In this document: piece after piece, positions 1 to 54,795 of the stretch | Numbering within the stretch: position 1 is the stretch's first letter | How the letters are laid out: every line of letters begins with the position of its first letter | Assembly (NCBI GenBank): GCA_021776235.1 | Contig: JAJFGG010000083.1 | Span: forward strand, 1-54,795 | DNA: 54,795 nucleotides | Reading direction: 5' to 3' | Source of the DNA: Alphaproteobacteria bacterium | GTDB taxonomy: Bacteria; Pseudomonadota; Alphaproteobacteria; GCA-2731375 | Translations under genes and position numbers: made by a program | The notes under the pieces: generated by a model | The model's database searches: none | Seen by the model: the letters and a program-made list of their open reading frames with translations, nothing else | What the model was told of the DNA's origin: nothing

Positions 1-799
1 GGGCGCGTTTTTCGATAAAGGCGCGCACCGCTTCTTTGTGATCTTCGGTCTCGGCGGCTCGGACCAGACGGTCCGCTTCCCAGTCCAGACAGGTCTTAAA
101 GTCGGCCTGGGTCGCCCGGTTGATGTTCTGCTTCATATAGCGGATGGCCAACGGCGGGCCGTTCGCGATCTGGGTCGCCAGCTCTTTGGTCCGCGCCTGC
201 AATTCGTCGTCGGCGACGACCTCGTTCAAAAGGCCGAGCGCCAACGCCTCCTCCGCCTGCACGCGGCGGCCCGTGAAGTAGATCTCTTTCGCCCTGGCCG
301 GGCCGACGATCTGGGTCAGTTGCCACGAGCCGCCATAGTCGCCCGACAGCCCTACTGCCCCAAAGCCCGGGGCGTAAAAGGCACTGGTCCCGCCGATCCG
401 GATATCGCAGGCCAGCGCGATGGACATGCCCGCCCCCGCCGCCGCGCCGGGCAGGGCGGCGATGGTCGGTTTGGGCAGCTCAAACAGACGCAACGTCAGG
501 GTCTGCTGGCGGCGCTGCAGCTCGCGGATCTTTTCGTCCAGGGAACGTTCGACTGCTTTGCCGCCGCTGCCCATGCCCTTGACGTCGCCACCGGCGCAAA
601 AGGCCGTGCCGACGCCGGTGATTACGATCACCCGGACATCAGGGTCAGCCTCCAACAGCAGCAGAATTTCGCGCAGCGCCGGGGTGACGATGTCTCCCAA
701 CGCGTTGCGTTTGTCCGGGCGGTTGAAGGACACGGTCGCGACATGGTCCTCGACCACGCATAAAAGCTGCCCGGTCCCGGTATCGACCGCCCGGGCCAT
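1..799 (-). CDS. Crotonase-fold enoyl-CoA hydratase/isomerase, PaaG-like, C-terminus cut by window edge
   Basis: Reading the minus strand from the ATG at 797-799 gives an uninterrupted 266-codon frame that runs off the left edge. Crotonase proteins are about 260-270 residues, so only the last few are missing. The oxyanion-hole loops are visible as FCAGGDVKGM and PGAAAGAGMSIALACD. The two glutamates of classical enoyl-CoA hydratase are replaced (M in the AGAGM loop, G in APGFGAVG). An aspartate sits in GLSGDYGGSW where PaaG-type ring-epoxide isomerases carry their catalytic Asp (GLVPDCGG in the family). I infer a PaaG-like acyl-CoA isomerase rather than a hydratase; the substrate is unknown. 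Its ATG overlaps the TGA of the upstream GST gene (TGATG), so the two are translationally coupled. Confidence 0.9.
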   Translation of the reverse strand, partial: MARAVDTGTGQLLCVVEDHVATVSFNRPDKRNALGDIVTPALREILLLLEADPDVRVIVITGVGTAFCAGGDVKGMGSGGKAVERSLDEKIRELQRRQQTLTLRLFELPKPTIAALPGAAAGAGMSIALACDIRIGGTSAFYAPGFGAVGLSGDYGGSWQLTQIVGPARAKEIYFTGRRVQAEEALALGLLNEVVADDELQARTKELATQIANGPPLAIRYMKQNINRATQADFKTCLDWEADRLVRAAETEDHKEAVRAFIEKRA

Positions 800-1401
800 C
801 AGGCTGCTTCCGCCGCCTTGAACGCCGCCCGGGCTTCAAGCCGGTCTGCATAGGCGGAGAGGTTCGGACAATTGCTGAAATTGGCGCCAAGGCGCCGGGA
901 CATGATTATGGCGTGACCGGTGATGGTATCGGCGATGGTAAAATCACCGGCGAGGAATTCGCGCCCCTCCATATGCGCCTCTGCCGCGCCGAGGGTCCGG
1001 TTCAGCAGTTTTAGCGACCGCGCCGCGAGTTCTTCATTGCGGCGCTCGGGCGGCAGCAGGACCGTTTCAACCACATAGTTGTTGATCGGGGGCATGATCA
1101 TGCCCTCGCCATAGTGCAGCCACTGCAGATACATGGCAAAATTAGGGGCGTCCAGGCCGACGGTGAGCCCGGGTGCGTATTTGGCGCCCAGATACTGGGC
1201 GATCGCCGTGCTTTCCGAGATTGTGATGTCGCCGTCGACCAGCGTCGGCACCCGCCCGTTCGGGTTGACCTTGGCGTAGTCCGGGCCGCGCATTTCTTTC
1301 TGGCCGAGCGTGAAGCGCTCCAGCTCATAGCTCTGACCAATTTCCTCCAGCAGCCAGACCGTGCGGACCGCACGGGATGCGGGGGCGAAATATACTTTCA
1401 T
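799..1401 (-). CDS. Glutathione S-transferase
   Basis: A 200-residue cytosolic GST. The N-terminal thioredoxin-like domain (about 1-75) begins MKVYFAPASRAVRTVWLLEE and carries NPNGRVPTLVDGD followed by the glutathione-contacting ES motif in ISESTAIAQYLG. The all-alpha C-terminal domain holds the family motif region GDFTIADTITGHAI. Start chosen at 1401 because AGGAAACACAG precedes that ATG; a longer frame upstream has no support. It is first in an overlapping pair with the PaaG-like crotonase and divergent from an HxlR regulator, a plausible controller. GSTs of this kind conjugate or isomerise electrophilic substrates with glutathione; the actual substrate is not readable from sequence. Confidence 0.92.
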   Translation of the reverse strand: MKVYFAPASRAVRTVWLLEEIGQSYELERFTLGQKEMRGPDYAKVNPNGRVPTLVDGDITISESTAIAQYLGAKYAPGLTVGLDAPNFAMYLQWLHYGEGMIMPPINNYVVETVLLPPERRNEELAARSLKLLNRTLGAAEAHMEGREFLAGDFTIADTITGHAIIMSRRLGANFSNCPNLSAYADRLEARAAFKAAEAA

Positions 1402-1462
1402 CTGTGTTTCCTCATTCAGGCCGGATCGGGGGACACCCGAGCCATGCGTTGGCAATCAAGCG

Positions 1463-1514
1463 TTGACAGGAGGTAACTTCATATTTAGAAGTAAGTCAAT
1501 TCAGAATTTGAAGT
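1463..1514. promoter_or_regulatory. Divergent promoter/operator region for GST and hxlR-nmo
   Basis: The 121-bp gap between the divergent genes contains TTGACA at 1463-1468, with a weak -10 candidate TAGAAG 17 bp downstream. A perfect inverted repeat ACTTC-N7-GAAGT lies at 1476-1492, and a further TGAAGT lies at 1509-1514 just before the regulator start. Placement over the promoter fits an HxlR autoregulatory operator. Binding is inferred from position and symmetry only. Confidence 0.4.
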
Positions 1515-1522
1515 GAGGGCTC

Positions 1523-2002
1523 ATGAGCCGCGCCGACCTGTCGTCACAGACCTGCACCATCGCCCGTGCTGTCGCGCTTGTGGGCGACGAATGGACCTTC
1601 ATGATCCTGCGCGAAATGTTTCTGGGTCATCGCCGTTTCGATGATTTCCTGCGCCAGACCGGCATGTCCTCTCACCTCCTCTCCCAGCGTCTGAAGAAGC
1701 TGGTGGCGGAGGGGGTGATCTGCCGCGAGGCTTATTCGGAACGCCCGCCGCGCCATGAATACCGCCTGACTGCCATGGGGCGTGGGCTTTGGCCGGTCGT
1801 CATTGCCATGAAGCAATGGGGCGACCGCTGGCTGGGCGGCGGCGAGACCCCGGTTGAGATCGTGCACAAAGGCTGCGGCCGGGTCAGCCAACCCCGAATG
1901 ACCTGCCCGGAGTGTGGCGAGCCGATGGCTGCCCACGACGCCGCGCCCCGCCTATCGGAAACCTTCGACAAAGAGCGCCAAGCCGCGAGGAGACAACCAT
2001 GA
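1523..2002 (+). CDS. HxlR-family winged-helix transcriptional regulator
   Basis: 159 residues. The HxlR domain occupies about 8-105: cysteine in QTCTIARAVALVGDEWTF, the RFDDFLRQTGMSSHLLSQRL recognition region, and the wing around RPPRHEYRLTAMGRGL. A C-terminal tail contains CGRV and CPECGEP, a CxxC zinc-ribbon-like end common in this family. The conserved N-terminal Cys is the residue through which several HxlR proteins sense electrophiles or aldehydes, so a thiol-reactive signal is plausible but inferred. Its TGA overlaps the ATG of the nitronate monooxygenase gene by ATGA, so the two form one operon, divergent from the GST/crotonase operon. Confidence 0.93.
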   Translation: MSRADLSSQTCTIARAVALVGDEWTFMILREMFLGHRRFDDFLRQTGMSSHLLSQRLKKLVAEGVICREAYSERPPRHEYRLTAMGRGLWPVVIAMKQWGDRWLGGGETPVEIVHKGCGRVSQPRMTCPECGEPMAAHDAAPRLSETFDKERQAARRQP

Positions 2003-2994
2003 AAACACGCATCACAGAACTTTTTGGCATCGAGCACCCGATCATTCAGGGCGGCATGCACTACGTCGGCTTCGCCGAGTTGGCCGCCGCCGTCTCGAAC
2101 GCGGGCGGCCTGGGTACGATCACCGGGCTGACGCAGAAATCGCCCGCCGATCTCGCCAATGAGATCGCCAAATGCAATGACCTGACCGACAAGCCCTTTG
2201 CGGTGAACCTGACATTCCTGCCGACGGTCAACGCGCCCGACTATCCGGGTTACGTCAAGGCGATTATCGAGGGCGGTGTGAAGGTGGTCGAGACGGCGGG
2301 CCGCAACCCGGTTCAGGTCATGCCCTATCTGAAAGACGCGGGCATCAAGGTCATCCATAAATGCACCTCGGTCCGCCATTCGCTGAAGGCGCAGGAGATC
2401 GGCTGTGATGCGGTTTCGGTCGATGGCTTCGAATGCGGCGGCCATCCGGGCGAAGACGACATTCCGAATATGATCCTTTTGCCCCGGGCCGCGGATGAGC
2501 TTGAGATCCCGTTCGTCTCTTCAGGCGGTCAGGCGGATGCACGCTCGTTGGTGGCATCGCTCGCCATGGGCGCCGACGGCATGAACATGGGCACCCGCTT
2601 CATGGCCACCAAGGAGGCGCCGATCCATCAGAACGTCAAGGACGCCATCGTCGCGGCCTCGGAGCTCGACACCCGCCTGATCATGCGCCCGCTCCGCAAT
2701 ACCGAGCGCGTGCTGATGAACGAAGCAGTTGCCCGCGTTCTGGCGGTGGAGACAGAAAAGGGTGCCGATATCAAGTTCGAGGACATTCTTGAAGATGTTG
2801 CGGGCGTCTATCCGAAGGTAATGCTCGACGGCGAGATGGATGTAGGCGTTTGGTCCTGCGGCATGGTGGCAGGCCTGATCGACGACATTCCCACCTGCAA
2901 AGAGCTGATCGACCGCATCATGTCGGAGGCCGATGCGATCGTCCGCTCCAGGCTTGAAGGCATGCTCGCCGGTTCCGTCGCCGCAGCTGCTTGA
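1999..2994 (+). CDS. Nitronate monooxygenase (2-nitropropane dioxygenase family)
   Basis: 331 residues, FMN-binding TIM barrel. Start at 1999 is set by GAGGAGACAACC before the ATG and by the family N-terminus ITELFGIEHPIIQGGM. The phosphate/active-site region VDGFECGGHPGEDDI carries the catalytic His of nitronate monooxygenases, followed by IPFVSSGGQADARSL and the FMN-phosphate loop GADGMNMGTRFMAT. The family oxidises alkyl nitronates (for example propionate 3-nitronate) to carbonyl compounds and nitrite. FabK-type enoyl-ACP reductases share the fold but usually differ around the His motif. Translationally coupled to the HxlR regulator upstream, which suggests induction by a toxic nitro compound. 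Confidence 0.9.
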   Translation: MKTRITELFGIEHPIIQGGMHYVGFAELAAAVSNAGGLGTITGLTQKSPADLANEIAKCNDLTDKPFAVNLTFLPTVNAPDYPGYVKAIIEGGVKVVETAGRNPVQVMPYLKDAGIKVIHKCTSVRHSLKAQEIGCDAVSVDGFECGGHPGEDDIPNMILLPRAADELEIPFVSSGGQADARSLVASLAMGADGMNMGTRFMATKEAPIHQNVKDAIVAASELDTRLIMRPLRNTERVLMNEAVARVLAVETEKGADIKFEDILEDVAGVYPKVMLDGEMDVGVWSCGMVAGLIDDIPTCKELIDRIMSEADAIVRSRLEGMLAGSVAAAA

Positions 2995-3276
2995 GTGCGG
3001 GGCGAAGGAACACCAGAGCCTGCGCTTCGAGACCGCGTGTGGGGCGGCCGCGGTTTCCCCGGCACCTCGTACAACAAGCCGGCCGCTGCGCCCTCGCTTC
3101 CGCCTAGCCGTCCTATTGATACCAAATTGGTACTGGCCGCAGGCTTCAGCTGCTGTGAATTGCCGCTGTGATTTGCGGTTTTGATAGGCCGCTTGTGACC
3201 CCGGCGGTTCGACATTTCCGAGCTCACTGGCTAGAGTAATCCGTTGCGGATTTCTACTGTCCGGGGAACAGCATCA

Positions 3277-6200
3277 ATGGCGCAATGTCCTGTATGCGAG
3301 TCTGAGGTGAATTCGGTAGACAGGTATTGCAGTTCCTGTGCTGCACCTCTGAATACAAACAACCAGGATGAAACGGACGGCGCTACTGCCAAGCATGCAG
3401 CGGCGGGCGAGTCCTTTCCAGAAAACCCGGTAGGGACCATCGCCAGAGCCGAACGCAGACAGGTGACGGCATTGTTTGCCGATGTGGTTGACAGCACCCT
3501 GCTTGCCGAGAAGATCGGTGAAGAAGCCTTCTTCAGCTTTATGCAAGTCGTTGTCCCCGAGATGACCCGTGCTGTCCAAGAGCATGGCGGAACCGTCGAA
3601 AAGCTTATGGGTGACGGCGTCATGGCGATTTTTGGCGCACCATTGACCGTGGAAGATGCGCCGCTCAACGCCTGCCGCGCCGGTCTCGATATTCTGGCGC
3701 GGGTAAGGGCAACCGGTGACAGGCTGGAAGCCGAGCATGGCCAACGGCCTCAGATACGCATCGGCATCAATACGGGGCACGCCGTGGTCGGTAACCTGGG
3801 AACCGAGCTGCAGCAAGAAGTCACCGCGTTGGGGGATTCCATAAATCTTGCGGCACGGATCGAAAGCTTGGCCGAACCCGATAGCACGGTAATTGGCGAG
3901 GCGACATATCTGCTGGTCAAGGACTATGTCGAAGCCGAATTTGCCGGGGAGTACGCAGTCAGAGGCAAGAGCGATGGGCAACGAATTTGGCGGCTAAACG
4001 CCGTCAGGTCCGGAGTCCGTCGCTTCGATGCTTCCAAGCGGCACGGACTAACCACTTTGGTGGGCCGGCGTAGCGAACTCGATAGGATGCTGGCGATCCT
4101 GCAGTCCATTACGGCCGGGGAAGCGCACGTCATAGACATCGTCGGCGATGCTGGATTGGGCAAGACACGGCTCGTGCATGAATTCCAGACCCAGGTCCCT
4201 GCTGACGCTGTTTTGTGGCTACAGGGCAACTGCGCGATCAACGGAAGAACGACGCCGTTCCTGCCCTTTATCGAAGTCGTGCGATCTTCATTCGGCATTG
4301 CAGAAGATGCAGGTGAGGCGGCAATTGAGCGCCGGTTGCGCCGCGGCCTTGAGGTTCTTGGGCTGGACGCGGACGCGGGCGTGCCGTATTTGCTCAACCT
4401 TCTTGGTCTTGCCGTCACGGGCAGCGAATTCAGTAAGGAGCATGCGGAAATCGCCGGCATCCGCACGCGGGATTTGCTGTACAGCCTGCTCATGGAGCGG
4501 GCCAAGGTCACGCCGGTGATCCTTTACATCGACGATCTACATTGGCTCGATAGCGCCTCGGAAAGTTTGTTGGTCCGCATTCTCAAGGGAGCAAAAAGTC
4601 TGCCTTTGCTTTTCCTGTTCACCTACCGGCCCGAATACACGCCACCTTGGACCGATGTGAAGGCGCTCACCACATTGGAATTGTCACCTCTATCCGACAA
4701 TTCGACGGTCGAGCTGTTGTGCCATCGCCTGGGCGTCGACGACTTGCCGGAAGAACTCACCCGTCTGGTCACGAAAAAGGCCGAAGGTAATCCGCTCTTT
4801 GCCGAAGAAATTATCAACTTTCTGGCGGAACGTGGTGAAATTGAAAGCAGTGAAAACAGAGACCCAGCTGCACAGCCTGATCTCAGCCTACCGGTATCGC
4901 TGGAAAACCTTCTCATGGCGCGTGTCGACAGGCTGGATGTTGAACCAAAGAGATTGTTGCAGGCAGCCTCGGTGATCGGGCGAAATTTTAACTTTGAAGT
5001 CGCCGGAGAGGTTGCCGGGCTTGATGGCAATGCCGCTGCTTGCGTGGCCGAACTCCAACGGTCGGAGCTGGTGCGGGAAGATGCAGTGTCGGGCGACCAT
5101 CTCTTCAAACACGCCCTTATACAGGATGCCGTCTATGACTCGCTGTTGGGCGAACAGCGCGAAGCGCTGCACGAACGCGCGGCAACGGCGTTGGAACGGC
5201 GCTACAGCGGCCGTCTAGGTGAAATAACCGATACGTTGGCACATCATTATGGGCAGACGCCCCGGACCGAGAAGGCAGTCGTGTATATGGCCCAAGCCGG
5301 AGAAAAGAGTCTTCGGGTCTATTCCCTGGACGAGGCCGATTTACGCCTGCGCCAAGTGGTCGAATTGATCGAGAAGGTGCCCGGCTGCGCCGACGATGCT
5401 TTTTTGGCCGACGTGTTGCTCAACCTCGCGCGGGTTCAGTATTTCCGGGCTGACATGTTCGCCCTTATCAAACTTTTGCAGCCGCACCTTTCCAAGGTGG
5501 AGGCACTCGGCGACCCAAGGCGCCTGGGCAGATTTCTCTTTGAAATGGGCTATGCCCACGTGTTCAGCGGCAACCATGGCACCGGCTTTCCGTTGCTGGA
5601 ACGCGCCATGGCAATCGGCGAGGAAACCGGCGATGAACTTACCGTTGGTTACGCCACACTCGGATTGATGTGGGGCTATGCCTACTGGGAGGAGACGGGC
5701 GCATCTTCGTCCGCCCGAATAGAACACTTGTCGGCAAGGACTGAAGACATTGGCCGGAAGTTCAATGACAACTGGCTGGCAGCAAAGGCGATCGTCTGCC
5801 TCTCCGTGGTGAATACTCTTGGCGGGCGGCCCGACAAGGCCCGCAAACACGCACTACGGCTGATCGAATTTGGCCGCGATACCAATGATCCCAGGGCGCG
5901 CGCAATGGCGCTGTGGGCGCTGGCAATTTTGGATGTAACCCATTTTGCTTTCGAAGACGCCGTGACAAGCGGCATGGAAGGCAGCCAACAAGCGTTAAGT
6001 GTCGTCGATCGCAGCCTCTCGGAAATGTCCATGGCCGCCGGGCAGATAATGCTGGGACAAACCAGTTTAGGCAGGACGCAATTCTTTGCCCTCGATGAGC
6101 TGTTTCTCGTGCGTGGCATGTTTCTCCCGCTGGTCGGGCTGGGCATATATGGTGGCGTAGCCAAGGTTCTGGACGGGGAAATGGCCGCAGGCGTTGGATG

Positions 6201-6597
6201 GATCGAACAATACATGGAAAGGTTCCAGACCTGGGGGTCGCAGGTAGGCATCGCGCTCGGGCACCTCGTATTGGGTGAAATTTATACCAGAATCGCATTG
6301 GGGCAGGATCGGCCGTCAATCAGCGTCATGCTGGCGAATGTCCCATTTCTCATCCGTACACTGCCGCGGGCCACTGCCTTGGCGCGGCGCCATCTGCAAA
6401 ATGGCCTGACCTTTTTCAGGCAGGCGGATATTCCGAGTTTCGCAGCCTGGGCGCTCTATGATCTGGCTCTTCTGGAGCGAAAGAAAGGACGGGAAGAAAA
6501 AGCGTCGGAATTATTCGCTGAAGCCAGACACAAGGCACAATCCGTCGAGGCCGTTGGGCTGATTGAAATGATAGATGCCGCAACGTATCCGGGCTAA
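3277..6597 (+). CDS. Zinc-ribbon adenylate cyclase with AAA-type ATPase and TPR region
   Basis: 1106 residues. Order: an N-terminal zinc ribbon with C4xxC7 and C18xxC21; a class III cyclase domain at about 58-215; an AAA/ORC-type ATPase domain at about 258-550; and a long helical, TPR-like C-terminal region to the end. Cyclase residues look intact: metal aspartates D69 (FADVVDST) and D113 (MGDGVM), adenine-specifying K109 and D187 (LGDSINLAAR), and transition-state N190 and R194. Walker A is GDAGLGKTRL and Walker B VILYIDDLHW. Start at 3277 is preceded by GGGGAA and gives a sensible zinc-ribbon N-terminus. The build resembles STAND-type signalling cyclases, in which the TPR/ATPase part senses a ligand and gates cAMP synthesis; the ligand is unknown. 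It stands alone between unrelated units. Confidence 0.9.
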   Translation: MAQCPVCESEVNSVDRYCSSCAAPLNTNNQDETDGATAKHAAAGESFPENPVGTIARAERRQVTALFADVVDSTLLAEKIGEEAFFSFMQVVVPEMTRAVQEHGGTVEKLMGDGVMAIFGAPLTVEDAPLNACRAGLDILARVRATGDRLEAEHGQRPQIRIGINTGHAVVGNLGTELQQEVTALGDSINLAARIESLAEPDSTVIGEATYLLVKDYVEAEFAGEYAVRGKSDGQRIWRLNAVRSGVRRFDASKRHGLTTLVGRRSELDRMLAILQSITAGEAHVIDIVGDAGLGKTRLVHEFQTQVPADAVLWLQGNCAINGRTTPFLPFIEVVRSSFGIAEDAGEAAIERRLRRGLEVLGLDADAGVPYLLNLLGLAVTGSEFSKEHAEIAGIRTRDLLYSLLMERAKVTPVILYIDDLHWLDSASESLLVRILKGAKSLPLLFLFTYRPEYTPPWTDVKALTTLELSPLSDNSTVELLCHRLGVDDLPEELTRLVTKKAEGNPLFAEEIINFLAERGEIESSENRDPAAQPDLSLPVSLENLLMARVDRLDVEPKRLLQAASVIGRNFNFEVAGEVAGLDGNAAACVAELQRSELVREDAVSGDHLFKHALIQDAVYDSLLGEQREALHERAATALERRYSGRLGEITDTLAHHYGQTPRTEKAVVYMAQAGEKSLRVYSLDEADLRLRQVVELIEKVPGCADDAFLADVLLNLARVQYFRADMFALIKLLQPHLSKVEALGDPRRLGRFLFEMGYAHVFSGNHGTGFPLLERAMAIGEETGDELTVGYATLGLMWGYAYWEETGASSSARIEHLSARTEDIGRKFNDNWLAAKAIVCLSVVNTLGGRPDKARKHALRLIEFGRDTNDPRARAMALWALAILDVTHFAFEDAVTSGMEGSQQALSVVDRSLSEMSMAAGQIMLGQTSLGRTQFFALDELFLVRGMFLPLVGLGIYGGVAKVLDGEMAAGVGWIEQYMERFQTWGSQVGIALGHLVLGEIYTRIALGQDRPSISVMLANVPFLIRTLPRATALARRHLQNGLTFFRQADIPSFAAWALYDLALLERKKGREEKASELFAEARHKAQSVEAVGLIEMIDAATYPG

Positions 6598-6684
6598 GCT
6601 GCCGGTACGGCTGTGGCATGAATGGCGCGTGCCTGGTTATTCACCTTGCTACCCGAATTGCTACCGTCTTTTTTGGGCCGCCGT

Positions 6685-7491
6685 TCAAGATCTTATTGCT
6701 GTGGTTGCCAACTTCAACAGCCTGTCGGTTTCGTCCTCAATTCCTTCGGCCAGACGGGCGGCAGCGATGACGGGCAGCCAGGCCTGAACTTCGGGCCGCG
6801 AAATTTCGCTGCCCTGCAAATAATGTGCTTGGTAGCGGCGGCTGAAAAACCGTTGGAACAGCGAAATTGCCAACCGCGTCAGCGCGCCCGCGTCCGCCGG
6901 CGTGCCGATCGCCAACAACAACAGCGTGCGCGCGACGTCGGCAGCCGCCTCTCCGGAACGGGCGGTCATCCAATCGATCACCAGCGTCCCCCTTTTGCTG
7001 AGTATGATATTGTCGGGGTGAAAATCGCCATGGCAAACCACCTGGCGACCCTCGGGCAGGCGGCGCAGGCGGTCGATCAACTGGTCTTTCTGCGCTGTGC
7101 TTAATCCTGGGGCATTTTCAATTTGTTCCGCCAGAGAGTCGCGATAAGGGATAAGTCCCGGGACTTCGAATTGATGCAGCTGTCTATGCAGGCCGGCAAA
7201 TTGGCGGATCAGGCCTGGCAGTTCATGGGGATGCCGCACGCACCGTGCCAGCATGGTTTCACCTTCCAGCCTTTCATAGACGGTGCCGAGACGATCATCG
7301 ATTCTGACAAGCCCGAAAAAAGCCGGCGCCGGCAGTCCTGCCTTCGCAATCAGCTCGGAAGCCCGCGCTTCGGTTTGTATCGCGGCATGGGGAAAATCCG
7401 GCTGGAATAGCTTCACCACACGGTCATCGCCAAGAGCGAAGACTTCCGCCGTTCGCCCGACCCCGATCCTGGGCCCAAGATCCGGCGTCAC
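6685..7491 (-). CDS. Aminoglycoside phosphotransferase-family small-molecule kinase
   Basis: 268 residues with the APH kinase fold. ATP-site residues lie in VGRTAEVFALGDDRVVKLF (K27 the likely ATP lysine). The catalytic loop is H154GDFHPDNII (catalytic D156, N161) and the metal-binding DFG-like element is IDWMTARSG (D173). The APH family phosphorylates hydroxyls on antibiotics, choline or sugars; the substrate here cannot be assigned. Its ATG overlaps the end of the upstream HxlR gene by ATGA, so regulator and kinase are made from one message. The divergent neighbour is a MATE exporter, a pairing that suggests detoxification by modification plus efflux (inference). Confidence 0.88.
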   Translation of the reverse strand: MTPDLGPRIGVGRTAEVFALGDDRVVKLFQPDFPHAAIQTEARASELIAKAGLPAPAFFGLVRIDDRLGTVYERLEGETMLARCVRHPHELPGLIRQFAGLHRQLHQFEVPGLIPYRDSLAEQIENAPGLSTAQKDQLIDRLRRLPEGRQVVCHGDFHPDNIILSKRGTLVIDWMTARSGEAAADVARTLLLLAIGTPADAGALTRLAISLFQRFFSRRYQAHYLQGSEISRPEVQAWLPVIAAARLAEGIEDETDRLLKLATTAIRS

Positions 7492-7937
7492 CGTGACCGG
7501 GCGACCCGTTCGACGGAAATTTTCTCGGGATTGACTTCCTGGCCATCCTCCAACCGGCAGAACCGCACGCCCACCGCCTTGCCGCTATGGGTTTCGGTGA
7601 TTTCCACCCGGCTGCCCTCGGCATCGCCGCGCCAGCTTTGGCCCCATTCGGCCAGGGCCAGGATAGCCGGGCGCAAGGCCATGCATTTCGGCGTCGGCCA
7701 ATAGGCGTGCCGGCGCGAGCCGGGCATTTGCCGCCTGATCAGCAGACCGTCGGTGACCAATTGTTTCAGGCGCCGGGTTAAAAGGTTGCGGGATACACCA
7801 AGCCGTTTCTGCAGCTCCTCGAAGCGCCGTACGCCCGATAGCACATCGCGGATCAACAGGACGGTCCATTGATCACCAACAATCGACAGTGCGAAGGCGA
7901 TGGGACAGTCCTGACGGTGATAATTGCGCGTCGTCAT
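7488..7937 (-). CDS. HxlR-family transcriptional regulator
   Basis: 149 residues. The N-terminus carries the conserved cysteine in YHRQDCPIAFALSIVGDQWT. The helix-turn-helix runs RRFEELQKRLGVSRNLLTRR with the wing in SRRHAYWPTPKCMALRP. It begins at the CAT at 7935-7937, immediately beside an AT-rich divergent promoter region carrying three GTTCA/TGAAC boxes, and ends inside the start codon of the phosphotransferase. Local autoregulation and control of the divergent MATE gene are the simplest reading. It resembles the other HxlR gene in this window but lacks the C-terminal CxxC tail. Confidence 0.92.
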   Translation of the reverse strand: MTTRNYHRQDCPIAFALSIVGDQWTVLLIRDVLSGVRRFEELQKRLGVSRNLLTRRLKQLVTDGLLIRRQMPGSRRHAYWPTPKCMALRPAILALAEWGQSWRGDAEGSRVEITETHSGKAVGVRFCRLEDGQEVNPEKISVERVARSR

Positions 7938-7956
7938 ATGGTATTTATAACATAAG

Positions 7957-7997
7957 TTGACTTTTTGAACTAATTAAAATAGGTTCATTTAGTGAAC
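7957..7997. promoter_or_regulatory. Divergent operator with GTTCA/TGAAC repeats between hxlR and MATE gene
   Basis: The 95-bp gap is markedly AT-rich compared with its surroundings. TGAAC occurs at 7966-7970, GTTCA at 7983-7987 and TGAAC at 7993-7997. The last two form a palindrome GTTCA-N5-TGAAC, and the first two form an everted pair. TTGACT at 7957-7962 is a possible -35 element towards the MATE gene, and TATAAAT on the opposite strand (7943-7949) may be a -10 towards hxlR. Promoter calls are tentative; the repeat symmetry is seen directly. Confidence 0.5.
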
Positions 7998-8032
7998 TTT
8001 TTGGATTCAACCAGCCAATAGGACCATGCCCG

Positions 8033-9397
8033 ATGAACCCCCAGCATATTTTGCTCACCGCGCCCATCGGGCCGACCATGGCAAGAATGGCGGCGCCCAA
8101 CATTATTGCCATGTTCATCGCCATGGCCACCTCCATGACGGAAGCCTGGTACGTGGGACAGTTGGGTACCGTGGCCCTGGCCGGTTTGGCCCTGGGCTTT
8201 CCCATGTTCATGCTGATCATGACGTTGTCGGCGGGCTCCATCGGCGGCGCCATCGCAGGTCTGGTGGCGCGCCATCTGGGGGCGGGAAACCGCGCCGGAG
8301 CGGAGGCGATTGCGCTGCATGCGGCGGTTCTGGCATTGCTCTTCGCTGCCCTGTTCGCCGCCCTATTTCTGCTGGGCGGCGAAACCATATTCGCTGCCTT
8401 GGGCGGCAAGGGCGAAGTGCTGCAGGCGGCGCTTTCCTATAGTGATACACTGTTCGCCGGCATTGTATCCCTATGGCTTTTCCACACTCTGGGCAGCGTC
8501 TTGCGCGGTGCCGGCCAAATGAAAGTTGCCGCTTTTTGGCTGGTCGTGGCGTCGGCCATCCAAATTGTTGCCGGGGGCCTGTTGGTGCTGGGCATCGGTC
8601 CATTTCCGCAGCTGGGTATCGCCGGTGCGGCCATGGCTGCGGTCCTGGGTTGTGGCATCGCCAGCCTGGGTCAAATAGCCTTTCTGATGAGCGGACGGGC
8701 CGGCATTACCCTGCGTTTTCGCGGTATACCGCTGAAACGGCGGTACTTCGCCGATATCCTGCGGATCGGTCTGGTGGCCTCCATCGCTTCGATCAGCATG
8801 ATCGGCACCACCATTGTCATTACCGGATTTGCGGCCCGCATCGGCACGGCGGCGCTGGCCGGATATGGCATCGGATCGCGTCTGGAGTTGTTGCTGATCC
8901 CTTTGGTGTTCGGCATCGGTGCCGCCTGCATTACCATGATCGGCGTGAATTTTGGCGCCGGGCAGATAGACCGCGGTCATCGCATTGGCTGGACCGGCGG
9001 CATTGCAGCCGGCACCATTACCGGTATCGTCGGCCTGACCATTGCCGTCTTTCCCGGCCTATGGGCCGATCTGTTCAGCGAAAGCGAGGCCGTGCGGGAG
9101 GCCTGCCGGACCTATTTCCGCATCGTCGGGCCAAGTTATGTGTTTTTTGGCCTGGGCCTGTGCCTCTACTTCGCCTCCCAGGGCGCGGGGCGGATATTCT
9201 GGCCGTCATTGGGCAACCTCGCCCGCTTCATGACCGTCCTTGTCGGCGGCCTGATCGCTTATTCCCTTGGCCAGGCCAGTGTCGAAGTGCTGTACAGCCT
9301 GGTCGCCTTGGGCATGGTAATTTATGGCCTGTTTATCGCCGGATCGGTCAAGCTGGGCGTATGGCGCGCCGGGCTCGAAGTTCCCGAACCCGGCTAG
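8033..9397 (+). CDS. MATE-family multidrug/toxin efflux transporter
   Basis: 454 residues, with about twelve hydrophobic segments in two homologous halves, as in MatE/NorM proteins. Family features are the N-terminal PIGPTMARMAAPNIIAMF, the TM1-2 region TEAWYVGQLGTVALAGLALG, and the second-half counterpart GFAARIGTAALAGYGIGSRL. MATE proteins export cationic drugs and metabolites across the inner membrane using Na+ or H+ gradients. Start at 8033 is preceded by AGGACC. It is divergent from hxlR/phosphotransferase and shares their operator region. Its stop overlaps by 4 bp the convergent stop of the maleylacetoacetate isomerase-like gene. Confidence 0.95.
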   Translation: MNPQHILLTAPIGPTMARMAAPNIIAMFIAMATSMTEAWYVGQLGTVALAGLALGFPMFMLIMTLSAGSIGGAIAGLVARHLGAGNRAGAEAIALHAAVLALLFAALFAALFLLGGETIFAALGGKGEVLQAALSYSDTLFAGIVSLWLFHTLGSVLRGAGQMKVAAFWLVVASAIQIVAGGLLVLGIGPFPQLGIAGAAMAAVLGCGIASLGQIAFLMSGRAGITLRFRGIPLKRRYFADILRIGLVASIASISMIGTTIVITGFAARIGTAALAGYGIGSRLELLLIPLVFGIGAACITMIGVNFGAGQIDRGHRIGWTGGIAAGTITGIVGLTIAVFPGLWADLFSESEAVREACRTYFRIVGPSYVFFGLGLCLYFASQGAGRIFWPSLGNLARFMTVLVGGLIAYSLGQASVEVLYSLVALGMVIYGLFIAGSVKLGVWRAGLEVPEPG

Positions 9398-10050
9398 CGC
9401 CGTGCTGGGAAGTCTGGCTGATTTTCCGGCATCGCGCGGTCGAACTCAGGCAGGGCCCGGCATCGTCCGTCGATCTCGTTGAGCAGGGGATAATCCGAAA
9501 GGTCCAACTCGACGCCGGCGCGGCGCGCATTATAGAGCTGGGGTACCAGGTAAATGTCGCCAAACGTCGGTTTCTCGTCATAGCAAAATGGCGTTGCCGT
9601 CGGGCGCCGGCGCAGCAGTTCTTCCAGGGTCGTGAAGCCGTGGTGCAGCCAATGGCGATACCAGGCGAGCGTATCCTCCTTGGCGGCATCGAAGGTCGCG
9701 GCAAGATGCCGCTGAATTTTGGGGCCGATGACCGGATGGATCTCGCAGGCGATGACCTGACTGAATGCGCGCGAGCGGGCCCGCGCGATTGGCTCGTCCG
9801 GCAAAAGCGAGGGCCCAGCAAAATTCTCTTCGATGAATTCGATCAGGGCGGTCGACTGGGTTACGATTTCACCATCGATAACAAGCGATGGAATCAGCGC
9901 TTGCGGATTGATCTCCTCGCGGTATGAATCCGGCGCCCCGCCGGCCAGGGAAACAGGAATGTATTCGTACTCGAGGCCCTTGATATTGAGCGCCGTGCGA
10001 ACCCGCTGTCCGGCCGAGTTCCGGTATCTGGAATAGAGTTTGAGGTTCAT
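9394..10050 (-). CDS. maiA: Maleylacetoacetate isomerase-like zeta-class GST
   Basis: 218 residues, the usual length for MaiA. The zeta-class N-terminus reads LYSRYRNSAGQRVRTALNIK, where the usual SSxSxRVR glutathione-binding loop is altered to NSAGQRVR. Next come INPQALIPSLVIDGE and TQSTALIEFIEE, then the zeta signature ACEIHPVIGPKI. C-terminal PTFGDIYLVPQLYNARR matches the family. The enzyme isomerises maleylacetoacetate or maleylpyruvate to the fumaryl form using glutathione in tyrosine or gentisate breakdown. No fumarylacetoacetase or homogentisate dioxygenase gene is in the window, so the pathway link is inferred. The ATG is preceded by GGAGACCGGA. Confidence 0.85.
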   Translation of the reverse strand: MNLKLYSRYRNSAGQRVRTALNIKGLEYEYIPVSLAGGAPDSYREEINPQALIPSLVIDGEIVTQSTALIEFIEENFAGPSLLPDEPIARARSRAFSQVIACEIHPVIGPKIQRHLAATFDAAKEDTLAWYRHWLHHGFTTLEELLRRRPTATPFCYDEKPTFGDIYLVPQLYNARRAGVELDLSDYPLLNEIDGRCRALPEFDRAMPENQPDFPARR

Positions 10051-10112
10051 TCCGGTCTCCTCAAAATTTCATGGTAGACCAATTGCTCCCGCCGATGCCC
10101 GCCGCTGGGGCG

Positions 10113-10262
10113 TCAGAAGCGGTGTATGCGCGCGCGTTCCGGGCGCGGCGCCCGCTCCTCTGCATTATCGTCGCGGGCGTCGTCGATCTCGTCCAGGCCG
10201 ACGCCCAGGATACGGCACAGCCACAACAAGAAGGCGCTCAGCAGGCGCTCCAGGGTAATCAT
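10113..10262 (-). CDS. Possible 49-residue small membrane-anchored protein
   Basis: An ATG at 10260-10262 on the minus strand has a good AGGA ribosome site six bases upstream (AGGAAGCCAT) and opens a 49-codon frame. The first 20 or so residues (MITLERLLSAFLLWLCRILG) could form an amphipathic or membrane helix; the rest is highly charged (DEIDDARDDNAEE, then Arg-rich). I do not recognise a family. The gap around it (10051-10511) holds nothing else I can support, so this is a modest-confidence call resting on ribosome site and composition. Confidence 0.35.
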   Translation of the reverse strand: MITLERLLSAFLLWLCRILGVGLDEIDDARDDNAEERAPRPERARIHRF

Positions 10263-10511
10263 ATGGCTTCCTGCCTTTCTGCTGCGCGGTGCCCATTCGG
10301 GCAAACCAGCATGCGTCGGTTCCGGTCCCCGTCCAATTTGCTCGCATGTGCCCAAGACCTTTGCGGCATGTTCTGGACAGGCTGAAAACACCGCCAAGCA
10401 TAGCAAGATTGTCCCGCCGTTGTGAATTTTCCGCCGGCGTAACTCGGTGATCCTTTCGATTGTTGAAATCTGGGCCATATGCCCGGCAATTCACAATTCA
10501 CGGCCTGACTC

Positions 10512-11183
10512 CTAATTTCTGTAAGCCGCCGCGGCTGCATTGATGGTCTTCATCGCCTTTGCGGGTCCCGCATATCCATCGCTGGTTATTTCACCAGGGC
10601 CTTTATAGCTTTCAAACCATGTTCTCAGGATTGAAAATACGCCCGGAAACTGAATTCTCATCTCGTCAGGCGTCTTGATCTTGGCCAGTGGTGATGACGT
10701 CAGCACCGCCACGATTTTGTCGTCAACTTCGCCTCCATCCAGAAGTTTAAGGACGCCGACGACATGGGCTCTCACCACGGCCCCTCTTGGCATTGCTTAG
10801 CCCAAGACGATTACGTCCAAGGGGTCGCCGTCACCCCCATCCTCTTTGGCGAGTAGAGTTCGCGGCAACATTCCGTAATTTCCGGGATAGCCGAGGTATT
10901 TCACCACGCGCGGCTTACCTCGTTTGAATTCCCATTGCAGTTTTCCATCGGGTTTGGTGACTTCCCATTTGGCGGTCGTTCCAGTCGGAATTTCGACCAC
11001 GACGTTAATTGTACCGTCGCGGTTGACGGGTTCATAATCAGTGAGAAAATTTTTCGGGCCAACGATCGTGTACGAATCGATCAAGCGAAGGTTTGGAGCA
11101 ATGGTCTCCGCTTGCGTGCCGGTAACCAAAGTTAGGCCGGCGAAGATAGCAGCGATCATGAGTATCTTGCCGCGCACGACCAT
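10512..11183 (-). pseudogene. ppa: Exported inorganic pyrophosphatase interrupted by one in-frame TAA
   Basis: The frame starts with a signal peptide (RGKILMIAAIFAGLTLVTG, cleavage near TQA) and continues as a family I pyrophosphatase. It has VEIP, AKWEV, YPGNYGMLPRT and the signature GDGDPLDVIVLG, then hits TAA at 10797-10799. The very same frame continues, without any shift, as AMPRGAVVRAHVVGVL, then DGGEVDDKIVAV and WFESYKGP. The active-site Asp/Lys/Tyr residues are therefore conserved on both sides of the stop. One base change (for example AAA to TAA) explains it. Start is the ATG at 11183, or the GTG at 11177 which is better spaced from AAGGGAG. It may be a fresh pseudogene, a sequence error, or a readthrough gene. 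Export would place activity in the periplasm. Confidence 0.88.
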
Positions 11184-11238
11184 CTCCCTTTGGGTGCAAT
11201 AAGACCGCGATCGTACCAGAAACTTACAGAAAATCGCG

Positions 11239-12012
11239 TTACCAGGTCTCCAGCCAGGGCCGCAGGACGATTTCGAAGGCCCAGGTGGAGCGGTGCTGGC
11301 GGTGCAGATGCAGATAGGTTTCGGCGATGCGGTCGGGGTCGGCCAGGTTGTCATCCACATTGCCGCCGGCACGGGCATGTTTGCGGCTGCCGTCGTCCCG
11401 TGTCCAGCCGATGGCGGCGTCGATGGGAACCTGGGCGATATGTATGCCCTGGGGCATGAGTTCCCGCGCCAGGCTTTCGGCCAGCCCCGATTTGGCCTGA
11501 CAGGTCATGGCGAAGGCGCCGCTTTTGGCATAGCCCTTGGTTGCCGCGCTGGCGTTGGTAAAGATAATCGTCCCGCGCAGGCCGTTCGCATCCGGTTCCC
11601 GCGCCAGCATCTGCTGTGCTGCCTGTTGGGCGACCAGAAAAGCGCTGAAGGCGCCGTTCCTGATGGTTCGAAGGGCCAGTTCCGGCTCTGCCTCGGTAAT
11701 GCCCTTGCGGAAGATCTCCGGAACCCTGCCATCGATATTGTGCACCACCAGCTTCGGGGCACCCATGTCCTGGGTCACGGTGGCGAACAGGCCGGCGACC
11801 GAGGCCGGGTCGGCGGCATCGCAGCCATAGCAGGCGACGCCGTGGGCGTCTTCCAATTCCCGCAACACCGGCTTGTCCACTTTGCGGGCGGCAATGGCAA
11901 CCTGCATGCCATCGGCGGCAAACAACCGGGCGCAACTGGCGCTAATGCCAGGACCGCCGCCAACGATCAAGGCGATTTCCCCGCGATCGTCCCGTTCTTC
12001 TCCATTCGCCAT
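11239..12012 (-). CDS. SDR-family oxidoreductase lacking the catalytic tyrosine
   Basis: 257 residues with a Rossmann fold. The nucleotide loop is IVGGGPGISASCARLF near residues 16-30, a variant of TGxxxGIG. The usual NNAG motif is replaced by HNIDG near 91-95. The Ser position is kept (FTNASAATKG, S155) and the catalytic Lys is K174 in CQAKSGL. The residue four before it, normally Tyr, is Thr170. The start has GGAGG six bases upstream. A classical SDR missing the Tyr would be a poor dehydrogenase. It may bind NAD(P) for another purpose or use a different acid. It lies upstream of the pyrophosphatase on the same strand, 55 bp away. Confidence 0.85.
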   Translation of the reverse strand: MANGEERDDRGEIALIVGGGPGISASCARLFAADGMQVAIAARKVDKPVLRELEDAHGVACYGCDAADPASVAGLFATVTQDMGAPKLVVHNIDGRVPEIFRKGITEAEPELALRTIRNGAFSAFLVAQQAAQQMLAREPDANGLRGTIIFTNASAATKGYAKSGAFAMTCQAKSGLAESLARELMPQGIHIAQVPIDAAIGWTRDDGSRKHARAGGNVDDNLADPDRIAETYLHLHRQHRSTWAFEIVLRPWLETW

Positions 12013-12370
12013 TTCAGACCTCCGTCCCTAGCATCGAATTCATTCCGTAAATAACCCGCAACTACGCTTGGCCCGCCAGTGCCGGGGCCGGGGTTGCCGA
12101 AAGGCCCGGCGGCCGCCTTTGCACCAGGATCAATAGCATAACGCGCTTACCAGCAGGAGTGGGTTAGCTCAACCCGATCTTCCGGATAACCTACGAGCCG
12201 GTGATATCCAGATAAAGGCGCGCCAATACTGCAGACGCAGGACATGACGGCCGCCGCACCGTGTTATATGATTGGCGGCAGCGCTTACGAGACACCGGGC
12301 CGCTTGCAGCTTGGCATCGCTCCGTGATACCGAGGCGGGGAAGACCGTCAGGCAGAAAGGGACGCAGCTT
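12013..12370. other. Intergenic divergent region, no gene seen
   Basis: This 358-bp gap separates the SDR gene (minus) from the VOC gene (plus). It must hold both promoters, but I see no convincing -35/-10 pair. Short GC-rich self-complementary stretches occur around 12080-12120, without the poly-T that would mark a terminator. Confidence 0.5.
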
Positions 12371-12901
12371 ATGGGTTTGAAGCTTTCACACGCCTTCATC
12401 AATGTCGCCGACCTCAACAAAGTCGTGCCTTTTTACACCGATATTCTGGGTTTTCAGGTGACTGACAGGGGTCAACTCAATGGTGATGTCGAGGCCGTGT
12501 TCATGAGCCAGGATCCCGATAACCATCATCAGATCGCTATGGCCGACACGTTGAAGGACCAGAAAGGCGGGCGCAATCTGGGCCACGTCGCCTTTCGCAT
12601 GGAATCGCTTGACGATCTGCGGGCGTTGAAGAAGCGCCTGACATCCGAGGGCATCGCGATCGGCCGGGAGCTTTCACATGGCAATGCCTGGTCGCTCTAT
12701 TTTGCCGATCCTGAAGGCAATGGCGTCGAGTGTTTCGTCGACACCCCCTTTCACGTCAGCCAGCCGCAGGGCAAGCCAACCGACATTGATCTTGACGACG
12801 AGGCGCTACTGGACAAGACCAGGGAGGAATTTCGGCAAGAGCCGGATTTCGGCCCTTATGCCGACTGGCAGGAGGCGATGCGCCGCAGGTTGGCCGACTA
12901 G
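12371..12901 (+). CDS. VOC-superfamily (glyoxalase/extradiol dioxygenase-like) protein
   Basis: 176 residues. The N-terminal VOC module begins LKLSHAFINVADLNKVVPFY, with a metal-ligand His in SHAFINV. A second candidate ligand lies in LGHVAFRMESLDDL and the Glu in GVECFVDTPF, giving the 2-His-1-Glu set of type I extradiol dioxygenases and glyoxalase-like enzymes. A C-terminal extension of about 40 residues (from TDIDLDDEALLDKT) is typical of 2,3-dihydroxybiphenyl dioxygenase-like single-module homologues. Start at 12371 is supported by AAAGGGACG upstream and the family N-terminus. The substrate is unknown; an aromatic or alpha-oxo compound is likely from the surrounding catabolic genes. Confidence 0.85.
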   Translation: MGLKLSHAFINVADLNKVVPFYTDILGFQVTDRGQLNGDVEAVFMSQDPDNHHQIAMADTLKDQKGGRNLGHVAFRMESLDDLRALKKRLTSEGIAIGRELSHGNAWSLYFADPEGNGVECFVDTPFHVSQPQGKPTDIDLDDEALLDKTREEFRQEPDFGPYADWQEAMRRRLAD

Positions 12902-13046
12902 AACAGGCGCTCCTCGTAAAGCGGCGGGGCGCCGTCGGGACCAGGTTAGGCGGCTCCGGAATAGCGGGGCGTTCTGACGGCCGGAAACGCCCGCTATGCC
13001 GCCGTCACTGCGTTATAGTCGAGCCCCAGGAATGGAAACGCGCCAC

Positions 13047-14366
13047 ATGTTCTCGAGATCCAGAAAGCCCCGGAAGCTCCCCGACGACGGCCCGAGGAAC
13101 GGCTGGTACGAAACTCTCCCGCCGCCGCCGCCGGCACGCATCGTCGAGGGCGTGGTCAAAGCCGATTTTGCGGTCATTGGTGCCGGTACTTGCGGTTGTG
13201 CGGTTGCACGCCGGCTTGCCGAGCTGCGGCCCGACGACAGGGTCGTTCTGGTCGAGGCAACGCGGGTCGGCTATGGCACGTCGGGCCGCAACGCGGGCTT
13301 CATGCTTGACCATCATAGCCACGGCGGCATGAAGCATTTCGAGGCAGCGCGCAAGAATGACCGCCTTTTCGCCGCCGGAACCGCCTATCTCCGCGAGCTC
13401 GTCCAGCAGCATCAGATCCAGTGCAACTGGAGCGACTGGGGGCGTATCTACGTCGCGGCCGAGGCCTCGGCCGAGGATGCGCTGCAGGGCGTCGCCGATG
13501 GCTTTGATAGGCTTGGCGTAGCGTGGCGGGACGTGGATCGCGATGCACTCGAGGAGATCACCGGCAGCCGCTTCTACCGCAGCGGTGTGCGCGCCGACGG
13601 TTCGGCCCTGGTCCAGCCGGCGGCGATGATGCGCGGCCTGGCCGGGGCATTGCCGATCAACGCGACCCTCTATGAGGAAAGCCCGGTGGTCGAGCTTGAC
13701 ATGCGCGGCGGCTTCCGGCTGGTCTGTCCCGAGGGGACGATCGAGGCGAAACAGGTGGTTCTCGCCAATCACGTCTTCGCCGAGGAGCTGGGCTTCCTCA
13801 AGCATCGGATCGTTCCGCTGGCGAGTTTCGCCAGCCTGACCCGGACGCTGAGCGAAGCCGAGAAGGGCCAGGTCGGCACCGAGGGCGAGTTCGGTCTCTT
13901 GCCGGCGAATGCCAACGGCAGCACTGTGCGTCTGACTCTCGACGGCCGCATTTTGATGCGCAACACCCTGCATTATGCGCGCGGCAAGCGCTTCCCGCCG
14001 GAACTAATGGCCGAGGTTACCGACAACCATCGCCAAAGCATCGCGCGCCGCTGGCCCGGCCTGGCCGATGTGGGGTTCGCCGGCACCTGGGGCGGCATCC
14101 TTGGTTTCACCCGCAACGAGGGCACTGTGTTTGGTGCGATCAGGCCTGGGCTCTGGGCGCTGATGTCGGCGGACGCCGCACCCATGACCAAGGGCGCGAT
14201 CGGCGGCAAGCTCCTGGCCGAGCATATGTGCGGCATCGACAGCGAGCTCTTGCAGGTCATGCTTTCATTGCCCAAGGCGTCTTTACTGCCGCCCGACCCG
14301 GTCCTCCGCTTTGTCGTCAACCGCGAGATCCGCAAAGCTGCGGCTGCTGGCCCTGGCGAAAGGTGA
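13047..14366 (+). CDS. DAO-family FAD-dependent oxidoreductase
   Basis: About 439 residues. The FAD-binding motif is FAVIGAGTCGCAVARRLAEL, followed by VVLVEATRVGYGTSGRNAGF, the substrate-proximal loop typical of gamma-glutamylputrescine oxidase and related amine/amino-acid oxidases (DadA/PuuB-like). The C-terminal part holds WGGILGFTRNEGTVFGAI and a terminal flavin contact around ADAAPMTKGAIGGKLLAE. The start is uncertain: ATG codons at 12996, 13032 and 13047 are in frame. I chose 13047 because GGAAA lies eight bases upstream. It precedes the hydantoinase B gene by 46 bp, so the two are probably co-transcribed and may act on the same amide or amine substrate (inference). Confidence 0.87.
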   Translation: MFSRSRKPRKLPDDGPRNGWYETLPPPPPARIVEGVVKADFAVIGAGTCGCAVARRLAELRPDDRVVLVEATRVGYGTSGRNAGFMLDHHSHGGMKHFEAARKNDRLFAAGTAYLRELVQQHQIQCNWSDWGRIYVAAEASAEDALQGVADGFDRLGVAWRDVDRDALEEITGSRFYRSGVRADGSALVQPAAMMRGLAGALPINATLYEESPVVELDMRGGFRLVCPEGTIEAKQVVLANHVFAEELGFLKHRIVPLASFASLTRTLSEAEKGQVGTEGEFGLLPANANGSTVRLTLDGRILMRNTLHYARGKRFPPELMAEVTDNHRQSIARRWPGLADVGFAGTWGGILGFTRNEGTVFGAIRPGLWALMSADAAPMTKGAIGGKLLAEHMCGIDSELLQVMLSLPKASLLPPDPVLRFVVNREIRKAAAAGPGER

Positions 14367-14412
14367 TCGGCGCGTAAAGTCCCTATCGTCGCAAGGTGGT
14401 ATAAGAGGCGAA

Positions 14413-16146
14413 ATGAGCAAACAAGATAATCTGGACCCAATCGTTCTGGCCCTGGTGCAGAACCGCCTGGATCATATTTCCCGGCAGATGGGCTGGGTCA
14501 TGACGCGCACCTCGCGCAGCCCGATCTTTTCCCAAAGCCATGACTTCTCCTGTTTTATCGCCGATCCCGATGGCACCCTGGTCAGTCAGGCCGATGGCAT
14601 CCCCATTCATACCGGAGGCGGTGGTTTTGCGGTGCGGGCTCTGTTGCGGGATTTCGCGGGCGATATCCATGACGGCGATGTCTTTATTCTGAACGATACC
14701 TATACGGCCGGCGGCAACCATCTGCCCGACTGGGTCATTGCCCGGCCGGTCTTCGTGGGCGATACATTGGCCGCCTTCGCCTGCATCCGGGCCCATCAGG
14801 CTGATATCGGCGGTGGCGCTGCCGGTACCTACAACTCCGAAGCGCGGGAGATTTTCCATGAAGGCATTCGCCTACCTGTCATGAAGCTGATCGCGAGGGA
14901 GGAAACCCGGCAGGATATCTGGCGTCTGTTGCTGATCAACACCCGCATGGCCGAGGCGCTGGACGGCGACCTGCGCGCCATGATCGGCTCCACCCGCATC
15001 GGCGCGGATCGTATCGGCGAACTGGTCGGGGAACTGGGTATGGCGCAATACCGGACCTACTTCGAAGGCATTTTGGACCATGCCAACCGCAGCTTCCGTC
15101 GCTGCATAAGCGTCCTACCCGATGGCGAATACTGGGCCGAGGAAGCCATTGACAATGATTGTTTCGAGCCCCTTGACGATGCTATCCGCGTGCGCCTGGG
15201 CGTTAGGGGCGAGTCCCTGGAAGTCGATTTCACCGGCTCGGCGCCCCAGGTGCAAGGCTTCAAGAATTCCTCCGTCGCCAACACCTGGTCGGCGGTCTAT
15301 ATGGCCCTGTTTTCCTATTTCGATCCGGATCTGCCGCGCAATGAAGGCTCCTTCCGCAATGTGACGATCACCGCGCCGGAGGGCAGCATCGTCAATGCCA
15401 GACCCCCCGCCGCCATGACCATGAACACCGTCTTCGTGGCCCACGAGATTGTGCATGCCATCTGGAAGACGCTGAACCAGGCGCTCCCGGAGCGCAGTTG
15501 CGCCGGTTGGGCCAAGGCGATCAATGGTCCGACTTCGGGCCGCATGGGCGAGGAAAGCCCCTTTGTCATGTACCATTGGAATGCCGCGTCGGGGGGCGGC
15601 GGCGTCGACGGCCGAGACGGATTCAATCAGATTGGCCATCTGACCGCCCTCGGCGGCTTGGTGCTACCGAATGTGGAGACCTACGAGCGGCTGTATCCAG
15701 TGCTCTTCAAGCGCCAGGAGTTCCGCACCGATGCGGCCGGTCCCGGCGCCTTTCGCGGCGGCACGGGCTGCGACTACGAAGTACAGGTCAATGTGGACGC
15801 GGAATACGCCTTTCGCGGCGAAGGACTGCACACCCCGTCATGTTTCGGCGCTGCCGGGGGCCGGGCCGGAGAAGTCGGTGAGATGGATTTGTTATTCGCA
15901 GACGGCAGTATCGAGCAAGCACCAAAATATGCTGTGCGCCGTTACCAACCGCTGACCATGCGGGCCGCTTCGCCGGGCGGTGGCGGCTGGGGCCATGCGC
16001 AGAAGCGGGACCCTTTCCGGGTGCTGCGTGACGTCCGCGACGGGGTGGTCAGCCGAGAGGCGGCGGAAGAAATCTATGGCGTTGTGTTGAGCCCGGACGG
16101 CAAATCCGTGGACGAGGTTGCGACTACGGCCTTACGCGCGGGTTGA
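14413..16146 (+). CDS. hyuB: Hydantoinase B/oxoprolinase-family subunit
   Basis: 577 residues, normal for HyuB. Recognised by the start LDPIVLALVQNRLDHISRQM, then MTRTSRSPIFSQSHDFSCFI, GGGFAVRALLRDF, FILNDTYTAGGNHLPDW and the Gly-rich C-terminal regions GPGAFRGGTGCDYEVQ and SPGGGGWG. HyuB normally works with the ATP-dependent HyuA subunit to open hydantoins or related five-membered lactams. No hyuA is found anywhere in the window, so the partner must be elsewhere or absent. Start at 14413 follows AGAGGCGAA. It lies directly downstream of the DAO-type flavoenzyme, as in several amine or lactam degradation clusters. Confidence 0.92.
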   Translation: MSKQDNLDPIVLALVQNRLDHISRQMGWVMTRTSRSPIFSQSHDFSCFIADPDGTLVSQADGIPIHTGGGGFAVRALLRDFAGDIHDGDVFILNDTYTAGGNHLPDWVIARPVFVGDTLAAFACIRAHQADIGGGAAGTYNSEAREIFHEGIRLPVMKLIAREETRQDIWRLLLINTRMAEALDGDLRAMIGSTRIGADRIGELVGELGMAQYRTYFEGILDHANRSFRRCISVLPDGEYWAEEAIDNDCFEPLDDAIRVRLGVRGESLEVDFTGSAPQVQGFKNSSVANTWSAVYMALFSYFDPDLPRNEGSFRNVTITAPEGSIVNARPPAAMTMNTVFVAHEIVHAIWKTLNQALPERSCAGWAKAINGPTSGRMGEESPFVMYHWNAASGGGGVDGRDGFNQIGHLTALGGLVLPNVETYERLYPVLFKRQEFRTDAAGPGAFRGGTGCDYEVQVNVDAEYAFRGEGLHTPSCFGAAGGRAGEVGEMDLLFADGSIEQAPKYAVRRYQPLTMRAASPGGGGWGHAQKRDPFRVLRDVRDGVVSREAAEEIYGVVLSPDGKSVDEVATTALRAG

Positions 16147-16226
16147 TGTCCGGGGACCCTGTCGCCGCGGCTTACGAGATTGCATTCTTCAACGTTGCCG
16201 CCGGCAAATTTCACCCGCGGATTCGG

Positions 16227-17294
16227 TTAGCTGCGCAGGGCCGGTAGCACCTCCTGTTCCAGCAGCGCCAGCGCCTTCGCCGCGTTGGGGTCCGCAGACA
16301 GGCCCAGCCGGCCGCCGAAGACCAGCTTGTCGAGGCCGAGCGCTGCCAGCGCCTTGAGTTGCCGGATACATTGGTCCGGGGTGCCGACGACGGCGAAATG
16401 ATCGATGAACTCCGGCGTCAGGGTGGCGGCCTGGCGGGAATCCCCGCGGGTGTGCCTGTTCATGTCATAGGCGTTCCTGAGCGCGTGCAGCGCCGCTTCG
16501 GCCTGCTCAGACCAGGGCCCCATGGTCCGGCCGTGCATCACGTTGAAGCGGGCGAAGGTGGTCAGACCACCGCGAACCAGATCGCGGGCGGCGTCGATGT
16601 CGGGATGACAGGCACAGTTGATATAGGCGCCAAAGGCGACGCCGTCGGGATCCAATCCAGCCTTTTCCCGCGCGGCGCGGGCCACGCCGATGCCCCACCT
16701 CAGGCGGTCGGGGTCGGCGCCCAGCGTGAACATGACCCGCTCGGCATGGACCGCGCCGATGCCGATCACCCGGGGGCCCGTTGCCGCCACTTCGACCGGA
16801 ACCTTGTCGGTTCCTGCCATCCAGGCGATTCGGCTTTCCACCGGCGCGTCGGCCAACCCCAGTTCCGAGACCGGCGGCGCGGCCGCCATCGGAATGTCGA
16901 TCTCGTCGAACGGCACCGCCTCGCCCCGCAGATAGGCCTGCAGATGCCGCAGATAGGTTTCGAAATGACCGACCCTGCCGGGCGCGCGGCCCAGGTGGGC
17001 CAGAGCGGAATCGCCGCGGCCGATGCCAAGCACGGCACGGCCATCCGCGACACGCTGCACCGAAGCGATCGCGGTGGCCGTGGCCGCCGCATGCCGGGTC
17101 ACTGAATTGGTCACCGCGGTGGCGAGGCCGATGCGCTCGGTAACCGTCGCCGCCATGGCCAGCGCGACATAGGGATCGCCCGACAGGTTCTGCGAATCCA
17201 CTACCGCCAGGCCGTCCCAGCCGTTTGCTTCCACGCTCTGGGCCAGGTTCATGGTGCTGCGCGGCGCGGCGGCGCCCGTGGTCCAGAATTCCAT
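16227..17294 (-). CDS. LLM-class flavin-dependent oxidoreductase (luciferase-like)
   Basis: 355 residues on a TIM-barrel luciferase-like fold. Visible family elements are GWDGLAVVDSQNLSGDPYVA, ATVTERIGLATAVTNSVTRH, SVQRVADGRAVLGIGRGDSA and the C-terminal VVGTPDQCIRQLKALAALGL. The cofactor is F420 or FMN; the overall pattern resembles F420-dependent methylene-H4MPT reductase-like proteins found in both F420 users and proteobacteria. CAGGAG eight bases upstream fixes the ATG at 17294; a longer upstream frame has no support. It is probably a monooxygenase or dehydrogenase with an unknown substrate. It is convergent with hyuB. Confidence 0.88.
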   Translation of the reverse strand: MEFWTTGAAAPRSTMNLAQSVEANGWDGLAVVDSQNLSGDPYVALAMAATVTERIGLATAVTNSVTRHAAATATAIASVQRVADGRAVLGIGRGDSALAHLGRAPGRVGHFETYLRHLQAYLRGEAVPFDEIDIPMAAAPPVSELGLADAPVESRIAWMAGTDKVPVEVAATGPRVIGIGAVHAERVMFTLGADPDRLRWGIGVARAAREKAGLDPDGVAFGAYINCACHPDIDAARDLVRGGLTTFARFNVMHGRTMGPWSEQAEAALHALRNAYDMNRHTRGDSRQAATLTPEFIDHFAVVGTPDQCIRQLKALAALGLDKLVFGGRLGLSADPNAAKALALLEQEVLPALRS

Positions 17295-17472
17295 CCAGCG
17301 CACTCCTGTTTCTGCGCACCCGCGAGAGACGCCTGGGTGCTTGGGTTGCGGTAGCATTTGACTGCGCGCCATCACGCCGTGTCACCGTGATCCTGCCACC
17401 GGAACTATTCTGGCACAGAGGGACCCAGCCGGCCACCGGGGCCCTATGCGGCGGGATCAACCGGACACGCCC

Positions 17473-18918
17473 CTATGGTGCAGCGCCGCATCGTCCATGG
17501 CCGGCCGGTGGCGAATGTGCTGCCGCGGTACAGAACGAATAGTGCTGGAAAATCGGATCCTTATGGGTCGTGTAATTTCCGGGACCCTCCAAAGCCGTCA
17601 CGACCAAGCCAAACTGGGCCAAGAAGCCGTCAATGTCGTCGTAACCGGAAATGAACGGTTCTCCCATCTTGCGCATACAACGAATAAAGTTGGTCGCAGC
17701 GGTGTTCCCCGTCTCTCCTTTCACGCCGGCCTCAGAGACAAAGTCGAACCACAACAATGCTCTGGCATCCGACATCAGGTTGCTGATCGAGCGAAAGATC
17801 TGCTTGGACAACAGGTCATCAAAATACATCGATCCGCCTTCCCAGATTATCAGCAGTGGCTTCTCTTGATCGTATGCGTCGATGCTCAGCAGCCGTTCGT
17901 CAAGACGATCAGCCCGAAGATCGATCGGCTCGCGGACGATTTGCATGGATGAATGGTCGGCTTCGGGCAGCACTTCCGCCCGGTAGTTGAGCATGAGCGG
18001 AAGGTCCAATTCAAACCAGGTGTGCTGAGGCGAATCAAGGCGCCAGGGCCGCGTGTCCAAACCCACGCCGACACTCAGGATATTGTACGGCTCCGCCAGC
18101 CCGTCGATCAGCCGATCGATGCTTGCTGTTCGGGTCGCGACCATGGGCGCGAGTTGTGGAATGACCCGGCAAAATCGCCTTGCCAGGGTCACGCCGTGGG
18201 TCCCGGCTGCCCTGGGCGAGATATTATCGTCAAATGCCCGCAGAGCCTCGGGTTTTTCCTGTTCCAACGCGCGCAGACCGGCAATCAGCTTCGCCGAGGT
18301 CTTGTATCTGTGGTCGAATATGGGGTGGACGCGTTTGGTATCGAATGCGTTGGACCGCAGGCTGTGGCTATTCTGCGCCCAATAGGTGAATTCCGCCTGC
18401 GCGACGTGCAAATCGCCATTGTGCATGTCGATGGTCAGGGTCTCGATTACCCGTTTACCGTCGCGGAACCGTCTGTAGATACGCTCCCAATTCTCGGCCG
18501 GCACCGTGGACGTACAGATCAGATCGCCTGAGCTCGGATATAGCCACTTGATGCTGGCCTTGGCGCCCCACATGTAGACTCCGTAGTCTGTCTCCATGGG
18601 ATGAAAGCCGATGATCGGGGCCGATTGAAACAATGTTGAAAGGGCAATACCGCCGGTATAATCGGCCGAGAGCAGCATCAGCGCCGCTTGATGGGTGATG
18701 TATTGGTTAGTTGATTCGACATTGATTGGCAGCGTCGTTCGGGCCTCGCCAAGGGCGATATGATCAATGCGCCAATCGAGAAACTCGAGCACCGGCACGG
18801 CCTCGTGAAATGATGCCGTTAGGGGTCCTTCAATGAATCGGTTCGACCGATCCATCGCCCAATTGCCGTGGAGGTTCATTTCGACAGAACAATTTTTAAA
18901 TTCTTTCACCTGTAACAA
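17473..18918 (-). CDS. Hotdog/DUF4442-like domain fused to leucine-carboxyl-methyltransferase-type methyltransferase
   Basis: 481 residues with two parts. Residues about 45-185 look like a hotdog thioesterase fold of the DUF4442 type: NQYITHQAALMLLSADYTGG as the central helix, then MWGAKASIKWLYPSSGDLIC and a final strand LHVAQAEFTYWA. Residues about 200-465 are a class I methyltransferase of the LCMT/Tcmp family, with the SAM motif ILSVGVGLDTRPWRLD near 280-295, a FELDLP acidic loop and PLLIIWEGGSMYF. The start is probably TTG at 18918, because AAGGGAA lies just upstream; GTG (18909) and ATG (18879) are alternatives. The pairing suggests a methyl transfer on a thioester- or acyl-linked substrate, for example in polyketide-like metabolism (inference). 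Confidence 0.8.
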   Translation of the reverse strand: MLQVKEFKNCSVEMNLHGNWAMDRSNRFIEGPLTASFHEAVPVLEFLDWRIDHIALGEARTTLPINVESTNQYITHQAALMLLSADYTGGIALSTLFQSAPIIGFHPMETDYGVYMWGAKASIKWLYPSSGDLICTSTVPAENWERIYRRFRDGKRVIETLTIDMHNGDLHVAQAEFTYWAQNSHSLRSNAFDTKRVHPIFDHRYKTSAKLIAGLRALEQEKPEALRAFDDNISPRAAGTHGVTLARRFCRVIPQLAPMVATRTASIDRLIDGLAEPYNILSVGVGLDTRPWRLDSPQHTWFELDLPLMLNYRAEVLPEADHSSMQIVREPIDLRADRLDERLLSIDAYDQEKPLLIIWEGGSMYFDDLLSKQIFRSISNLMSDARALLWFDFVSEAGVKGETGNTAATNFIRCMRKMGEPFISGYDDIDGFLAQFGLVVTALEGPGNYTTHKDPIFQHYSFCTAAAHSPPAGHGRCGAAP

Positions 18919-19168
18919 TTTGTTCCCTTTCCATGGCCCTCAAAGTGACGAATTTCGAGGCATATAAAGGTGAATGCCTCTGTGTTATTTTGATCTCTAT
19001 AAGGCCTTTCCGGAATTATTTTTATGGCCCCTATTGCAACAATAACTCGCACTATTAGTCGCGAAGCGATGTGACCAGAATCACAAAGTTTTCTGCAAAG
19101 TGAGGTGAAGTTCATCCGGAAACCGGAAAAACTGACAGGGCGAACGCTACTGCACCGACTGGTGCTCG

Positions 19169-19194
19169 TCGGTATTAGTCATTCGGTATTAGTC
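19169..19194. repeat. 12-bp direct repeat upstream of the fusion methyltransferase gene
   Basis: TCGGTATTAGTC occurs at 19169-19180 and again at 19183-19194, in register 14 bp apart. It ends just beyond the stop of the aminotransferase gene (19204). It could be a replication-slippage product or a paired protein-binding site. Nothing else in the 285-bp gap is recognisable. Confidence 0.6.
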
Positions 19195-19203
19195 GAAAAT
19201 GCC

Positions 19204-20403
19204 CTAGCTGAGGGCGGCGCAGGCCTGCTGGATCAGGTCGCCGCCCCGGATCAGGTCGGCCTCGGGCGCGACGAAGCTGGCGCGGAAGTACGGCGACAGG
19301 CCATAGGCCTCGCCCTGCACCACGGCAACGCCAACGGCATCCAAAAGATACATGGTGAAGTCCGTGTCGGTCTCGATGACCCGGCCATCGGGCGCCCGTT
19401 TGCCGATCGTTCCGGCACAGGAGCAGAAAATATACATGGCCCCCTCGGGCAGATCGCAGCTCAGCCCTTCGGCCGCATTCAGCTTTTCGAACAGTATATC
19501 GCGCCGGCGCTGCAGGTTCGCCGCCCGCTCCGCCAGCAGGCCCTGGGGGCCGTTCAAGGCAGCCACCGCCGCCGCCTGGCCCACGGCACTGACGCCGGCG
19601 GTGCTTTGCGACTGCATATTTGACATTTTGGCGATGATCTCCTTCGGCCCGCCGGCATAGCCGCAGCGGAAGCCGGTCATGGAATAGGCCTTGGAGACGC
19701 TGTTGGCGGTCACCGTGCGGTCGAACAGCTTTGGCTCCACCTGGGCCAGGGTGGCGAACGTGCGGCCCTCGAACAGCAAGTGCTCATAGACATCGTCGGT
19801 CAGGATATGCACACCGGGGTGGCGCAAAAGGACATCCGCCAGGGCCCGCAGTTCAGCCTGGGAATAGGCCGCCCCCGTCGGGTTGGAGGGCGAGCAGAAC
19901 ATCAGCCACTTGGTTTGCGGCGTAATGGCTGCCTCAAGCTCCTCCGGCCGCATCTTGAATTTTTCATTCTGTCCGGCCAACACGAAAACCGGCGTGCCGC
20001 CGGCGAGCTTCACCATATCCGGGTACGAGGCCCAATAAGGCCCGGGAATAATAACCTCGTCGCCCGCCGAAACGGTGGCCATGAGGGCATTGAACAGCAC
20101 CTGCTTCGAGCCGGAACCAACGGCGATCTGGTCCAGTTCGTAATCCAGCCCGTTGTCGCGCTTGAATTTTGCCTGCACCGCCTTACGCATGGCCAGGGTG
20201 CCGTTGACGGGGGTGTACTGGATCTCGTTGCGGTCCATTAACGCGATCACCGCCTCTTTGGCATGATCCGGGGCCGGGAAATCCGGCTCCCCCGCCGTCA
20301 GCTTGATGATATCCCGGCCTTCGGCCTGCAGATCCCGCACCCGGGCAGAGGCGATCTGACTGGGCGAAGGTTTGAACCTGCTCATACGGGGTGCAAAATC
20401 CAC
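19204..20403 (-). CDS. Class I/II PLP-dependent aminotransferase, aspartate-type
   Basis: 399 residues, fold-type I. The N-terminus SRFKPSPSQIASARVRDLQA and LTAGEPDFPAPDH match the Igamma aspartate aminotransferase group. Cofactor residues are visible: Tyr in GPYWASYPDM, SPSNPTGAAYS (Asn174), TDDVYEHLLF, and Lys238 in NSVSKAYSMTGFRCGYAG as the Schiff-base lysine. The Arg that binds the substrate alpha-carboxylate lies in PYFRASF near the end. Likely reaction: aspartate or a related amino acid plus 2-oxoglutarate. The start is GTG at 20403, six bases after CAGGGAG. It looks monocistronic. Confidence 0.93.
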   Translation of the reverse strand: MDFAPRMSRFKPSPSQIASARVRDLQAEGRDIIKLTAGEPDFPAPDHAKEAVIALMDRNEIQYTPVNGTLAMRKAVQAKFKRDNGLDYELDQIAVGSGSKQVLFNALMATVSAGDEVIIPGPYWASYPDMVKLAGGTPVFVLAGQNEKFKMRPEELEAAITPQTKWLMFCSPSNPTGAAYSQAELRALADVLLRHPGVHILTDDVYEHLLFEGRTFATLAQVEPKLFDRTVTANSVSKAYSMTGFRCGYAGGPKEIIAKMSNMQSQSTAGVSAVGQAAAVAALNGPQGLLAERAANLQRRRDILFEKLNAAEGLSCDLPEGAMYIFCSCAGTIGKRAPDGRVIETDTDFTMYLLDAVGVAVVQGEAYGLSPYFRASFVAPEADLIRGGDLIQQACAALS

Positions 20404-20677
20404 AATAGTCTCCCTGTTCTCATGTTTTCACGGGCACGCCTGGCGCACCGATTGGCCAAAGCATATACCGTGCGGCATGACGAGTATGTTGGAATTTTCG
20501 CAGACGGGAACGCTTCCCATAAGCTGCTGCGCCATGGTTTAATTCCGGCGCCGGCGGATGGTTCATGGTTGGCGGTTGGGCGTGCAAAATGATTCATCTC
20601 TTTTCAAGCGAACTAAAACGTGACGGCGGCGGACTTCAGCAGCGTGCCGCGGCGTTGAATAGACCGGTACTGACAAG

Positions 20678-21538
20678 ATGCAATTGATCGAAAGCGAGAT
20701 CACCAGCCGGGAGATCCTGGACTGGCGGGGCCTGCAAATTTTCCACGGCTGGACATCGTCCTGTTCCCAGAAGCTGCGCATCTTTCTCAATCTCAAGGGC
20801 GTTGAATGGCAGGGCCATGTGTTGAACCTGGCGGAAGGAGAAAGTTATTCGGAATGGTTCTTGGGTATCAATCCACGTGGCCTGGTACCCGTTCTGGTCC
20901 TGGATGGCGCGGTGCACATTGAAAGCAACGATATCCTGGCCCTGTTGGAAAAAACTTTCCCCGAGCCTTGCCTGTTTCCCGCCGCTCACGGCGACGAAAT
21001 CGTCCGTCTGCTGCGCCATGAGGATGACCTGCATCTTGATCTGCGCACCTTGAGTTTTCGCTTCGTATTTGGTCGCACGGGCTCCCCTAAAACGCCGGCG
21101 CTGCTGGACCGTTACCGGGGCGGCAATCGCACCGTAAACGGCATTGCCAACGATCCATCACGGGCGCACGAGCTGGAGTTTTATGAGCGTCTGGCGGCGC
21201 AGGGCATCACGGACGAGGCCATCCGGACTTCCGCCGCGAAGTTCCGCGCCGCCTTTGAGGAATTGGAGCAACGTCTCTCAGCCGGACCATACTACCTGGG
21301 GCAGCGCCTGAGCATCCTGGACATTGCCTGGTTCGTCTATGCCAGCCGCCTGAAATTCGGCGGCTACCCCTTTGCCCGCCTGCATCCCAGGGTGGATGCC
21401 TGGCGCCGGACCCTGGCGCAGGACGAACGATTTTCCCGGGAAGTGGAACTGCCGAAACCGGTGCGGGAAAACCTTGAGCGTAACCATCAGGCCTGGATGG
21501 AGGCCGGCTCCATGTTTAGCGATATCACCGGCTTCTAA
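20678..21538 (+). CDS. Glutathione S-transferase family protein, long variant
   Basis: 286 residues, longer than a standard GST of about 210. The N-terminal thioredoxin-like domain (about 15-95) holds IFHGWTSSCSQKLRIFLNLK with a Ser/Cys active-site region, INPRGLVPVLVLDG and the glutathione-contacting IESNDILALLE. An insertion between the domains (about 125-170, around GRTGSPKTPALLDRYRGG) accounts for the extra length. The C-terminal helical domain has YYLGQRLSILDIAWFVYASR. The insertion resembles that in GST-like proteins acting on bulky ligands such as beta-etherases. Substrate unknown. It is divergent from the aminotransferase gene. Confidence 0.88.
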   Translation: MQLIESEITSREILDWRGLQIFHGWTSSCSQKLRIFLNLKGVEWQGHVLNLAEGESYSEWFLGINPRGLVPVLVLDGAVHIESNDILALLEKTFPEPCLFPAAHGDEIVRLLRHEDDLHLDLRTLSFRFVFGRTGSPKTPALLDRYRGGNRTVNGIANDPSRAHELEFYERLAAQGITDEAIRTSAAKFRAAFEELEQRLSAGPYYLGQRLSILDIAWFVYASRLKFGGYPFARLHPRVDAWRRTLAQDERFSREVELPKPVRENLERNHQAWMEAGSMFSDITGF

Positions 21539-21611
21539 GGGTACGGACATAAAGCGCAGCAGATCCACCGACGCGCGGATCACAGGTATACGCCCCGAGT
21601 TCCGACATGCT

Positions 21612-21729
21612 CTAAGCGTCCGGTCTTTCGTTGCCGTCTGGCGCGAGCGGTTTGAAGCAGAGCCACACGGGCAAACCGATGAAGGCGAAAATTTCGACTA
21701 GAATGATGGTTCCGATGGCGCTACGTCAT
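21612..21729 (-). pseudogene. Frameshifted paralogue of the 38-residue BCCT-coupled membrane peptide gene
   Basis: Minus strand: the ATG at 21727-21729 is followed by ACG then a stray T. If that base is removed the frame reads a 38-residue peptide, exactly the length of the intact copy at 23741-23857, with shared EIFAFIGL and FKPLAPDGNERPD. An 89-bp block (21609-21697 against 23738-23826) matches at 78 of 89 bases by my count. Six of eight differing codons change the amino acid, including Leu to Pro inside the membrane helix, which fits loss of selection. No BCCT remnant lies next to it. Both copies point the same way and flank the ilvD-like gene. Confidence 0.75.
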
Positions 21730-21820
21730 TGATCGCGGTATCTATGAGCAGGGGATAACCTGGCTATCTCCCATCGAGCAAGCGGACATTTGAAAAAGCA
21801 AAACGGGTGGAGAGTTTATC

Positions 21821-23689
21821 GTGCGAAATTCCAAGGCGGTTCTATTTGATCACAATCCTGGCCGAAACGCGCAGACGGTTGGCATCGCCCGGGAACTTGG
21901 CACCGACATAGATCTGATCCATGAACCGTCGGTTGGCGTGGTCGGCAACAAAGGCGATTCCCAATGTTATCTTGGCGTACAGCGCAAGGTCGAGGTCATC
22001 CACGAATGCCTGCGCGGAAGAATAGGTACGGGCCGTGATCAGTTGAACATGCGATTGGTCCAACCGGAGTATACGGTTGCAACCTCGGACGGCATGCGCA
22101 ATGGCACCCGGGAAATGCGGTATTCCTTGATTGGCCGTGAAGTTACCCACGACACAATGTGCGAGCATCTAAGCGCCAGCGGTCTGGAAGGAACCATCGC
22201 CGTGGTTGCCTGCGACAAACCGCCGGTCGGCACCCTATCGGCTCTTCTTGAACATGACCGCCCCGGCATCGTCATGTCGGACGGCCCCATTCGCCCAGGC
22301 GTGGATTCCGTGACCGAGGAGCCGATCGATATTATTACCGGCTTTCAGGTTGCTGGCAGCGATGACGAGGAATTGAAAAAGCGCGTCGCTTGCGAAGCCT
22401 GCCCCGGATACGGCAGCTGCGGCGGTATGTTTACCTATAACACCATGCAGACCTTCATTGCCGTGGTCGGTATGGAGCCGCTGCATATGGTCTCGCCGCC
22501 ATCGGACGATCCTCGACGGATGGAGCAGTATCCGAACGAACTTGTGACCTATTTGGACGCGATGATGGATGCGGACCTGACGCCGCGAAAAATCGTGAGC
22601 CGGGATTCTATTCGCAACGCGATGATCGTCGCCATGGCTATCGGCGGCTCGACCAATGTCCTGCTGCATGCTCCGGAAATTGCCAGAGCCGCCGGGTTTG
22701 GCAGTTTTGCAGACGACATCATGTCGTTTGAAGAATTCAATCACCTCTCACAGCATGTCGTGCCGGTTCTCGTCGATGCCCGGCCTTTCGGCAACTATTC
22801 CATGGTTGATATTGACGAGAAGGGCGGCATCCAGGTTATCGTCAAAGAGTTGTTGGACGCCGGGCTTCTCAACGGCGAGACGCTTACCTGTACGGGCGAG
22901 ACCTTGTCGCAGCAGGTCGCGCGGCTCGATCCTCCGGCGCCCGATGGCGAGGTCATTTATAGTGTGGCCAACCCATACAAGCCAACGGGTGGACTGCGCG
23001 TGCTGGGCGGAAACCTCTCGCCGGAATTCAGTGCCGTATTAAAGCTGGCCGGCGTCGAGGGCGGCCTGGAGGACAATATTTTTGTTGGCAAGGCGCGAAT
23101 TTTCGATAGCGAGAGCAACCTGTTGCATGCGTTGGAAAGCCATCCCGATGTTATCGAAAATCACGATATGATTATCGTGCGCTATGAAGGGCCGAGCGGC
23201 GCGCCGGGCATGCCGGAAATGCTCGATTCCACTTCCAGGATCACCACCCTGTGCCGCGAAAAGAACATAGTCGTCGGCCTTATGACGGATGCCCGATTCT
23301 CCGGCGGCTCGGTTGGACTGGTGATCGGCCATGTGGGGCCGGAAGCCGCCCTGGGTGGCCCGATCGCCTTTGTGGAAGAGGGCGACGAAATTGTCGTCGA
23401 TCTGAATAAGAACGAGCTGAATTGTACGGCGCTTGCCGACCCGGGCACATTGAGCGCCCGAAAGGCGGCCTGGGAAAAGGTTGTAGAGGGCAACGGCGGT
23501 AGCCACCCCGCGATCGGTAACGCCGACACGCGATTGCTGAACCGCATGCGCCGTTCCGCCGTCTCGGCGGTGTTCGGCGCCGGTATGCATCCGGACCGGG
23601 TCCTTTGGGTCAGCAATCCACGGGAGCCGGAAAAGACATCATTTGTACCGTCGAACAAATACCGCGGAGGTTCCGGGAAGGCGTTTTAG
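21821..23689 (+). CDS. IlvD/Edd-family dehydratase, dihydroxy-acid dehydratase-like
   Basis: 622 residues. The likely [2Fe-2S] cysteines fall at Cys49 (GDSQCYLG), Cys131 (VVACDKPPVG) and Cys200 (CPGYGSCGGMFTYNTM), the spacing of dihydroxy-acid dehydratases. The C-terminal half shows MTDARFSGGSVGLVIGHVGP, with Arg/Ser residues of the active site. The N-terminus (HNPGRNAQTVGIARELGTDI) differs from housekeeping IlvD, so the enzyme may act on a sugar acid or other 2,3-dihydroxy acid rather than in branched-chain amino acid synthesis. The start is GTG at 21821 with GGTGGAG upstream. It sits between two copies of a small duplicated element and next to a BCCT transporter. Confidence 0.88.
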   Translation: MRNSKAVLFDHNPGRNAQTVGIARELGTDIDLIHEPSVGVVGNKGDSQCYLGVQRKVEVIHECLRGRIGTGRDQLNMRLVQPEYTVATSDGMRNGTREMRYSLIGREVTHDTMCEHLSASGLEGTIAVVACDKPPVGTLSALLEHDRPGIVMSDGPIRPGVDSVTEEPIDIITGFQVAGSDDEELKKRVACEACPGYGSCGGMFTYNTMQTFIAVVGMEPLHMVSPPSDDPRRMEQYPNELVTYLDAMMDADLTPRKIVSRDSIRNAMIVAMAIGGSTNVLLHAPEIARAAGFGSFADDIMSFEEFNHLSQHVVPVLVDARPFGNYSMVDIDEKGGIQVIVKELLDAGLLNGETLTCTGETLSQQVARLDPPAPDGEVIYSVANPYKPTGGLRVLGGNLSPEFSAVLKLAGVEGGLEDNIFVGKARIFDSESNLLHALESHPDVIENHDMIIVRYEGPSGAPGMPEMLDSTSRITTLCREKNIVVGLMTDARFSGGSVGLVIGHVGPEAALGGPIAFVEEGDEIVVDLNKNELNCTALADPGTLSARKAAWEKVVEGNGGSHPAIGNADTRLLNRMRRSAVSAVFGAGMHPDRVLWVSNPREPEKTSFVPSNKYRGGSGKAF

Positions 23690-23740
23690 CGTTTTGGATC
23701 AGTAGTGCGTCACAAGTAGGAGGCGCCCCACGGAACTGCT

Positions 23741-23857
23741 CTAAGTGTCCGGCCTTTCGTTGTCGTCCGGCGCGAGCGGTTTGAAATAGAGCCACACAAG
23801 CAAACCGATGAAGGCGAAGACTTCAATGTTCATAATCGTATCAAGCAGTTCACTCAT
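23741..23857 (-). CDS. 38-residue single-pass membrane peptide translationally coupled to BCCT transporter
   Basis: A tiny gene whose ATG (23855-23857) overlaps the TGA of the BCCT transporter (ATGA). It encodes a short polar N-terminus, one hydrophobic segment (residues about 8-25, including VFAFIGLLVWLYF) and a charged C-terminus (PDDNERPDT). The tight coupling, the membrane character and the existence of a same-length paralogue near 21612-21729 argue that it is a real gene. I do not recognise a named family. By analogy with small accessory subunits of transporters it may stabilise or regulate the BCCT protein (inference). Confidence 0.7.
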   Translation of the reverse strand: MSELLDTIMNIEVFAFIGLLVWLYFKPLAPDDNERPDT

Positions 23858-25347
23858 GAGGGGTTCGGCCTTTCTTCCTTGAGCTTTTTCAGGAGGCAGA
23901 CGACAAGCACCAGGACGATAAAGACAAAAGGTAGCGCCCCTAGCGCGATAATTGTTTTTACCGCCTCGATACTGCCCGACAATATCATCACCAAACCCAG
24001 GGCACCCAGAACGACGCCCCAGCTTAGTTTGACGCGGGCGCTGGGATTGAGGTCGCCGCCGGTCGAGAACATCCCCAGTACGAAGGCCGCGCTGACCACG
24101 CTGGTGACAATAAATAGGAAGGCGGCGACCACGACCGCGGCGGTGGTCAACGACGGCAAGGGAAATTGGCTGAGTACGAAAAAGGTCACGCCGCTCACAT
24201 TGTCACGGACCACATCGAGGATCGGCAGGTCGCGTTCCAATGTGCCGTAGAAACCGACACTGCCGAAAACGCCAAACCACAGGATCGAGAATGCCGTCGG
24301 CACCAGGACGACACCGCAAATGAATTCACGGATGGTGCGTCCTTTTGATATGCGTGCGATGAATACGCCGACGAAAGGTGCCCAGGCGAGCCACCAGACC
24401 ATGTAGGTGAGCGTCCAGGATTGAAACCAGTCGCCAATTTGGCTGTCCATAAAGGTGAAGGTACGAAATCCGTGGGTTAACACGCCGCCCAGATACTCAC
24501 CGAAGGCCTGAACAATCCCGCCCATGATGAAATTGGTGGGGCCGAACAGTAGGATGTAGATCATAAGACCGCCGGCAACGGCCATTGCGGCGTTCGAGAG
24601 AATGGCCATGCCACGGCTCAGGTCGACGGTCAAAGGCAGGATGTAGGAGAGGCAGAGCAAGGCGAATATTCCCAACGTGAGACCCAGGCCCGTGTCCTGC
24701 AACCCGAACAGTGCGTCGACGCCCTCCTTGACCTGAAATACGCCCATGGCGATCGATCCGCCAAGACCGATGGCGATTGCAACGATTGCAAGCAGATCGC
24801 TCAACCAGCCGATGCCGCGGGTCAAACGGTTGGTGCCAAACACCTTGATGATTGGCGCGCTGACCAGGCTGGGGCACCCCAGTCGGAACCCGAAGTAGGC
24901 AATGACAAGCCCGGTGAGTGCATAGATCGCCCAGGCATGCAGACCCCAATGGAAGTTGGTCACGAACAAGGCCAAGGAGGCCGATGCTCTGGGATCCTTG
25001 AACTCCGAGATCAACAGATAATGCGTGAGCGGTTCGGCCGTTCCCCAGTAGAGCAGTCCAACACCCATCCCGGCGGCGAAAAGCATGGAGATCCAGGATA
25101 CCGTGGAGAACTCCGGTTCGTCATCATCCTGGCCGAGTTTGATCGCGCCGTAGCGGGACAGCGCCAGCCAGATGCTGGTGATCAGAATGAAGCTGACAGC
25201 CAGCATAATGAACCAGGCGCGGCTGGTGAATTGTATGCCGACGAGATAAGAGGCAAAGGCCGCGAGGCCTGCTGTGTCGACAATTCCCCATACGGCGACC
25301 GCGCCGGTGATCGCAAGCGCGGTAATCAATAGTGGACTCGCAGTCAA
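23854..25347 (-). CDS. BCCT-family betaine/carnitine/choline transporter
   Basis: 497 residues, twelve predicted transmembrane segments. Family signatures are GMGVGLLYWGTAEPLTHY in TM3, TNFHWGLHAWAIYALTGL, and the aromatic substrate-box region LTYMVWWLAWAPFVGVFIAR followed by RISKGRTIREFICGVVLVP. BCCT carriers import quaternary ammonium or sulfonium compounds such as glycine betaine, choline, carnitine or DMSP. There is no long osmosensory C-terminal tail; the protein ends at KKLKEERPNPS, pointing to nutrient uptake rather than osmoregulation. The start is TTG at 25347, six bases after GGAGGG. It is followed by an overlapping 38-residue membrane peptide gene. Confidence 0.95.
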   Translation of the reverse strand: MTASPLLITALAITGAVAVWGIVDTAGLAAFASYLVGIQFTSRAWFIMLAVSFILITSIWLALSRYGAIKLGQDDDEPEFSTVSWISMLFAAGMGVGLLYWGTAEPLTHYLLISEFKDPRASASLALFVTNFHWGLHAWAIYALTGLVIAYFGFRLGCPSLVSAPIIKVFGTNRLTRGIGWLSDLLAIVAIAIGLGGSIAMGVFQVKEGVDALFGLQDTGLGLTLGIFALLCLSYILPLTVDLSRGMAILSNAAMAVAGGLMIYILLFGPTNFIMGGIVQAFGEYLGGVLTHGFRTFTFMDSQIGDWFQSWTLTYMVWWLAWAPFVGVFIARISKGRTIREFICGVVLVPTAFSILWFGVFGSVGFYGTLERDLPILDVVRDNVSGVTFFVLSQFPLPSLTTAAVVVAAFLFIVTSVVSAAFVLGMFSTGGDLNPSARVKLSWGVVLGALGLVMILSGSIEAVKTIIALGALPFVFIVLVLVVCLLKKLKEERPNPS

Positions 25348-25597
25348 AATATGCCCTCCATAAACACGCGGACGAGTTCAACGGCTTCCGGCTCGGTCCA
25401 GATTTAGCCGTTGAGAGTTCATCGCCCACAATTCATTGCGGTCAATGTTTGCCACACGACGTGGCCTCACAACAACCAAATCCTCAAATGCCCACACTTT
25501 GGCAATGTCGGGGCTGTTATGATTCAATCGATGGCGCGGCCGAACCCAATGATAGGGCAGGGTCAGGTCATTTTTAATGGCTGGCCAACAGTCGCAT

Positions 25598-27241
25598 CTA
25601 ATCGCCCCGAACGGTGTCAAGGATTGCGGCCGCATCCCGAGGCGGATGGCGGCCGCGCCAGGCAATCATTAAATCCGGGCGGACCAAGGCCAGCTCGGCT
25701 TCATACAATTTCACAGCCGCATCGTCAGGAATGGGCGCCACGGCCAAGGGCAGTCCGATTTTCTCGGCTGCGCGCAAAAACCCCTGCGCCAATCTCTCGG
25801 CATTGGCGGCGGCAGAGCCCATGACCAATAAGGTAAAGCCCTGGCTGAAATGATCCAAAATGGAACGGCCATCTTCAAGCCAGAGATGCGGCGCGCGGTG
25901 ACCCGGACGTGCGATTGGCACATACTCGCGCGCATCGTCCGGAGGTTCGATGCTGCCGTCCGGCACCACGATCTTGGAATTTCTGTATCGATAGCCCAAT
26001 AGTGTGCCGGAGGAGACGATTAGTTTCTCCTGCTGGATGATCAGCGCCTGCAACCGGGCCCGCGCGGCATCTCCATCGGGGCCGTCCTCGTCAATGATAT
26101 CTCCTTCCTGCATGACCGCGAACAGCCGGTCGAAGCAGTCCGCCGCCTCGGTGGTATTGCGGATACCAATGGGGCGCCGCTCCTGATCATAACTGTCGAG
26201 CAGGCGGGGACCGGCCCAGCCCTTGAGGTTGGCTTGCAGTTTCCAGGCCAGATTGATGATATCGGAGACACCCGTATTCATGCCGAAGCCACCGGTCGGC
26301 GAAAACAGATGCACCGCGTCGCCGGCCAGAAAAACTCTGCCCCGGTGATACTGGTCGGCGACCAGGGCATGGGCGGTCCATGGTTGGATCGACAGGATCT
26401 CCACTTCCGTCGGTTGCCCGAGCACACCATGGATTGCCGCGATGGGGTCGACATCATCCCAGGCCTGCCCTTCCTCAAGGATTACATGAAATGTAAAAGT
26501 GGTGCCGCCATCCCAATTAAGCAGGAAGCCGCGATGCCTGCGATGCAGCGGGAAAAAGATGTTGGCATGACCAAAACGGTGGGCCCGCATGAAGTTTGGC
26601 GCCCGGAAGTAGATTGACACAAAGTTTGCCAGGTTGGCGCGGCCGCTCAGTTCAATACCCAGCTTTTGCCGGACCATGGATCGGCCACCGTCACAGGCAA
26701 CCAGATATTTGCAGAACACCTCCTCTTCCGACTTTCCGTCATGGGTCGCGATGCGGCAGCGCACGCCTGCATCGCTTTCGGCAAAATCGACCAGTTCCCA
26801 ACCGAAACGAAGCTCAACACTATCCAGGCCGCTGGCGTAGTCCAGGATAGCGCTTTCAACTTCGTGCTGCCCGGTGATGGTCTTTAGATAGGGCGACCAG
26901 CTATGCTCATTTTTCGCGTATCCGCCGCGGGCCGCCAGTTTGTTGAGTTCGCTGAAGGGCGGCAGCCGGACGCCATGCAGCAACCGGCCCGCCAATGTCG
27001 TTACATAAAAATAATTGGCCGGCAGATCGGGTGGCACCCCGGCTTTGCTGATAGCCTGGTCGATGCCCCAGCGTCGGTAATATTCCATGGTGCGGTTGGC
27101 AACGGCATTGGCGCGCGGGTGCATATTGAGACCGTCCATGCGTTCAACCGCAAGACAGTCGATGCCGCGCCAGCCAAGCTCCGCCGCCAATGACAAACCC
27201 ACGGATCCGCTGCCGGAAATCAGGATGGGCACGGTCTTCAA
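25598..27241 (-). CDS. FAD-dependent aromatic monooxygenase (PHBH/phenol hydroxylase type)
   Basis: 547 residues. Group A flavin monooxygenase motifs are all present: GxGxxG as ISGSGSVGLSLAAELGWRG, the DG motif as VACDGGRSMVRQKLGI, and the GD motif as GRVFLAGDAVHLFSPTGGFG followed by MNTGVSDIINLAWKL. The C-terminal thioredoxin-like extension (about 400-547) matches the MhpA/phenol hydroxylase-like branch. Such enzymes hydroxylate aromatic rings using NAD(P)H and O2. The start is TTG at 27241 with GAGG nine bases upstream. It lies 155 bp downstream of the M20 peptidase gene on the same strand, possibly the same transcript. Confidence 0.92.
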   Translation of the reverse strand: MKTVPILISGSGSVGLSLAAELGWRGIDCLAVERMDGLNMHPRANAVANRTMEYYRRWGIDQAISKAGVPPDLPANYFYVTTLAGRLLHGVRLPPFSELNKLAARGGYAKNEHSWSPYLKTITGQHEVESAILDYASGLDSVELRFGWELVDFAESDAGVRCRIATHDGKSEEEVFCKYLVACDGGRSMVRQKLGIELSGRANLANFVSIYFRAPNFMRAHRFGHANIFFPLHRRHRGFLLNWDGGTTFTFHVILEEGQAWDDVDPIAAIHGVLGQPTEVEILSIQPWTAHALVADQYHRGRVFLAGDAVHLFSPTGGFGMNTGVSDIINLAWKLQANLKGWAGPRLLDSYDQERRPIGIRNTTEAADCFDRLFAVMQEGDIIDEDGPDGDAARARLQALIIQQEKLIVSSGTLLGYRYRNSKIVVPDGSIEPPDDAREYVPIARPGHRAPHLWLEDGRSILDHFSQGFTLLVMGSAAANAERLAQGFLRAAEKIGLPLAVAPIPDDAAVKLYEAELALVRPDLMIAWRGRHPPRDAAAILDTVRGD

Positions 27242-27396
27242 GATTTCATTCCTCTAGATGTGAGTTCTTACGAGCTTGATTACACGTCCGCCAAACCGGG
27301 CGATCTTTGGCTCGACATATTCAGTGTATCTCGTCTTGCGGCCTGGGTGCGTGCCGGAAAATGGAGACGCGAGCCTTGTTGTTATCGCTGTGTGCA

Positions 27397-28686
27397 TCAG
27401 TCGCTGTTGGCCGTCAAATAATCAAAGGCGGACAAGGCGTGTACCCGAACCACGTGAAAGAATTCGTCCAGGTCCACTGCCTCGTTCGGCGCGCCCATGC
27501 CTTCGGGGGAGCAGCCATGCACATAGGCCGGCACGCCCAGATTGCGCCAGAAGCGGCAATCGGTGGCACCCAGATTGATGATCGGCTGCGCCGTGATCCC
27601 GATCGAGTCCTGCACGTTGCGTTGCATGATCCGCAACAACCGGCCGTCGGGGTCGCACCAGTTGGCGTTTTCCAACCGGTGCGCCGGCAGCACCAGCGCC
27701 GCCTCGGGGAAGCGGCCGACGATCTGCCTGACCCGGGCCAGGAAGTCATCGTTATCCATGCCCACCGGTAGCCGCGCGTCGACTTCGAAGCTGCAGGCGT
27801 CGGCCGCCATGTTGACCTTTACGCCGCCTTCGATGCGGCCGTTGTTCTGGGTGATCCGCGGCACGATCTCGCTGGCGCCGGCGCCCAGGCCCTTCTCGAT
27901 CGCCGCCGCGACTTCCGGCCGCGCCAGAACCTGTTGCACCTTGTCGGGCATCGCAACGGTTGTACCCTCCAGTTCGTACAATGCCTGCATGAGTTCCATC
28001 GCCAGGCGGATGGCATTGCGGCTCAGGTGCGGGTAGGCGCCGTGGCCGCCCGGGGTGCGCACATCGATGCGAAACCAGAAGGGCGCCTTTTCGCCAAAAC
28101 GAATGGTCTCGACACTGCTTGGTTCGCCGTTCAGCACACAGTCGCCAAGGAACGCGTCACGATGTTCCCGCAGCAGATAGTCGCTGCCCCAGTAGCCGCC
28201 GGTCTCCTCGTCCGAGACCACACAAAGGGTGAGTTTGCCCCCCAGCAGATGCCGCAGCCGGGAAAGATACAGGTAAGTAAAGATAGAGGCCGTGGTGCCG
28301 CATTTCATATCCACCACGCCGCGGCCGATCAGCCTGTTATCGACGATCTCGCCGCCAAACGGATCATGTTGCCAATTGTTCAGATCGCCAACCGGGAAGA
28401 CATCTACATGGCCGTTCAGGATCAACTGCTCGCCGTCGCCCCGCCCGCCGCCCAGGTGGGCGAAAAGGTTTGGCTTGTCGACGGCGGGGTTGATCAGGCC
28501 CGTGGTCAGTTCCTGGCGTTCGAGAAAGTCGGCAATAAAGCGAACCCCTTCGCGGGTATCACCCGGCGGGTTGGCGGTATCGATCTTGGCGAACCGGACC
28601 AGGAAGTCCTGCTGCTGCTGGCGCTCGCCATCCAGCCAGGAGCGCAATTGGCGCCGGCCTGCCTGTACCGCCCTATCTTGCGTCAT
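27397..28686 (-). CDS. M20-family metallopeptidase (ArgE/DapE-like deacylase)
   Basis: 429 residues. Metal-binding motifs are NGHVDVFPVGDLNNW (His, Asp), DMKCGTT (bridging Asp), VSDEETGGYWG (catalytic Glu and ligand) and a distal His in YVHGCSPEGMG. The dimerisation domain lies in the middle around RTPGGHGAYPHLSRNAIR. The family hydrolyses N-acyl amino acids or dipeptides. Start at 28686 was chosen over a longer upstream frame because the protein then begins near the usual family N-terminus; the gene overlaps the amidohydrolase stop by 14 bp. This coupling suggests they act in sequence on one ring-opened, acylated substrate (inference). Confidence 0.92.
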   Translation of the reverse strand: MTQDRAVQAGRRQLRSWLDGERQQQQDFLVRFAKIDTANPPGDTREGVRFIADFLERQELTTGLINPAVDKPNLFAHLGGGRGDGEQLILNGHVDVFPVGDLNNWQHDPFGGEIVDNRLIGRGVVDMKCGTTASIFTYLYLSRLRHLLGGKLTLCVVSDEETGGYWGSDYLLREHRDAFLGDCVLNGEPSSVETIRFGEKAPFWFRIDVRTPGGHGAYPHLSRNAIRLAMELMQALYELEGTTVAMPDKVQQVLARPEVAAAIEKGLGAGASEIVPRITQNNGRIEGGVKVNMAADACSFEVDARLPVGMDNDDFLARVRQIVGRFPEAALVLPAHRLENANWCDPDGRLLRIMQRNVQDSIGITAQPIINLGATDCRFWRNLGVPAYVHGCSPEGMGAPNEAVDLDEFFHVVRVHALSAFDYLTANSD

Positions 28687-29965
28687 TGTCAAACCCGCCT
28701 TCGCCGGCTGTTTCCCAAAGCGATTGCAATTGAATGGGCGCGGCGCGGTAACAGACCACACCGGCCTTAATTGTCGTGTGACAGGGATTGTGTGCGATGC
28801 GGTAGGGTAGTTCCGCCGGATGCGCCACATCCCAGAGTACAAGGTCGGCCAGTTTACCGATTTCCAATGTGCCCCGGTCCGCAGCCAGGCCCAGCGCCCT
28901 GGCGCCCACCCGGGTGAAGGCGGCGACTGCCTCTTCCGCCGTCAGACCAAAGCGGACACAGCCCATGTTCATTACCATGGTCGGCATGGTGAGAGGCGAG
29001 GAAATTGGATTGTTGTTGGTGGCCAGCGCCATTTCGACACCCAGTTCGCGCATCCAATGGACAGGCGGCATCTGGGTCTCCCGCAACATCCAGTTTGCCC
29101 CGGGCAAAAGACCGGCAACGACGCCGGCCTCGGCCATGGCGCCGATGGTTGCTTTCGAGGCATATTCCAGATGATCCGCCGACAGGCCGTTGAACCGCGC
29201 CACCAACTGTCCGGCGCCGGCGTCGCTATATTGATCGGCATGCAGCTTGACCGGCAGACCATGGCTGCGCGCCGCCGCGAACAGCCGGGTCATCTGCGCC
29301 GGTGAAAAACCAATGGTATCGCAGAAACCGTCGACCGCATCGACCAATCCCTGTTGTACAGCGGCCGGTAGAACGCGTTCGACCAGGAAATCGATATAGG
29401 CGTCGGGCCGGCCCCTGTATTCGGGGGCCACACCGTGGGCGCCCAGGAAGGTTGATTGCACATCGAGGGGAAAATCCCGGCCCAGGGCGCGGGAGACCCG
29501 CATCACCTGTAGTTCGGATGCTAGATCCAGGCCCAGGCCTGATTTGCTTTCCAGGGTGGTGATCCCCGACGCGATCATGGCCTTTATCCGCGGCACCGTT
29601 TCGCCGTAGAGCTGTTCCTCGCTGGCCGCCCGGGACCGCGCCACCAGGCCGCCGACCCCGCCGCCGGCGGCGGCGACCTCTTCCCGCGTGGCGCCGGTGA
29701 TCTTGAGCTCGAAATCCAGCAGGCCGTCGCCGACGTGGACCACGTGGGAATGGCAGTCCACCAGGCCCGGCGTCACCACCATGCCCCGTGCATCGATGGC
29801 CGGACAGGCCGGCGAGACAACAGGGAAGTCCTGATCCGGCCCCAACCAGACAATCCTGCCTTCGCTGATCCCCAAGGCACCCCGTTCCAGCAGGCCGTAC
29901 GGTCGCGCGCCCGTCATACAGGTGAGGGTCGCGTTCCGAATGATCAGGTCGAATGTCATTGCCAT
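28673..29965 (-). CDS. Imidazolonepropionase-like amidohydrolase with altered metal ligand
   Basis: About 430 residues, closely patterned on HutI: CHSHVVHVGDGLLDFELKI (metal His72 and His74), GATREEVAAAGGGVGGLV, SGITTLESKSGLGLDLASEL, STFLGAHGVAPEYRGRPDAY, VKLHADQYSDAG (His242) and SADHLEYAS. The final metal aspartate, in ATDxNPG of HutI, is Asn317 here (ALATNNNPISSP). The substrate loop after the first HxH motif also differs, and HAEQ is HADQ. No hutH, hutU or hutG is nearby; instead an M20 peptidase overlaps the 3' end. I infer a HutI relative acting on a different cyclic amide. ATG at 29965 (GGGAC upstream) or 29959 are both possible starts. Confidence 0.88.
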   Translation of the reverse strand: MAMTFDLIIRNATLTCMTGARPYGLLERGALGISEGRIVWLGPDQDFPVVSPACPAIDARGMVVTPGLVDCHSHVVHVGDGLLDFELKITGATREEVAAAGGGVGGLVARSRAASEEQLYGETVPRIKAMIASGITTLESKSGLGLDLASELQVMRVSRALGRDFPLDVQSTFLGAHGVAPEYRGRPDAYIDFLVERVLPAAVQQGLVDAVDGFCDTIGFSPAQMTRLFAAARSHGLPVKLHADQYSDAGAGQLVARFNGLSADHLEYASKATIGAMAEAGVVAGLLPGANWMLRETQMPPVHWMRELGVEMALATNNNPISSPLTMPTMVMNMGCVRFGLTAEEAVAAFTRVGARALGLAADRGTLEIGKLADLVLWDVAHPAELPYRIAHNPCHTTIKAGVVCYRAAPIQLQSLWETAGEGGFDNDAR

Positions 29966-30146
29966 GTCCCGCAGCGCCAAGTGTCAAGTCTTGGGCAAAA
30001 CCGATCGATGATCAACCCTGTAACAATGGCCAATCAAGAAGCCGCGGCAATCCGGGATTGATTCTGATGCCTTGCCTGAATGGACTGAGGATGACAGATA
30101 ATGGGGGCGCCCGAAGAGGGGACGATGTAAAAAGCGTAACGCCCCG

Positions 30147-32696
30147 CTATTTACCAAGCCTGTTGTTGCGAAGGATCCGCGCAGGCGCGGCGTTATAAGC
30201 GCCCAGTGTCACGATCAACCCAACAGCCAGAATGACAAAGATCGCCGTCCCGGCCAATGCGACGCCACCGGTCCACGACACGCTGACACTGCCAAGGCCC
30301 GCCGCGTACGCTACGCTGTAAGCAATACCCAGGCCCAACGGCACCGCGGTCATAGCCACCAGCGTTCCCAGGCCGAAAAACTCAAGCATTAACTGGCCCA
30401 GCAACTGACGCCTCCGCGCGCCCAACACTTTGAGCAACACGGCTTCGTTGGTGCGTTCTCTGAGTCCCTGCAGCACGCTGCCAGCCAGCACCACCAGGGC
30501 CGCCAGCCCGCACGTCAACGCCGCCGCCTGCAACCCCGTCATGATCGCATTCAAAGCTGCGCCCAGCGAACGCATAACATCAGCCACACGGATCAAAGGG
30601 GTATCCGGAAAGCGGCTTCTGACAAAGGCTTCCAGGGCAGGTCCTTCGCCGGGTGCTGCTTTCAAGGACACCGCAGCAGTATAGGGAATGTCCGAAAACG
30701 TGCCCGGCGTGGCGATGATGGGAAAGTCCAGATCCAGCCTGGTCCAGTCCACATTATGAAGTCTTAAAATCAAACCGGTGCGTACTTGCCCGCTGATGTT
30801 AAGGGTGATCGCATCTCCCAGGCCAAGGCCGAGTTTCCTTGCGACATCTGCGTCCATTGAAAAGCCCGGCTGGGCCAAATGACGGTCATCCCACCGCGTG
30901 CCATCGGGAAATTCAGCCGCGAATGACACGCCGCGATCGCCGCGGATGACCCAATTCAGGGACCTTGGAATTTTGAGGTCACGCACCAATTCTCCGCGGA
31001 TGGCCTGCACCCGGGCATGCAAAAACGGCATGATGCGCTGACGCTCTACAATTCCGGACGCCGCCAGTTCAACGCCAAATCGCCTTGCCTTTTCGGGTTT
31101 TAGCGAGAAGGCCACCAAGTCCGGTGCGCTGTGTGGCAGGGTCTGCTGTACGTGACGGCTGGCAGCAGAATCAATGCCGTCCAATGCCACGAGTAACGTT
31201 AGCGTCAGACCCAGCGCCATCACGACAGGACCGGTAGGCGCACCCGTCCGATAGAGGTTACTTAGGCCGAGACGGATATTGGCAGCTTTGCCTTTGGCCA
31301 AGACCTTGGCCATGCGTGATAGGCCAATGCCCATAGCATAATAAAACACCGCCAATGCCAGCGCGCCGACCAGGAATCCCGCTGTCAACAGGGGCATGGG
31401 AGAAATCCAAAACACCAGCAGGACAAGCAATAACAAAATAATGGCCGCGCCCAGCAAACCATTCACACCCAGCTTCTTAGGCGGAGGTATGATGCGTCTG
31501 CGCAGCAGTACATTTGGCTTCATATCGCGCACTTCCATCAAGGGCCACCACGCAAACAGCGCCGCCACCAGAATTGCGAACAGTCCCGCCGCCAACAATG
31601 GTTTTATGCTGGGCGTGGCTGCCAACGCGAAGGGCAATTGTTCGGCCAATGCGGATGCGACAAAAGCAGGGCCAAGGGCGCCCAGCCCAACACCTATAAC
31701 AGCACCGGCGGCCGCCGCTGCCATAACCTCGAGCCCGACGGCCAGGTTGACGACGCCAGGGGATGCGCCGATGGATTTTAAGATCACGATGATCTCCATC
31801 TTGTCGGCCATATGTGCCCGTACCGCACCGGAAATTCCGGCGCCCCCGATCAGCATGACGCCCAAGCCGACAAACAGCACCAACACATGCGCCATGGCCA
31901 AGCTCCGCTCTACACCCGGCACGCCGTCGTGGGCATTGACCATGCGCCAGCCGGATCGTGGGAAGGCCTGATCAATTCGCGCCAGCGCTGCCTTTGCAGA
32001 GGCCCGCATGTCTGGTTTTGCAGGCAGTTTCACGCGGGTGTAAAAATATACCTCCGCTCCGTCATCGGCGACACCAGTGGCGGGGAAACTTTCGCTCAAC
32101 ACCATGATGCGCGGGCCCAGGGTAAAGGCTCGAAAGGCGCGATCAGGTTCAACAACAAGCGCAGCACGTAGTTGATACCGGGCATCGCCAATTTGAACGC
32201 TATCGCCCGGTTCCAGGCCTAACGCGTCAAACAACGCCGGGTCCGCAACCGCACCGTAAACGCCGCCATGTCGATTAAGAGTTTGATAGAGGTTGGCCGC
32301 GGGCCGGATTTCCACGCTGCCGTAAAGCGGGTATTGCCGGTCCACGCCTTTAAGCTCAACCAGCAAAGGTAGGCCTTCGGCATTGCCATTTCTGAGGGCG
32401 CGCGCCATGGGACGTAGTTCCGCGGTGATACTGACGTCGCCTTCCCGGCGGATGACCGCAAGTTCGGCTTCACGCGGGGGGCGATGAAACAGGCGCAGGC
32501 TCAAATCGCCGCCAATCGATTCCAGGGCGCCCCGGCCAGCGCCGTCGATAAGGCTTTGCGACGTTGCCCCCACCAGCGCTACAGCCGCGGCTCCGATGAA
32601 GGTTCCGCCCACCAACAGCCACAGGCCACGCGCACCGCCACGCATATCCCGCGCCGCAATTCGTGCCGCCATTGCGATGTCGTTAAGAAGCCTCAC
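30147..32696 (-). CDS. FtsX-like ABC transporter permease (YbbP-type), no ATPase partner nearby
   Basis: 849 residues with two FtsX/MacB-type permease modules and roughly ten membrane segments: one near the N-terminus, three around 280-400, a middle cluster at 420-500 and a final set at 710-840. Two large extracytoplasmic domains lie between them. Diagnostic stretches are GGAGISGAVRAHMADKMEII with LKSIGASPGVV, and near the end RERTNEAVLLKVLGARRRQL. YbbP-type permeases normally pair with an ATPase (YbbA) encoded just upstream and may extract lipids or export hydrophobic molecules. Upstream here is only an HxlR gene fragment. Possibly the ATPase is elsewhere or has been lost. Confidence 0.9.
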   Translation of the reverse strand: MRLLNDIAMAARIAARDMRGGARGLWLLVGGTFIGAAAVALVGATSQSLIDGAGRGALESIGGDLSLRLFHRPPREAELAVIRREGDVSITAELRPMARALRNGNAEGLPLLVELKGVDRQYPLYGSVEIRPAANLYQTLNRHGGVYGAVADPALFDALGLEPGDSVQIGDARYQLRAALVVEPDRAFRAFTLGPRIMVLSESFPATGVADDGAEVYFYTRVKLPAKPDMRASAKAALARIDQAFPRSGWRMVNAHDGVPGVERSLAMAHVLVLFVGLGVMLIGGAGISGAVRAHMADKMEIIVILKSIGASPGVVNLAVGLEVMAAAAAGAVIGVGLGALGPAFVASALAEQLPFALAATPSIKPLLAAGLFAILVAALFAWWPLMEVRDMKPNVLLRRRIIPPPKKLGVNGLLGAAIILLLLVLLVFWISPMPLLTAGFLVGALALAVFYYAMGIGLSRMAKVLAKGKAANIRLGLSNLYRTGAPTGPVVMALGLTLTLLVALDGIDSAASRHVQQTLPHSAPDLVAFSLKPEKARRFGVELAASGIVERQRIMPFLHARVQAIRGELVRDLKIPRSLNWVIRGDRGVSFAAEFPDGTRWDDRHLAQPGFSMDADVARKLGLGLGDAITLNISGQVRTGLILRLHNVDWTRLDLDFPIIATPGTFSDIPYTAAVSLKAAPGEGPALEAFVRSRFPDTPLIRVADVMRSLGAALNAIMTGLQAAALTCGLAALVVLAGSVLQGLRERTNEAVLLKVLGARRRQLLGQLMLEFFGLGTLVAMTAVPLGLGIAYSVAYAAGLGSVSVSWTGGVALAGTAIFVILAVGLIVTLGAYNAAPARILRNNRLGK

Positions 32697-32854
32697 CCTG
32701 TCTCCTGTTTCTCGTCGGCGGATCTCGGTTGTTGCGAAACCTCAGCTGCGCAATGATACGCATTAACTTCTTTCATTACATATTTTGATGGTGAGTCCTG
32801 CTTGGTCCCTTCTGACATTCAGGCTTTCTCAAAACCATCTGTAGAAAACGACTT

Positions 32855-33028
32855 TCACATATACGGACCGTTGATGAATTGACCGAACAATATTTGTTCC
32901 AGCAGGATCGGCTCCAATGTCCAGCCCTTCTCGCTCAGGCTGAATTCGACATGGGGAGGGACGAGTGGAAAATCCATGTGAACGATCAGGCCATCATTCT
33001 CCAACTCCCTGAGTTGCCTGGCCAGCCT
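32855..33028 (-). pseudogene. Decayed HxlR regulator fragment
   Basis: An open minus-strand stretch of 57 codons reads like the recognition helix and wing of an HxlR protein: [20 protein letters not shown], then [20 protein letters not shown]. It is closed upstream by a TGA (33029-33031) and lacks the N-terminal half, including the usual Cys and KWT motifs, and any start codon of its own. It sits in the 471-bp gap between the FtsX-type permease and the fatty-acid hydroxylase gene. The rest of that gap shows nothing recognisable. Confidence 0.7.
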
Positions 33029-33167
33029 TCATCGGGGTCGAGAGCGGGTGCGATCCGGACGATCGCAAAACAACCGGCGACTTTGACCAGGCTGGCGAAT
33101 GAGGCTGCTGCTTGACCCGGTCTGGGGACGCAAATAGGCTGCGCAGTGCAGAAGAAGGACGGACCGG

Positions 33168-34181
33168 ATGACCGATACAACCGCGAACGGGCGTAACGCC
33201 CGGGGCGAATGGCGTCCCGAGGACAGGATCGCGCTCGCGCCCATCAACTATTGGCCGCCGAGGCCCGGCACGGTTTTGCGCTGGTTTTTGGGCTTTCCCG
33301 GATACCTTTGGCCGTACAACGCTTTCTGGCTCGTTGTCACGCTCGTCACCTGGACCTGGCTGACGCCCGATCTCGCGGCCATGAAATCGCTCGAATTGTG
33401 GTGGATCGCCCTGCTGCTCGGCCGAAACCTGGCCCTCACCGTGCTATTGTTCGGCGGCCTGCACCTCTATTTCTACGTCTTCGCGCGCCAGGGCGAGGCG
33501 CTGCGCTTCACCCTCAAACCGCTCGCCACCGACAGCCGCCGTTTCCTTTTCCGCAACCAGGTGCGCGACAATGTGTTCCGCTCGCTGGTATGCGGCGTTC
33601 CGGTATTCACGGGCTACGAGGTCCTGACCTACTGGGGTTTTGCCAACGGCTATCTCGGTTATGTCGATGCGGACGCTGGACCGCTTCTGTTCTGGGGCTG
33701 GTTCGTCGCTCTGCTGATCCTGGCGCCGGTGGTGCACGCGGTGCATTTCTATTTCGGCCACCGGCTGCTGCACGTGCGTTTCCTCTATCGCACAGTGCAT
33801 AGCCTACACCATCGCAACGTCGAGGTCGGACCCTGGTCCGGCCTCGCCATGCATCCGGTGGAGCATATCATCTATTTCTCCACCGTGGTCGTGCAGTGGC
33901 TGCTGGCGCTGCACCCGGTGAATGCGCTTTATCAGATCCAGCTCGCTGCCTTCCTCCCCGCGCTGTCCCATTCCGGCTTCGAAAAGCTGAAACTTGGCGA
34001 CCACCTGGCGATCGACGGCGGCAACCACTTCCACTACCTCCATCACAAGTACTTCGAGTGCAACTACGGCGGCAGCCTGGCTCCGCTGGACAAGCTGTTC
34101 GGCACCTTCCACGATGGCAGCGACGAAGCGCAGGCAGCAATGCACCGCCGCCTGCGCGCGATCCGCGAGGCGGAAGCCTAA
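33168..34181 (+). CDS. Fatty acid hydroxylase/sterol desaturase-superfamily membrane protein
   Basis: 337 residues with about five hydrophobic segments and the histidine-box motifs of the superfamily: HFYFGHRLLHVRFLY, HSLHHRNVEVGPW, HPVEH and HFHYLHHKYFECNYG. These bind a di-iron centre that uses O2 to hydroxylate or desaturate lipid-type substrates at the inner membrane. The last box with ECNYGG and LDKLFGTFHDG is a reliable family marker. Substrate (sterol, carotenoid, hopanoid or fatty acyl) cannot be told. The ATG at 33168 follows AAGGACGGACCGG. It is single, convergent with the gamma-glutamyltransferase gene. Confidence 0.9.
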   Translation: MTDTTANGRNARGEWRPEDRIALAPINYWPPRPGTVLRWFLGFPGYLWPYNAFWLVVTLVTWTWLTPDLAAMKSLELWWIALLLGRNLALTVLLFGGLHLYFYVFARQGEALRFTLKPLATDSRRFLFRNQVRDNVFRSLVCGVPVFTGYEVLTYWGFANGYLGYVDADAGPLLFWGWFVALLILAPVVHAVHFYFGHRLLHVRFLYRTVHSLHHRNVEVGPWSGLAMHPVEHIIYFSTVVVQWLLALHPVNALYQIQLAAFLPALSHSGFEKLKLGDHLAIDGGNHFHYLHHKYFECNYGGSLAPLDKLFGTFHDGSDEAQAAMHRRLRAIREAEA

Positions 34182-34210
34182 GGAGCGTTCCCCAGGGAAT
34201 CCGGATTGCT

Positions 34211-35896
34211 CTATACCGTAATTGCGTATGCGGGTTGTCGCGGGTCCGCACCCGATCGGAAGAACCCTGTTTTCGGCTGATAAAGTACGGCTTCAACCGA
34301 TGCGAGACGGCGTGAATATGCGGGAAATTCTTCGAGCTTGTGACCGAGCGCAGCGAGTTCTTCCAGGGTGCTTGCAGGGAACCGCCCCTCCAATCCCAAC
34401 AGACCAGGGTAATGATTGTAGGGCGCGAACGAATTCGGAAAACTCATACTGATGAAGCGCGGCGCGTCGATGGCTTCCTGTATGTCCATGCCGAAGTGAA
34501 ACGCATTCAGAACAACCTGTAACATCGCCTGAACCTGGGCATCGCCGCCGGGCGCCCCGAACGGCATCACCGAACCATCGTCGCGAAGCAGGATTGCCGG
34601 GTTCGGCGTAAGCCTTGGCCGCTTGCCCGGCGCCACGCCGGATGGATGATTGGGATCGGGCCGCGACTGCGTGCCGCGGCCGGACGGGACAATACCCAGT
34701 CCCGGCACGACCGGGGCTCGCCACGAGGCATCGGACGGCGTGGCGGAAAAGGCATTTCCCCAACGATCGACGACACACAGATAGGAAGTATCCGGGTCGC
34801 GCTCCGACAGCGTGGTGGCGGCCTTTGGTATTGCACTGTTGTGATAGAGGTTAGGCGGCATATCGGGCATCGCAACCTTGCGGTCGATACCGGTAACCCG
34901 CTTCGCGATATGCTCCGCCGATAACAGGGTGTCGAGGCCGACTTCGACGAAGCGCGGATCGCCATAGTGATATTCGCGATCGGCAAAGGCGCCTTTCAGA
35001 ATTTCCGTGATGAGGTGGATGTAGGCGGGCTCGTTGTGTTTAAGCTCACCAAGCCCGCCCCGTTCCACCATCAGCAATGCCTGGGCAAGCATTGGACCCT
35101 GGCACCAGGGCCCACAGGTAACAACCTGGAAGTCGCGCCAGCGGGTGATGACTGGCTCTTCGTAGCGGGTGTGAAAGTTCGCCAGATCCTCGAAGGAAAG
35201 ATAGCCGCCTTCCTCCTTTTGATGCGCCGCGATCCTAACGGCGATATCCCCGGCATAAAACGCCGCACGGGCCGCCTCAAGGCCGGCAGCGCGCCCTTTT
35301 GTCGCTGCGGCGCGTTCTTCATCGGCCATGAACTGGATCGTCGCGGCAAGGTCGGTCTGGACGAACCGCTCGTTGAGCTTGACCGCGCGGCCCTGAGGTT
35401 GAAACAACTTCGCGTTCGACGGCCAGCGGCGATAATCTTCCTCATGCTTGGCGAATTCATTGGCGAGAAATTCACCCACCGCAAAGCCTTCTTTGGCAAA
35501 ACGGATCGCGGCGGCGGCCGCGTCGCCGAACGACATAGTGCCGAAATCACGCAAAGCGGTGATCCAGGCATCGGGTGCGGCCGGCACCACGGTTCGCAGG
35601 ACGCCCAAGGGCTGGGTACCGTTGTATTCGCGCATGAACAGATCTTTGGGAAACGCCTTCGGCCAGTAGCCAAGGCCGTCGATGGTGACGATCTTTCCCG
35701 CGCCGGTTCTAATCATTATGGGGGCGACGCCAGCGAAGTTCACTTCGTCGGGATGCAGCACGGCAAGCGCGATACCAGCGCAGCATCCGGCATCAATAGC
35801 GTTGCCGCCAGCTTCGAGGATTGAAAATGCGGCGGCGCTCGCAAGATAGTGCCCCGCGGAAACAGCATGCCTGCTGCCGTATAATGTAGGGCGCAT
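34211..35896 (-). CDS. Gamma-glutamyltransferase family protein
   Basis: 561 residues. The Ntn-hydrolase architecture is clear: N-terminal SAGHYLASAAAFSILEAGGNAIDA, the central region PAYIHLITEILKGAFADREY, and the autoprocessing site D369-T370-S in DPDTSYLCVVDRWGNAFSAT, where Thr370 would become the catalytic N-terminus. Downstream are RPRLTPNPAILLRDDGS and the tail motif RRLASVEAV. There is no signal peptide, so it may be cytoplasmic, unlike classic periplasmic GGT. The family transfers or hydrolyses gamma-glutamyl groups, for example from glutathione conjugates. It is the last gene of a minus-strand run with a flavin monooxygenase and an LLM enzyme (gaps 100 and 85 bp). Confidence 0.93.
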   Translation of the reverse strand: MRPTLYGSRHAVSAGHYLASAAAFSILEAGGNAIDAGCCAGIALAVLHPDEVNFAGVAPIMIRTGAGKIVTIDGLGYWPKAFPKDLFMREYNGTQPLGVLRTVVPAAPDAWITALRDFGTMSFGDAAAAAIRFAKEGFAVGEFLANEFAKHEEDYRRWPSNAKLFQPQGRAVKLNERFVQTDLAATIQFMADEERAAATKGRAAGLEAARAAFYAGDIAVRIAAHQKEEGGYLSFEDLANFHTRYEEPVITRWRDFQVVTCGPWCQGPMLAQALLMVERGGLGELKHNEPAYIHLITEILKGAFADREYHYGDPRFVEVGLDTLLSAEHIAKRVTGIDRKVAMPDMPPNLYHNSAIPKAATTLSERDPDTSYLCVVDRWGNAFSATPSDASWRAPVVPGLGIVPSGRGTQSRPDPNHPSGVAPGKRPRLTPNPAILLRDDGSVMPFGAPGGDAQVQAMLQVVLNAFHFGMDIQEAIDAPRFISMSFPNSFAPYNHYPGLLGLEGRFPASTLEELAALGHKLEEFPAYSRRLASVEAVLYQPKTGFFRSGADPRQPAYAITV

Positions 35897-35996
35897 TCTA
35901 TTCTCTCCGACTGTTTCTGGCGAAGTATATGTAAGGCGGCGACATTGTCACTTTAGACGTCCTGCCGGCGATTTGCGATGCGCATGGTGCGGGAGC

Positions 35997-37448
35997 TCAA
36001 TCTGTCGAACCCAGCGCCCCGGGCGGCTTCGGCGCCTGCAACCTTTCACGAAAATCGTCATAAAAGACATCGAGGGTCTCCAGTATCAGACCCCGGCAGG
36101 TCTGCTCGACCATGCGCTCCAGAAGGAATTTGAGCCCGTTGAGGCCGCCGAATAGGGGCCCAATGCTTAACGTCGCGGCGGCGCCGAGCAGACTTACCCG
36201 GCCGAGAACCGGACAGCTGCCGGGCACACGCTCCTGAAACTCGCACCCATCGCCGAGGTAAGGCTGATCCAGGAGCATTTCGTTATCTTCGCCTTCCGGC
36301 GGCGTGAAACGGTCTCGCCACAGCAGCATGTGGGGGGCGAGCGCCGCCATTTCCGGGCGGCGGGCGATATCCATGTCGAAGCCGGTGCCAAGGATGACGA
36401 AATCAAATCGGTGTTCGCCATCGGGAGTAATGACCAGCACTTTGTCGGCGTCCATGCGGCAGGCCGTCCAGGGGCTGCCAAGGCATAGTTGGAAATTGGC
36501 ATAAGACAGTGCACGCTCGACCGTATGCCGGGGCGGCGGGATCGGCGTCTCGACTATGGTCTTGATGAACTGCCAGCGGTAGGTGTCCGGTAAGCTGGCG
36601 AAATGGCGCATGAAGCCCGCGTTTTCCAAGCCTTTTTTCGCGCTGAGCCACGGCAGTTCCGGCCGGCGGCAGAACACAGATGCGCTGGCGGCGCCATTCT
36701 CAATAGCGGTAATCGCATTGTCGAAAGCCGAGGCCCCGGCGCCCAGGACACCGACATCCGCATCCCTACAACGCGTGAAATCGATGTCATCGGCAGAATG
36801 GGCCCAGCGGTCCGCCGGCAAGGTTTTGACAGTTTCCGCGGGAACATGTGCCCCGCCGCTGCCGAGTAAGCCGGTCGCCAGTACGAGCCGACGCGTAAAC
36901 AGCGTTTCTTCCCGACCGTCCTGACGGACGGTCACACGGACCAGATCGGCGTCGCCGTCTATGGCTACTACTTCCGTATTATTGCGCACGGGGATTTCAA
37001 GAACGCGGCGGAACCATTCCAGGTAACGAAACCACTCCAGCCGTGGGATGCGGGGCAGTTCCGCCCATGCGGCGCGGCCGAACTTAGCCTCCCAATAGGC
37101 CTGCACAGAGAGACTGGGAATGCCGAACTCTATGCCCGTCAGATGTTTCGCCGTGCGCAGCGTCTTCATGCGGGCGGAGGTCAACCAAATCCCTTCTTGC
37201 CCTGGAGGCGTCTGGTCGACAACCAGGATGTTCGTGACCTTGGAACGGAGAAGTCCCCAGGCGAGACCCATGCCGTAAAGCCCGCCACCGACGATGAGGA
37301 CATCGACGACCGGCTTGCCGTCCATATCTGCCGCGGGCTGGACCCAGGGCTGGTAACTGTGGCGGAAAATATCGAGCTCACGATAAACCTGGTTTTCGAG
37401 CCAATCCAGACCGTGGGCGCCGTCTCCAACTTCGTTCATCATAGGCAT
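35997..37448 (-). CDS. FAD/NAD(P)-binding monooxygenase-like flavoprotein
   Basis: 483 residues. The FAD-binding motif is VDVLIVGGGLYGMGLAWGLL with acid VVDQTPPG. The second nucleotide site DVGVLGAGASAFDNAITAI binds NADPH, and VILGTGFDMD matches the ATG-like motif of flavin-containing and N-hydroxylating monooxygenases. There is no FxGxxxHxxxW Baeyer-Villiger fingerprint, so it more resembles lysine/ornithine N-monooxygenase or FMO-like enzymes; the N- or S-oxygenation substrate is unknown. The start is ATG at 37448 with two further ATGs close by and no strong ribosome site. It lies between the LLM and gamma-glutamyltransferase genes, all co-directional. Confidence 0.86.
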   Translation of the reverse strand: MPMMNEVGDGAHGLDWLENQVYRELDIFRHSYQPWVQPAADMDGKPVVDVLIVGGGLYGMGLAWGLLRSKVTNILVVDQTPPGQEGIWLTSARMKTLRTAKHLTGIEFGIPSLSVQAYWEAKFGRAAWAELPRIPRLEWFRYLEWFRRVLEIPVRNNTEVVAIDGDADLVRVTVRQDGREETLFTRRLVLATGLLGSGGAHVPAETVKTLPADRWAHSADDIDFTRCRDADVGVLGAGASAFDNAITAIENGAASASVFCRRPELPWLSAKKGLENAGFMRHFASLPDTYRWQFIKTIVETPIPPPRHTVERALSYANFQLCLGSPWTACRMDADKVLVITPDGEHRFDFVILGTGFDMDIARRPEMAALAPHMLLWRDRFTPPEGEDNEMLLDQPYLGDGCEFQERVPGSCPVLGRVSLLGAAATLSIGPLFGGLNGLKFLLERMVEQTCRGLILETLDVFYDDFRERLQAPKPPGALGSTD

Positions 37449-37533
37449 TTACACATTCTTTGTGGAACAGTCAGCATAGCGTAGTCAGCCGCCCGCCTAT
37501 TGGCGGGCGGCCGGTCTGCCCGACGAGCGGGCC

Positions 37534-38463
37534 CTACGAAAGATAGTCGGCCAGGAAGCCGTAGGTTCTTTCTTCGGATGCATTGTCGTGCGCGGCGACC
37601 TGTATGCGCAAATCCGTCGCGCCCGCCTTGGCGTATGCCGCCAGCCCATCCAGCACTTGTTGCCAACTACCGATCAAGTGCAGATCAGAGGCGTCATCCA
37701 GGCCCTCGTGCTTGGTGGCATTGGCATAGGAGGGGTTGGCCTGGTACTGCGCGGCGATTTCCCGTGCCAGAACTTTTGCCCCGGCAATATCGTCGGTGAC
37801 GCAGATCCGCACCAGCGCCATGACGCGCGGGACGTCGCTTCGGCCCGCAGCCTCGGCACCGGCCCGGAGGTGCGGCAGGATGTAGGACGATATGGTCCGA
37901 GGCCCGCATTGACCCAGCGTCGTGCCCTGCAATCTGCCACCCGCAAAGCGCAGCATCCTCGGGCCGAGCGCCGCCAGCAGAATGGGCGTAGGGGCGGCCT
38001 CGATCCCCAATTCGGCATGGACGGAAATCTGGTCTCCGTCTGTATCCGCCCGCGCGCCGGCCAGCAGCGGCTCCAACGCCGCGATGAACTGTTGTGTATA
38101 GGAGAACGGTTTGTCCCAGGTAAGGCCAAGCACCTCCTCGGCATGCCGCCTGGAGGCGGCGCCGATGCCAAGGGTGAACCGTCCACCCAAGGCATTCTGA
38201 GCCGTCCGCGATAGCTGGGCGAGGCCGACCGGATGGCGGCCATACAGCGGCACAACCGATGTGCCGACTTCACTAATTTTGCCAATATCATTGGCAATGC
38301 AGGCCAGCGCGGCAATGGAATCGACACCCATGGCGTGGGAAATCCAGAAGCTGTCGAAGCCCGCTTCTTCGGCAAATCGGGCCGCCTCGCGCGCCTCATT
38401 AATGGATGCCAGGGCCGTGCCGCCGGCCAACCCCCAGCGGATACCAAAGCGGTCGTTAGTCAT
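37534..38463 (-). CDS. LLM-class F420-type oxidoreductase
   Basis: 309 residues, luciferase-like TIM barrel of the F420-dependent subfamily: FAEEAGFDSFWISHAMGVDS, TSVVPLYGRHPVGLAQLSRT, GGRFTLGIGAASRRHAEEVL, ILLAALGPRMLRFAG and the C-terminal HLIGSWQQVLDGLAAYAKAG. These motifs match the TIGR03564-type proteins. It is first in a three-gene minus-strand run (LLM, flavin monooxygenase, gamma-glutamyltransferase) and preceded by AGGATTTGCAGT. The chemistry is probably hydride transfer or monooxygenation on an organic substrate; not assignable further. Confidence 0.88.
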   Translation of the reverse strand: MTNDRFGIRWGLAGGTALASINEAREAARFAEEAGFDSFWISHAMGVDSIAALACIANDIGKISEVGTSVVPLYGRHPVGLAQLSRTAQNALGGRFTLGIGAASRRHAEEVLGLTWDKPFSYTQQFIAALEPLLAGARADTDGDQISVHAELGIEAAPTPILLAALGPRMLRFAGGRLQGTTLGQCGPRTISSYILPHLRAGAEAAGRSDVPRVMALVRICVTDDIAGAKVLAREIAAQYQANPSYANATKHEGLDDASDLHLIGSWQQVLDGLAAYAKAGATDLRIQVAAHDNASEERTYGFLADYLS

Positions 38464-38690
38464 ACTGCAAATCCTTTATTCCTACGGCCGGGTCTGTCAC
38501 GCCACTGACCTCGCCACCACCTTCATGTTCGATAAAGGCATTGGCGGACGAACGGCCGACATGCTCCAATGTTCCTTGCTCTAACTTGCCCACCTGCCCA
38601 CCGCGCAACAACAGCCTCACCCCTCAAAATCCGATGGTAGACACCGAAATCTTGTGGCGAATAAGTTCATGCGCGCACCTTAGAGGATTT

Positions 38691-38718
38691 TTGACAGGAC
38701 TTCGAACGGTGCGATGAT
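38691..38718 (+). promoter_or_regulatory. Candidate sigma-70 promoter of the SDR gene
   Basis: TTGACA at 38691-38696 is followed after 16 bp by GATGAT at 38713-38718 (4 of 6 matches to TATAAT), 40 bp before the SDR start codon. The -35 is a perfect consensus and the -10 is weak, so confidence is moderate. The rest of the 295-bp gap from 38464 shows nothing. Confidence 0.45.
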
Positions 38719-38758
38719 GTTTCGGTAGAACTTTTTTAGTCGGAGAGGACATGTCAGC

Positions 38759-39544
38759 ATGAAGAATTTATTTTCGGTCGACGGCAAGGTGGCGCTGGTC
38801 ACCGGCGGCTCGCGCGGGATCGGCGAGATGATCGCCGCCGGTTTTCTGGCCAACGGTGTGAAGGTCTATATCTCCTCGCGCAAGGCGGAAGTGTGCGATG
38901 CGACGGCCCAGCGCCTGATGGCGGAGCAGGGCGGTGAATGCATCTCGATCCCGGCGGATATCTCCAGCGCGGCGGGGGCGGAATATCTCGCCGGCGAGAT
39001 CGCCGGGCGCGAAGACAGGCTCGACATCCTGGTCAATAATGCCGGTGCGGTCTGGGCGGCGCCCCTGGAGGATTTCCCCGAATCCGGCTGGGACAAGGTG
39101 ATGAACACCAACCTCAAGGGGCCCTTCTACCTGACCAAGGCCCTGCTGCCGCAACTGCGTGCGGCGGCCAGTGCGGATGAGCCCGCCCGGGTGATCAACA
39201 TCGGCTCGATCGATGCGCTGACAATTCCGTCGATCGAGAACTATTCCTATACGGCGGCCAAGGCCGGGCTGCATTATCTGACCCGGGTGCTGGCGGCCAA
39301 GTTGGCGGGCGACGACATCCTGGTCAACACCATCGCGCCGGGCGCCTTCGAAAGTCAGATGATGGCGGAAACCATTCGCGTCCACGGGGATCGCATCCGC
39401 GCAAGCAACCCGCGCAAGCGCATCGGCAGGCCCGAAGACATCGCCGGCGTCGCCATCTTCCTGTCCTCGCGCGCCTCGGCCTACACCACCGGCGCGCTGA
39501 TCACCTGCGACGGCGGCAGATCAACGGCGGTGTTCGGGACCTAG
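38759..39544 (+). CDS. SDR-family oxidoreductase (FabG/gluconate 5-dehydrogenase-like)
   Basis: 261 residues, classical SDR with complete motifs: VTGGSRGIGEMIAAGFLANG (NAD(P) loop), NNAGAVW, Ser in VINIGSID and catalytic Tyr-Lys in NYSYTAAKAGLHYL. SRKAEVC after strand 2 suggests NADPH preference. The C-terminus GALITCDGGRSTAV is typical of 3-oxoacyl reductase and sugar dehydrogenase members. GGAGAGGACATGTCAGC precedes the ATG. Its stop codon lies inside a long perfect inverted repeat. It appears monocistronic, with a fitting promoter upstream. Confidence 0.93.
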   Translation: MKNLFSVDGKVALVTGGSRGIGEMIAAGFLANGVKVYISSRKAEVCDATAQRLMAEQGGECISIPADISSAAGAEYLAGEIAGREDRLDILVNNAGAVWAAPLEDFPESGWDKVMNTNLKGPFYLTKALLPQLRAAASADEPARVINIGSIDALTIPSIENYSYTAAKAGLHYLTRVLAAKLAGDDILVNTIAPGAFESQMMAETIRVHGDRIRASNPRKRIGRPEDIAGVAIFLSSRASAYTTGALITCDGGRSTAVFGT

Positions 39545-39579
39545 ACCGGGTTCGATATTCATCAAGCCCGGTCTAGGTC
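39538..39579. terminator. 13-bp inverted repeat spanning the SDR stop codon
   Basis: GACCTAGACCGGG (39538-39550) and CCCGGTCTAGGTC (39567-39579) are perfectly complementary with a 16-base loop. The stop codon TAG is within the left arm. There is no following T-run, so it is either a bidirectional terminator-like hairpin between the convergent SDR and DctM genes or an mRNA 3'-end protecting structure. Confidence 0.65.
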
Positions 39580-39732
39580 TTGTCGCTCACGCTCGCGCGC
39601 CAAAGCGCACCGCTCCGCGAGGGCGGCGCATTAGCGCCGGGCCGCCGTCGCGGCCTGAATTGCGTAATTCGAACTCGAACTCGGTCCAAAGTATCATGGT
39701 CGTTACACGATATTGCCTGCGGGCCGTCCGGC

Positions 39733-41016
39733 TCAGAAATGCGAGGTGATCAGCATGCTTGGGAGCCAGAGCGCCAGCATCGGGAACAGCAGCACGATGA
39801 TCAGCACAACGGTGTCGGAAATACAGAAGGGGAAGGAACCCCTGATCACCTGCGTAACCGGCAGGCCGGTGACGCCGCTGACAGCGAACAGATTTAGGCC
39901 GACCGGCGGAATGACGCTGCCGATCTCGATACAGAGCGCGGTTAAAATTCCCAAATGCACCGGATCTACGCCCAATGACAGCGCCACGGGGAAATAAATC
40001 GGTACGGTGAGCACCAGAATAGCGACGCCTGTTAGCCACATGGAAAGCGCCAACAGGGTCCCCATCAGGGCGAACAGGAAGGTGTATTTCGACAGTCCGA
40101 GGGTGCCCGCCCAGGCGGCGATCTCCTGCGGCCAGCCCATGTTGGCCAGGAAGAACTGGAAGATGCCGACACAGCCGAGCAGGAAGAACACGACCGCCGT
40201 CAGGTTCATGGCGCGGCGGGTCACGCCCATCAGCTCTCTGATAAAGGGCTTGCCCTTGAAAATCACGCCATAGGCCAGCGCGTAACAGGCCGCGGCCGCG
40301 CCGGCCTCGGTTGGCGTGAAGAGACCGCCGTAAAGGCCGCCCAGGATGATCACCGGCATCAACAACGCCGGCAGCGCCTCCACAAAGGCCGTCCGGCACT
40401 TATGCAGTTCGAACGTGCCCGCAGGCAGCTTGACAATGAAAACCGACACACAAACAATGATCACCGCATCACTGATGGCCAGCATGATGCCCGGAAAAAC
40501 GCCGGCAAAGAATAAATCAACGATGGAGATTTCGGTGATCACGCCGAATAGGATTAGCGTAATACTCGGCGGAATAAGCAGCGCGATCCCGCCGGCCGAA
40601 GCGATTACGCCAGCCGCCATCCATTTCGGATAGCCGCGTTTGATCATTTCTGGATAAGCGATGACACTCATGGCCGCCGCCATGGCGGTGGAGGAGCCCG
40701 AAATGGCGCCGAACAGCACGGCGGCGATCAATGTCGCATAGGCGAAACCACCCGGCACCCAACCGATCAGGGCGTCCGCCAAATTGAACAGTCCTCGCAC
40801 CAGGCCCGTCTTCTCCATGAGAAAACCGGCGTAAATGAAGAATGGGATGGCAATCAGCGTGTATTTGCTGATGAAGATGAAAAATGCTTCGAACAGCGTA
40901 CCAAAGGTGAGGAAATCGTCAAACAGGACCAGGACGGCGGCGGACCCGGCCAGAGAAATACCAATCGGCACGCCGACCAGAAGCAATCCAAAAAGTACGA
41001 ACGCTAGGGGCAGCAT
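39733..41016 (-). CDS. dctM: TRAP transporter large permease DctM
   Basis: 427 residues, strongly hydrophobic with about twelve membrane segments. Family markers are AIPFFIYAGFLMEKTGLVRG, the glycine-serine loop LFGAISGSSTAMAAAMSVIA, EMIKRGYPKWMAAGVIASAG followed by PPSITLILFGVITE, and GGLFTPTEAGAAAACYAL. DctM forms the elevator domain that moves an organic acid inward using a sodium gradient. GAGG lies seven bases before the ATG. It is 33 bp downstream of dctQ in the dctP-Q-M order. Confidence 0.96.
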   Translation of the reverse strand: MLPLAFVLFGLLLVGVPIGISLAGSAAVLVLFDDFLTFGTLFEAFFIFISKYTLIAIPFFIYAGFLMEKTGLVRGLFNLADALIGWVPGGFAYATLIAAVLFGAISGSSTAMAAAMSVIAYPEMIKRGYPKWMAAGVIASAGGIALLIPPSITLILFGVITEISIVDLFFAGVFPGIMLAISDAVIIVCVSVFIVKLPAGTFELHKCRTAFVEALPALLMPVIILGGLYGGLFTPTEAGAAAACYALAYGVIFKGKPFIRELMGVTRRAMNLTAVVFFLLGCVGIFQFFLANMGWPQEIAAWAGTLGLSKYTFLFALMGTLLALSMWLTGVAILVLTVPIYFPVALSLGVDPVHLGILTALCIEIGSVIPPVGLNLFAVSGVTGLPVTQVIRGSFPFCISDTVVLIIVLLFPMLALWLPSMLITSHF

Positions 41017-41049
41017 GACACAGCCTCGAAATCCCCGACGGGCAGCTGT

Positions 41050-41601
41050 TTAAACATCCGTGGTCATTTCGATTTCGGCCTCGAAATGCTCCCCACGCAC
41101 GAAACTGACGACGTCTTCGATTGTCTGCAGGAATGCAACAAGGGCCATTAACAAGAAGCCAAACATCAAAATCAGATAAAACGGCCATAGTGGAATGAGC
41201 AGACTATAGGTGGTCAAATTCCTCTCCCACGCATAGCTGAGGGTGTCCCAACCGGTGATGCCGATGGCACTGCAGAACATCACAATGATCACCGATACGG
41301 CAATTTTCAAAATACCGACCGATCTGTAGTGGCCACGCCCATGCAAAAGCTGCACGACCGCGTTCATCACCAGATGGCTGCGTCGTACTTGGGTCACGCA
41401 GAAATAAAATGCCACCGCCGCAACCATGCCAACGATGATCGCGTCCTGCCCCCATTCAAAGACGACGCCAAAAATGTAGCGGCGAACAATTTCGAGCAGA
41501 GCGAACAGGGTCAGAACCAGCAACATGGCAGAGCCAAGCCAACCAAGTACTAAATGTATGGCTTCTTTCGCGCGGTTCGAAAATGCGAGGAACCCGTCCA
41601 T
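41050..41601 (-). CDS. dctQ: TRAP transporter small permease DctQ
   Basis: 183 residues with four hydrophobic segments, as expected: around residues 15-40 (LVLGWLGSAMLLVLTLFALL), 50-70 (QDAIIVGMVAAVAFYFCVTQ), 90-115 and 130-155 (PLWPFYLILMFGFLLMALVA). DctQ scaffolds the large permease. ATG 41601 is preferred over the GTG at 41607 because GGGAG sits five bases upstream. It follows dctP after a gap that contains a strong RNA hairpin. Confidence 0.92.
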   Translation of the reverse strand: MDGFLAFSNRAKEAIHLVLGWLGSAMLLVLTLFALLEIVRRYIFGVVFEWGQDAIIVGMVAAVAFYFCVTQVRRSHLVMNAVVQLLHGRGHYRSVGILKIAVSVIIVMFCSAIGITGWDTLSYAWERNLTTYSLLIPLWPFYLILMFGFLLMALVAFLQTIEDVVSFVRGEHFEAEIEMTTDV

Positions 41602-41656
41602 GTCCACTCCCGATCAGCAGATGTCTCGATCTATCGAACCAAATCCATCGAACGAA

Positions 41657-41688
41657 CAAGGGGCCGCCAGCAGCGCGGCAGCCCCTTG
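41657..41688 (-). promoter_or_regulatory. Intercistronic RNA hairpin between dctP and dctQ
   Basis: CAAGGGGC at 41657-41664 pairs with GCCCCTTG at 41681-41688, extended by GCC/GGC inside a single mismatch, with an eight-base loop. No T-run follows in the direction of transcription. Hairpins at this place in binding-protein-first transport operons commonly protect the upstream mRNA or attenuate the downstream genes, keeping the binding protein in excess. That role is inferred. Confidence 0.65.
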
Positions 41689-41710
41689 AACACTATTTGC
41701 GAGACGACCG

Positions 41711-42862
41711 TTATTTCCGGTTTTTCGCCTTATAAAGATCCGCGCCCTTGCCGTATTTCGCGAAATACTGCTCGTATTTTGAGCAGTCGGTCTTTTCGAG
41801 GGCGTGCGATCCCGTAGGATTGGCCGTCACCAAGGCCGCGGCTTCCGCCGTGAACTGGTCGACCATCTTATCGCCCATGTCGTTCACCTTGGTTTTGATC
41901 CACTTGTTGGTGGCGCCGCCTTCGGCCTTTTGGATAACGGAAGCTTCGTCTGGATTCAGGACGTAGATGCCTGGCGCCGCCTTATCCTTGGTGACGAACT
42001 TCGCCAGCGTACGCGCGTCGTTGCAATAGTTGATGACACGCTGGAACGGGATGAAGTCGTTCTTGATGATGTCGGTCAGAACATCCTGCTGCTCTTTCGA
42101 GAGCTTGTTCCACCAGCGGTTCGAAACGCCGAACCAGTAGTAGTCGCCGACGATCCCGTTGAGACCGGCCACCGTGAAGTACGGCGCCTGCTCCTTGGTG
42201 GCATTAAAGCCGCCAAGCGACGTCAAGAGGCCGTCGATAACACCGGTTTGCAGGGCCGGCGGCACGTCGCCGAAGGCCATGGCCTGCGGATTGGCGCCCA
42301 GCGCGCTTAGCAGAGCATTTTCGGCCGGGCCCATGGAACGCATTTTCTTGCCGGCGAAATCAGCCGGTCCGATCAACCGGCCCTTAACGGCGCCGGCACC
42401 CATGTACATGCTCAAATGCCCGGCACCCATAATGGTGATGTCGTGGGTCTTGTTGAAGTGCACCGCCAGGTCCTTGAAGGTCTTGGTCGTATCTACGCCG
42501 TCGATGGCGCCGACCGTGGTCAGCTTACCCGCCCCCAGTAGCACGTTCGCCAGAGGCTCGATGCTGGAGGTCTTGCCAAACTGGCCCGTGAGGACTTCCA
42601 GGTTACCCTGGGTCAGAGCCTTCACGCCCTGCGGCACCGTGTAGAGCGATTTGGCCCAGAAAATCTGCACCTTGCTGCCGGGAATTCTCTTTTCCACCTG
42701 CTCGGCGAAATAGACTTCCGCGATCGCGGCCGGGTGTGGCGGACCGTTGTGATCCGATGCCCAGCGCAGTTTAACCGGCTCTGCAGCGCCCGCCATCTGG
42801 CTGGACGCCGCGATGATGGCCGCAGCGAGAACCGTAGTCGTCAGATTTAGTTTTTGTGACAT
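41711..42862 (-). CDS. dctP: TRAP transporter substrate-binding protein DctP
   Basis: 383 residues with a clear signal peptide (LTTTVLAAAIIAASSQMAGA, cleavage before AEPVKLRW). DctP-fold elements follow: IPGSKVQIFWAKSLYTVPQG, KKMRSMGPAENALLSALGAN with the conserved Arg that fixes the ligand carboxylate, and PPALQTGVIDGLLTSLGGFN. GGAGGTATC lies before the ATG. Ligand unknown; the neighbouring TauD-type dioxygenase and enzymes of CoA-ester metabolism suggest an organic acid. It is first in the dctP-Q-M operon. Confidence 0.95.
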   Translation of the reverse strand: MSQKLNLTTTVLAAAIIAASSQMAGAAEPVKLRWASDHNGPPHPAAIAEVYFAEQVEKRIPGSKVQIFWAKSLYTVPQGVKALTQGNLEVLTGQFGKTSSIEPLANVLLGAGKLTTVGAIDGVDTTKTFKDLAVHFNKTHDITIMGAGHLSMYMGAGAVKGRLIGPADFAGKKMRSMGPAENALLSALGANPQAMAFGDVPPALQTGVIDGLLTSLGGFNATKEQAPYFTVAGLNGIVGDYYWFGVSNRWWNKLSKEQQDVLTDIIKNDFIPFQRVINYCNDARTLAKFVTKDKAAPGIYVLNPDEASVIQKAEGGATNKWIKTKVNDMGDKMVDQFTAEAAALVTANPTGSHALEKTDCSKYEQYFAKYGKGADLYKAKNRK

Positions 42863-43089
42863 GATACCTCCGTTTCGACTCGTCCAGGCAAAGACCTATC
42901 GTCTTGGCATGGATGGGTGCGTACCCAAGTTTTCCCTCTCGTTCAGGATCTTATTGTTAGAGGCCTGAGAAGCCCACCGATTTTTTGTTGGCCGCCTATG
43001 ATCGTAACGGCGGGTGTGCGAGAGCCATTGAAAGAGCCATTGGATCTGCCGCAATACAGCTATTGGCGAGCAAATGCCGTAGGGGCGTG

Positions 43090-43929
43090 TCAATAGGGGA
43101 CCGTCCCCTTGAGCATGATCCGGTAAAGGTACCGGTTTTGCGTGTGAGCGTAGTCGCCATTGGCCTTATGCAGCAGACAACGATTATCCCACATCACCAG
43201 ATCGCCGGGCCGCCAACGGTGTCGATACTGATTTTTTTCCTGCGTCGCATGCGCTAGCAATCCTGCAAGCATTGTTGCCGCTTCATCTTCCGGCATACCG
43301 ACAATTTCTTCGATGCGGATGGGGTTGAGGTAGAGCGATTTGCGGCCGGATTCGGGATGCGTGCGGACAAGGGGATGGACGACGGATTTTGGCACCTTTT
43401 TTTGCTGCTCCGGCGTCAGGCCCATCAGCTTTCGCGTGCTGTGTTTGCTTTGATAGACATGCATGCCTTTAAGACCATCTATCTGCGCCTTCATCTCGTC
43501 CGGTAAATCCCCGTAAGCCCGCTGCATATTGACAAACTGCGTGTCGCCGCCGCTGTCCGGTAATTCGACCGCGAACAATATGGTCGCCTTCGGCGGCGCG
43601 GCATCATTGGAATGATCGGTGTGGTATCCCGCACCAGGAATATAGCGTTTGCCGTCGGCATAGTGGTCCTGGTTGGAGAGGTAGTGAATTTTCGGACATT
43701 CAGGCAGAGCGAAACGCGTGTTGTGCTGCTCGAATACATCACCAAATATCTGCACGGCATCGAGAAGTTTTGCCGCCGACAGATTTTGCTCACGAATTAC
43801 CAGCACAGAATATTCAAGGAACGCGCGGTTGAGTTCTTCGCGTGTCGGCGGATCTATCGGGCCCGACAGATCGACACCAAGAACTTCGGCCCCTGTATGT
43901 GCCGTTAGAGGCGATATACTAGGTTTCAT
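43090..43929 (-). CDS. TauD/TfdA-family Fe(II)/2-oxoglutarate dioxygenase
   Basis: 279 residues, the standard length. Iron ligands are His103 and Asp105 in GAGYHTDHSND and His254 in NRCLLHKANGDY. The Arg that binds 2-oxoglutarate lies in RYLYRIMLKG at the C-terminus. N-terminal ISPLTAHTGAEVLGVDLSGP is the usual family opening. Members oxidise taurine, phenoxyacetates, alkyl sulfates or related substrates. Although 227 bp upstream of the TRAP operon in the transcription direction, the pairing hints that the enzyme acts on the imported compound. Confidence 0.93.
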   Translation of the reverse strand: MKPSISPLTAHTGAEVLGVDLSGPIDPPTREELNRAFLEYSVLVIREQNLSAAKLLDAVQIFGDVFEQHNTRFALPECPKIHYLSNQDHYADGKRYIPGAGYHTDHSNDAAPPKATILFAVELPDSGGDTQFVNMQRAYGDLPDEMKAQIDGLKGMHVYQSKHSTRKLMGLTPEQQKKVPKSVVHPLVRTHPESGRKSLYLNPIRIEEIVGMPEDEAATMLAGLLAHATQEKNQYRHRWRPGDLVMWDNRCLLHKANGDYAHTQNRYLYRIMLKGTVPY

Positions 43930-44072
43930 TGATGGCGGCCTGTTTCCAATCCTTCCATGAAGACTATACCCAAGGGTTGAGGGCTGTCTAATGAGCCATG
44001 CCCGCCGCGGTCGGACGTTTCGCCACAGCCCGGGGACCGCAAACTTGGGATCAGGGCCAAGCTTTTCAAATT

Positions 44073-44103
44073 CTTACAGCGCGCCGTGGTGTCGAGTTTG
44101 CGG
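44073..44103. repeat. Interspersed 31-bp element, copy 1
   Basis: CTTACAGCGCGCCGTGGTGT plus GAGTTTGCGG recurs at 45111-45141 with three mismatches. On the minus strand this copy is in frame with an open stretch reading GLLAHRKLDTTARCKNLKSL, reminiscent of the C-terminal box of tyrosine recombinases (LLGHxxLxTTxxY) with the Tyr replaced by Cys. It follows the stop of the zinc-ribbon gene by a few bases. It is either a scrap of an integrase gene or a dispersed non-coding repeat. Confidence 0.5.
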
Positions 44104-44126
44104 TGAGCCAATAGCCCCGACATGCA

Positions 44127-44366
44127 CTAATCCAACTTCAATCCAAACGCGCCGATGGCATGCGCCGTTATTGCCCCGCAGTTGTCACATGCGACATGCA
44201 CGACGGGTACAGAGGCGCCATCAACCTCTACGCCGTCTCTAAAATTCTGCTGCAGTATAAATTTGGTGAAGCCATCGAGGACGCTGAAATTCATATGGTC
44301 GCACCGGTGGCAAGGTTTCGTCGCACCCTTCTGCCGCAACAGGAGTCCGACCCTCTTCGTATCCAT
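44127..44366 (-). CDS. Small zinc-ribbon protein of unknown function
   Basis: 79 residues. Two CxxC knuckles, PCHRCDHMNFSVLDGF near the N-terminus and VACDNCGAITAHAIGAFGL near the C-terminus, frame a short beta-rich segment (FILQQNFRDG). This pattern is shared by small conserved hypothetical proteins in alphaproteobacteria and phages that I cannot name more precisely. GAGGG seven bases upstream fixes the ATG at 44366; a TTG at 44387 is an alternative. It lies among decayed gene fragments. Confidence 0.7.
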   Translation of the reverse strand: MDTKRVGLLLRQKGATKPCHRCDHMNFSVLDGFTKFILQQNFRDGVEVDGASVPVVHVACDNCGAITAHAIGAFGLKLD

Positions 44367-44374
44367 TTGATGCC

Positions 44375-44590
44375 CTCGCCATTCCAAATTGTCCAGACCA
44401 CGGACACAAACTTCACCAGTCCGTCATCGCCCATGCTTTTGACGACTTCGCCACGGTGTATGGAAACACTGGGTTGGAGCAAATCCCGGCGAAGGTCTCA
44501 CGACGCTCCAAGCGTACCGGTTTCATCCTCGCCCATCAAATGAATCAAAATAGCCCCGACATCTTCAAGAAGACAAACTTTCAACGGTCT
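44375..44590 (-). pseudogene. Remnant of a class III adenylate cyclase domain
   Basis: Minus strand reading gives LMGEDETGTL (44510-44539), an in-frame TGA at 44498-44500, then DLRRDLLQPSVSIHRGEVV and KSMGDDGLVKFVSVV. This is the start of the class III cyclase domain of the CHD/TPR family (LMGEDExGTL, GxVVKxxGDGLLVEF). The frame ends in the zinc-ribbon gene and has no C-terminal half. The metal-binding Asp of GDG is kept. It is not related in subtype to the intact cyclase at 3277-6597. Confidence 0.75.
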
Positions 44591-44615
44591 CCCGGTGCAG
44601 GACAGAAACCTCGAC

Positions 44616-45059
44616 TCATAGCTTCCAGTTCACCCAGGCCCCCTGCCGGCCCTTGCGCTGGCTGCGTAGGATCAGGTCTTCGATGTCGTAGCCGTTGGCC
44701 TCGAGCCATTGCAAAGAGGGCCCCGGCCAGGCGACCGCCGGCAGGTCGACCCGGCCCTGGCGGTCGAGCCGCACCCCCTCGCGCCGCAGGCGCCGCTTCT
44801 GCTCCGGATCAGGGCCGCCTTGGCGCCGGATACTGATCTTGCCCTGGCTGTTGATTATTCGGTGCCAGGGCACATCGGAGCCCTCCGGCAACGTTGCCAT
44901 GGCGCGTCCCACCCGCCGGGCCGAATTGGCCCCGGCGACCAGGGCAACCTGACCATAGGTCGCCACCTGACCAGCCGGGATCTGCCGCGCCACCTGATGG
45001 ATGCGCGCCTCAAGCTCCCGTGCCGGCGTATTTGCCGCAGCCGCTCCCGACCTAGCCAT
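44616..45059 (-). CDS. Alkyltransferase-like protein (ATL), MGMT family without the active cysteine
   Basis: 147 residues. The MGMT C-terminal domain is clear: RQIPAGQVATYGQVALVAG, NSARRVGRAMATLPEG, then VPWHRIINSQGKIS. In MGMT the motif is PCHRV; here Trp replaces the alkyl-accepting Cys, the hallmark of ATL proteins, which bind O6-alkylguanine and flag it for nucleotide excision repair. The C-terminal extension of about 45 residues resembles longer bacterial ATLs. ATG at 45059 has AGG six bases upstream; the ATG at 45083 is an alternative that directly abuts the preceding stop. Confidence 0.9.
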   Translation of the reverse strand: MARSGAAAANTPARELEARIHQVARQIPAGQVATYGQVALVAGANSARRVGRAMATLPEGSDVPWHRIINSQGKISIRRQGGPDPEQKRRLRREGVRLDRQGRVDLPAVAWPGPSLQWLEANGYDIEDLILRSQRKGRQGAWVNWKL

Positions 45060-45110
45060 ATGGGACCTAAAGCCCTTTTTCATTCATTGCACGGTCAAGC
45101 CTTTCATTGT

Positions 45111-45141
45111 CTTACAGCGCGCCGTAGTGTTGATTTTGCGG
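45111..45141. repeat. Interspersed 31-bp element, copy 2
   Basis: Second copy of the element at 44073-44103. On the minus strand it lies inside a 21-codon frame (45084-45149) reading RKINTTARCKTMKGLTV. That frame starts directly after the carboxylase stop and ends directly before an ATL start codon. Whether this mini-frame is translated cannot be told. Confidence 0.5.
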
Positions 45142-45149
45142 ACCGCCAT

Positions 45150-48100
45150 TCAAGGTCTGAATTGTAGTGCGCGCGGTGCAAGGCGAGCCGGCTGTGAGAC
45201 GATCTGATATGCGGTTTCGACCCATTCGCACACCAGCTGGCGGGTATCCCTGGGGTCGATCATTTCTTCGATCTGGAATTTGTTGAGGGGGCCAACGGGT
45301 CCGCGCGCGCTTTCGATGCGGGCGTTGATTTCCGCACGTAACGCAATAGGGTCTTCGGCCTCCGCCAATTGCCGCTTGTAGGCGGCTTCGATACCGCCCT
45401 CGGGCGGAATGCCGCCGGTATCCGCCGCCGGCCATGCGACCCGGACACACGGCCTTGCCCGGGGTGTCGCATAGTTGTTGCCGGCCACACCAAAGCTGCG
45501 CCTGGCGATGACCGTAAATATGGGCACCTGGATTTGCGCGAATGCCACCATCCATTCACCGCCCTTGCGAATGGTGCCGGCGATTTCGTGTTCGAGGCCA
45601 ACCGCAAAGCCCGGGTTGTCGACCAGATTCAGAAGTGGGATGTGGAAAACGTCGCAGAGGTCAATATGGCGTTTCAGCTTGTCGCAGCCATCTGCCGTCA
45701 AGGCGCCGCCGTTGACATGCCGGCTGTCCGAGGCGATCACGCCGAGGGGATGTCCGTTGAAGCGGACAAAGCCTGTGATCTGATCCGTGCCCCACAGAGA
45801 GCCGATTTCAAAGAACGAGTCCCGATCGGCCATTAACCGGATGACCTTGCGCATGTCGAAGGTGGCGGTGCGGCTGCGCGGGATCAGCGTGAACAGCTCT
45901 TCTTCCCGCCGGTCTGCTGGATCGTCTGGGTTCGGCGGCAGCACCGCAGGCGCCTCATAGGCGCTCGAAGGCAGGTAGGAGAGAAACCGCCGGGTCTGGG
46001 CCGCGGCATCTTCCTCGCTCTCCGCCAGATTATCGACGGAACCGTTGGTGCAGTGGATGCGCCAGTCACCCAGTTCTTCCTTGCTGATATCGTAGCCCAT
46101 GGCATGACTGACAACGGGCGGGCCGGCGACGAACAACTGCGAGATATCGCGCACCATGACCGAAAAATGCCCGAGTACCGCTTTCGCCGCGCCGATACCC
46201 ACGACGCTGCCCAACAGCATGTTGACCACGGGGACCGTAAACAGCTGTTCGGTGTAGAGCCCGCTGCCCAGTTCGCCGGGCAGGAACGAACCGCCGCCGC
46301 CGGTAACCCTTGGCCGGCCGGCTTTGATGGCGCCGGCGCTTTCCTTGGCGTCGCTGTCGCCGGATTGCTGCTGTTGCGGCACCATGGTGGCGACACTGCC
46401 GCCGCCGGATGAGCCGTCAAGCAACCTGATCGACGGCGCCAGCATCTCCAGGGAAAGGCCGTCCAGATGACGGCTTTTGGAACCGATGGCGCCATCCGCA
46501 TGCCCGCCCCGCGAGGTGAAGTCATCGGCGCAGACAATAGCCGTGCGCCCGGCGATCTTGCCCCAGCCGCCGACGTGATTGGCGGGGGTAAAAGCAGCGA
46601 CGTTGCCATCCTCGTCGTAGGTCGCGAAGCCCGCCAGGCTGCCCACCTCGCGAAACGAGTCCTTGTCCAACAGCAAGGCGATCCGCTCCCGGCAGGTCAA
46701 TTTATCCCGGTTTCGCTGTCTGACCACGCCCGGATCATCGGAACCGGGCGCCAGGCGGGCATGTGCGAATTCCTGCAGGGTTTCGACTTCCTCCAGCATC
46801 GGCGTCCAGGTCTCGTTAACGTCTTGTTCGGCCAGATCCCGCTCCGCATCGCCCACATCCGGCGTGATCCCGGCAACCACCTGGCCCGCGGTGACATTGT
46901 CGCCTTCGCGGACCGATTGGACCGCGGTGATGGTGCCCGAGCACGGGGCGGCGACGGCGGCCTCCATCTTCATGGCGCTGATCACGAGCAGGGTATCGCC
47001 GGCCTTGACGCGGCTGCCCTCGACAAGGGATATTTCCAGAATGCTGCCGGCCATGGGGCATTCCAGCCCTGTCGCGTTGTCGGCGATGTCCAATGGCGGC
47101 AGGTTGGATTCAAACTGCGCGCTGCCTCGCCCGCCGCCGGGTGCCATAAGAGTGGCCGCCTGTTGCGCCAGAAAACTGACCGCTTCCGCCGCCGGCTGCT
47201 GCGGCGCCAAATTCGACAGTTCCGGATACTCCGCCATCAGCGAGGTTCTGGCATCGCCGTGCCGTACCTCCGGCTTCTCCAGAATGGCTCGCAACTGCGC
47301 CAGATTTGTCGGCAATCCACCGATATGGAATTCATCCAGGGCGGCAAGTGCGCGTTCCACGGCCGCCCCCAGGGTGCCGCCGGAACTGGAGGTGCATATT
47401 AGTTTCGCCAGCAGCGGATCAAACTGGCTTGGCGGTGTGTAGCCCAGATAGCCGCAGCCGTCGACGCGGATACCGGGGCCCGATGGCTCCTTATAACCCG
47501 AAATGGTGCCGGCGCCCTGGGCGACGACCCGGGTCTGAACCGCATAGCCCCTGGGCGCGCCGATCGCCGTTTGATCCCCAATGCCCAACGCGTCCAACGA
47601 CGCGCCGCCCGCGATGCGGAATTGCGCTTCCACCAGGTCGATGCCAGTGACCTGCTCCGTCACCGTGTGTTCCACCTGGATGCGTGGATTACACTCAATG
47701 AAATAGTAATCCCCGCTCTCCGGCGCCACCAGGAACTCGACCGTGCCGGCGTTGACGTAATCCGCCGCCTTGGCCAGCTCGATCGCGGCATCAAGCATGT
47801 TTTGTCTGAGTGCTGGATCAAGGCCCGCGGCGGGGGCGATCTCGACGACTTTCTGATTGCGGATCTGCACCGAGCAGTCCCGTTCATGTAAATGGACGGT
47901 CTGACCTTTGGTATCGGCCAGGATCTGCACTTCGATATGGCGCGGCCGTTCTATGAGCTTTTCGATGAAGATGGAACCATCGCCAAAGGCGGCCGCCGCT
48001 TCGCTCTGGCAGCGCTCGAAGGCTTCGCTCAACTCATCTTCACTTCGTACAGCGCGCATGCCCCGGCCGCCGCCCCCCGCGGCGGCTTTCAGCATGACCG

Positions 48101-48575
48101 GATAGCCGATGCCGTGGGCAATCTCGCGCGCTTCGCCGCTGGACCCAAGGGCGCCGGTGCTGCCCGCGATAACGGGAATGCCGCAGGACTGCGCCAGCGC
48201 CCGTGCCGTGACCTTGTCGCCGAACAACTGCAGTGCCGATGGGGACGGCCCGATGAATGCGATGCCCTCGGCCGCGCACATGGCCGCGAAATTGGCATTT
48301 TCGGACAGGAAGCCATAGCCGGGATGAATGCAATCGCAGTGCATTTCCTTGGCCGTCTTGATGATCGCGGCACCATCCAGATAGGCGGCGACAGGATCCT
48401 GTTGGTCACCGTCCCCGATGGCACGTGTATGGGTTGTTAACCGGGTGTGCAGCGACAACGCATCCACCGGCGCATGGACCGAGACGGATTCAAGGCCCAA
48501 CGCCTTGGCGGCCTTTGCAATACGGATGGCGATTTCGCCGCGGTTGGCGATCAGGACTCGGGTTTGCAGGCTCAT
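45150..48575 (-). CDS. Single-chain acyl-CoA carboxylase (BC, BCCP and CT on one polypeptide)
   Basis: 1141 residues. The biotin carboxylase part (1-450) shows VLIANRGEIAIRIAKAAKAL, ATP-grasp KAAAGGGGRGMRAV and FIECNPRIQVEHTVTEQVTG. The biotinyl domain (about 500-575) has VISAMKMEAAVAAP with Lys536 as the biotin attachment site. The carboxyltransferase part (about 600-1125) shows two crotonase-like halves with DDFTSRGGHADGAIG and LVDNPGFAVGLEHEIAGTIR. This is the architecture of long-chain/multisubstrate acyl-CoA carboxylases, known from mycobacteria and some alphaproteobacteria. It carboxylates acyl-CoA in one hexameric machine. AAGGAACAAC precedes the ATG. Substrate chain length is not readable by eye. 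Confidence 0.94.
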   Translation of the reverse strand: MSLQTRVLIANRGEIAIRIAKAAKALGLESVSVHAPVDALSLHTRLTTHTRAIGDGDQQDPVAAYLDGAAIIKTAKEMHCDCIHPGYGFLSENANFAAMCAAEGIAFIGPSPSALQLFGDKVTARALAQSCGIPVIAGSTGALGSSGEAREIAHGIGYPVMLKAAAGGGGRGMRAVRSEDELSEAFERCQSEAAAAFGDGSIFIEKLIERPRHIEVQILADTKGQTVHLHERDCSVQIRNQKVVEIAPAAGLDPALRQNMLDAAIELAKAADYVNAGTVEFLVAPESGDYYFIECNPRIQVEHTVTEQVTGIDLVEAQFRIAGGASLDALGIGDQTAIGAPRGYAVQTRVVAQGAGTISGYKEPSGPGIRVDGCGYLGYTPPSQFDPLLAKLICTSSSGGTLGAAVERALAALDEFHIGGLPTNLAQLRAILEKPEVRHGDARTSLMAEYPELSNLAPQQPAAEAVSFLAQQAATLMAPGGGRGSAQFESNLPPLDIADNATGLECPMAGSILEISLVEGSRVKAGDTLLVISAMKMEAAVAAPCSGTITAVQSVREGDNVTAGQVVAGITPDVGDAERDLAEQDVNETWTPMLEEVETLQEFAHARLAPGSDDPGVVRQRNRDKLTCRERIALLLDKDSFREVGSLAGFATYDEDGNVAAFTPANHVGGWGKIAGRTAIVCADDFTSRGGHADGAIGSKSRHLDGLSLEMLAPSIRLLDGSSGGGSVATMVPQQQQSGDSDAKESAGAIKAGRPRVTGGGGSFLPGELGSGLYTEQLFTVPVVNMLLGSVVGIGAAKAVLGHFSVMVRDISQLFVAGPPVVSHAMGYDISKEELGDWRIHCTNGSVDNLAESEEDAAAQTRRFLSYLPSSAYEAPAVLPPNPDDPADRREEELFTLIPRSRTATFDMRKVIRLMADRDSFFEIGSLWGTDQITGFVRFNGHPLGVIASDSRHVNGGALTADGCDKLKRHIDLCDVFHIPLLNLVDNPGFAVGLEHEIAGTIRKGGEWMVAFAQIQVPIFTVIARRSFGVAGNNYATPRARPCVRVAWPAADTGGIPPEGGIEAAYKRQLAEAEDPIALRAEINARIESARGPVGPLNKFQIEEMIDPRDTRQLVCEWVETAYQIVSQPARLAPRALQFRP

Positions 48576-48810
48576 GTTGTTCCTTTCAAAAATTTGTCAC
48601 CGCACGTTGCTGTGTGAAGATGTCAGGGCCATGTCCGATTATCCGCCGGCTGCAGGCATTGAATCAGAAGGTTTTCATTTCCGGGTTCGACTCTAAGCAG
48701 GAATTTCAATGATACCAAGCTCCCGGGCAACAGCAGCGTGTCATGTTTGCCGGGCTGAAAATCGGCTCCCTCAGCTCGGATGAAACACCTGGCTCACATG
48801 CCCTCGGCGG
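48576..48810. other. Intergenic stretch, no gene seen
   Basis: Region between the carboxylase start and the cyclase fragment at 48811. No open frame with a ribosome site or recognisable motif. It must contain the carboxylase promoter, but no clear consensus boxes are visible. Confidence 0.5.
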
Positions 48811-48897
48811 TCATGCTTCAGGCAATCCGGCCTTGTGCAGGCCATCGACATTTTGTTCGAAATTTTCGGGGTTTTTGTAGAGTAGGACCTCGCGCCA
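48811..48897 (-). pseudogene. C-terminal scrap of an adenylate cyclase/TPR protein
   Basis: A 28-codon minus-strand stretch ending in TGA (48811-48813) reads EVLLYKNPENFEQNVDGLHK then AGLPEA. This matches the typical extreme C-terminus of class III cyclase/TPR proteins (xxPxxxExxxDGLRKAGLPE). No further homology is visible upstream, where the methyltransferase gene ends nine bases away. It does not join with the cyclase scrap at 44375-44590, whose order is opposite to that of one split gene. Confidence 0.6.
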
Positions 48898-48905
48898 AGC
48901 GTCGG

Positions 48906-49682
48906 CTAGCCAAATTTTTGAGCTACATACATGCCATAGCCATAATAGGATTTATGCTTCTTATAGAGTGCAATTTCTTTTTTTTCAGACTCGACGATGG
49001 TGGTCGCCCTCTCGTCATTTTTCTGTCTTGCGACAAAGTCGGGAAAGCTGTCCTGCAGGGGTCGATAGTAATTCACTAACCAACAATTCTCTGGCAACAC
49101 AAAGTATCCGATCGGTGAGTATCCGCCGGCTTCAAGAACCTTGAGTTTTTCAGAAGCGGTGGCAATTTCCGGATACTGGGCCTCCCAATATTGTTGTAAC
49201 TTGGGCGGGCGAGTGTTTGTCAGCCATGTAATCTCGGATACCACCAGAAATCCGCCCGGCTTCAGAAAGCGCCTCCACTCATTTACCCCTTTTTCAAAGC
49301 CCATGTTGTAAATGGCGCCCTCTGACCAAAAAACGTCATATTCCTCTTCGGCAAAGGGCAGTTGCTCCATTGAACATACAAGTGGTTCTATTCTCTCAGA
49401 TAAGCCTTCCGTTTCGGCGTTGTCTTTCAGGACTTCGATGAAATCCGGCAAAAAATCCACGGCGGTAATTTCAGCATTCAAGGAACGCGCGAGTTGCAGC
49501 GTCGAAGCCCCGGTTCCACAGCCGATGTCGGCGATCCGAAGCGGCCCTGACTTCTGGAGATTCGCCAGAGCCATGGCTTTACCCGTCTCAACTTCCCCAC
49601 CGGGACCTTGACGCTTCTGTCGTTTATGCAGGTCAACCAATAGAGCCAAGTAGCTGTCGTCCATTCCAAATGCCTTCATCAT
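48906..49682 (-). CDS. Class I SAM-dependent methyltransferase
   Basis: 258 residues. The SAM-binding motif I is RIADIGCGTGASTLQLARSL at about residues 49-68, with acid ITAVDFLPDFIEVL. Motif II/III regions are DVFWSEGAIYNMGFEKGVNE and FLKPGGFLVVSEITWL. This is methyltransferase type 11 with a C-terminal cap (YWEAQYPEIATASEKLKVLE onward). The substrate is unknown. The start is ATG ATG at 49682 without a strong ribosome site. It stands alone with 254 bp empty on its upstream side. Confidence 0.9.
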   Translation of the reverse strand: MMKAFGMDDSYLALLVDLHKRQKRQGPGGEVETGKAMALANLQKSGPLRIADIGCGTGASTLQLARSLNAEITAVDFLPDFIEVLKDNAETEGLSERIEPLVCSMEQLPFAEEEYDVFWSEGAIYNMGFEKGVNEWRRFLKPGGFLVVSEITWLTNTRPPKLQQYWEAQYPEIATASEKLKVLEAGGYSPIGYFVLPENCWLVNYYRPLQDSFPDFVARQKNDERATTIVESEKKEIALYKKHKSYYGYGMYVAQKFG

Positions 49683-49936
49683 CTTGACAGAGAGAGGTAA
49701 TCGGAGAGCGGAGCATACGTCAAAGGTTACTTCGGCAGCATCGATTGGGAGCTGTCGGTCAATGCTTGGAGTCCGGGTTTGGCTTGATTTGAGCTTGAGC
49801 CGGAATGACGCCTATTTCCGCATTGCCCCCGATATCGAGCCAATTCAGTCTGATTGAAACCTGCGTGGAGGCTTCGAAATGGCTCTACCTTGTGCAATTA
49901 TTCTCCCGTCAGGCTTATGCTGCATCGATTACGCAA

Positions 49937-51472
49937 TCACCCTTGTGTCGCTATTTCGTCCAATAACAGGTGGCGAAGAATTTTACCGGCCGCGTTGAGC
50001 GGCATTTCATCGACAAAGTAAATCTTTTCGGGGCACCGGTAGCTGGCCAGCTGGCGCTTGCAGTGCGCGATGATTGCCTCGGCCTCGGCGTCGCCATTTT
50101 CACGTGTCACCACCGCCACGACGATCTCGCCCCAAGTCTCGTCCGGCAGCCCAAGAATGACCGCGTCGCGTACCCCGGGGGCCTGCAACAGAACCGGCTC
50201 CACCTCCGAGGGATATACATTCTCTCCGCCCCGGATGATCATGTGCTTCTTGCGTCCGGCGAGGTAGACATATCCATCGGCGTCCCGGCGGCCGAGATCG
50301 CCGGTGTAGATCCAGCCATCCTTCAATGTTGCCGCCGTCTCGTCGGGCAGGTTCCAATAGCCGGACATGGCGGTGCCGGCGCGGGTAACGATCTCGCCAA
50401 TCTCGCCGTGGGCCACCGGTTCGCCGGCATCATCGCAAATCGCAAGATCGACGCCGGCGCTGGGCAAACCAATGGATTCGAGTCGGCCCGGCGCGATGCC
50501 GGCGAGCGCTTTGTGGTGATCCTCCGGCGTCAGAACGGTCTGCGGCAGATCCTCGGTTTGGCCAAGAAACTGAACCAGATCGCCCTGGTAGACGGACATC
50601 AGCCGCCGCAACAGCGGCAGGCTCATGGGCGCCGCCGTGTACATGATCAATCGCAAGCCGGCGAAAACGTCCGGCGTGAAGTCGCCCCTTGCCAGGGCCA
50701 TGCTCAAAATCGTCGGTACTGTGTTGATGAAGGTGACTTTGTGCTCCCGGACCGCAGCCATCGTGGTTTCATATTCGAACTGTGGCAGGATCAGCTGCGC
50801 CGCCCCCCGTTGCAGCGCCGCCAGGCTGAGCATCAGGCATGAGATGTGGAACATCGGTGTCGTCATGTGCATGACGTCATCCGGCCCCAGCCGCAGGTCG
50901 TACATGAGCTTGAAGGCGCGCAGGCTGGCAGTGAACTGATCGATCACAGCGCCTTTGGGCCGGCCGGTCGTGCCGGAGGTGTAACAGATGGCGAGGGGCG
51001 TCGCCGGGTCCCGGTCGGTCAGCCGGACCAGGCCGTCCGCAGCCTTTCCCGGCAGGCCGATCTGCGTTGCGTCATCGATCGCGCGCCAGCCAAGCGCCAA
51101 AGGTGAAGCCAGTTCCCTGGCCTCCGCCCCGTAGCGGGAATTGGCGAGCAGCAATCGCGCACCCGAATCCTCTAGCTGGAAGCGATTTTCGGTGACCCGT
51201 TGGCGGTAATTCAATGGCACCGCGATCGCCCCCAGAACGCCAAGCGCACACAGGATTTCGAGGAAGTTCAGGCTGTTGACATCAAGAATTGCCACTCTGT
51301 CGCCCGGCACGATGCCGAGGGCGTCCAGATGCCCGGCGATTGATGCCACATCCGCGGCGAACTGCCGGAAGCTGACCGTGCGTTCAGGCGTGATTGCACA
51401 GGTCTTCTCGCCAAAGGCATTGGCTGCCGCCTGCACCAGTGCCGGGATGCTGTAGGCCGCAAGATTATCCAT
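49937..51472 (-). CDS. Acyl-CoA synthetase (AMP-binding enzyme)
   Basis: 511 residues. ANL-superfamily motifs: the P-loop LAICYTSGTTGRPKGAVIDQ, core A4-A5 around MHMTTPMFHISCLMLSLAAL and VQFLGQTEDLPQTVL, the A7 motif GWIYTGDLGRRDADGYVYLA, A8 hinge RKKHMIIRGGENVYPSEVEP, and the catalytic Lys in LNAAGKILRHLL near the C-terminus. It activates a carboxylic acid to its CoA ester with ATP. GGAGCAGCG lies before the ATG. The next gene upstream is an enoyl-CoA hydratase, 49 bp away, so the pair probably serves one beta-oxidation-like route. Confidence 0.95.
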   Translation of the reverse strand: MDNLAAYSIPALVQAAANAFGEKTCAITPERTVSFRQFAADVASIAGHLDALGIVPGDRVAILDVNSLNFLEILCALGVLGAIAVPLNYRQRVTENRFQLEDSGARLLLANSRYGAEARELASPLALGWRAIDDATQIGLPGKAADGLVRLTDRDPATPLAICYTSGTTGRPKGAVIDQFTASLRAFKLMYDLRLGPDDVMHMTTPMFHISCLMLSLAALQRGAAQLILPQFEYETTMAAVREHKVTFINTVPTILSMALARGDFTPDVFAGLRLIMYTAAPMSLPLLRRLMSVYQGDLVQFLGQTEDLPQTVLTPEDHHKALAGIAPGRLESIGLPSAGVDLAICDDAGEPVAHGEIGEIVTRAGTAMSGYWNLPDETAATLKDGWIYTGDLGRRDADGYVYLAGRKKHMIIRGGENVYPSEVEPVLLQAPGVRDAVILGLPDETWGEIVVAVVTRENGDAEAEAIIAHCKRQLASYRCPEKIYFVDEMPLNAAGKILRHLLLDEIATQG

Positions 51473-51521
51473 CGCTGCTCCGCTCGTTCCGCCAGCCCCG
51501 ATACATTAGCCCGGAAGTGCT

Positions 51522-52340
51522 CTAGGAAGCGAAAAGGCTATGTACCCACTTGATCGCCGCCGAGAAGCCGTCCCGGTTGAAACGCTCGAGGAACTCGGTC
51601 TTGACGGGATTGGGCGTCACATTGGCGGTGACAAAGGCCTCCTTGCCCATCTCGACACAGGATTGGAAGCCCATAATCTCGTACGATCGGTTCACCGCAT
51701 TTTTGTTCTGATGCCAGGTCTCCGGCGCGAAACCCATCAGCCGCTTCGCCATACGCGTGACGGTTCCCTCGAGGTCGTCAGGCTCGCACAGCTGATTGAG
51801 AATGCCATATGCAAAGGCCTTTTCGGCGGATACCAGTTCTCCCGACAGCAGAATATGCTTGGCCTGACGCATGCCCATCACCCATGGGCTGATCAGGAAG
51901 GGCGGTGCGTCCGACAACAGAATTTCGGGTTCGCCCAGCTGGGCGGTGGTATCGGCGTAGGCGAAGTCGCAGGCCATGGCGAGCTCGAAGGCGCCGCCCA
52001 GGCAATAGCCCCGGATCACCGAGATGACCGGCTTTTTAAGGTTCCACACAGCCCAGCAAGTATCGTTGCCCACATCGGCATAGTCGCGGAAAGCGTTCGG
52101 CAATGGCGCTGCCAGATCACCGCCCAGCGCGGCGGTGAGGTCATAGCCCGCGGAAAAATTTCCGCCTTCGCCACGAATTGCCACCACCCGTACCTCGTCA
52201 TCAGCCGCCGCATCGTCGAGCGCCGCTTTAAGGTCGCGCCATTGCGCAAGGTTGAAGGCATTCATGACCTTCGGCCGATTGAGGGTTATCCACAATAGAC
52301 CGCCGGTCTGGCCAACTCTTACTGTTTCGTACATCGCCAA
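51522..52340 (-). CDS. Enoyl-CoA hydratase
   Basis: 272 residues, complete crotonase fold. The oxyanion loop is NFSAGYDLTAALGG, and both catalytic glutamates of a true hydratase are present: Glu in GGAFELAMACDFAYADT and Glu in AQLGEPEILLSDAPPFLIS. This contrasts with the PaaG-like crotonase at 1-799. The start is TTG at 52340, seven bases after AGGAGG, which is a better distance than the ATG at 52334. It forms an operon with the acyl-CoA synthetase. Confidence 0.93.
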   Translation of the reverse strand: MAMYETVRVGQTGGLLWITLNRPKVMNAFNLAQWRDLKAALDDAAADDEVRVVAIRGEGGNFSAGYDLTAALGGDLAAPLPNAFRDYADVGNDTCWAVWNLKKPVISVIRGYCLGGAFELAMACDFAYADTTAQLGEPEILLSDAPPFLISPWVMGMRQAKHILLSGELVSAEKAFAYGILNQLCEPDDLEGTVTRMAKRLMGFAPETWHQNKNAVNRSYEIMGFQSCVEMGKEAFVTANVTPNPVKTEFLERFNRDGFSAAIKWVHSLFAS

Positions 52341-52770
52341 ATTTTTTCCTCCTCGATGTTACAGCTGCGTTTCCTCAGGGACCAAGAATGTCATGCTTCG
52401 GCCGCCAGCCCTTCGCCGAGCGTCATTATCGATCCGACCATGCGATGCCTGCAAGTGGCACGTCTCGAGCCTGATCCGAATTTTCGCCCATTTCCGCGAT
52501 ACCCCCGGCTTCGAAGATTAAGAGTTGGATTGGCACGGCGTAGCCCGCCAAACCAATCCCGCGCGTCCTTAGTTCGGTGGCGGCGGCAGCACAGCAGGGT
52601 TTGTCAAATCTTCGCAAAACCCGCTCCAGAGCAAGAATCGGATCGTTTCATGGCGCCGGGAAATGTTCTAATTCGGGCCAGGCAAGCAATCCTGCTGCAA
52701 CGAGCTCATCTGACGTTCAGCATCTGACATCCAGCATCGGGCGTTTAGAGATGGAGATTTGGCTTCGTTA
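52341..52770. other. 430-bp divergent intergenic region, no gene seen
   Basis: Lies between the enoyl-CoA hydratase (minus) and the MFS transporter (plus). It must contain both promoters; I could not identify a convincing pair of boxes or an operator palindrome. No RNA gene or coding remnant is recognisable. Confidence 0.5.
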
Positions 52771-53982
52771 ATGGCTACGCATGAAAGTTCTTTGGCGTAC
52801 AGGGGATGGGGTGTTGCTTTTGCCTGCTTTCTACTCGCGCTGGCCAGCTGGGGCTTCGGTTTTTACGGCCACGGAATATTTCTGCTGGAGTTGCAGAAAG
52901 CTCACGGATGGTCCGCGACGCTAACGTCGAGCGCCAGTACGGCCTATTATTTTGTCAGCGCCCTCCTGTTGGTTTATGTCAATTCAGCTATTGCGGCCAC
53001 GGGGCCGAAGGCCGTCGCGCTGGTCGGCGTCATTTGCATGTTGGTATCGGCAGCTGCTGTTCCCTGGGTCATCGAACCATGGCAACTATTTCTCGCCTAC
53101 ATGATCATGGCAATCGGCTGGGCTGCCACAACGATTGCAGCAATATCCAACATCCTGAGCCTGTGGTTCCGAGAGCGTTTGGGCTTGGCGGTCAGCCTGG
53201 CGCTAAATGGCGCCTCCGCAGGAGGCATTGTCGTTTTACCGGTACTGGTCTACCTGACCGCGAAATTTGGCTTTGCATCAGCGATGGCTATGGGCACCAT
53301 CTTTGCTGCATTTATATTGCTGCCGGCTGTTATTTATTGGGTTGGCAGGCCAGATACGATCACTGCCGATAAGAACAGTGTCAATAGGATTGAGGGGGAG
53401 ATCGCGCTGACGCGAAGGCAAGCTCTTGGTTCTTTCCGCTTCTGGACGATTGCCGGCCCCTTCGCGCTCATCCTTCTGGTTCAGGTCGGTTTTCTCGTGC
53501 ACCAGTTGGTCCTTCTTGAGGTTCGTGTGGGACGCGAGCAGGCTGGCATTATTATTGCGGTTACTTCCGGGATGGCCGTTTTGGGCCGCGTTGCAATCGG
53601 ATTTGTCATCGACAGGCTTGACCAACGCATTGTTTCCGCGGTTTCGATGCTAAGCCAGGCCCTTGCACTTGCCATTATTGCTTTTACGAATGACAACGTT
53701 ATTCTGTTTGCTGCTTGTGCGTTATTCGGTGCGTCAGTCGGCAATATGATCACTTTTCCCACGCTCATTATTCGTAAAGAATTCGGCCTTGTAGATTTTG
53801 GAATGTTGGCGGGATTGGCAACGGCGATCGGGCAAATCACCTATGCATTCGGGCCGATGATGTTAGGCATTCTACGGGATTTCTACGGCGATTATCGTTC
53901 GCCTCTGTTGATTTGCACGGTGTTGCAAATTGCAGCAGGCCTTGTCGTGATGCTTCGCGGCAAAGAGCAGGCCCCGACGTAG
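52771..53982 (+). CDS. MFS transporter (OFA/monocarboxylate-like)
   Basis: 403 residues, twelve membrane segments with a cytoplasmic loop around residues 195-225. The N-terminal region AYRGWGVAFACFLLALASWG with GFYGHGIFLLELQKAHGWS is typical of the OxlT/MCT-like branch. The motif A equivalents in both halves and FRERLGLAVSLALNGASAGG fit the same branch. Such carriers move organic anions, often in exchange mode. The ATG at 52771 is preferred, although a TTG at 52759 lies closer to GGAG. Possible partner of the nearby acyl-CoA synthetase/hydratase operon (divergent). Confidence 0.9.
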   Translation: MATHESSLAYRGWGVAFACFLLALASWGFGFYGHGIFLLELQKAHGWSATLTSSASTAYYFVSALLLVYVNSAIAATGPKAVALVGVICMLVSAAAVPWVIEPWQLFLAYMIMAIGWAATTIAAISNILSLWFRERLGLAVSLALNGASAGGIVVLPVLVYLTAKFGFASAMAMGTIFAAFILLPAVIYWVGRPDTITADKNSVNRIEGEIALTRRQALGSFRFWTIAGPFALILLVQVGFLVHQLVLLEVRVGREQAGIIIAVTSGMAVLGRVAIGFVIDRLDQRIVSAVSMLSQALALAIIAFTNDNVILFAACALFGASVGNMITFPTLIIRKEFGLVDFGMLAGLATAIGQITYAFGPMMLGILRDFYGDYRSPLLICTVLQIAAGLVVMLRGKEQAPT

Positions 53983-54202
53983 GCGCCACGAGCACGCCAC
54001 TGCGTTGGGTGGTTCCTATCAGCGCGAGTTGGTATATGGCTATGCTCTGCCCAGCCCCGACCGGTCACGGCCTCTGCCATTACCCTGGCTTCAAGATGAC
54101 AGCCACCCTGCACCTCCGCATCATACCCTGTGTGGCTAGCTAGACTTCGGCGCTGGCGGTCGGGCCGGAACCTGCCGTCGGCATCCCCGTTTATTCCAAC
54201 TG

Positions 54203-54226
54203 AAAACGGCGGCCCAAGGACCGCCG
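54203..54226 (-). terminator. Rho-independent terminator of the histone-like gene
   Basis: CGGCGG at 54207-54212 pairs with CCGCCG at 54221-54226 around an eight-base loop, and the minus-strand transcript then runs into TTTT (54203-54206). It lies 81 bp beyond the stop of the Lys/Ala-rich protein. The remaining gap from 53983 shows nothing else. Confidence 0.7.
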
Positions 54227-54306
54227 CTTTCGCGTTCTTAATGACGCCGCGTGCCAGGCGCGAGGGCGCTTTGCCCCTTGCCGGCTTCGCGATTAATGAC
54301 CGTTGA

Positions 54307-54795
54307 TTAGGCGGCTTTCCGCGAAATCTTGCGTGCTGGCAGGGTCTTTTTCGCCGGTTTCTTATAGGCAAGAACCTTCCTTGCGACGGCATTCTTAGCG
54401 ACCACCTTTTTTGTCGCGGCCTTTTTGGCAACAGTCTTCTTGGCGACAGGTTTCCGCACGGCGGCCTTCTTAGCGACCACCTTTTTTGTCACGGCCTTTT
54501 TGGCGACAGTCTTCTTGGCGGCAACCTTCGTTGCGACAGTCTTCTTGGCGACAACCTTTTTTGTCGCGGCCTTTTTGGTAACAGTCTTCTTGGCGACAGG
54601 TTTCCGCACGGCGGCCTTCTTAGCGACCACCTTTTTTGTCACGGCCTTCTTGGCGACAGTCTTCTTGGCGACAGGTTTCCGCACGGCGGCCTTCTTAGCA
54701 ACAACCTTTTTTGTCACGGCCTTTTTGGCGGCAACCTTCGTTGCGACCGTCTTCTTGGCGGCAGGTTTCCGCATGGCGGCCTTCTTAGCGACCAC
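54307..54795 (-). CDS. Lys/Ala-rich histone H1-like DNA-binding protein, N-terminus outside window
   Basis: At least 162 residues made almost entirely of Lys, Ala, Val, Thr and Pro in a repeating 25-residue pattern (AAVRKPVAKKTVAKK, AVTKK and close variants), ending PARKISRKAA. The repeat is also visible as a 75-bp DNA period, with matching blocks at about 54446, 54596 and 54671. This is the composition of bacterial histone H1-like proteins and AlgP/HupB tails, which bind DNA without sequence preference. The true start lies beyond the right edge, so there may be an N-terminal globular domain. A terminator follows. Confidence 0.85.
   Translation of the reverse strand: MVAKKAAMRKPAAKKTVATKVAAKKAVTKKVVAKKAAVRKPVAKKTVAKKAVTKKVVAKKAAVRKPVAKKTVTKKAATKKVVAKKTVATKVAAKKTVAKKAVTKKVVAKKAAVRKPVAKKTVAKKAATKKVVAKNAVARKVLAYKKPAKKTLPARKISRKAA

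Follow-up and report, generated by a model that had tools for sequence, protein, structure and literature searches.

In the window (the whole stretch of DNA analysed here, 54,795 nucleotides), a BCCT transporter gene is followed on the same strand by a very short open reading frame, the ATG start codon of which shares 4 bases with the TGA stop codon of the transporter gene. The next gene after it is a convergent gene of the IlvD/EDD family (21821..23689). The features discussed below are the following.

23854..25347, minus strand: BCCT transporter gene, 497 aa, TTG start; matches PF02028 (E 7.5e-145), with a BetP-like AF2 model and almost no C-terminal tail.
23741..23857, minus strand: gene of a single-span membrane peptide of 38 aa, MSELLDTIMNIEVFAFIGLLVWLYFKPLAPDDNERPDT, recognized from its open reading frame, its homologues, pN far below pS and the helix in its AF2 model; proposed small subunit of the BCCT carrier.
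23854..23857, minus strand: ATGA overlap of the BCCT stop and the peptide start, read from the sequence and presumably a site of translational coupling.
21615..21751, minus strand: decayed relic of a second copy of the peptide gene, with no normal start and a frameshift between its halves; its N-terminal remnant was identified by eye.
L157 1038-1481, L167 1036-1476 and L170 1035-1451: a gene between the BCCT and peptide genes in Stappiaceae loci.

A preliminary description of this DNA had reported a 38-residue frame, locked to the BCCT stop by ATGA and encoding one membrane helix with a charged tail. The window sequence and the list of open reading frames bear out the former, and the AF2 model of the peptide agrees with the latter: it consists of one helix spanning residues 3-25 (mean pLDDT 81.9), beyond which the charged tail is modelled with low confidence. 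A scan for promoters and terminators revealed nothing clearly over the shuffled expectation. The partner is a full-length BCCT protein, which covers positions 2-485 of the 485 in PF02028 and scores 483.5 bits, above the curated cut-off of 27. Its AF2 model (pLDDT 85.3) has a BetP-like fold, with BetP as the best PDB match (TM 0.91).

A BCCT protein scan provided 80 named loci, the best 80 of a longer list, and in these a peptide homologue was found directly behind the BCCT gene in all 25 assessable loci in which the carrier is at least 54% identical to that of the window. The homologous frames among these 25 are 26-46 aa long, with starts at -14 to +2 bases relative to the BCCT stop; the overlap is of 4 bases in 16 of the 25, once with a GTG start. 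All 25 encode the conserved core L.DT.(L/M)N...F.(F/Y)IG.L.WL, whereas the tail varies in length and sequence. The search pattern suggested earlier, FKPLAPD..ERPD, thus falls in the variable tail, outside the conserved part. We aligned 26 of the peptides into a profile, A1 (L021 and L022 share one peptide, counted once), in which T7 and N10 are invariant and D6, F14 and W22 nearly so; in a wider set of 30 peptides including that of G120, T7 is replaced by M in one sequence. When the six frames of loci L006-L088 were searched with A1, the 25 loci, L086 (genome G021) and L087, which is the same locus as L017, matched at E <= 4.7e-13, and the next match had an E of 2.5. By the same profile, the peptide is present in 0 of the 54 loci among the best 80 in which BCCT identity is at most 45%; in L045 and L047, only about 240 and 100 bases, respectively, are present behind the BCCT match, and L024, in which the BCCT is cut by the contig end, lies outside the count. 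The hosts of the peptide-bearing loci include Stappia, Labrenzia, Pseudovibrio, Ruegeria, Tropicibacter, Thalassobacter, Roseospira and Rhodovibrionaceae MAGs, among others, in the Alphaproteobacteria; Photobacterium profundum and MAGs in the Gammaproteobacteria, where most are MAG contigs with taxonomy as binned; and, in the Thermodesulfobacteriota, two MAG contigs binned as Pseudodesulfovibrio and Desulfobacterales. A 560-aa open frame in G161 was considered as a possible BCCT-peptide fusion and rejected, given that BCCT and peptide lie in different frames there, as they also do in the 25 named loci.

Since every one of the 25 assessable named loci with a related BCCT has the same gene behind it, the frame is not a product of chance; homologues in the same position, on which the earlier proposal depended, do exist. 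Short open frames are by themselves common (206 of at least 25 aa overlap 16 kb), yet homology, position, selection and the clade pattern together refute the chance reading, to which we give practically no credence.

Across 31 peptides and 25 aligned codons, in a set without the near-copies at the plasmid loci L142 and L143, pN was below pS in 462 of 465 pairs, a sign of strong purifying selection and the codon bias between homologues that the preliminary description had proposed to look for. In comparisons of the window with G021, L029, L009, L012 and L015, pN is 0.07-0.12 and pS 0.72-0.85, and with L006 the values are 0.19 and 0.78; synonymous sites are thus near saturation while the protein is conserved. 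The peptide gene is therefore a real, protein-coding gene. The same contrast bears on the idea that only the act of translation matters, with the frame serving as a coupling or attenuation element for the gene downstream. Frames that overlap a stop codon can indeed serve in re-initiation or attenuation, but strong purifying selection on the amino acid sequence largely refutes this explanation, and the downstream genes differ from locus to locus, the one in the window being convergent. Given the variation of these neighbours, we rejected a downstream attenuator as highly improbable.

The counts of charged residues give the peptide a tentative orientation. In the 30 peptides, the part before the motif holds 2 K/R and 18 D/E residues, whereas 63 K/R and 69 D/E are found from residue 23 onward, and in 26 of the 30 a K or R stands immediately past the helix. 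By the positive-inside rule, this suggests an N-out/C-in topology, a prediction that is not firm because the C-terminal side is acid-rich as well as basic. Conservation confined to one face of the helix was not significant in a periodicity test (p 0.06-0.17).

When 86 BCCTs were placed in a tree, the 28 peptide-bearing rows formed one side of a single branch (SH-aLRT 100), and the presence of the peptide requires one change, a value as low as which was obtained in 0 of 500 shuffles by a quick method. The identical BCCTs of L100 and L006 are both included in this tree, and L140 (Martelella) was not placed. Among 385 genomes of the class, strong peptide matches (E < 1e-6) were confined to the window's genome, G021, G161 and G120. 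BCCTs of at least 64% identity were present in the window's genome, G120 and G161, the next BCCT being 42% identical; the G021 contig, examined by eye, opens in the tail of a BCCT, of which only this tail is visible. Among 398 genomes of the phylum, the strong matches were those of the window's genome, G630 and G120. Each sample also contained six weak matches (E 5.6e-4 to 3.7e-3 in the class, 0.0023 to 0.0093 in the phylum), and no BCCT was found in about 1.5 kb on each side of any of these 12, which we therefore take as chance. In the window's genus and family, a further 14 genomes gave no tblastn match to the peptide at E <= 0.1, so the BCCT-peptide pair is sparsely distributed. Within the family Stappiaceae, the peptide is encoded in 41 of 87 genomes, and exactly these 41 carry a BCCT with 52% identity or more, all further BCCT matches listed (E <= 1e-60) being at most 40% identical. 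The peptide lies within 35 bases of the BCCT match in 38 of the 41 (30 of the 41 loci were read, and adjacency in the remainder was taken from coordinates). The motif stands behind the clade BCCT in all 41, directly in these 38 and with one gene between in the other three (G785, G820 and G822), in which the peptide gene persists and has a start of its own. Thus, the peptide has been passed on together with one BCCT clade, and wherever both were searched for, the two correspond one-to-one.

The gene that intervenes in the three Stappiaceae encodes a product of 139-148 aa that begins like a signal peptide, has shared cysteines and matches nothing in Pfam. The pair also occurs on plasmids. On pTB1 of Roseobacter denitrificans, the peptide is recorded as WP_011655363.1, 'hypothetical protein', and in the plasmid pairs of Roseibium aggregatum, Rhodobacteraceae M382 and Alisedimentitalea it is missing from the PLSDB gene table. 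A sodium/glutamate symporter gene of the gltS type adjoins the pair in several loci, upstream in L007 and L010 and downstream in the plasmid loci L137/L142. Apart from the BCCT gene, a given neighbour of 90 aa or longer is seen in 3 of 26 loci at most.

These neighbourhoods bear on a further explanation, in which the peptide has a membrane function of its own, such as signalling or that of a small toxic peptide, and is merely co-transcribed with the BCCT. A transporter gene can indeed have passengers, and the gene of an unrelated protein bearing a signal peptide does occupy the same slot in three genomes. Nevertheless, the other neighbours vary, and the 385 class, 398 phylum and 87 Stappiaceae genomes contain no strong match away from this BCCT type (with only the BCCT tail visible in G021). 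The constant linkage to the transporter argues against a reading as a type I toxin-like peptide, and we regard an independent function as very unlikely.

The second copy was misjudged in the preliminary description, which had taken a stretch 2 kb away for a same-length paralogue and the pair for a small gene family. By tblastn within the window's own genome, the stretch at 21716-21618 (minus strand) is 73% identical to residues 5-37 of the peptide. However, it has no ATG, GTG or TTG before the middle of the helix, and an in-frame stop lies just upstream; a remnant reading LIDTAIN, recognized by eye, sits in another frame, which together with the upstream stop indicates a frameshift. The helix has suffered L-to-P and Y-to-C changes, and over 27 codons the relic differs from the peptide gene at 5 nonsynonymous and 2 synonymous positions. 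With no start codon, a frameshift and an altered helix, the stretch is a decayed copy; we rejected it as a second working gene, and the genome offers no support for a functional family. The relic lies beyond the IlvD/EDD-family gene, which might have been inserted in or beside a duplicated peptide region. Elsewhere in the window, 17473..18918 (minus strand) encodes a 481-aa protein with a match to leucine carboxyl methyltransferase (PF04072) at 212-378, preceded by a weak DUF4442/thioesterase-like hint (E 0.13, 0.2), an odd domain pairing.

Turning to the carrier, the alignment retains the aromatic residues of TM4 (HWGLHAWAIY) and TM8 (WWLAW), which in BetP structures form the aromatic box for the substrate. 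Because these residues are conserved, the substrate is likely a betaine-like onium compound; a scan of 18 gene neighbours for a clue to the substrate found no consistent metabolic neighbourhood. The carriers of the clade are distinguished by their ends, which come soon after the last helix. Past window position 488, the tail comprises 6-13 residues in peptide-bearing BCCTs (median 8.5, 28 rows) and a median of 30.5 in peptide-less ones (58 rows), in a comparison that ignores relatedness, and short tails of 6-10 residues also occur in 7 of the 58 peptide-less carriers, L030 included. BetP, according to PMC10710835, is regulated via a long cytoplasmic C-terminal domain. Since the clade carriers do without a long tail of the BetP type, the peptide may take part of the osmotic control.

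Three positions further set the clade apart: A at position 254 versus N in 55 of 58 other BCCTs, M at 316 versus W in 52 of 58, and V at 418 versus D in 56 of 58. The nearest outgroup, L030, shares V418 with the clade but has N254 and W316. V418 of the window protein aligns with Asp470 of BetP, described in PMC6400524 and PMC5931594 as lying near the cytoplasmic pathway and listed among residues at the Na3-site position. Judging from these substitutions, ion coupling may be altered in the peptide-clade BCCTs.

The closest peptide-less BCCTs carry a different gene in the same place. In 6 of 6 such loci examined (L030, L031, L034, L036, L110 and, in addition, L140), an OpuAC-matching, lipoprotein-like protein is encoded directly behind the BCCT. 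This protein has an additional NMT1_3 domain in L031, L034, L036 and L140; the end of the locus truncates L110, and the OpuAC match in L030 is weak (62 positions, E 8.5e-6). L140 is a Martelella plasmid copy, outside the tree, with a BCCT of 42% identity, and the overlap there is again ATGA. A Deinococcus plasmid BCCT of 39% identity (L141) has neither the peptide nor an OpuAC partner. That near-outgroup BCCTs carry a betaine-type binding-protein gene at this place suggests that it is a partner slot, the occupant of which has changed. It is possible that the near-outgroup pair forms a binding-protein-dependent BCCT system; no report of a BCCT with a binding protein was found in the open-licence PMC literature. 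A more speculative scenario, to which we hold only tentatively and which is probably not correct in full, starts from an ancestral BCCT coupled to an OpuAC(/NMT1_3) protein. The clade would have swapped in a one-helix subunit on which the carrier depends and, with N254A, W316M and D418V, given rise to obligate two-component BCCTs with altered ion coupling.

Taken together, the data make it probable that the peptide is a single-span inner-membrane accessory subunit of the BCCT encoded just before it. Coupling of the BCCT stop to the peptide start would allow the peptide to be made in step with the carrier. Its helix might then pack on the outer face of the 12-helix carrier via D6, T7, N10, F14, G18 and W22, where it could stabilise the carrier or set its gating, and may bear part of the osmoregulatory control that the C-terminal tail gives BetP. 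An unrecognised accessory subunit of BCCT carriers had been proposed at the outset, and this proposal gains strong support from gene association, coding selection and phylogeny. It has to be narrowed to one BCCT clade, rather than BCCTs generally, and the paralogue argument behind it was wrong; its real support comes from the homologues in other genomes.

The main rival to the subunit reading is a conditional regulator, a peptide that binds the BCCT under some conditions, inhibiting it, or protecting it from, or feeding it to, FtsH-type proteolysis, in the manner of SgrT, MgtS, MgtR or MgtU with other carriers. The genes of small transporter regulators of this kind mostly lie at a distance from those of their targets. 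Here, the fixed coupling to the stop (a 4-base overlap in 16 of the 25 named loci) suggests a constant ratio of peptide to carrier and not expression under particular conditions. That small proteins can regulate transporters is nonetheless documented (PMC10710835), and a regulator could be expected to be equally confined to one clade. On balance, we consider a conditional regulator unlikely.

To our knowledge, BCCT carriers are regarded as single-gene transporters. No report of a BCCT small subunit was found in the open-licence PMC literature, and the accessible parts of PMC13270143 and PMC7876524 contain no mention of 'accessory'. If a one-helix partner is indeed constant in this clade, a BCCT expressed alone may be an incomplete transporter, and the peptide-BCCT pair would offer a simple test case for the effect of one added helix on a LeuT-fold carrier. 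Genes of 26-46 aa are presumably easily missed in annotation, and this family of BCCT-linked small proteins, previously unnamed, has no entry in Pfam or NCBIfam. The window peptide had no match in Pfam, NCBIfam or PHROGs (the last run with three peptides). The 26 peptides fit no family in NCBIfam, where there was one chance-level match (CydP, E 0.045, 1 of 26 members), or in Pfam, where eleven families matched at chance level (best E 0.018, 1-2 members each).

BCCT and NSS carriers share the LeuT fold, and MetPS is an NSS importer. The window peptide resembles MetS, the small subunit of the MetP methionine/alanine importer, in being a very short protein tied to a LeuT-fold transporter, but differs in its partner, which is a BCCT rather than an NSS carrier. 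BetP is listed among LeuT-fold carriers (PMC5931594), and MetPS is named as an NSS importer in a reference title (PMC2807442). The MetS_like_NSS model NF033493 (30 positions) does find C. glutamicum among the controls, yet matched 0 of the 26 peptides at E <= 1. The neighbour of strong peptide matches is a BCCT in the loci examined (in G021, only a BCCT tail), and membership in the MetS family was therefore rejected.

KdpF and CydX/CydP are single-span accessory proteins of membrane complexes. Like these and AcrZ, the peptide would be a single-span accessory protein of a larger membrane machine; unlike them, it has a different partner, and the chance-level hit to CydP is the only family match among them. 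AcrZ is described as a single-span accessory protein in PMC10710835, which also presents SgrT, MgtS, MgtR and MgtU as small proteins acting on transporters. The peptide shares small size with these four, but its gene is tied to the stop codon of the transporter that it accompanies, and the two genes are passed on together. Finally, like the C-terminal tail of BetP, the peptide is small and could control how active a BCCT is; however, the tail of BetP is cytoplasmic and part of BetP itself, whereas here the element is a separate membrane helix beside a carrier with almost no tail.
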